Positions 1 through 34,421 of a DNA stretch of 34,421 nt are shown piece after piece (position 1 is the stretch's first letter; each line of letters begins with the position of its first letter). Below the pieces are notes generated by a model. It was given only the letters and a program-made list of their open reading frames with translations. It did not search any database and was not told where the DNA came from. Made by a program: the position numbers and the translations under genes. Origin of the DNA: Nitrospira sp. (GTDB taxonomy: Bacteria > Nitrospirota > Nitrospiria > Nitrospirales > Nitrospiraceae); contig JADYYH010000033.1 in NCBI GenBank assembly GCA_020853775.1, positions 1 to 34,421 of the forward strand. The letters run 5' to 3'.

Positions 1-69
1 CCGACTCGCCTTGACCCGCCCGCACAAGAACCTGTTGAGGCGCCCCGTCTATTGTGGGAGAATCGTGCC

Positions 70-786
70 ATGGCTTCTCCTGCAACCACCCATAAAAAAA
101 TTCTGATTGTCGAAGATGAGAAAGATATTCTGCAGCTCGTCAAACTCTATCTCGGAAAAGAGGGGTTTCGAACGGTTTCGGCCATGACCGGCACAGAGGG
201 GTTGCGTCAGGTCAAAGCTGAGCACCCTGACCTGATCATTCTCGACCTCATGCTGCCTGAACTGGACGGACTTGAGGTCTGCAAGCGGATCCGCCTGAAT
301 CAAGAGACCGCGTTGCTCCCGATTCTCATGCTGACGGCCAAGGCGGAAGAGTCCGACACGGTCATCGGGCTTGAGCTGGGAGCCGACGATTACGTGACCA
401 AACCCTTTAGCCCCAAAGCTCTGGTGGCGCGGGTCAAGGCGTTGCTCCGCCGGCTGGATCGCAACGCAAACAGCCCTCAAACTCAATACCATTACGGCCC
501 GTTGACCGTCGATCTTTCACGGCATGAAGTCAGGCTGCAGGGGGAAGAGGTCGCGCTCACGGCAAAAGAGTTCGGCCTGCTGGAGCACTTGCTGCGGAAT
601 GTCGGGCGGGTGCTCACGCGCGACGTGCTGCTCAGTGCCGTCTGGGGCTATGACTATTACGGAACCACGCGCACCGTCGACGTCCACGTGCGCCGGCTGA
701 AACAAAAACTCCCGCTCCTGGATGACGCCATCGTGTCGATCAAATCGCTCGGATATAAATTGCGCGAGTCCGACATTCCGGCATGA
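70..786 (+). CDS. PhoB/OmpR-family response regulator
   Basis: DNA-binding response regulator, 238 residues, which should receive phosphate from the kinase encoded immediately downstream. The receiver domain (about 8-125) shows the acidic pocket (E15, D16), phosphoacceptor D59 in LILDLMLPELDG context, T89 and K111 (YVTKPF). A winged-helix output domain (about 140-235) carries the OmpR signature around VDVHVRRLKQKL. I chose ATG 70 because GGGAG lies 9 bases upstream; a TTG at 52 is also in frame. The stop overlaps the kinase start by 4 bases (ATGA), so the two are translationally coupled. With a PiT/PhoU-like pair just downstream, a phosphate-responsive PhoB role is likely but inferred, because OmpR paralogues are hard to tell apart. 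Confidence 0.93.
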   Translation: MASPATTHKKILIVEDEKDILQLVKLYLGKEGFRTVSAMTGTEGLRQVKAEHPDLIILDLMLPELDGLEVCKRIRLNQETALLPILMLTAKAEESDTVIGLELGADDYVTKPFSPKALVARVKALLRRLDRNANSPQTQYHYGPLTVDLSRHEVRLQGEEVALTAKEFGLLEHLLRNVGRVLTRDVLLSAVWGYDYYGTTRTVDVHVRRLKQKLPLLDDAIVSIKSLGYKLRESDIPA

Positions 787-2642
787 ACCTCGGCATCCGG
801 TGGAAAGTCGCCCTGGGCACGCTCGCCGCCGTCCTCGTCGGCCTCGTGGTCGCGGGCTGGCTCGTAATCCGCTCGGTGGAACAGACCGAACTCAGCCGCA
901 TGGCGGAGATGCTGGAGACGCGCAGCAGCCTAGCTGCTATGGCGCTCCGGCCGCTGTTTGACCAGACCGGCCAAACCGTTCCAGGCCCCTTGCTCCACGC
1001 CACCATCCGCGAACTCAGCCAGCAGGCGCGCCTTCGTATTACCGTCATTAAGCAAGACGGCACCGTGCTTTCGGACAGCGCGGTCCCCGCCGAAGGACTC
1101 ACTCACGTCGACAATCATCTTGCGCGGCCGGAAGTGGCCCAAGCCCTGTCGTCTGGCCGCGGCATGGACATTCGGGCCAGCCAGACTACCGGAGAACGAA
1201 CCTATTATGTCGCGCGGCTTCTCACCGACCCGCCACGCGTGCAACCGGGCGTCCCCATCATCCGCCTCGGCCTGCCCTTGACCTCCATCGATGAGCGGGT
1301 ACGGCACATTCAGCAGGATTTGCTAACGGCATTCGGCGCCGCTTTTCTCCTGGCCATGGTACTCAGCCTCTGGGTGTCACGCAATCTCACGAAGCCACTG
1401 TCAGAGATGGCCGCGGCCGCTCGGCAACTCGCTGCGGGAACGCCCGGAATCCGCCTCGTCGTCTCCTCATCGGACGAGGTCGGCTTGCTGGCGCGCACGC
1501 TCAACCAGATGACCGACCAGCTGGAGACGAAAATCAAGGAAGTCTCCGACGACCGCGCGCAACTCCTGGCCATGCTCATCGCGATGGTCGAGGGCGTCAT
1601 GGTACTGGACTATCGAGGCACGGTCGTGCAGGTGAATCCGGCGTTGGAGCGGATGTTCGCATTGGAACTGACGGAGTCGCGGGGCCGTCATTATGCCGAA
1701 CTCATCCGGCATGAGGGGCTGACCGCGCTGGTCTCCGCCGTATTGCAGACACGGTCCGGCCAGGGCGGCGAAATTACGCTCTCCCCCAGCGGCAGCTGCC
1801 TGCGAGTGGAAGCCTCAATTGCCGGCGGCAACCGTGAGCAGGAGGCCTGTGCCGTATTTGTCTTCCATGACATTACTGAACTGCGTCGATTGGAGAAAAT
1901 CCGCAAAGATTTCGTCGCCAACGTGTCACACGAGCTCCGTACCCCGCTGACGTCCATCAAGGGATATGTCGAAGCGCTGCTGGACGGGGGTAAGGACGAC
2001 CCTTCGACAGCAACAGCGTTTCTGGAAATCATCATGCGGCAGAGCAATCGCTTAAACCTCATCCTCGACGATCTGCTGCAGTTGTCGCAAATCGAGTCCG
2101 GCCAGGTGCTGTTTCGCCGCGAGCCGGTGGAGTTGCGGGCGTTGCTGGAGCGGACGGTAGCGGTCATCAAACCCTTAGCGGACAAGAAGCACCACACGAT
2201 CGAACTGTCGCTGCCGGACGAGTATGTCGTGGTGGAAGGGGATGAAGAGCGCCTGGTTCAAGTGTTTATCAATCTGCTGGAAAACGCGGTAAAGTACACG
2301 CCGGATCAGGGCCGGATCTCCATGACCATCCGGCATACGACGCAAAGCCGGGCGGCGTCACCACGCCCGATGATTGAGGTCGTCGTGGCCGACTCGGGAA
2401 TCGGCATTCCCGAAGCGGATCGGCCGAGGGTCTTCGAACGATTCTACAGAGTCGACAAGGCCCGCTCGCGCGAACTCGGCGGAACGGGTTTGGGACTCGC
2501 CATCGTCAAACATATCGTCGAGGCCCATAACGGGCACGTCTGGGTGGAAGGCAATGCGCCCAGGGGGAGCCGGTTTGTGGTGCACCTGCCCGTCGCGCAG
2601 GAGCCTTCTACGACAATTTCGATAGGAGCAAGTAACACATAG
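783..2642 (+). CDS. PhoR-like sensor histidine kinase (HAMP-PAS-HisKA-HATPase)
   Basis: Membrane sensor kinase of 619 residues. It has TM1 (about 9-29), a periplasmic sensor region of roughly 150 residues, TM2 (about 181-200), a HAMP linker, a PAS domain (about 265-370) and then the HisKA domain with phosphoacceptor H383 in VSHELRTPLTSIKGY. The HATPase_c domain follows, with N-box NLLENAVKYTP, G1 DSGIGIP and G2 GGTGLGLAIVKH. The start overlaps the regulator stop. The PAS domain plus two TMs matches PhoR/ResE/WalK-type kinases. The 3' end overlaps the convergent pit gene by 35 bases. The signal sensed cannot be read from sequence. Confidence 0.93.
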   Translation: MNLGIRWKVALGTLAAVLVGLVVAGWLVIRSVEQTELSRMAEMLETRSSLAAMALRPLFDQTGQTVPGPLLHATIRELSQQARLRITVIKQDGTVLSDSAVPAEGLTHVDNHLARPEVAQALSSGRGMDIRASQTTGERTYYVARLLTDPPRVQPGVPIIRLGLPLTSIDERVRHIQQDLLTAFGAAFLLAMVLSLWVSRNLTKPLSEMAAAARQLAAGTPGIRLVVSSSDEVGLLARTLNQMTDQLETKIKEVSDDRAQLLAMLIAMVEGVMVLDYRGTVVQVNPALERMFALELTESRGRHYAELIRHEGLTALVSAVLQTRSGQGGEITLSPSGSCLRVEASIAGGNREQEACAVFVFHDITELRRLEKIRKDFVANVSHELRTPLTSIKGYVEALLDGGKDDPSTATAFLEIIMRQSNRLNLILDDLLQLSQIESGQVLFRREPVELRALLERTVAVIKPLADKKHHTIELSLPDEYVVVEGDEERLVQVFINLLENAVKYTPDQGRISMTIRHTTQSRAASPRPMIEVVVADSGIGIPEADRPRVFERFYRVDKARSRELGGTGLGLAIVKHIVEAHNGHVWVEGNAPRGSRFVVHLPVAQEPSTTISIGASNT

Positions 2643-3600
2643 TCGAGAGGAGCGCCGCTCCCGGCAAGGTGAAGAGCCAGGCCGACAGGATACGACGGGT
2701 TACGCCCCACCGCACCGCCGATAGCCGCTTGACGGCTCCAACCCCCATCACGGTCGAGGTGATGGTATGCGTGGTACTGACGGGAAGTCCGATATGGGCC
2801 GTGGCCATCAAGACGATCGCGGCGCCGGTCTCGGCCGCAAATCCATGGACCGGCTCGAGCTTCACGATCCGCATGCCCAGAGTGCGCACGATGCGCCATC
2901 CCCCCACCGCCGTGCCGAGCCCCATCGCCAGGGCACAGGACCAGATCACCCAGGTCGGCACTTCCGCGGTAGGCAGTACGCCGGCTGAGACGAGCGCCAG
3001 CGTGATGATGCCCATGGCTTTTTGCGCATCGTTCGCCCCGTGACTGAACGCCATAAAACTCGCGGAGACGAGTTGCAGCCGGGAAAACAATCTCAAGGCC
3101 AGGGCCCGTGGCACCCGAAAGAAGAGCCAGCTCAACACGATCATCAGTACCAATCCGATCGCAAATCCGAAAAATGGCGACAGGATCATCGCCTCAAGCA
3201 CCGACCGCAGGCCTGAGAATTTCACGGCTGCCATCCCGCCATGGGTGAGCGCGGCCCCCACTAACCCGCCGATGAGCGCATGGGAGGAGCTGGTCGGCAG
3301 ACCCAACAGGAGGGTCATGAAATTCCACACGATGGCGCCGGCCAGCGCGGAGGCCACCACAGTCTGGGTCACCGACTGAGGATCGACGATCCCCGTGCCG
3401 ACCATCTTGGCCACCGCAGTGGACATGAACGCGCCGGCCACATTGAGGGCGCCGGCAACAAGGACCGCCGTAGAGGGACTGACCACGCGGGTGGACACCA
3501 CCGTCGCGATAGCATTGGCGCTGTCATGCCATCCGTTGGAAAAGTCAAACAGCAACGCCAGAATCACGACGACTAACAACAATCCGCTCAGTTCAGCCAT
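2608..3600 (-). CDS. pit: PiT-family inorganic phosphate permease
   Basis: Low-affinity phosphate transporter, 330 residues, almost entirely hydrophobic with about ten membrane segments. Both PiT repeats are visible: FSNGWHDSANAIATV (20-34) and FSHGANDAQKAMG (185-197). The length fits the shorter bacterial PiT type. It lies 63 bases downstream of a DUF47 gene, a pairing seen in many bacteria where the DUF47 protein acts with the permease. Its 3' end overlaps the convergent kinase gene. Transport of phosphate (as a metal-phosphate complex in characterised homologues) comes from family knowledge. A sulfate permease of the same superfamily is a less likely alternative. Confidence 0.93.
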   Translation of the reverse strand: MAELSGLLLVVVILALLFDFSNGWHDSANAIATVVSTRVVSPSTAVLVAGALNVAGAFMSTAVAKMVGTGIVDPQSVTQTVVASALAGAIVWNFMTLLLGLPTSSSHALIGGLVGAALTHGGMAAVKFSGLRSVLEAMILSPFFGFAIGLVLMIVLSWLFFRVPRALALRLFSRLQLVSASFMAFSHGANDAQKAMGIITLALVSAGVLPTAEVPTWVIWSCALAMGLGTAVGGWRIVRTLGMRIVKLEPVHGFAAETGAAIVLMATAHIGLPVSTTHTITSTVMGVGAVKRLSAVRWGVTRRILSAWLFTLPGAALLSTMCYLLLSKLS

Positions 3601-3663
3601 GAATGCCGAGTCCTACCCCTCGAGTATTGGTCAGGATGAGTATCGAAGAATGTGCGGGATTGC

Positions 3664-4281
3664 TCACGTGTGCTTCAAGGCGATGCGCTCGAGAATGTTC
3701 GCCACATCCTCGCACCGATCGGTTCCCGCCTCGAAGTTTTCGTAGATCTCTTTCCATTTGATGACGGCAATCGGGTCCGTCTCCTTCTCGAACAAGGACG
3801 AGATGGCATCGCGGGAGATGCGATCGGCCTCGTTTTCCAGGCTATTCACCCGCACGCTGCATTCCGTGACCGCCTGATGGGACTTGCCGAGTAAGTCCAC
3901 CGTGGCGCCGACTTCGACCGCCGCCTGATACAGGACGTTTGCCAATCTGATCGCGGCGTCCGTCGGAGCGACCACCTTATACAGCACGAAGCGATCGGCG
4001 ATCGCCTCCACCACATCCAGGATGTCGTCCAGGGCGCTCGCCAAATCGTGGATGTCTTCCCGATCAATGGGCGTAATGAAGGTCTGATTCAGTTTCCGGG
4101 CGATGTCATGGGTGATGCCGTCCCCGACATGTTCGACATCCTTAATACGTTTTGCTTTCTCGACCGGATTCCGAAAGTCTTCCGTCATGTCCTTCAAGAG
4201 ACGGCTGCCTTCGATCATGTTATGCGCCGCGTTCTTGAACAAATCGAAAAACGCTTCTTCCCGGGGTATGAGACCGAACAT
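3664..4281 (-). CDS. DUF47 / PhoU-like phosphate transport accessory protein
   Basis: Soluble all-helical protein of 205 residues that begins MFGLIPREEAFFDLF, a typical DUF47 start. It has charged helices through the middle (EKAKRIKDVEHVGDGITHDI and SLENEADRISRDAI). Family members are PhoU-like and commonly sit next to a PiT permease, where they are thought to regulate it. AGAAAGGA lies upstream of the ATG. The gene sits 24 bases downstream of fabH and 63 bases upstream of pit on the same strand, so co-transcription is likely. No membrane segment or signal peptide is visible. Confidence 0.9.
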   Translation of the reverse strand: MFGLIPREEAFFDLFKNAAHNMIEGSRLLKDMTEDFRNPVEKAKRIKDVEHVGDGITHDIARKLNQTFITPIDREDIHDLASALDDILDVVEAIADRFVLYKVVAPTDAAIRLANVLYQAAVEVGATVDLLGKSHQAVTECSVRVNSLENEADRISRDAISSLFEKETDPIAVIKWKEIYENFEAGTDRCEDVANILERIALKHT

Positions 4282-4305
4282 AACGTCCTTTCTAGCCGCG
4301 AGGGG

Positions 4306-5298
4306 TTACCAGCGCACCAACCCGGTGGCCCAGGTTAAGCCCCCGCCGAATGCTGCTAATACCACGACATCTCCTGCCGCGAGCCGTTGTTCCCGAACCG
4401 CACAATCTAACGCGATGGGAAGGGACGCGGACGACGTATTGCCGTAGCGTTCAATGACCGAATAGATCACCTCTCGTGGCAGCCCGAGGCGGCGACGAAG
4501 TTGCTCCAAAATCCTGGCGTTGGCTTGGTGGGCAATGACCCTGTTCACATCGCCCGACGAGAGCCCGAATTCCTTCAACAGGTCGACAATCGCCTGCTCC
4601 AAATGACGGATTGCGGTGCGAAACACGGCACTCCCCCGCATCCGCAAGAGATGTTCTTTTCCACGAACGGTTTCCTCCCCGCTTGGCTTCCGCGATCCTC
4701 CGGCAGGAATGGTGATGAGGCCATGCCCCGCCCCCTCTGCATACAGACGCACGCCAAGGATACCGGCAGCCTCCGGCTCAACCGCCTCTTCCTGCACTAT
4801 TACTACGGCACCCGCCCCATCGCCGAATAAGACGGCGGTTTCTCTGTCCGCTGGATCCAGCGAGCGGGACTTCACTTCAGCGGCCACGACCAAGCAGGAT
4901 CTGAGATGACCACTCCGGATCATGGCATCAGCCATCGACAATCCGTAGAGAAATCCTGAGCAAGAAGCCGACAGGTCAAACGCCATGACCGAGTCCGCCC
5001 CCAGGGCGCGCTGCAGGTGACAGGCGGTGGAAGGAAAGGCGCTATCCGGTGAGGTGGTCGAAACGAGAATCGCGTCCAGCGATCGCGGCGGTATTCCAGC
5101 CGCCTCGCAGGCCCGCTGCGCTGCCTCGGCAGCCAGATCCGATGAGGCGTGCCCCGGCTCGGCCCAATGTCTCGTGCGAATACCGGTCAGGGCCACGATT
5201 TGGTCCGAATTCAGCCCGAGCGGCTTCCCCACCTCCTCATTAAGGACCACTCGAGGAGGCACAAAGGAACCGGTCCCGACAATCCGACTGCGCTTCAC
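4306..5298 (-). CDS. fabH: 3-oxoacyl-[ACP] synthase III (KAS III)
   Basis: Condensing enzyme that starts fatty-acid synthesis by joining acetyl-CoA to malonyl-ACP. The thiolase-fold catalytic triad is complete: C113 (SASCSGFLYG), H257 (IAHQANARI) and N287 (YGNTSSAS). I chose the GTG at 5298 because TAGGA sits upstream at the right spacing, the protein then starts VKRSRIVGTG as KAS III enzymes do, and the length (330 residues) fits. The in-frame ATG at 5409 would add 37 unconserved residues. First of a probable leftward unit with the DUF47 and pit genes. A FabH paralogue for a special acyl product cannot be excluded. Confidence 0.92.
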   Translation of the reverse strand: MKRSRIVGTGSFVPPRVVLNEEVGKPLGLNSDQIVALTGIRTRHWAEPGHASSDLAAEAAQRACEAAGIPPRSLDAILVSTTSPDSAFPSTACHLQRALGADSVMAFDLSASCSGFLYGLSMADAMIRSGHLRSCLVVAAEVKSRSLDPADRETAVLFGDGAGAVVIVQEEAVEPEAAGILGVRLYAEGAGHGLITIPAGGSRKPSGEETVRGKEHLLRMRGSAVFRTAIRHLEQAIVDLLKEFGLSSGDVNRVIAHQANARILEQLRRRLGLPREVIYSVIERYGNTSSASLPIALDCAVREQRLAAGDVVVLAAFGGGLTWATGLVRW

Positions 5299-5417
5299 GG
5301 AATTCCTACTGGAGCATTCTGGGAGTTGGTTTTGTACAACAGATCGCACCGCATTCAGAGGTGCGGCGCGATTATAGGACCCGGCTTCAGGAGGGTCAAC
5401 TCCGGACATTGATTTCG

Positions 5418-5446
5418 TTGCTTTTCATTTCACGATCTGCTAGAAA
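5418..5446 (+). promoter_or_regulatory. weak candidate sigma70-type promoter for bamD
   Basis: TTGCTT (5418-5423) and TAGAAA (5441-5446) are separated by 17 bases, about 55 bases before the bamD ATG, in the AT-rich space between divergent fabH and bamD. Each hexamer matches only part of the consensus, so this is a suggestion from position and spacing. Confidence 0.25.
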
Positions 5447-5501
5447 AATTGTGTAGTTACGTTTGTTCTCCGATCACCGTTTACTGCGCGAAGGAGTCGG
5501 G

Positions 5502-6404
5502 ATGCAGCGGCATTCGAAGGATTGGTGTGTGCGCATAGCCCTGATGGTTGGCTTGCTGTGTTTTTCGGCCGGATGTTCGAGCAAACCCAAAACCACGGCT
5601 CAAGGTAAACCCGTGAGCGGGACGGACGAGCAAATCTTCCTCGGCGACACGATTGAAAAGAACTACGACCCCAACGTGATCATGAAGCGCGGCGAGGCCT
5701 TTTTCGACAAGGAAGAGTTCGCCGAGGCCATCGTTGAATACCAGCATTTTCTGGAACTGCATCGCAGTCACCAGCTGGCCGTCTACGCCCAATTCCGTTT
5801 AGCCGAGAGCCATCTCCGGATGGGCAAATCGATTGACCGCGATCCGGATCCGATACAGAAAGCCATTGCCACATTTGAAAAATTGCGGAAGGAATTCCCC
5901 AACAGCAAATATGAGGCCCAAGCGCTCCAGCGACTGGCCGACTGCCATGATTGGCTCGCCCAGACACACCTGTTTGTGGGGCAGTTTTACTATCGCCGCT
6001 CGTCATACCTGGCAGCCGCCCACCGATTCGATTTGGTTATGAAGGATTATCCAGATAAGAAAGTGGCGCCGGAGGCCTTGTACTACCTGGCCCTGACCTA
6101 TCAAGAGCTTGGGGCTAACGACTGGGCCATGGAAAAGCTGCAGCTTTTGACAGAAAAATATCCGAACAGCGATCAGGCGGGAAGCGGCCGTCGACTACTG
6201 GCCAAACTCGAGAAACAATCACCGCCGGCGGCCATCGTGGCCACCAAAGACGCGCCGGCTCCGCAGACCCAACCGTCCAATACGCTGCTCGCGGCCTCTG
6301 TCCCCTCGACCTTTGCTGCGCCGGCCGTTCCCGACCTCAAACGCGCACCGAGTGCTGCCTTGTCTCAGCGATTCGTTTCCTGTCGGCTCGGAGCCTGGTG
6401 CTGA
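5502..6404 (+). CDS. bamD: BamD-like outer-membrane assembly lipoprotein
   Basis: Lipoprotein of 300 residues with TPR-type helical repeats, expected to be anchored at the inner face of the outer membrane in the beta-barrel assembly (BAM) complex. A signal peptide with lipobox SAGC places the lipidated cysteine at residue 25. Repeats such as GEAFFDKEEFAEAIVEYQHFL and LYYLALTYQELGANDWAMEKL, and the pattern of tandem hairpins, match BamD/YfiO. ATG 5502 is preferred over an in-frame TTG at 5463 because AAGGAG lies just upstream. The tail after about residue 245 is Pro/Ala-rich, looks disordered, and ends with an unusual Cys-containing stretch (SCRLGAWC). A generic tetratricopeptide lipoprotein is the alternative. 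Confidence 0.85.
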   Translation: MQRHSKDWCVRIALMVGLLCFSAGCSSKPKTTAQGKPVSGTDEQIFLGDTIEKNYDPNVIMKRGEAFFDKEEFAEAIVEYQHFLELHRSHQLAVYAQFRLAESHLRMGKSIDRDPDPIQKAIATFEKLRKEFPNSKYEAQALQRLADCHDWLAQTHLFVGQFYYRRSSYLAAAHRFDLVMKDYPDKKVAPEALYYLALTYQELGANDWAMEKLQLLTEKYPNSDQAGSGRRLLAKLEKQSPPAAIVATKDAPAPQTQPSNTLLAASVPSTFAAPAVPDLKRAPSAALSQRFVSCRLGAWC

Positions 6405-6429
6405 CGCACCAACTCTCCGGCTCACCCCC

Positions 6430-7635
6430 CTATCGCAGATGTAAGGCTTCAAGGAGAAGGTCGTTGACCGAAGCCTTCAGGCGTTGCTTGGTCTGGGGGA
6501 GAAATTGCTGAGCCGTCGTGCGGCCCTGCAGCACTTCGAAATAATCCTGAACGACATCTTGATACCGGCGCAAGAGCTTGAATGCCAGGCGAGGGACAGC
6601 ATAGATGACCTGGGCCATTCTGGCCGTCACACGGAAATCCGGCAGGATCTCCCGCTCCAGGGCAGCCTCGTATGCAGCCAGCGACGAGCGCTGGTCGGCT
6701 TGATGCGCGAGTATTGCCTGGGCTGCCAGTTGCCCTGAGCGAACAGCGTAGTAGATTCCCTCGCCGAACAATGGGTCCACCAGATGGGCAGCATCACCGA
6801 CAAGCATCGTGCGGCCCGCGACGAACCGGGAATCCACGCCCCGCCCCTGCGCCTTAGATTCTTCGTACACAGGAATCGGATGCCCTGCCGGCCGCGGCAC
6901 CGTCCCGCCAATGATGCCTCGCTCATCCGTCACAAAGCGATCAAAGGTAGCGCGCAGGCTTCTCGATTTACGGCGAAACTCTCCGACGCCCACAGAAAGG
7001 CATTTTTTCTTCGGGAAAATCCATCCGTATCCCTGACGCGCCGCGCCCACATCGACGAGAATCGCTGTTGCGGCTGAACCATGAACACCCTCCGCGATCG
7101 GAACCTCGCTTTCGAGTGCGGGAGCCCGGTACTGAGATCGCTGGGGAAAGAACTGCCGCGCCACTAGACTATTCGCTCCATCTGCTCCGATGACGATCTG
7201 GGCCCGATAACGTCCCTGTGCCGTAACCACTTCCACACCTTGCTGATCCTGCATGAGTTCTACGACACCCTCGCCGGTTCGGATATGAGCTCCGGCGTGA
7301 CGCGCTGCCTGCACGAGATAATGGTCGAAACGGTCACGCATAACCATGTAGGCGATCGGCTGGGCTGACTCGATGAGCAACGGATCCTGCCCTCGATAGA
7401 CAAACTGCACGCCATTCACCGACTGCTCGACCACGGATCGAAAACCAGGTTCCAACACGTGATCGATACGTGCCGACAAGCCGCCGCCACAGACTTTGTA
7501 CCGGGGATGCGTCTCCTTATCCACACCGAGCACTGCCAGGCCGCCGCGGCTCAGAGCCGCCGCAGCAGTCGCTCCAGCCGGGCCCATCCCAACTATGATC
7601 ACATCGTACGTTGCGAGTCCGTATCCATCAACCAT
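6430..7635 (-). CDS. geranylgeranyl reductase family FAD-dependent oxidoreductase
   Basis: Flavoprotein of 401 residues. The FAD dinucleotide fold is at the N-terminus (DVIIVGMGPAGATAAAAL, glycines 16, 18 and 21), followed by the family's CGGGLS motif after HPRYKV and a second FAD-binding stretch around RTMLVGDAAHLVDPLFGEGI. Family members saturate isoprenoid chains of quinones, chlorophyll or lipids. Here a menaquinone or other prenyl side chain is a plausible substrate, but this is inference. It ends 25 bases from convergent bamD. The C-terminal 90 residues are helical and charged as in the family. Confidence 0.85.
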   Translation of the reverse strand: MVDGYGLATYDVIIVGMGPAGATAAAALSRGGLAVLGVDKETHPRYKVCGGGLSARIDHVLEPGFRSVVEQSVNGVQFVYRGQDPLLIESAQPIAYMVMRDRFDHYLVQAARHAGAHIRTGEGVVELMQDQQGVEVVTAQGRYRAQIVIGADGANSLVARQFFPQRSQYRAPALESEVPIAEGVHGSAATAILVDVGAARQGYGWIFPKKKCLSVGVGEFRRKSRSLRATFDRFVTDERGIIGGTVPRPAGHPIPVYEESKAQGRGVDSRFVAGRTMLVGDAAHLVDPLFGEGIYYAVRSGQLAAQAILAHQADQRSSLAAYEAALEREILPDFRVTARMAQVIYAVPRLAFKLLRRYQDVVQDYFEVLQGRTTAQQFLPQTKQRLKASVNDLLLEALHLR

Positions 7636-7665
7636 GGCGATACACCGATTGTGGGAGAGCTTTGC

Positions 7666-7684
7666 TCAGGCAAGTCCTGCCTGA
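7666..7684. repeat. 7-bp inverted repeat in the ccdA to flavoprotein gap
   Basis: TCAGGCA and TGCCTGA flank a 5-base loop in the 114-base gap between the ccdA stop and the flavoprotein start. It lacks a T-run on either strand, so it is not a clear terminator. It may be a leader hairpin of the flavoprotein gene or chance. Confidence 0.35.
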
Positions 7685-7749
7685 CCAACGTGAGAAGTTG
7701 TGGGTGGGAGGGGTCAGGAAGAGCCGCGCAGGGAGGGACTCATGGGTAA

Positions 7750-8496
7750 TTACTGCCCGAGGTACCAGCCAATCCCGTATCGCTCGAGAAAGCTTGTAAT
7801 CATGGTCAACGAATTCCCATAGATCATCACGCCCACCACAATGAGCAATACCCCGCTCACCGTGGAGACCCCCCAAAGATAGGCGCGCACTTCCTTGAAG
7901 TAACTTAAGAATCGATCGACCCCAAGCGCCGTGAGGAACAACGGCAGGGCTAATCCCAGGGAATAGAACGTGAGTAACACGACCCCGCTGAACATCGACT
8001 CCGTCGTGCTTGCATAGAGGAGGATCGTCCCGAGCACAGGCCCGACGCAGGGCGTCCATCCAGCCGCAAATGCAATCCCGATCAAGAACGAGCCGAGAAA
8101 TCCGGCCGGCCGATTCCGGAATTGGTACCGGTGCTCCATTTTCAGGAAATTCAGATTCAGGATACCCAGCAGATAAAGCCCGAACACAATCACGACAATG
8201 CCCCCGAACCGTCGCAAGTGTTCTTGATAGGTAATCAATGCCTGGCCCAATAGGCTCGCCGAAGCACCGAACGCTACGAATACCGTCGAGAAGCCCGCGA
8301 TGAACAGCAGGGAGTTCAGAATGATCGCCTTGCGAAAGCGGCTTCGCTCTGAAACGTCGGTGAGCTGCTCGATCGAAAGGCCCGTGATGTAAGAGATGTA
8401 GGACGGTACCAGCGGCAGGACGCAGGGAGAGACAAACGACAGGAGGCCGGCCGAAAATGCGGCTAGCAATGAAATCGATTGCACTGAGTCGGTCAT
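7750..8496 (-). CDS. ccdA: CcdA-type thiol:disulfide interchange membrane protein
   Basis: Membrane electron carrier of 248 residues with about six TM segments. It has the two conserved cysteines of CcdA/DsbD-beta proteins: C25 in FVSPCVLPLVPSY and C150 in AGWTPCVGPVLGT. It passes electrons from cytoplasmic thioredoxin to periplasmic thioredoxin-like proteins. ATG 8496 is chosen over the in-frame ATG at 8562, because the latter would run 65 bases into the upstream tlpA gene and add 22 non-family residues. The start lies one base after the tlpA stop, so the genes are tightly coupled. Partner proteins are the two TlpA paralogues encoded just upstream. Confidence 0.93.
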   Translation of the reverse strand: MTDSVQSISLLAAFSAGLLSFVSPCVLPLVPSYISYITGLSIEQLTDVSERSRFRKAIILNSLLFIAGFSTVFVAFGASASLLGQALITYQEHLRRFGGIVVIVFGLYLLGILNLNFLKMEHRYQFRNRPAGFLGSFLIGIAFAAGWTPCVGPVLGTILLYASTTESMFSGVVLLTFYSLGLALPLFLTALGVDRFLSYFKEVRAYLWGVSTVSGVLLIVVGVMIYGNSLTMITSFLERYGIGWYLGQ

Positions 8497-8497
8497 A

Positions 8498-9061
8498 CTA
8501 GGACCCTTGCAACAACGCTTCGACCAACCGTTTCCCTGCCGGCGCGCTCCAGTCGCGAGCACCGGGAATCCGATTGCGAATGATGCCCTTGCGATCGATC
8601 AAAAATGTCATCGGCAGCTGGCGAGCGCCATACTGGAGCCCGATTCTGAAATCGGCGTCGTGTAGCACGGGGAATGTGAAGCCGACTTCCTGCTGAAAGG
8701 GGCGGGTGACGACCGTGCCTTGAGCATCGGTTGACACCGCCAGAATCTCGAAATCCTTCCGGCTAAACGATCGGTAGAGCCGTTCCATCGCCGGCATCTC
8801 AATTTTACAGGGGCCGCACCACGTGGCCCAAAAATTTAGCAGCACGACCTTCCCGCGAAACTGGTCCAAGGTCACATTGAACCCTTCGGAGTCCTTGAGC
8901 AAAAAGTTCGGCGCCTCTTCATCAACCTGCGGTGCACGGTTCGCCACGGGCACCGGGGCCGGGCCCAAAAGAGGCGAGGCCCAGGGAGCCTCGGCAACAA
9001 TAACGCCGACTATCACTAATCCTCCGCCAATGATGGAGAGCACCGACCACCGGTTCATCAT
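8498..9061 (-). CDS. TlpA/ResA-like membrane-anchored thioredoxin (paralogue 1)
   Basis: Periplasmic thiol reductase of 187 residues with an N-terminal membrane anchor (about 6-24). The redox pair is C82/C85 in FWATWCGPCKIEMPAM, followed by a thioredoxin fold with the cis-Pro region LPMTFLIDRKG. Its likely job is to keep apocytochrome haem-binding cysteines reduced, taking electrons from CcdA. Start: ATG 9061 or the adjacent ATG 9058 (AGG lies 6 bases before the latter); both are compatible with a short overlap with, or gap after, the upstream paralogue's stop at 9066. It is followed by ccdA after one base. Confidence 0.92.
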   Translation of the reverse strand: MMNRWSVLSIIGGGLVIVGVIVAEAPWASPLLGPAPVPVANRAPQVDEEAPNFLLKDSEGFNVTLDQFRGKVVLLNFWATWCGPCKIEMPAMERLYRSFSRKDFEILAVSTDAQGTVVTRPFQQEVGFTFPVLHDADFRIGLQYGARQLPMTFLIDRKGIIRNRIPGARDWSAPAGKRLVEALLQGS

Positions 9062-9065
9062 ATGC

Positions 9066-9689
9066 CTAGAACGCGGAGACTGCTTCGGACGTGGCTGCAC
9101 TCGCCGCCTTTTCAGCAGGCTTGAGCAATTGCGTGAGGACTTTGAGATTATCCAATCGCGTCCAGTCCCTGGGGCCGATCACTTTTTCGCGCAGCACACC
9201 TTGTTGGTCAATGATATACGTTTCGGGAACCCCCATCAATTTGTAGCGCTTATCCGTTTGCCCCCAGGAATCGACCAGGACAGGAAAGGTGAGGTTCAGG
9301 CCTTTGACGAAGGGCGGAATTTCTTTCTTCGTCGTGACCCGGTCGATGCTGACCGCCAGAATCACGAGTCCGTCCTTCTCAAAGTTTTTATACAACACTT
9401 CCATGGAAGGCATTTCTTCCCGGCAGGGTTTGCACCAGGTGGCCCAAAAATTCAAAAAGACCACTTTCCCCCGGTAGTCGGATAGTTTCAGCTGCTTGTC
9501 GTTTAAGTCGGGCAGTTGAAAATCCGGCGCCTCTTTGCCGACAACCAGCGGCTCATACTTTGAGCTTTGCAGCCATACGACGAGAAACATCACGCCAAGA
9601 ATAGCCGCGGCCGCAAGCACCACGACCGTTCGAGAAGGTCCCGTTCGTGCTGCAGGGCCGACTGAACTCTGATTCACGGTATCACTCAT
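9066..9689 (-). CDS. TlpA/ResA-like membrane-anchored thioredoxin (paralogue 2)
   Basis: Second thioredoxin-like protein, 207 residues, with TM anchor about 21-40 and active site C86/C89 in FWATWCKPCREEMPSM. The two residues between the cysteines (KP) differ from the neighbour's GP, so the paralogues probably differ in redox potential or client. The start is 3 bases after the ccsB stop, indicating translational coupling. In family terms it acts in the periplasm on haem-binding CXXCH cysteines or on copper-centre maturation (Sco-like role). Which of the two does what cannot be read here. Confidence 0.92.
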   Translation of the reverse strand: MSDTVNQSSVGPAARTGPSRTVVVLAAAAILGVMFLVVWLQSSKYEPLVVGKEAPDFQLPDLNDKQLKLSDYRGKVVFLNFWATWCKPCREEMPSMEVLYKNFEKDGLVILAVSIDRVTTKKEIPPFVKGLNLTFPVLVDSWGQTDKRYKLMGVPETYIIDQQGVLREKVIGPRDWTRLDNLKVLTQLLKPAEKAASAATSEAVSAF

Positions 9690-9692
9690 GGC

Positions 9693-10607
9693 TTAGGCGT
9701 ACGCATGCAGCCCAGAGAGCAGAAAGTTCACTCCCCAGAAGCAAAAGACCACCATCAAAAAGCCGAAGATCGCGTAAATGGCCGCCTTGCGCCCTTCCCA
9801 GCCTCGCGTCATCCTGGCATGGATATAGGCCCCGTAAATCAACCAGACGATCAACGACCAGGTTTCCTTAGGATCCCAACTCCAATACCCGCCCCAGGCG
9901 TAGTTGGCCCACATGGCTCCGAGAATAATGCCGAAGGCCAGCAGCGGGAATCCCAACATAATGGCCTTGTACCCGAGTTCATCGATCGTTTCGAGGTCCG
10001 GGAAGGCCGCATAAAAACGGGACTGACTGCCCCGATTGACCGCTCTCTCCTTGAAGAGATACATCAGGCCCAATCCGCCGGCCATGGCAAATGCCGCATA
10101 ACTCGTGAGGGTGACGGACACATGGATATAGATCCAATAACTATTGAGGGCGGGCACCAGCGGCTCTGCCGTTTGGTAGCGATAGGGCAGTAGAGAGGCT
10201 GCGCCCATCGCAATAAACCCGATCCCCACCACAAACGCTCCGACCGCTTTGATCCGATAACGAAACTCTAACAACACATAGCCGAGAATGATCGCCCACG
10301 ACACATAGGCCATGGCTTCAAATTGGTTGGACCAGGGGGCAAAGGTCCCAGAGTGCTCCATTCGTTCGAACGCCCGGGTCATCAGGGCCATGGTATTGAG
10401 CACCCATCCGAACACGGTCACCAGGGTCGCGACCTGTCCCAATTGAGTCGCCCATGCGCCATCGCGGTCTTCGAGGTTTTCGATGGGATGACCCGCGGGA
10501 GCCATCTGCATGGCTGGACGCTTTGCGAACAGATATGCGACATAGAGGCCCAGCGCTGCCAGGTAGAGCCAGAAGGTCATATCGAACAGGAACAGTGATC
10601 GCATCAT
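9693..10607 (-). CDS. ccsB: System II cytochrome c biogenesis protein CcsB/ResC (CcsA family)
   Basis: Integral membrane haem-handling protein of 304 residues with about eight TM segments. It carries the tryptophan-rich WWD signature at 238-250 (WGGYWSWDPKETW), which presents haem to apocytochrome. Conserved histidines sit around HSGTFAPWSNQFEAMAY and IYIHVSVT. It works with ResB as the cytochrome c synthetase of System II. The gene lies downstream of resB on the same strand and is followed by tlpA after 3 bases. The overall length is typical of CcsA/ResC proteins. Confidence 0.94.
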   Translation of the reverse strand: MMRSLFLFDMTFWLYLAALGLYVAYLFAKRPAMQMAPAGHPIENLEDRDGAWATQLGQVATLVTVFGWVLNTMALMTRAFERMEHSGTFAPWSNQFEAMAYVSWAIILGYVLLEFRYRIKAVGAFVVGIGFIAMGAASLLPYRYQTAEPLVPALNSYWIYIHVSVTLTSYAAFAMAGGLGLMYLFKERAVNRGSQSRFYAAFPDLETIDELGYKAIMLGFPLLAFGIILGAMWANYAWGGYWSWDPKETWSLIVWLIYGAYIHARMTRGWEGRKAAIYAIFGFLMVVFCFWGVNFLLSGLHAYA

Positions 10608-10679
10608 ACGGGCCTCCGTCTATCGTAGAGACAGCGTCGTCTCGAATCGAAGCATTCCGCAACGGCGCTGAAACGGGCT

Positions 10680-12116
10680 TTAAGCAGAAGTCTTGGCTTG
10701 AATCTTCTCCGTCAATTTCCTGAACTCTTTTTGGAAGTCGATCTGACTTTTGTGCGTGGTTCCACCGAGATGAACAGTCACGCCCGATTCGCCCGGTAGA
10801 ATTTTGGCCCATAGCCGCCGGTGATAGATGAGTGATGACAATGTCATTCCCACCACCAACATCGTACACCCGATCCACACCATCATGATGCCCGGATTTC
10901 TGGCAATCTGCAGACCGGTGAACTTCTTCGGCTGATACCCGATGAATTCAAACTGATAGGCGGAATCCTTGATCTCAAATAGATCGGGGTAATGATAAAA
11001 CACCCAGGGGGTGGATTGCACGGTGCTGCGCTCATCGACCGCCAGACGAATGGCGGGATTGGCATGTTCGGCAGTCTTGGAGAACACTTTCTTTTCGGTG
11101 GAGTTGAACGCAAAGTCGGCCACGAAGTCCGTCATCTTCATTTTCAACGGAAGACCCTCGACTGCCTTCTCCTTGTTCCACTCCAAATCCACCGTCGCCA
11201 CGACCTTATCCGACGCCTTGTCCTTGATATTGATCCGCGCCGCCTCGATTTGGTCCCAGGCATCTCCATAACTGGACTGGTAAAACCAGATGCCTTTGTA
11301 AACCAATGGGTCATTGACCGTGATTGTCTTCGTCATGGTCGGCGCGCCTTGATCGATAACCGTCAATGTGCTGTTGTAGGATTTGACGGAACCATTTTCA
11401 TGGTAATCGATCCAGAATTTGTCGACGCGCAAGTCAAAGTTGCCTCTGGGGATATGATAGGTCTGCCCCTCAAGGCACACGCCGAATTCGGAAAACCCGT
11501 AATAGCTGCCGAGCAGGCCTCCTAATACGATCACGGTCGCACTGAGGTGCGCAACGTGGGCACCGACCCGGCCCATAATCCCTTTGGTGGCATAGACGGT
11601 GACCTCGCCTGGATCACTTTTGGCCAGCACCTTGTAGCCTTTTTCCGCAAACAGCCTGACCAGTGACTCGGCCACTGTTTCTTTCGGCTGACTGAGCGAC
11701 AGGGTGATCTGCTGCTTCATGCCCTGAATGAATGCCAGCGAAACACTCACCTTGTCCTGACGCATGGAGCGCCAGACGCTGGGAAAACGTTTATGGAAAC
11801 AGGTCAGCGAGTTAACGCAGAGCAGACCTAGGAGGCCGGTGAACCACCAGGTGTGATACACGTCCGTAAAGCCCAGGCGAACAAACCAGCGATAGGCTTC
11901 TTCCCCGTATTCCTGGACATACGTTTCGGGTCGCTCGCCTTGCTGGATCACCGTGCCGATGGTCGCCGTCATGGCCAGCACGATAAACAGGAACATCGCC
12001 AGCTTGATGGAGGCGAAAAAGTCCACGACTTCGCGCGAAAACTCTTCCCACCCGAGGCCGGACGTAGAAGGACCGGAGGCACTCATCTCTGATGCTGCGT
12101 CGGGTTTATCGTTCAT
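10680..12116 (-). CDS. resB: System II cytochrome c biogenesis protein ResB
   Basis: ResB/Ccs1-family membrane protein, 478 residues. It has N-terminal TMs (about 35-55 and 90-110), a third near 190-210, a large periplasmic domain, and a last TM near 410-435 (IMMVWIGCTMLVVGMTLSSLIY). It partners CcsB to bring haem and apocytochrome together outside the membrane. It starts the leftward cluster resB-ccsB-tlpA-tlpA-ccdA; a 72-base gap separates it from ccsB. The periplasmic stretch with MTKTITVNDPLVYKGIWFYQSSYG is a family hallmark. Organisms rich in c-type cytochromes, such as nitrite oxidisers, need this pathway. Confidence 0.93.
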   Translation of the reverse strand: MNDKPDAASEMSASGPSTSGLGWEEFSREVVDFFASIKLAMFLFIVLAMTATIGTVIQQGERPETYVQEYGEEAYRWFVRLGFTDVYHTWWFTGLLGLLCVNSLTCFHKRFPSVWRSMRQDKVSVSLAFIQGMKQQITLSLSQPKETVAESLVRLFAEKGYKVLAKSDPGEVTVYATKGIMGRVGAHVAHLSATVIVLGGLLGSYYGFSEFGVCLEGQTYHIPRGNFDLRVDKFWIDYHENGSVKSYNSTLTVIDQGAPTMTKTITVNDPLVYKGIWFYQSSYGDAWDQIEAARINIKDKASDKVVATVDLEWNKEKAVEGLPLKMKMTDFVADFAFNSTEKKVFSKTAEHANPAIRLAVDERSTVQSTPWVFYHYPDLFEIKDSAYQFEFIGYQPKKFTGLQIARNPGIMMVWIGCTMLVVGMTLSSLIYHRRLWAKILPGESGVTVHLGGTTHKSQIDFQKEFRKLTEKIQAKTSA

Positions 12117-12515
12117 GAATCAACACACCTCGCTGCTTCGACCTGGCCGTCATACAGATCCCATCATCATAACGAATGACGAGCTGCGTGTGGGATCCTG
12201 CATCAACGCAGGCCGATACCACGAGGTTGGAAGTGCCGGGGCAGAGCGTTTATGATGAAAAATGTTCCAAATACGCGAAAAGTAAGCTATCTTACAAGTC
12301 GCCTCAAAGGGCTGTCAAGCAAGGCACGGGTCTCACAAAAGATGCCAGGAATTCCGTCACAACGGTAGACAAAAACCACTCGCTCGGCTACTATTGCCGT
12401 AGCGTTTTTGCGGGGTTGTCTTATCAGTGCACGGTCAGCATCTTCCACGCTCGGTCGTTGTGCCGCCGAACTCTAACCGCCGCATCCTCGATTCACTTCA
12501 CTTCCAGGGGGAACA
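12117..12515. other. divergent intergenic region between resB and metK
   Basis: About 400 bases without a convincing gene. It must hold the promoters of leftward resB and rightward metK. The only structure I can point to is the small hairpin with a T-run at 12387-12409. No S-adenosylmethionine riboswitch consensus was recognised. Confidence 0.6.
12387..12409 (+). terminator. small hairpin with T-run in the metK leader
   Basis: GCTAC and GTAGC pair around a 7-base loop and are followed by GTTTTT, about 107 bases before the metK start. It could be a weak terminator or attenuator element, but the 5-bp stem is marginal. Confidence 0.3.
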
Positions 12516-13664
12516 ATGAGACATAACTACCTGTTTACGTCTGAGTCGGTCACCGAAGGACACCCGGACAAAATCGCGGATCAAATTTCTGATGGAATTC
12601 TAGACGCCATCATCGCGCAAGACAAGACATCGCGAGTTGCATGTGAAACTATCCTCACGACCGGTATCGCCTTCGTGGCCGGCGAGATCTCCACCAAAGC
12701 CTATGTGGAGATTCCCGATATCATTCGGGACGTGATCAAGGATGTGGGGTATACAGACGCCTCCTGGGGATTCGACTCCAATACGTGCTCGGTCCTCACC
12801 TCCATTCATCAGCAATCCGGCGATATCGCGATGGGCGTGGATTCCGGCGGCGCCGGTGACCAAGGGCTCATGTTCGGCTATGCCACCAACGAAACGACCG
12901 AACTCATGCCCATGCCGATCGTCCTGGCCCATCGCTTGACCAAACGTCTGGCTGAAGTACGGAAGAAAAAAATCTTGAAGTGGGTTCGCCCCGACGGCAA
13001 ATCCCAAGTCACTGTCGAATATAAGGATGGTAAGCCTTTCCGCATCGATACCATTGTCGTCTCCACCCAACACAGCCCGGATGTGACCAATAAACAGATC
13101 GAGCGAGATCTGATGGAACACGTCATCAAGCCGTCCATGCCAAAAGGACTGTACGATGCCACCAGCGTGAAGCATCATATCAACCCGACCGGTCGATTCG
13201 TCGTCGGCGGCCCCATGGGCGACACGGGTTTGACCGGACGCAAGATTATTGTCGACACCTACGGCGGACACGGCAGCCACGGCGGAGGCGCGTTCTCAGG
13301 CAAGGATCCCTCCAAAGTCGACCGCTCGGCCTCGTACATGGCGCGCTACATTGCGAAGAACATTGTTGCCGCAGGATTGGCCGCAAAATGCGAAGTGCAG
13401 CTGGCCTACGCCATCGGCGTGGCAGATCCTGTCTCCGTCTTGGTCGACACCAAAGACACGGAGAAGGTGGCTCCCGAAAGCCTGGATAAGTTGGTCCGGA
13501 AACATTTCCCCCTAACTCCCCGCGGGATCATTGATCACCTGAAACTGCGTCGTCCTATTTTCAGAAAGACGGCCGCCTACGGGCACTTTGGTCGCAACGA
13601 ACCGGAGTTTACGTGGGAAAAGACCGATAAAGCGAAAGCCTTGCGGAAGGATGCGGGCCTCTAA
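12516..13664 (+). CDS. metK: S-adenosylmethionine synthetase
   Basis: Cytoplasmic enzyme of 382 residues that makes S-adenosylmethionine from methionine and ATP. Signature motifs are complete: GHPDK (15-19) in the ATP site, GAGDQG (112-117) with FGYATNET after it, and the P-loop-like [17 protein letters not shown]. Length and collinearity match bacterial MetK. AGGGGGAA precedes the ATG. It is followed by a strong terminator and then ahcY, which clears the S-adenosylhomocysteine left after methyl transfer. Confidence 0.97.
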
Positions 13665-13681
13665 GGTCCTGTCGCGCGTGA

Positions 13682-15025
<1,344 letters not shown>

Positions 15026-15054
15026 CAGCGACCTCTTCAAGGAGAGTGAAAACG

Positions 15055-15083
15055 AAAAGGCCGCCTATATAGGCGGCCTTTTT
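15055..15083. terminator. bidirectional rho-independent terminator
   Basis: GGCCGCC and GGCGGCC flank TATATA (15059-15078), with AAAA on the left and TTTTT on the right. It therefore ends ahcY on the plus strand and the 15126-16085 gene on the minus strand. Confidence 0.93.
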
Positions 15084-15125
15084 GTTGCTACCATCTGACA
15101 ATCGAAGTTCTGGGGAGAATCCAGT

Positions 15126-16085
15126 TTAGATCGTAATTGTAGCCTCGATTCGTCGTTTGAGTTTCTCACACAAATCTTGTTCATCTCTCCAAACAACGTG
15201 GTTGTACTGTCGCGTGTCAAAATGTGTTTGATTCAATTCGTTTTCTCGGCACGTCCAGATGACCGGGATACCTAGCCCAAGAGCATACCCAGCCTCAAAA
15301 TAAACGCCTCCTCGATGACCCGTGAAGTCAGCCACAAGAAATCTGCTTTTCCTAATTTCCGCAATGATGGCATCGCATATTTTTTCGTTATGCTCTTTTA
15401 AATCCATACGGAGAGACTTATATCCGAGACCATCACAAGCTTTTCTAAAACCATCTTCCCAGGCCTTATCAAGGTTACGGTCGAACCACATAGCAACAAA
15501 CGCTTGCCTGGAATCTTTCCCAGTTACAGTGCGCTCCAACTCTGCAATTCGGTTCAGCCCGCGCGCAGTGAGCACGGTTTCAGTTGTGCCCTGAACCGGA
15601 TCGATTCGTATCCAGCCAGCCTCTTGTAATGCATTCACGATAAATTCGAAAGAATCCTTATGCTCTGCAAAAACCACAGGACAATCCATGCTCGGATCCA
15701 ACCAAATTCTGTCGCCCAACTGTGCTGAAAGTCTGTAAAGGTTCTTCAACGCACGATCAAGCCTCTCGCTAATTGTTCGCGGGAAGCGATCTCTAACAAT
15801 TTCATCTACAGTAGTTACAGGCGTGTCGAATGCCCTATTAGGGGACTGCTGACTCAGGATTCTAATCCTTGAGTCGCCACGCAACGTCCTTTCTCTCAGA
15901 TATGCAGCCACTTTGGCCCTATCCTGTTTGTTGGTAGCAGCGGCTTCTAAATTAGTTGCGGCCTCCTGAGTGATCGAATAGTTTCCGCATCGTGAACAAT
16001 CATACTCCATCACATCGTTAGTCCCAACTTGTCGTCCGTCGCTACACTTCATGCCGCAAATCTTGCAAGTGACTGAGTCGTTCAT
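15126..16085 (-). CDS. zinc-ribbon protein with nucleoside 2-deoxyribosyltransferase-like C-terminal domain
   Basis: A 319-residue protein without a recognised name. The N-terminus is a probable zinc ribbon (C7, C10, C30, C33). The middle holds a region that reads like a winged helix (FEFIVNALQEAGWIRIDP...TARGLNRIAELE, about 140-185). From about 193 to the end lies a domain of the nucleoside deoxyribosyltransferase/TIR-like fold: FVAMWFD opening strand, then VADFTG (D253), then GGVYFEAGYALGLGIPVIWTC, in which E264 is the likely catalytic glutamate. ATG 16085 is favoured because GGAGGT sits 7 bases upstream; an ATG at 16100 overlaps that site. Base composition is visibly more AT-rich than the metK/ahcY and rTCA genes, it is flanked by a dead IS, and it stands alone, all suggesting transfer. 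Defence or nucleotide-stress function is inference. Confidence 0.75.
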   Translation of the reverse strand: MNDSVTCKICGMKCSDGRQVGTNDVMEYDCSRCGNYSITQEAATNLEAAATNKQDRAKVAAYLRERTLRGDSRIRILSQQSPNRAFDTPVTTVDEIVRDRFPRTISERLDRALKNLYRLSAQLGDRIWLDPSMDCPVVFAEHKDSFEFIVNALQEAGWIRIDPVQGTTETVLTARGLNRIAELERTVTGKDSRQAFVAMWFDRNLDKAWEDGFRKACDGLGYKSLRMDLKEHNEKICDAIIAEIRKSRFLVADFTGHRGGVYFEAGYALGLGIPVIWTCRENELNQTHFDTRQYNHVVWRDEQDLCEKLKRRIEATITI

Positions 16086-16126
16086 TTGGCTGACCTCCAT
16101 ATAGCTGCCATGACCATACCGAATAC

Positions 16127-16169
16127 GGCTGTATCAGATAATCGTCCTCTCTTAGAAACTGATACAGCC
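16127..16169. repeat. perfect 11-bp inverted repeat upstream of the deoxyribosyltransferase-like gene
   Basis: GGCTGTATCAG (16127-16137) and CTGATACAGCC (16159-16169) are exact reverse complements separated by 21 bases, starting 42 bases before the minus-strand start at 16085. Position and symmetry fit an operator for a dimeric regulator or a leader hairpin; no T-run follows. Confidence 0.6.
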
Positions 16170-16280
16170 TAAGACATCGATGGATTGTCCACTCGCGTTT
16201 CTGATCATCGAGATGGTGGGGGATTGCTCGACAAATCGCGCCGTGGCAAAGGCACCTTACAATCGTGCAGGACGGCAGAT

Positions 16281-17117
16281 TAGACCCTATCTCAAAATGG
16301 TTGTGTCGCTAGAAAATGTCTCTATAATGCGCCCGCATGTGGCGTCTGCGCGATGACCAATGGGAACAGATTCGGAAGCATTTTCCCGAGGAACGTATCC
16401 CCGAAGGTTGCCCGGGCCGCAAGCCGGTGTCGGCTCGCACCGTGTTAGAAGCGGTCCTGTGGATTCTGAACACGGGCGCACAGTGGCACATGCTGCCGCA
16501 GTGCTACCCCAATTACAAACGGTGCATCGCCGCTTTCAGCAGTGGTGCGGACGTGAGGTGCTACGCGAGATCCTCACCCAGTTGGCGAATACGTTGCGCG
16601 ACGAAGGCGCGATCGACGAGCGCGAGAGCTTCATCAACGCGACGTTTGCGGCGGCGAAGGGCGGGGGCGACGCAGTGGGGCTCACGAAACGCGGCAAAGG
16701 TGTGAAGATCCTGGCAATTGTGGATCGCCATGGGTTGCCGCTCTCGGTCAGCACGCACGCGGCCAATTATCATGAAGTCACGTTGGTGCAGTTGAGTTTC
16801 GACTTCTACATGCTGGAGGCTAAGCCGGAGCATCTCATCGGTGATCGGGCGTAAAAGAGCGATGGACGCGATGCCGACCTCAAGGAGGACCGCGTCAACA
16901 TGATCGCACCGCATCGATCCACGCGGAAACTGAAAACTCAGGACGGCCGCCATCTCCGACGGTATCAACACTGCTGGCTGGTGAAGCGATTCTTTGCATG
17001 GCTCCAATGGAAGCGGCCGCGGCTGGTTCGTTGGGAATATTACGCCACTAACTTCCTGGGTTTTGCGCAACTCGTATCCATGACCATGCTGCTCGAGCAA
17101 TTTTGAGAGAGGTTCTA
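16281..17117 (+). mobile_element. degenerate IS5-family insertion sequence
   Basis: About 837 bases bounded by imperfect terminal inverted repeats. The left end TAGACCCTATCTCAAAAT pairs with the right end near 17100-17117 (17 of 21 positions in the aligned core). It contains one broken transposase reading on the plus strand. Size and TIR style match the small IS5-family (IS427/IS1031-like) elements. A clear target duplication is not visible. Confidence 0.8.
16337..17106 (+). pseudogene. broken IS5-family transposase
   Basis: The transposase is spread over frames. The N-terminal part starts at ATG 16337 (WRLRDDQWEQIRKHFPEER...GAQWHMLP). A frameshift near 16517-16525 moves the homologous reading to the frame containing TVHRRFQQWCGREVLREI. 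An in-frame TAA after HLIGDRA (about 16852) interrupts it, and it resumes as DADLKEDRVNMIAPHRS...YYATNFLGFAQL to 17106. The first catalytic Asp region reads INATFAAAKGG, so the Asp appears replaced by Asn. No slippery A-run is at the shift, so programmed frameshifting is unlikely and the copy is dead. Confidence 0.85.
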
Positions 17118-17398
17118 GCTTGAACCGAGCCAGGCCACCGCTGACCTGTCCGCCGCATCGGTGTACATGCATCGTGGGAAAGCTTAACCGGCACAGACTC
17201 GAGAAATTTTGGCCTTCGCCGGTACCAGGAAGAGAGAGCCCGTTTCTGGCGATCAGGGGATAGGCGGGTAAGAATGACGGCAATTCCCTCCAAAACACTG
17301 CCCACGCCCATAGACGTGACGCTTTTTACTCTTCAGGCTGTGCGCCTCACTGAGCGCCCGTCTTGAGCATTCGGCAGTAGCTGTTGAATCGATCACGC
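17118..17398. other. intergenic stretch between IS remnant and radical SAM gene
   Basis: About 280 bases in which I see no gene, RNA or clear terminator. It contains the 3' side of the leftward radical SAM gene. Confidence 0.5.
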
Positions 17399-19033
17399 CT
17401 AGCGCATATTGACCATCGGTAATTCTCGAGTTCCCTCCGCTTCTTGCTGAATCCGCTGACGCTCCGCTTTCGACTCTTCCAGCACGCTGTGCAATAATTC
17501 ATCACTCAATTGAGTCAGTTGCGCAGCCGCATCCTTCATCTCCGAATGTTCCACCGCGCGCGAAAGGACTTCTGCCTTGGTCGCCCCCTTCTTCTGCCCT
17601 AGGAATGGCTTGATGATGAGATAGGCCACGTCACGGAAAGGCATGTAGCGCAAGAATCTGCGAAGCAGCTTGAAGGTCTGGATCGGGTAACGGGTGAGCT
17701 TGTAAATGAAGAGCTTCTTCAGTCCCTCTTGCCGGACCGAATTGATGGTTGCCCCTGGCAAGCAGGTAGGATCGATCTCGGAACACTTGAAATATTTGTA
17801 CCAATCCTTGGCATCACTTACTAATCCACGTTTGATGTACTCTTGCCAGAGTGGCGTTCCGCGATAGACACACAGTCGATTGAATCCAAACGTATCCAAC
17901 GGAAGCTTCGAGGCAAAGTCGAAGGTTTTTTGCATGTCTTCCACGGTCTCATCAGGGTTCCCGACCGTAAAAAAGCCGTGCACAATTTCAATCCCGGCTT
18001 TCTTGGCATTTCTCACAGCCGTCTCAACTTCGGCCAACGTCTGTTCCTTTTGCAAGCGATCGAGAATTTTCTGGCTTCCGCTTTCGATGCCGAACATCAC
18101 TGTGCGGCAATGGGCCTTCGCCATGGCGGGGAAAAGATGCTGGGCTACGGAGTCAACACGGCCTTCGATACCCCACTGAATAGAAAGCTTGGCCTCAATG
18201 ATGCCGTTGCAGATTGCATCGATACGCTTCGGCTGCAGCAGAAAGTGGTCGTCCACGAAATAGACGGATCCATACCCGTTTGCTTCCAGGTACTTCAGTT
18301 CGTCGACGACGTGCTGCGCGCTACGCGCGCGCCATTTGCCTTCGTTAAAAATCGGGATATCGCAAAACACGCAGGGCCACGGGCAGCCTCGGGACGTCTG
18401 CATGGTTGTGAAGCGCTCCATCGAAAGGACCGCTGGCACATCCAAAGGCATGGATTCGACGAAATCCAGCTCCAAACTTTCTCGATCCGGGAAAGGCCAC
18501 TGGTCCAGGTGGCGTTCCATGGCCCGATTCGGGTTATTGATGACCTTTCCCTCTTTCGCCCATGTCACTCCAGCCACATCCTGAGGGTCATCAATACGGT
18601 CCATCAAATCCAGGAGCAACTGTTCTCCGTCGCCACGGCAGATAAAGTCGACTTCCGGACATTGCAATTTGACCAGCCCCGCGTTCAGGCTGGCAAATAC
18701 GCCGCCGAAGGCCAACTTCACTGTGGCATCAGCACCACGAATCTGGCGCGCAAGGATTTTGGCGTAAGGATAGCTCGTCGTGCTGAGGAAGCTCATGCCG
18801 ACCAAGGCCGGCTTTCGGCGTTTGATCTCTTCAATGATCAATTCGTTCGGCGTCTCCGGGTGCGCCTGGTCGAACATCACACATTCGTGACCCGCCCGCT
18901 TAAGGACGGATGAAAGAGACATGATGCCGATCGGCGGAAATCCCATGACCCGAATGCGGCCATTCTTCGCTCGCGTCTTAGCCGGAAGCGCGTAAAACTG
19001 GGGATCACGCACATGTATGAGAAACACGAGCAT
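17399..19033 (-). CDS. B12-binding-domain radical SAM protein
   Basis: A 544-residue enzyme with an N-terminal cobalamin-binding-like Rossmann domain (about 1-160) and a radical SAM core whose [4Fe-4S] cysteines are C217, C221 and C224 (SRGCPWPCVFCD). The core continues with YFVDDHFLLQ and MFGIESGSQKILDRL. The C-terminal 120 residues are helical and basic. The usual cobalamin DXHXXG motif is not obvious: the equivalent place reads FDQAHPET (54-61), so B12 may bind base-on or not at all. Relatives act on lipids, hopanoids, bacteriochlorophyll or RNA; the substrate cannot be told. GAAAGGA precedes the ATG. It stands alone, 283 bases after sucD. Confidence 0.88.
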   Translation of the reverse strand: MLVFLIHVRDPQFYALPAKTRAKNGRIRVMGFPPIGIMSLSSVLKRAGHECVMFDQAHPETPNELIIEEIKRRKPALVGMSFLSTTSYPYAKILARQIRGADATVKLAFGGVFASLNAGLVKLQCPEVDFICRGDGEQLLLDLMDRIDDPQDVAGVTWAKEGKVINNPNRAMERHLDQWPFPDRESLELDFVESMPLDVPAVLSMERFTTMQTSRGCPWPCVFCDIPIFNEGKWRARSAQHVVDELKYLEANGYGSVYFVDDHFLLQPKRIDAICNGIIEAKLSIQWGIEGRVDSVAQHLFPAMAKAHCRTVMFGIESGSQKILDRLQKEQTLAEVETAVRNAKKAGIEIVHGFFTVGNPDETVEDMQKTFDFASKLPLDTFGFNRLCVYRGTPLWQEYIKRGLVSDAKDWYKYFKCSEIDPTCLPGATINSVRQEGLKKLFIYKLTRYPIQTFKLLRRFLRYMPFRDVAYLIIKPFLGQKKGATKAEVLSRAVEHSEMKDAAAQLTQLSDELLHSVLEESKAERQRIQQEAEGTRELPMVNMR

Positions 19034-19261
19034 AGTGGCGTCCTTTCATGGACAGGTCGGACCCTTACCGGACGGTTGCGGCTCCGGAAAGAAACCAGAC
19101 CCGATCAGGCGGGCCCACGTTCGAGGTTCACTCGCCTCACGCTGGGCGCCCTACAGTACCACGTCTGGCAGGTGGGAAAAAGGGAAGATTCTGACACGAG
19201 AGTCAAAAAGTCGAGGGCGCCGAGATCTCACCACAGAAACATGTACTCGGCCCTAAACCAC

Positions 19262-19291
19262 AGAGGGCGTCGGATCGATCCGACGCCCTCT
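19262..19291 (-). terminator. 30-bp perfect palindrome, probable terminator of the rTCA operon
   Basis: A perfect inverted repeat of 15 bp per arm (AGAGGGCGTCGGATC and its complement) with no unpaired loop bases, 25 bases after the sucD stop. It ends the long leftward operon by position, though the T-run on the minus strand is weak, so termination strength is uncertain. It may also isolate the radical SAM gene from readthrough. Confidence 0.65.
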
Positions 19292-19316
19292 CTTGAATCT
19301 ACATGTGTAGTGTACG

Positions 19317-20189
19317 CTACCGGCCAAGCGCCTTCATCACAGCATGGCCGATTTCGGCGGGATTTTTTACGACCCGAACGCCAGCAGATTCAAGAGCCTT
19401 CATTTTCTCTGTTGCTGTGCCCTTGCCGCCTGAAATGATGGCTCCAGCATGGCCCATACGGCGGCCTGGAGGCGCAGTGATTCCAGCGATAAAACTGATG
19501 ACCGGCTTTTTTACATGCTGCTTGATGTATTCGGCCGCCTTCTCCTCTGCATCGCCACCGATTTCGCCGATCATGACCACAGCCTGGGTTTCGGGGTCCT
19601 TCTCAAAGAGCGGCAGAACATCCACGAAGCCGGTACCGTTGACCGGATCTCCACCTATACCGACGCATGTCGTCTCGCCGAGTCCCAACGTAGAGAGTTG
19701 GTGCACCGCTTCATAGGTCAAGGTCCCGCTGCGAGACACCACTCCGACTACGCCGCGCTTGTGGATGAAGCCCGGCATAATGCCGATTTTCGCTTCGTCG
19801 ACCGTAATGACCCCAGGGCAGTTTGGACCAATCAGACGGACATCACGTCCATGTAGTGCCCGCTTGACTTTCACCATATCATTGACGGGAATGCCTTCGG
19901 TGATGCAGATGATTAATTTCACACCTGCATCGGCGGCTTCCAAAATTGCGTCCGCACAGAAGGGAGGCGGGACAAAAATCAGGGAGGTATCGCAGTCGGT
20001 CTTTTTCACGGCATCGGCCACAGTATTAAAAACAGGTATGCCTTCAACTTCCTGGCCGGCCTTACCGGGCGTGACACCGGCGACCATCTTCGTGCCATAG
20101 GCCTTGCACTGCGTCGCGTGGAAAGATCCCTCCTTCCCCGTGATCCCCTGTACCACCACTCGCGTATTCTTATTGACGAGAATGCTCAC
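19317..20189 (-). CDS. sucD: succinyl-CoA ligase, alpha subunit
   Basis: Alpha subunit, 290 residues, of the enzyme that interconverts succinate plus CoA plus ATP with succinyl-CoA. In the reductive cycle it runs toward succinyl-CoA. The CoA-binding N-terminus ([17 protein letters not shown]) and the phosphohistidine H247 ([13 protein letters not shown]) are present. The start is GTG at 20189 with AAGGTGG upstream; that site lies in a small hairpin (20196-20208). It is separated from sucC by an unrelated 157-residue gene, which is unusual because the pair is normally adjacent. The N-terminus resembles that of AclA in this operon, as expected for related enzymes. Confidence 0.96.
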
Positions 20190-20195
20190 GATGCC

Positions 20196-20208
20196 ACCTT
20201 AACAAGGT
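20196..20208 (-). repeat. 5-bp hairpin over the sucD ribosome-binding site
   Basis: On the minus strand ACCTT-GTT-AAGGT ends 6 bases before the sucD GTG, and its right arm is part of the Shine-Dalgarno sequence. It is short and may be chance, but the position could affect translation. Confidence 0.3.
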
Positions 20209-20223
20209 TAGAATTTGGAATTG

Positions 20224-20697
20224 TTATCTGGCGACCAATTCCAGGAATTGATCGAAATTTCTAAAGCGACGGGCAATTCCTTTTCGCTCGGCTCTTTCAA
20301 CATTGTCCAAGTTAATCTTAGTGTAGCGTCCAAAACCTGATTCCCAATCTTTGCCGGAAATCCAAAAACCATCTACGTAGGTCTTCCCAAGTTGGAGTAG
20401 AACGATACCCCACTCGCAACCTCGCCGCTTATGCATGGCATGAAATCCGGCACTTGGGACGTCCCACCATCCCTCATGCGATGCTAAAGGAGAAATCGCA
20501 ACCTGCTTGCCACCTATTTCCACACAAAAGTAGTTTGTGGAGGCACTCGGTTCTTCGACTATACTCACGCTTCCGTTCTTCCCAAGTGCCTCTGAGAAGC
20601 TGTTGGCATACGCGTGGCTCTTTGACCTTTTAACTGCACGGTCTGACGAACTCTTCGTTGCACTCTCAGAAAGAATCGCCTTAAGATCACTACTCAT
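20224..20697 (-). CDS. unrecognised 157-residue protein between sucC and sucD
   Basis: I do not recognise this gene. It begins 24 bases after the sucC stop and ends 34 bases before sucD, on the same strand, with GGAAAG before its ATG, so it should be transcribed with the operon. The N-terminus is Ser/Lys-rich and polar (1-35). The rest has a compact aromatic-rich core with EGWWDVPSAGFHAMHKRRGCEWGIVLL and YVDGFWISGKDWE, and a basic C-terminus ending RNFDQFLELVAR. There is no signal peptide or membrane segment. It looks more AT-rich than sucC and sucD, suggesting later insertion. A nucleic-acid or nucleotide-handling domain is possible, but I see no motif that proves one. Confidence 0.72.
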   Translation of the reverse strand: MSSDLKAILSESATKSSSDRAVKRSKSHAYANSFSEALGKNGSVSIVEEPSASTNYFCVEIGGKQVAISPLASHEGWWDVPSAGFHAMHKRRGCEWGIVLLQLGKTYVDGFWISGKDWESGFGRYTKINLDNVERAERKGIARRFRNFDQFLELVAR

Positions 20698-20721
20698 TCA
20701 CGTCTTTCCAGCGTTTCTCCC

Positions 20722-21900
20722 CTACGCCGCCTTGCCGGTCAGCTTCACGATTTTCTGCGCCGCTTCCCACAGGTCGTCGGCGACCTCCAGCTTTAGACCG
20801 GATTCTGCCAACAACTTGCGCCCCTCATCTGCATTCGTGCCTTGCAGGCGAACGACTAAAGGCACCGTGATCTTCACTTCCTTGGCAGCTTCGATCACCC
20901 CATGTGCGATTCGCTCGCACCGAACAATGCCGCCGAAGATATTGATGAAAATGCCCTTGACGTTCGGATCCTTGAGCAAAATCCTGAAACCCGCCGCCAC
21001 AGTCTCTTTGGTCGCGCCGCCGCCGACATCAAGGAAGTTTGCCGGTTCACTACCTGCCAGCTTAATGACATCCATCGTTGCCATCGCAAGACCCGCACCG
21101 TTCACCATGCAGCCGATGTTGCCGTCAAGCTTCACATAGTTGAGATTGTTCGCCGTCGCTTCAATCTCCAGCGGATCCTCCTCATTGAGATCCCGCATTT
21201 TCTGCACATCGTCATGTTTGAAAATGCCGTTATCGTCAAAGGACACCTTCCCGTCCAATGCCACCAAAGTCTTTTCCTTGGTGATGATTAGCGGATTAAT
21301 TTCGACAAGTGCAGCATGTTTCTCCATGAACAGACGGTAGAGATTGCCGAGCATCTGCACAAAGGGATTGATGACGGCCGGCTCCATGGTTTGAAGCCCC
21401 AGAGCGAAGGCCACGTTACGTCCGTTATGCCCCTGAAATCCCACCGCCGGATCAATCGCTTCCTTAATGATCTTCTCCGGAGTCTTCTCGGCGACCTCTT
21501 CGATCTCCATGCCACCTTCGGTGCTGGCAATAAAGGTGGGCCAGCCCGTGTCGCGATCTACCAGAATGCTCAGGTAGAGCTCCTTGGCAATATTCGCGCC
21601 TTCCTCAAGCAGCAACCGATGGACCTTTCTACCTTTGGGCCCGGTTTGGTGCGTAATCAGGGTTTTGCCGATCAGCTCCTTGGCGAGACCTGCAACGGTT
21701 CCCTTATCTTTCGTGATCTTGACACCACCGGCCTTACCGCGTCCGCCCGCATGGATCTGAGCCTTAACAACAAAGACCGAGGTGTTCAGTTCATTGGCCC
21801 ACGCGGTCGCTCCCTCGGGCGAGGTAATTTCCTTTCCGCGCGGCACCGGTACCCCGAACTGTGCAAATAACTGTTTGGCCTGAAACTCATGAACGTTCAT
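20722..21900 (-). CDS. sucC: succinyl-CoA ligase [ADP-forming], beta subunit
   Basis: Beta subunit, 392 residues, with an N-terminal ATP-grasp fold (MNVHEFQAKQLFAQFGVPVPRG; KAQIHAGGRGKAGGVK) that binds the nucleotide. The C-terminal ligase domain has the CoA-ligase signature NYVKLDGNIGCMVNGAGLAM and GGIVRCERIAHG. It forms the enzyme with SucD. The gene lies 83 bases downstream of the fumarate-reductase-type flavoprotein gene, consistent with consecutive reductive-cycle steps fumarate to succinate to succinyl-CoA. Length is normal and no key motif is missing. Confidence 0.96.
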   Translation of the reverse strand: MNVHEFQAKQLFAQFGVPVPRGKEITSPEGATAWANELNTSVFVVKAQIHAGGRGKAGGVKITKDKGTVAGLAKELIGKTLITHQTGPKGRKVHRLLLEEGANIAKELYLSILVDRDTGWPTFIASTEGGMEIEEVAEKTPEKIIKEAIDPAVGFQGHNGRNVAFALGLQTMEPAVINPFVQMLGNLYRLFMEKHAALVEINPLIITKEKTLVALDGKVSFDDNGIFKHDDVQKMRDLNEEDPLEIEATANNLNYVKLDGNIGCMVNGAGLAMATMDVIKLAGSEPANFLDVGGGATKETVAAGFRILLKDPNVKGIFINIFGGIVRCERIAHGVIEAAKEVKITVPLVVRLQGTNADEGRKLLAESGLKLEVADDLWEAAQKIVKLTGKAA

Positions 21901-21983
21901 TGAATCCTCATAAGAGCTAATGGCTCATGACAAATAACGTAGCACCTGCAACCGCGGCGAGGCCTCATTGCCCAGCCCCACCA

Positions 21984-23585
21984 TCACTTGTTCGCAGTAC
22001 GTTCTGGTTCTTTGCGCGTATAGGCAGGAAGAATCATCGGAGAGATCACGCCGCTGAAATTGCCGTGTTTCTTGGCCTCGGCACGGAACCGCTGCAAATG
22101 ATTGACCGTGAGTTTCCCTTGCGGCATGGACCCAGCACGCGAGGCGGCCGTCAGGCCTGAACGTTTGCCGAAAACCATTAGATCGAGCAACGAATTGCCC
22201 ATCAATCGATTCCGCCCGTGCAACCCTCCGGATGCTTCTCCCGCAACAAACAAGTTCTTCACATTGGTTTCAGAATTTGAATCGATCTTCACTCCGCCGT
22301 TCTGGTAATGCAAGGTGGGATAGATAAGCACCGGGTCTTTACTGATGTCGATCCCAAACCGTTCGAATTGCATCATCATGGCCGGAAAATGTTTCTCTAC
22401 CGTCCCTGGCCCATGTTCCGCATCGAGCAACGGCGTATCCAGCCATACCCCGATCCTGCCGGACATGGTCCGGATTCCGCGTCCTTCCTCGCACTCTCGA
22501 ATGATCGAGGAGGAAACCACGTCACGCGTATCCAGCTCATTGACGAACCGCTCTCCCTTGGCGTTCACGAGATGGCCTCCCTCTGACCGGATTCCTTCCG
22601 TGACGAGAGCGCCGATCAATTGTTCTGGGTAAACCGCCCCGGAAGGGTGATACTGGAAAGTATCGATATGGTCAAGTTTAGCGCCCATTCGATACGAGAG
22701 ACATAAACCATCTCCGGTAGCGCCGTAGTGATTGCTCGTTGGAAAACCCTGGATATGCAATCGGCCGATCCCACCGGTGGCAAGAATGACTGACTTGGCA
22801 GCCACGACAACCTGCCGGTGGTTGTCGAGATCCTTAAAAATCGCTCCGGTACACTGACCGTGATCGTCACTGAGTAATTCGACAGCGGCGCAGAACTCCA
22901 GAAGCTGAATTTTTTGGTTCAGCACTTCGTCCTTCAGCACACGCATGATTTCAAGGCCGGTGTAGTCCGAGCATGTGAGAAGACGTGGCTTCGAACTGCC
23001 TCCGCCCTTTTTGACATGCAAATTGCCATCAGCCTGCCGATCAAAGAGCACACCAAGCTCAATCAGCCACTTGGCAATCGATGGGCCCTCTTCCACCATC
23101 ACCTTGAGGAGGTCATGGTCGTTTTGCATGTGCCCGCCCTTGAGGGTGTCCAGAAAATGGGTGACCGGGGAATCTTCAGGGGCAACTGAAATTTGCATCC
23201 CTCCCTGGGCCATCACACTATTGGAGTCGCCGAGACGAAGTTTTGTGGCCAGGATCACCTTCGACCCGCTGGCGTGAGCATGAAGTGCTGCAGCACATCC
23301 GGCCCCTCCGCCGCCAATCACCAACACATCTGTCGTGTAGTGGGGTGTCAAGTCGATGTGCTCTTGGATAGAGCTATCGCCTTCGAGTAGCGCCGCCAGT
23401 TCGACGACGGTTTTATCGCCGGCATTCGGCCCAAATTGAATTGGGCGATATGCGCTAGTTCGATAATCCGGGTGATACTTATGAATCAACTGGTCGCGAT
23501 CGGCAGGGGAAAATTTTGGAATGGTCTGCTTGCGACGAACATCTCGGGTTTGGTGAACAATCTGCTGGAGTGCATGAATATCCAT
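21984..23585 (-). CDS. frdA: fumarate reductase / succinate dehydrogenase-type flavoprotein subunit (atypical)
   Basis: A 533-residue flavoprotein. The FAD fold is at 87-100 (DVLVIGGGGAGCAA), preceded by an 80-residue extension not usual in FrdA/SdhA. Catalytic elements are H313 (FQYHPSG), shuttle Arg R333 (TEGIRSEGG), H426 (LHYQNGG) and the substrate Arg in GRNRLMGNSLLD. The covalent-FAD motif reads SNSVMAQGG (121-129), with Asn122 where FrdA/SdhA have His, so FAD is probably held non-covalently. The C-terminal domain after the NSLLDL motif is only about 70 residues. Start: ATG 23585; a GTG at 23609 is possible. It sits between frdB and sucC with no membrane-anchor gene, so a soluble or heterodisulfide/NADH-linked fumarate reductase is likely. 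In this operon the reductive direction fits. Confidence 0.88.
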   Translation of the reverse strand: MDIHALQQIVHQTRDVRRKQTIPKFSPADRDQLIHKYHPDYRTSAYRPIQFGPNAGDKTVVELAALLEGDSSIQEHIDLTPHYTTDVLVIGGGGAGCAAALHAHASGSKVILATKLRLGDSNSVMAQGGMQISVAPEDSPVTHFLDTLKGGHMQNDHDLLKVMVEEGPSIAKWLIELGVLFDRQADGNLHVKKGGGSSKPRLLTCSDYTGLEIMRVLKDEVLNQKIQLLEFCAAVELLSDDHGQCTGAIFKDLDNHRQVVVAAKSVILATGGIGRLHIQGFPTSNHYGATGDGLCLSYRMGAKLDHIDTFQYHPSGAVYPEQLIGALVTEGIRSEGGHLVNAKGERFVNELDTRDVVSSSIIRECEEGRGIRTMSGRIGVWLDTPLLDAEHGPGTVEKHFPAMMMQFERFGIDISKDPVLIYPTLHYQNGGVKIDSNSETNVKNLFVAGEASGGLHGRNRLMGNSLLDLMVFGKRSGLTAASRAGSMPQGKLTVNHLQRFRAEAKKHGNFSGVISPMILPAYTRKEPERTANK

Positions 23586-23653
23586 GGTTTCACTTTCAGC
23601 GCGGAGCACAGTACCCGAGCCATGCGCTCAGAACCGGCTAACGGCACGATGCA

Positions 23654-24364
23654 TTACTTCACGGTCGCACAGTGATCGACCAACTCCTGCTCGTTCATCG
23701 AGAGGACTTTCTTCCACTCGTCATTGAATCGGCCGTCTTGAATTTCTTTGATGCGAATATCAAGGCCCTGTGGCTTGTCGGTAAAATGAGCACCCTGTGC
23801 TCGGCTGACATAGAGGGCCACCAGATTGGGGGCTATGTCGGCAATACAGACGGGTGTGCACATCCCGCACATGACACAGTCCATGAACATTTCTGATACG
23901 CTTTTGAAATCGCCAAAGACCGCTTTCCAGACTCCTTCACGCACGTCAATTTTCTGAGGGCAGGCTTCCGTGCAAGCATTACAGTTCCTGCAGAGCGGCG
24001 CCTCGGGATACAAATTGAAGAGGTCTTGTTTGGGATCTTTCAGCGACTGAATGTCATAAAGTGCTTTGCGGGCTGGAAACGGAGGCATGATGGTAAAGGA
24101 CATGCCGTCTTCAACGGCCATCTGGCACGCCAAACAGGTTCGAACCTTCGGGTCGTCCTTGGTGCGATAATACGTTGCGCAAGCACCACAGAACCCTCCG
24201 AGACACCCCGCACCTCGCACCACTTCTTGGCCGGTGTGCCACAAGGCCTTGATCACGGTGATACCTTCCGGCACTTCGTACTTCTTGCCGGAAATCTCAA
24301 TCGTCACCATTTTGTGGCGCAGTACTTCCGGCTGATCGATCACATTGGTGTCTTCTTGTGCCAT
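23654..24364 (-). CDS. frdB: fumarate reductase / succinate dehydrogenase-type iron-sulfur subunit
   Basis: A 236-residue electron-transfer subunit. The N-terminal [2Fe-2S] ferredoxin domain uses C54, C59 and C62 (GCLGGFCGAC) with C77 or C80 (RTCLAC). The C-terminal domain has two cysteine sets: C125/C128/C131/C135 followed by Pro, and C163/C166/C169/C173. The second set has a full CXXCXXCXXXC, so it may hold [4Fe-4S] rather than the [3Fe-4S] centre of classical FrdB. ATG 24364 follows GAGAG and is preferred over an upstream in-frame start at 24430, which adds 22 unconserved residues. It precedes frdA by 68 bases and delivers electrons to its FAD; the donor is unknown. Confidence 0.9.
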   Translation of the reverse strand: MAQEDTNVIDQPEVLRHKMVTIEISGKKYEVPEGITVIKALWHTGQEVVRGAGCLGGFCGACATYYRTKDDPKVRTCLACQMAVEDGMSFTIMPPFPARKALYDIQSLKDPKQDLFNLYPEAPLCRNCNACTEACPQKIDVREGVWKAVFGDFKSVSEMFMDCVMCGMCTPVCIADIAPNLVALYVSRAQGAHFTDKPQGLDIRIKEIQDGRFNDEWKKVLSMNEQELVDHCATVK

Positions 24365-24449
24365 GGCTCTCTCGTGAGTCGTGAAAAGGTTCGGCGCAAG
24401 AAGGAATTTCTTGTCCTCCTTGCGCCTCACCGGATCAAATCATAACGGC

Positions 24450-26705
<2,256 letters not shown>

Positions 26706-28949
26706 TTAGTTCAAAGCATTCAACGCTGATCCGGCCTTGAACCAGGTGATTTGCTGAGCGGTCATGCTGTGATTCGCCTGAATCTTCACATCACCGCCAG
26801 TCTTATGGATAACGACGATCACAGGTTTTCCTGGCGCCAAGTGGGCTAAGTCCACGACGCTGATGCGATCGTTCTGCTCGATCTTTTCATAGTCCTTGGG
26901 ATCAGCGAACGTGAGCGGGAGAATCCCCTGCTTCTTGAGATTTGTCTCATGGATGCGGGCAAAGCTCTTGGTGATCACTGCCCGCACGTTCAAGAAGCGA
27001 GGAGACATTGCAGCGTGTTCTCGACTGCTACCTTCGCCATAGTTCTCATCTCCCACAACAATGGACCCGATGCCCTTAGCTTTATAGTCCCGCGCAATCT
27101 GAGCCATCGTGAGATTGGAGGCCCCGGTCAGCACATTGGTCCCCTTACCAGGCTCCGACGAAAAGCTATTGTTGGCTCCCAGGAACATATTGTCGCTGAT
27201 CTTGTCCAAGTGACCGCGAAACTTGAGCCATGGCCCTGCCGGCGAAATATGGTCCGTCGTAGTCTTACCTTTGGTCTTGATCAGGAGCGGCAACTTCTCA
27301 AAATCTTTACCATCCCATTTCGGGAAAGGCTGCAACAATTGCAAGCGCTCGCTAGTCGGCGGAATGTCCACAGTCAAGTTCGAGCCGTCCTCTGCTGGCG
27401 CCACGAACCCTTCTTCCCCTTTAGCAAAGCCCTTGGCCGGTAATTCCTCACCCACCGGCGGCTGAAGCTTAAACTCCTTCCCGTCTGCCCCCTTCACCGA
27501 TTGATTCACGGGGTCAAAACCCAAATCACCCGTGATGGCATAGGCGGTCACGACTTCGGGGCTGGCGAGGAAGGACAACGTTTCACTGATACCGTCATTG
27601 CGTCCAGGGAAGTTACGATTGAAGGAGCTGACAATCGAATCCGCACGCCCCTTGACCCCATCCGCCCGCTTCCACTGTCCAATGCAGGGGCCGCAGGAAT
27701 TAGACAACACCGTCCCACCGAGCTTCTCAAACGTCTCCATGAAGCCATCCCGCTTCATCGTGTGATAAATGCGTTCAGAGCCAGGAGAGATCAGAAATGA
27801 AGCCTTCGCTTTCAAGCCGGCATTCAGTGCCTGCTGAGCCACGTGCGCAGAACGGCTGATGTCCTCATACGAGGAGTTCGTACAACTCCCGATCAACGCC
27901 GCCTTCAGTTCAACCGGATACCCTTTTTCCTGGGCCTCAGCTTTTAACTTTGAAATAGGCCGCGCCAGATCCGGCGTGTGGGGGCCGACGACGTGCGGCT
28001 CCAGCTTCGACAGGTCGATCTCGACGATTTGATCGTAGTATTTTTCAGGTGACTGGGCGACCTCAGGATCCGCCACCAGCAGATCTTTGTGTGACTGAGT
28101 GAAGCTGGCCAGATCGGCGCGGTCGGTAATTTTCATGTAGGCCACCATCTTCTCATCGAACGGGAAGACGGAGGTCGTAGCGCCTAATTCTGCGCCCATG
28201 TTGCAGATCGTGCCCTTACCGGTGGCGCTGATGGTTTCAGCACCCGGCCCGAAGTACTCCACAATCTTGTTGGTGCCGCCTTTCACAGTAAGCAGCCCAC
28301 AGAGATAGAGAATCACGTCTTTTGGGGAAGCCCAGCCATTGAGTTTTCCGGTCAGTCGCACGCCGATCAGCTTGGGATGCAGCACTTCCCAGGGAAGGCC
28401 AGCCATGACTTCGCCGGCATCCGCTCCGCCAACACCAATCGCCAGCCCACCCAAGCCACCCCCATTGGGAGTGTGTGAGTCGGTTCCGATGATCAAGCAC
28501 CCGGGAAATGCGTAGTTCTCCAATACGACCTGGTGGATGATTCCGGCACCTGGTTTCCAAAACCCAATGCCATACTTTTTCGCCGCAGAGGCGAGGAAAT
28601 TATAGACTTCTTTGTTCTCGTCGAGCGCGCGCAGGAGATCCTTTTCTGATCCCATTTCAGCACGGATCAAATGGTCACAGTGGATCGTACTCGGCACCGC
28701 CGCCTTTTTCTTGTTGGCTTGCATGAATTGCAGCACGGCCATCTGAGCTGTGGCATCCTGCATCGCCACACGATCGGGCCGAAGCGCCAACATGGCCTTG
28801 CCCCGTTCCCAGTTCTGGCTATCAAAGTTGTCGGCGTGCGAAATAAGTATTTTTTCGGCAAGCGTCAAGCCCCGACCGAACTTCTTCCTGGCCTTGGCAA
28901 AGACATCCGGCATCTTGGCATAGAGTGCTCTGGCTAGATCCATGGACAT
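26706..28949 (-). CDS. acn: aconitate hydratase (mitochondrial-type aconitase)
   Basis: Citrate/isocitrate isomerase of 747 residues. The [4Fe-4S] ligands are C356 ([10 protein letters not shown]), C419 and C422 ([10 protein letters not shown]). Domain 4 carries [20 protein letters not shown], with the active-site Ser/Arg loop. Length and motifs match the mitochondrial-type (AcnA/Aco2) group rather than AcnB. ATG 28949 is chosen because GGAG lies 8 bases upstream; ATG 28943 is in frame. It lies 104 bases after aclA and 27 before icd, linking citrate cleavage with isocitrate formation. No residue known to be essential appears missing. Confidence 0.96.
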
Positions 28950-29053
28950 AGTGAATTCTCCGTCTGTTAGTACGATCTATAGGTTGCGCGCCCAGCGTTC
29001 ATGAGGACGTCGGCTCCAGCCGAGCTTCTCACAAAAACAGGTCACATTTTATG

Positions 29054-30874
29054 CTACTTCAGCGGCGGCACTTCCCGACGCTTAGGGGCCGCATAATTCA
29101 CCAGATAATCGAACAACCGAATCAATCGACTATCTTGACGCTTCTGATCAACCCAGTGACCAATCAACCCGATTGTGCGCGAAAGGATGAAGAATCCGTT
29201 CAAGCTATCGACTGGAAAGCCGATGTCAACCAAAACGGCGGCCATAGTTCCATCGACGTTCAAAATCAGGTTGTCCTTTTTGACGGATGTGACCTTCTCC
29301 ACTTCCAACGCAAAATCCAAGCAAGGCGTCTTAATCTTGAGGCTCTTGACGTAGCCTACCAACTCCTTGACCCGCTTATCCGGATTACGCAAGCTCTTCA
29401 CACGGTGACCGATACCCGGCACCGGCCCATGATTTTTCTTCATGTACGCCAGGAATTCGTCGACCGACATCTTATTGTCGACGGCATACTTGAAGAACCG
29501 TCCGGCATCAGTCACCGCTCCGCCAAAACGCGGCCCGATCATGATCATGCCCGCCGCAACAGATTGCGACAACCCAATGCCTGCACAGGCCGCCAAGATT
29601 GTTGCATACGCACCGCTCACACAAGGGCCATGATCCGCGGAAAGCATCATGATGCGCTTAATGATTTCGGCTTCCTGCTTTGAGATCAATCGTTTGTCCC
29701 ACAGAAGCCCGATGACGTGAGGAATCTCGTAGCCCTTATTGATAAGTTCAGAGGCAGGATATCCGTCGTAGCATGGTTCATCACCACGGTCGTCGCTGAT
29801 TGTCGTGCGAATGAGCGGTGCGACCATGACTTCATCAGCCTTCATCGCCTCTTCAACCGTCTTCGGCAAGCGAGGCAAAACCGCGGGTTCAACAGGAGCC
29901 TTGACCTGCCCAGACTCCAGCAAGTCCTCATATGTTTCCTTGATAGCCGGACCGAGCGCGCCGAAGGTTGGAGGGACCAGTGCGCCGGATTTTTTGAGGG
30001 CATCGGACTTCGACCGAGCGGATCCTTCGCCTTTCATGCCTTCCTTCGCACCGGCATGACCGAACTTCATTCCTTTAGGCAAACTCTCCTGGCAGAAACC
30101 GGACACCACGGCGATCAATTTCACTCGCCGCTTCTTCGCCCCATACCATTCAGCCGCCCGTTCTTCCAGGTCGCCGCCCATTTCGCCCACGATCACAACA
30201 GCTTTGGTCTGCGGATCATTTTCGAACATCTCAAGATAGCTGACGTAATCCGTGCCAGGGTAGGCATCGCCACCAATGCCGATGGCCGTCGTAATGCCGT
30301 CGGCAAATTGGGAGCAGATCCAAATAATTTCGTTGGAAAGCCCACCAGACTTCGTAATAACGCCGAACGACCCTTCTCGATACAGCTTCGAAAGGACGAG
30401 ATTGTCGAATGCGCCGCCGATTACGCCAAGACGGCAGGCGCCTGCTGAAATGATACCGATGGAGGAGGGGCCGTTAAAAACCTTACCCAGCTTGCGGGCA
30501 TGGGCGCCCAGAATCTTCGCATCCTTCTCCGGCACACCTTCGGTGATCATCGAGACCACCTTGATATGCGAATCATCGAGCGCTTCCATTCCGCCCTTCA
30601 TGGCACGATCAGCGCCAATATAGACAAGACTGGTATTAAGCGTGGGGTGATTCTTCGTCGCTTCAGCAATAGACTTGTACACAGGAATAGCGATGAGGCC
30701 GCTGCCGTAAGGGATCTCATTGGTCTTACCGGCGTCGGGTGGATAGACAAATGCCTCGACGTTCAGCGGACGCTTGATGAGATAACAGAACTCGGCCATG
30801 CGGCGGGCCGCGTTGACACCGGCTTGACCACCCTGGATTACCACACGGGTGTCTTTGTTTGCCAGAATACTCAT
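29054..30874 (-). CDS. aclA: ATP-citrate lyase, large (alpha) subunit
   Basis: A 606-residue subunit with an N-terminal succinyl-CoA-synthetase-alpha-like domain (CoA-binding and phosphohistidine H273 in KFGHAGAKEGM) fused to a C-terminal citrate-synthase-like domain with HGPCVSGAYATILAACAG and the catalytic-His region GIGHRVKSLRNPDKRV. Together with AclB it cleaves citrate with ATP and CoA to acetyl-CoA and oxaloacetate, the hallmark reaction of the reductive TCA cycle. The gene order is aclB then aclA with a 42-base gap, as in other two-subunit systems (Chlorobium-type). No frame damage. The N-terminal 15 residues resemble SucD (SILANKDTRVV versus [11 protein letters not shown]), as expected from shared ancestry. 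Confidence 0.96.
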   Translation of the reverse strand: MSILANKDTRVVIQGGQAGVNAARRMAEFCYLIKRPLNVEAFVYPPDAGKTNEIPYGSGLIAIPVYKSIAEATKNHPTLNTSLVYIGADRAMKGGMEALDDSHIKVVSMITEGVPEKDAKILGAHARKLGKVFNGPSSIGIISAGACRLGVIGGAFDNLVLSKLYREGSFGVITKSGGLSNEIIWICSQFADGITTAIGIGGDAYPGTDYVSYLEMFENDPQTKAVVIVGEMGGDLEERAAEWYGAKKRRVKLIAVVSGFCQESLPKGMKFGHAGAKEGMKGEGSARSKSDALKKSGALVPPTFGALGPAIKETYEDLLESGQVKAPVEPAVLPRLPKTVEEAMKADEVMVAPLIRTTISDDRGDEPCYDGYPASELINKGYEIPHVIGLLWDKRLISKQEAEIIKRIMMLSADHGPCVSGAYATILAACAGIGLSQSVAAGMIMIGPRFGGAVTDAGRFFKYAVDNKMSVDEFLAYMKKNHGPVPGIGHRVKSLRNPDKRVKELVGYVKSLKIKTPCLDFALEVEKVTSVKKDNLILNVDGTMAAVLVDIGFPVDSLNGFFILSRTIGLIGHWVDQKRQDSRLIRLFDYLVNYAAPKRREVPPLK

Positions 30875-30916
30875 CTCGGGATCTCCCCTTATATTCAGTT
30901 GGTCATAGGCGGCAGG

Positions 30917-32116
30917 CTACTTTGCCTGAAGTGCCTTGTCGACAATGTCGGTAAGCGGTGTATTGCGGTCGAAGACGTTGATATCAAAGCCCTCGTCTTT
31001 CAGCGCGCGCATGGCATCAAGACCCTCTTTTTCACGGGGACCACCACGACGCACCCAAATCTTCACATTCTTCAGCTTGCCTTCTGATTTTGCTTTCCGG
31101 AAACCGTTAATGATGCCGCCGAATGTCTTTTTCACATCGGTAAAGTTGGCGATGGCACCACCGACGATGATGTTTCTGATACCAGGAAGGGAGCAGACTT
31201 TTTCGGTGAGAACTTCGACCGCCCAATCGGGTGGATCACCGGAATACTCGGCATAATTCGCCAATTTTCCCCCACGAGCGACGACAGCATCCGAGTAATA
31301 CACACTGGCGCCCCCGCCGGCAGGCAACATGGCTGTATCGCCACCGGGGATTTCGATGAACTTAACTGAACCTTTGATCTTGCTATCGACTGCCATGACC
31401 TCAAGCTCTTGCTTGGAATAGGCCCGGCCGAATTCTGCGGCGAAAGCAAAGTTCCAATCCGGATGCCTGAACTTGGCGTCACCATCGAGAAGCGTGACCG
31501 CATCAAGGGCCACCAGCTCATCATCCCCGGCTCGCAAAACCACCGGATTCACTTCAAGGTATTGCGCATCTTCGCTATCGAAGCAGGCAAACATTTTCCC
31601 CGCGAAATCCGCCATTTTTTTAGCAAGCGCGCCCGAGAAGCCTGCTTCCTTGCTCAATTTTTCAAGGGATTCGGGGGAGGGAGATTGCCCAATCTCGAGG
31701 CATAAGCGCTTGACACGTTCCCAATTTGACTCAACTTCAATGCCGCCACAATTGGCAACCAGGATTTCGCTACCTTCGCGCGTGGATTTCACAGCACAAT
31801 AATATTCTTCCTTGTGCGGGATCATTTCAGAGACGATGACCTGTGTCACCGTGATGCTACCGACTTGCCGGCCGATCATTTCCTTCGTAGCGGCTTCCGC
31901 CGCCTTGAAATCCAAATCAACCTTGACCAATCCAAGCTTAAAACGCGAGCCGAGGGCCTCATGCGCTTTGGCAACAAGCTTCGACTTCTTCAGCCACTCA
32001 TTGACTTGCCCGAGCTTGGTGAGCTCATCAACTGAAGTGACGACCACGTAATTGGGAACATTGATTCCCCACTTCTTCATCAGCCCCATCCCGGGACCTT
32101 CCAGCACTTTCGCCAT
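30917..32116 (-). CDS. aclB: ATP-citrate lyase, small (beta) subunit
   Basis: A 399-residue subunit homologous to the N-terminal (succinyl-CoA-synthetase-beta-like, ATP-grasp) part of eukaryotic ATP-citrate lyase. It begins MAKVLEGPGMGLMKKWGINVPNY (written in part here) and contains CFDSEDAQYLEVNPVVLRAG and the C-terminal ligase stretch SLPGIRNIIVGGAIANFTDV. It supplies ATP for phosphorylation of AclA. AAGGAG stands upstream of the ATG. It is the first gene of the leftward rTCA operon; a candidate promoter lies at 32262-32291. Confidence 0.94.
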   Translation of the reverse strand: MAKVLEGPGMGLMKKWGINVPNYVVVTSVDELTKLGQVNEWLKKSKLVAKAHEALGSRFKLGLVKVDLDFKAAEAATKEMIGRQVGSITVTQVIVSEMIPHKEEYYCAVKSTREGSEILVANCGGIEVESNWERVKRLCLEIGQSPSPESLEKLSKEAGFSGALAKKMADFAGKMFACFDSEDAQYLEVNPVVLRAGDDELVALDAVTLLDGDAKFRHPDWNFAFAAEFGRAYSKQELEVMAVDSKIKGSVKFIEIPGGDTAMLPAGGGASVYYSDAVVARGGKLANYAEYSGDPPDWAVEVLTEKVCSLPGIRNIIVGGAIANFTDVKKTFGGIINGFRKAKSEGKLKNVKIWVRRGGPREKEGLDAMRALKDEGFDINVFDRNTPLTDIVDKALQAK

Positions 32117-32261
32117 GATTGACGACTCCTTGGTGTGTGATAGGGCAGAGAAACGGAGCGACAGAGTACCGAATTCCGCCGATTAGCTCAATCCTCCAAA
32201 GGGCCTACGCTACGAGCTCAGAAGTCCTACCATAATGGGCGCTGAAGATTCATCACCATAA

Positions 32262-32291
32262 ATTATTGATAAGTCTATCTTGTCGCGACAA
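32262..32291 (-). promoter_or_regulatory. candidate promoter of the rTCA operon with palindromic -35 region
   Basis: On the minus strand TTGTCG (32291-32286), an 18-base spacer and AATAAT (32267-32262) resemble a sigma70-type promoter about 145 bases before aclB. The -35 part is embedded in the perfect 12-bp palindrome TTGTCGCGACAA (32280-32291), which could be a regulator site. This is from spacing and match only. Confidence 0.4.
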
Positions 32292-32324
32292 ATATTGTGA
32301 AGAACAGTCGCGGCCCTTCAGCTG

Positions 32325-33170
32325 CTACCTGATCCGAAGTCGACGAATCCGTTGGCATCGAGGACAGTAAAATGAGCTCCGTTCGCCCACGGATCGCTTG
32401 ATCGCGGCCCCACAAAGGTTCGGACAGGGCTCGCCGGACTTGGCATAGACTAAATGCCGGCGTTTATACTGGCCCTCCGTCCCATCGGGGGCAAAATAAT
32501 CCCGCACGCTGGAACCACCCAGATTTATTGCCTCTCTTAAGACGCCTACCATTATTTCATGCAGACGCATCGCCGCCTTTTCCGTCACCTGATTGGCTAC
32601 CTGGTCAGGATGAAGTCGGGCACGAAATAGTATTTCATTGGCGTAAATATTCCCAATCCCTGCAATAGCCTGTTGATGCATCAAAAGAGGCTTCAGCCTC
32701 CTCCGCGTGGATGAAAGCAACTGTACAAACTTTTCTGGATTCAGCACTAGAGGATCGGGACCAAATCGACGAGAGGTATATCGATCCAATCCAGGCTGAT
32801 CTAACAACGAAAGCCGTCCAAACCGACGCGGGTTCCAATACCGAATTTCAGACTCACTCCTTCCTTCGAGATGAAGGATAAAGTGCGTATGTTGCGGGTA
32901 TTTAGTCGGTGCCTTTCGAAACAACAGCAATCCCGTCATGCCCAATTCGGCCGCAAGAAATTTTGTTTGTTCTGCGCGGAGAAAAGCGATGATTACACTC
33001 TTGCCTCTTCGCTCGACTCCTGTAATTGCAGCCCCGCGGAACCACTGCAACGCGGACAAGCCTTCCCGCACAATGTCTTCTCGCCCTACCCAACAATCCC
33101 TCACAATGGCTCCAACAACTCGCTCGCGCAGCTGACGCGCAGCCACTTCTGCTTCCGGCAATTCAGGCAT
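32325..33170 (-). CDS. mutM: formamidopyrimidine-DNA glycosylase (Fpg/MutM)
   Basis: Base-excision repair enzyme, 281 residues, removing 8-oxoguanine and ring-opened purines. It begins MPELPE, giving the catalytic Pro2 and Glu3 after Met removal; K57 (RRGKSVI) is conserved; the helix-two-turn-helix region GIGNIYANEILFRARLHP is present. ATG 33170 is therefore the start, not the in-frame ATG at 33188. The C-terminal zinc finger has C249, C253, C269 and C272, so the first pair is CX3C rather than the usual CX2C. It is upstream of aclB on the same strand but separated by about 200 bases, so independent transcription is likely. Confidence 0.95.
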   Translation of the reverse strand: MPELPEAEVAARQLRERVVGAIVRDCWVGREDIVREGLSALQWFRGAAITGVERRGKSVIIAFLRAEQTKFLAAELGMTGLLLFRKAPTKYPQHTHFILHLEGRSESEIRYWNPRRFGRLSLLDQPGLDRYTSRRFGPDPLVLNPEKFVQLLSSTRRRLKPLLMHQQAIAGIGNIYANEILFRARLHPDQVANQVTEKAAMRLHEIMVGVLREAINLGGSSVRDYFAPDGTEGQYKRRHLVYAKSGEPCPNLCGAAIKRSVGERSSFYCPRCQRIRRLRIR

Positions 33171-33346
33171 GGACTGGTTCCCGTGCAAAGAGGTGATGAT
33201 GCAACAGCGTCAAATTACGCCATGACGTAGAAAGAAATTGCAACTCCCTGCAGATGGCCGGCTCAACCGACTTGACAATGAAATAGATGCGAATGGGAAG
33301 GAGGATTGTAGGGAGAAGCTGTGGAGCTCCTGCTAATCAAACTTAA

Positions 33347-33761
33347 GGAAGGTCTGATTAATTCGCATTTGCGCTGAGCAATCTGTTTCTTAGCTGGTCG
33401 CCAGGGGATTTTGGTGGACCTCCGCTCATCCGGCAGCCTCTTTGTGGAGACACCCGACGTCTGATAGACCACTGTCACCCGGCTTCCCTACGTCCCTGCC
33501 ACGAGGCGCCGTCGCGCCAGATACAGATTCGTCAAGCCGCAGGTGACGAAGAGCCAATGGGTGTTCTTCGCGAGCCCGCGGTACCGCACCTTGGACCACC
33601 CAAAGAGCCGCTTGATCACCAAGAACACATGCTCGACTTTCGCACGGACTTTCGACTTGGTCCGGTTCCGGGCGCGCTCGTCTTCGCTGAGGGGCTGATG
33701 GCGGTGTGCTTTCGCGTGGATGAAGCTCGTGGCGCCAGGGGCGTGTTGGTGGAGCACGTCC
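33347..33761 (-). mobile_element. truncated IS5-family element
   Basis: The left border GGAAGGTCTGATTAATTC resembles the ends of the IS5 group and is preceded by TTAA (33343-33346), which fits the YTAR target of that group. It holds the 3' part of a minus-strand transposase and is cut off near 33761 by the IS21-like element. Confidence 0.65.
33488..33760 (-). pseudogene. C-terminal fragment of IS5-family transposase
   Basis: About 90 residues remain: HQHAPGATSFIHAKAHRH, then RNRTKSKVRAKVEHVFLVIKRLFG, then VRYRGLAKNTHWLFVTCGLTNLYLARRRL. This is the IS5-group transposase C-terminus including the catalytic Glu region (RAKVEHVF). Upstream codons run into a stop where the IS21-like element begins, so the N-terminal two thirds, with both catalytic Asp residues, are missing. 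Confidence 0.85.
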
Positions 33762-34299
33762 TGTTGTCAGCACCGATGATATACATCCTCACATCACCGA
33801 ATTCGAACGTCCCCTCAACAACGACCAGAATGTCCCTTCACCGATTATCCAACCGGAGGAGGGACGGATGCTGCGAAGGGAGGACTACAGGGTGATTCAC
33901 GCCTTGGCACAACGGGGGCTCTATTGCTGCGACATCGCCAAAGAGGTGGGGGTTCATCCCCGGACAGTCCGCCGGGCGCTCGCTCGTGGTGGGGCGCCAG
34001 CCCCGCGGCCCAGCCGACGGGGCTGGCGGCTGGATCCCTATCGGGCCGACATCGACCAGCTGCTGGCTGAGGGCGTCTGGAACGCGGTGGTGATCGTTCG
34101 GGAACTACAGGCCAAAGGGTATCGGGGCCGACTCTCGATCCTGCGGGCCGACATTCGCCCGAAGCGAGCGCTGCGCGTCCGCCGGGCGACCGTGCGGTTT
34201 GAGACGGCTCCGGGGCGGCAACTGCAGAGCGATTGGGCCGAGCACCGGACGCGGATTGCCGGAGAGGACACCACCGTCCACTTCATCGTCAACACGCTA
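33762..34299 (+). mobile_element. truncated IS21-family element
   Basis: It starts at TGTTGTCAGC (a TG-type end), has an end-proximal repeat pair (33805-33817 and 33828-33840) typical of the multiple transposase-binding repeats in IS21 ends, and encodes the N-terminus of IstA. It is interrupted near 34298 by the IS630-like sequence. The exact left border is inferred from where the IS5 reading stops. Confidence 0.65.
33805..33840 (+). repeat. imperfect direct repeat at the IS21-like end
   Basis: GAACGTCCCCTCA (33805) and GAATGTCCCTTCA (33828) match at 11 of 13 positions and are 23 bases apart, in the leader before istA. Confidence 0.5.
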
Positions 34300-34305
34300 G
34301 TGTAG
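33868..34305 (+). pseudogene. truncated IS21-family transposase IstA (N-terminal part)
   Basis: A 145-residue open frame starting at ATG 33868 after GGAGGAGGG. It has the IstA N-terminal helix-turn-helix (CDIAKEVGVHPRTVRRAL, about 21-38), a linker and the start of the integrase core with the first catalytic Asp (D122 in QSDWAEH). Intact IstA has roughly 400-500 residues. Reading stops at GTG-TAG contributed by the adjoining IS630-like sequence, so the protein lacks the rest of the DDE site. Confidence 0.85.
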
Positions 34306-34421
34306 TGCGTCCAACGCTTCTTTACATTTGGCGACCTTGGCCACAATGCTCTCCGCGGACGCCGTCCAGGTGAACACGCGAGGATTTTGGTTGTGAGTGG
34401 TGATGTACGTCTGAATTGCAG
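34297..34421 (-). CDS. IS630-family transposase, C-terminal end (runs off the window)
   Basis: Reading the minus strand from the window edge gives AIQTYITTHNQNPRVFTW and then TASAESIVAKVAKCKEALDALH before TAG at 34297-34299. This matches the C-terminal tail of IS630-family transposases (THNENPKPFVW-like). The rest lies beyond the window, so intactness is unknown. TA at 34298-34299 fits the TA target used by this family. Confidence 0.75.
   Translation of the reverse strand, partial: AIQTYITTHNQNPRVFTWTASAESIVAKVAKCKEALDALH

Follow-up and report, generated by a model that had tools for sequence, protein, structure and literature searches.

Our comparative analysis revealed that the N-terminal half of a 319-aa protein (P0001), encoded in a 34,421-nucleotide stretch of a Nitrospira sp. 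contig (JADYYH010000033.1; the whole stretch that was analysed, hereafter the window), is exchanged among several kinds of output domains; neither Pfam nor NCBIfam has a model that covers this half in P0001. We consider it fairly probable that the protein itself is a stand-alone, patchily inherited anti-phage protein of the abortive-infection type, encoded by an AT-rich gene, in which a sensor is joined to a nucleotide-cleaving effector of the TIR/nucleoside 2-deoxyribosyltransferase (NDT) fold. A reading of the same gene made from the letters alone (the sequence-only reading) had proposed a sensor-plus-effector layout, and the domain make-up was as claimed; the main point that it missed is that the N-terminal half is a shared, exchangeable putative sensor to which immune effectors of several kinds are joined.

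The minus-strand open reading frame, counted with its stop codon, contains no internal stops, and its features are collected in Table 1. It shares 74% identity with its closest homologue (L002), for which pS is 0.615 and pN 0.145, and the dN/dS value against this homologue is approximately 0.20 in the N-terminal half and 0.05 in the C-terminal half. Because of this homology at low dN/dS and at least 79 further homologues, the frame is, as judged by sequence comparison, a genuine gene under purifying selection rather than a chance frame. The gene stands alone and convergent with the gene for S-adenosylhomocysteine hydrolase (SAHH), the solitary position having been recognized earlier; its neighbours in the window are MetK, SAHH, an insertion sequence (IS), and a radical SAM gene. 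No defence gene adjoins it, and no CD-NTase gene lies beside it, the immediate neighbours being SAHH and radical SAM. The AT-richer composition that had been noted was borne out by a GC content of 46.9% versus 55.7% for the window, an equally low value occurring in 2 of 670 sliding windows. PHROG 16139 matched P0001 over nearly its full length (1e-72), and NCBIfam gave no match to the protein. Neither P0001 nor the family profile found a relative in sequence searches of the PDB, and a fold comparison was therefore needed.

Table 1. Features of the 319-aa gene and its surroundings, in window coordinates
Feature	Position	Strand	Basis
Coding sequence of the ribbon / winged-helix / TIR-NDT-fold protein	15126..16085	-	Translation, homologues, dN/dS ~0.13 vs L002
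Shine-Dalgarno GGAGG, upstream of ATG	16094..16098	-	Sequence
C4 zinc-ribbon-like segment, residues 7-34 (C7, C10, C30, C33)	15984..16067	-	Sequence; beta hairpins in model
Winged-helix domain, residues 104-190	15516..15776	-	N-half model vs MarR/MepR
TIR/NDT-fold putative N-glycosidase domain, residues 191-319	15129..15515	-	Foldseek + VIA-align; PADLOC match
Phe196 codon, at NDT/DNPH1 active-site Tyr position	15498..15500	-	Phe in 68/68
Asp238 codon, second putative active-site acid	15372..15374	-	65/68; 26 residues before E264
Glu264 codon, putative catalytic glutamate	15294..15296	-	Invariant 68/68; in GVYFEAG
Terminator hairpin, common to convergent SAHH gene and 319-aa gene	15055..15082	.	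Sequence
Decayed IS4/5-type insertion sequence	16281..17117	+	Inverted repeats, PF13340/PF01609 fragments, absent in L002

An AlphaFold2 model of the full protein, built from a 68-sequence input, reached a pLDDT of 91.5, and the N-terminal half predicted separately scored 91.4 with a pTM of 0.88. In this half, the two CXXC pairs (C7-x-x-C10 and C30-x-x-C33) and the winged-helix-like middle were found where they had been described, the latter aligning with MarR/MepR at a Z of 10.3 (rmsd 2.8 over 82 residues). For residues 1-100, the PDB gave no match other than winged helices, which is no evidence of a new fold. Both CXXC pairs are kept in 19 of 68 homologues and absent in 49, the latter typically carrying CPIWG...SPRAGG at the equivalent places. 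On the tree of the C-terminal domain, approximately seven switches from one state to the other are required, and at least four of these fall on well-supported branches. The ribbon segment thus seems to have been retained while its metal site was repeatedly lost, and with 49 of 68 homologues lacking the Cys pairs, zinc-dependent sensing is weakened as an explanation and the metal does not appear to be essential. Mean column entropy was 2.7-2.8 bits in the N-terminal half versus 1.3 bits in the C-terminal half, marking, in the aligned sequences, a fast-evolving and a slow-evolving part of the same protein.

A profile of residues 1-190 was searched in approximately 940 genomes drawn from four phylum-level samples. 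The loci examined contained 66 frames with the N-terminal module, 41 of which also carried an NDT/TIR-like domain; part of the remaining 25 were fragments or broken copies. Among the fusions, the module was followed by a canonical TIR domain (TIR_2; L094), by Schlafen-AlbA_2 (SLFN_AlbA_2; L185), by DUF4062 (L195, 1255-2589, +), and, in two genomes from the genus of the window, by GGDEF with an unassigned C-terminal region (L096, 238-1977, -; L097, 1492-3240, +). The same neighbouring gene accompanies both GGDEF fusions, which may represent a branch of the system that makes a signal. Two HEPN families were also found behind the module: DUF4145 in plasmid-borne genes (L196 and L197), and Ymh, preceded by a doubled ribbon, in P0002 (L085, 5890-7590, +) on a Paenibacillus peoriae plasmid, immediately adjacent to a gene pair for a Pycsar cyclase and effector. 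On an Agrobacterium vaccinii plasmid, an unannotated frame joins the module to a CAP12/Pycsar TIR domain (CAP12-PCTIR_TIR; L198, 5992-6936, +); the gene adjoining it also has a TIR domain and is annotated separately. The plasmid query was a loose consensus from the alignment rather than a natural sequence, and the fusions were re-checked with the N-module HMM and Pfam. Taken at the level of these profile matches, the module precedes at least six further kinds of killing or signalling domain besides the NDT/TIR-like one and has been swapped among unrelated effector domains, mostly ones known from immunity. No earlier description of this ribbon/winged-helix module was found in the open-access literature.

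Effectors built on the TIR and NDT folds are common in immune systems. We tentatively suggest, at slightly less than even confidence, that the ribbon/winged-helix half is a previously undefined infection-sensing module of one fold, answering to a common phage (or nucleic-acid) cue, with a repeatedly lost metal site and at least eight outputs (NDT/TIR-like, TIR, CAP12-type TIR, DUF4062, two HEPN families, AlbA_2, and GGDEF), that is, a general bacterial immune receptor domain. With such a sensor in front of at least eight output domains, the identification of one trigger would make many orphan effectors testable through half-swaps.

TIR and NDT folds are also found in metabolic enzymes, which weighs against an assignment to defence. 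Foldseek and VIA-align placed the C-terminal domain closest to human DNPH1 (Z 15.5) and MilB (14.9), followed by Chroococcidiopsis NDT (CtNDT, 13.9), SPARTA TIR-APAZ (13.8), and TIR-STING (13.4), in agreement with the deoxyribosyltransferase/TIR-like fold that had been proposed from its motifs. PADLOC matched the core of the domain to the CBASS TIR effector PDLC00733 (E 3.2e-12). PF05014 (nucleoside 2-deoxyribosyltransferase) scored 25.1 bits on P0001, under its curated cut-off of 28.8, and none of 61 genomes contained a PF05014 protein above that cut-off, the superfamily members found being sub-threshold; the Pfam TIR families and PF13271 (DUF4062) gave no match to P0001. The VADFTG and YFEAG motifs occupy residues 251-256 and 262-266, with E264 numbered correctly in the earlier reading. 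The 68 sequences show no variation at D253, R258, E264, or any residue of the QAFVAMWF strand.

The residue equivalences given here come from motif, spacing, and alignment offsets rather than from coordinates. By motif and spacing, Glu264 is equivalent to E88 of CtNDT and E104 of DNPH1, and the spacing of 26 residues between D238 and E264 equals that between D62 and E88 of CtNDT, residues named in the titles of the CtNDT entries. Phe196 is paired with Y7 of CtNDT and Y24 of human DNPH1 in the ungapped starts of the VIA structural alignments. The domain has a TIR/flavodoxin-like fold with a catalytic-type Glu, and of the NDT/DNPH1 set it holds the Glu and the Asp, with Phe196 in place of the active-site Tyr of strand 1. 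Tyr is found at this position in NDTs, DNPH1, and Thoeris ThsB, whereas Phe or Ala is usual in other TIRs (PMC11204291). Judging from the alignments, the protein combines an NDT-type Asp with a TIR-type Phe; the Asp, a trait of NDT and DNPH1 and not of TIRs, could point to a (deoxy)nucleotide as the substrate, and the Phe, given the usual Phe/Ala of TIR NADases, leads us to lean towards an NADase, such that NAD+ would be slightly favoured over other nucleotides. The protein is a defined single-gene candidate for defence (Glu264, Asp238, and Phe196) that bridges the NDT/DNPH1 nucleotide hydrolases and the TIR NADases. In two congeners, the C-terminal domain was observed with other partners, behind a different N-terminal region in L083 (934-1917) and with an extra C-terminal region in L084 (1042-1824), and these partner changes suggest that the effector half has been exchanged as well.

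In the mechanism that we infer, from defence function and trigger through oligomerization and substrate to cell death, the N-terminal half (C4 ribbon and MarR-like winged helix) would serve as a fast-evolving sensor and oligomerization module that, in the resting cell, holds the C-terminal domain apart or inactively arranged. Binding of a phage-derived trigger would cause protomers to assemble, and assembly would complete the C-terminal active sites, with Glu264 acting as nucleophile or catalytic acid together with Asp238 and Phe196. The N-glycosidic bond of NAD+ (or, less likely, of a nucleoside monophosphate) would then be broken, and the falling nucleotide pool would stop or kill the cell ahead of phage release. 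The closest mechanistic precedent, by analogy of plan, comes from Swarozyc, in which a TIR-like NADase domain (DUF4062) is accompanied by an HTH/winged auxiliary domain; the latter recognizes the portal of the phage by binding, forms an assembly around it, and thereby switches on the loss of NAD+ (PMC13174449, preprint 2026). Both are single chains that unite a TIR/NDT-fold domain with an HTH/winged sensor, and both are patchy and defence-associated; the C-terminal domain of the window protein, however, is not DUF4062, and its sensor is N-terminal and includes a ribbon. Trigger-induced assembly with cleavage of NAD+ or another nucleotide is proposed here because the plan matches that of Swarozyc and because the N-terminal module is itself fused to DUF4062 in L195. 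A possible trigger, by analogy with the winged domain of Swarozyc, is a multimeric protein of the phage, and another is a nucleic acid; since the Swarozyc domain binds protein, a winged helix need not imply DNA sensing.

Other known systems resemble the protein in part. With NDT, DNPH1, and MilB (the PF05014 fold), it shares the fold (Z 14-15), the invariant Glu, and the Asp 26 residues earlier, but it is sub-cut-off in Pfam, carries an invariant Phe for the Tyr, and is fused to a sensor. With the TIR NADases (SPARTA TIR-APAZ, TIR-STING, and SARM1) and PDLC00733, it has in common the fold, the catalytic-type Glu, and Phe at the Tyr position, whereas the window gene has no Pfam TIR match and no Ago, STING, or CD-NTase partner alongside. 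The swapping principle is that of AbiJ-NTD, an N-terminal domain swapped among HEPN, TIR, NDT, and nuclease effectors (PMC3710099), but AbiJ-NTD was described as mostly alpha-helical and the present module consists of a ribbon and a winged helix.

The surroundings of the homologues recurrently link the family to restriction-modification (RM) and other defence genes, and a defence association was found in RM operons, in SIR2 and SEFIR/TIR neighbours, and on prophages and plasmids. HsdS models dominated a PADLOC tally that covered half of the neighbours, and HsdS density was therefore chosen as the quantitative test. The 50 genomes with homologues contained 80 HsdS-like genes in 189.7 Mb, the loci totalling 0.80 Mb. 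Genome coordinates were assigned to each locus from its contig range or from the position of the gene, the match being inferred for L010 and L066. HsdS lay within 8 kb in 7 of the 50 loci (L010, L024, L034, L037, L044, L052, and L066) versus 0.34 expected (approximately 20-fold; Poisson p 7e-8), a figure that overstates independence because the HsdS loci are concentrated in one related group plus L066. Five of the seven (L024, L034, L037, L044, and L052) belong to Chloroflexota and are 50-65% identical, and the linkage thus represents at least two lineages, including the separate L066, rather than seven independent events. Some homologues lie within type I operons in the order hsdS-effector-hsdR. 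In L046, and similarly in L059, the effector lies between a type III methyltransferase gene and a UvrD helicase gene, with overlapping ends on both sides. Further operon-like partners include a type ISP/IIG enzyme (L065), MmeI (L017), and SIR2_2 with PDC-S25 (L009); a Leptospira plasmid homologue has SEFIR and methyltransferase neighbours, and an Aliarcobacter plasmid homologue has TIR genes and a TRAFs-binding protein nearby. As a separate observation, L046, L056, and L059 share a recurring set of overlapping genes for a large uncharacterized protein (1047 aa in L046), a type III methyltransferase, the effector, and a UvrD-like helicase, which may be an unrecognised composite defence system. 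Counting against a defence role, the window gene and many homologues (L005, L013, L040, L041, L053, and L055) stand alone beside unrelated housekeeping genes, though the homologues as a whole are not confined to such loci.

A rival reading takes the protein as a transcription factor or metabolic enzyme, in which the winged helix binds DNA and the C-terminal domain binds or hydrolyses a nucleotide ligand in salvage or regulation near SAHH. The MarR-like winged helix and the DNPH1/NDT fold agree with such a role, and a housekeeping or regulatory function would also fit the retention of the gene in L002, where it again lies beside SAHH at the corresponding site. We nevertheless judge it distinctly improbable, given that the gene is patchy in the genus (1 of 25 genomes), AT-rich, and variable in its neighbours, and that exchange of the N-terminal module among TIR, HEPN, DUF4062, AlbA_2, and GGDEF would be unexpected for a metabolic regulator. 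The same exchange bears on a guard or accessory function in RM, whereby the protein would sense RM activity or its inhibition, like PrrC and RloC, and kill the cell when RM is disabled. Several homologues do lie inside operons of type I, III, and ISP systems in which genes overlap, but most members, the window's included, are not beside RM genes, and a single module before many different effectors argues for a sensor of its own, which makes the guard function unlikely.

Signal synthesis is known for several TIR-fold defence domains, and SIR2 or TIR genes occur near some homologues (L009 and L089), which would suit a messenger system in which the C-terminal domain, like ThsB, produces a cyclic-ADPR-type signal that acts on a separate effector. 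Homologues are usually solitary, however, with no constant partner effector, and residue 196 is Phe rather than the Tyr of the ThsB type (PMC11204291), leaving the messenger system with a low probability. The pairing of an NDT-like domain with a winged helix also recalls the type II retrons, for which NDT effectors with winged helices have been described (PMC12548924), but the window gene has no reverse transcriptase (RT) or msr-msd partner. RVT_1 adjoined the homologue in none of 50 loci, and across the 50 genomes an RT match fell inside the locus only in L031 (a broken copy of an intron-type RT that occurs repeatedly) and L024 (at a distance of several kb); identity as a retron effector, highly improbable, was rejected. 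The reading that we prefer remains an anti-phage protein composed of a sensor and a TIR/NDT-fold effector.

The distribution of the family is patchy over many phyla, and its members are carried by prophages and plasmids; of the 25 genomes of the genus, the window's alone had a full-length homologue. In 56 of 61 loci, the frame had a higher AT content than the flanking DNA (median 9 points, p 6e-12). In IMG/VR, 23 viral or prophage contigs held a homologue with both halves in all of them, and tblastn against the phage collection gave short C-domain matches only. The IS next to the window gene is indeed dead: two inverted repeats of 18 bp (16281-16298 and 17100-17117) enclose fragments of an IS4/5-type transposase (PF13340 and, weakly, PF01609) in broken frames. 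The sequence-only reading had taken this element as support for acquisition of the gene by transfer, and this was not supported here: the IS has its own ends, the gene occupies the corresponding site in L002 (SAHH 85% identical) with no IS present, and the congener L112 has a related IS in the same interval without the effector gene. Recent transfer of the gene together with the IS was thereby ruled out, whereas the anatomy and, broadly, the function proposed in that reading stood. The arrangements in L002 and L112 indicate that the gene is an older resident that was patchily lost or gained and that the IS was a separate event; its acquisition in Nitrospirota was probably early, with patchy retention thereafter. 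The interval from SAHH to the radical SAM gene spans 170-1251 bp in congeners with both flanks visible, versus approximately 2.4 kb in the window.
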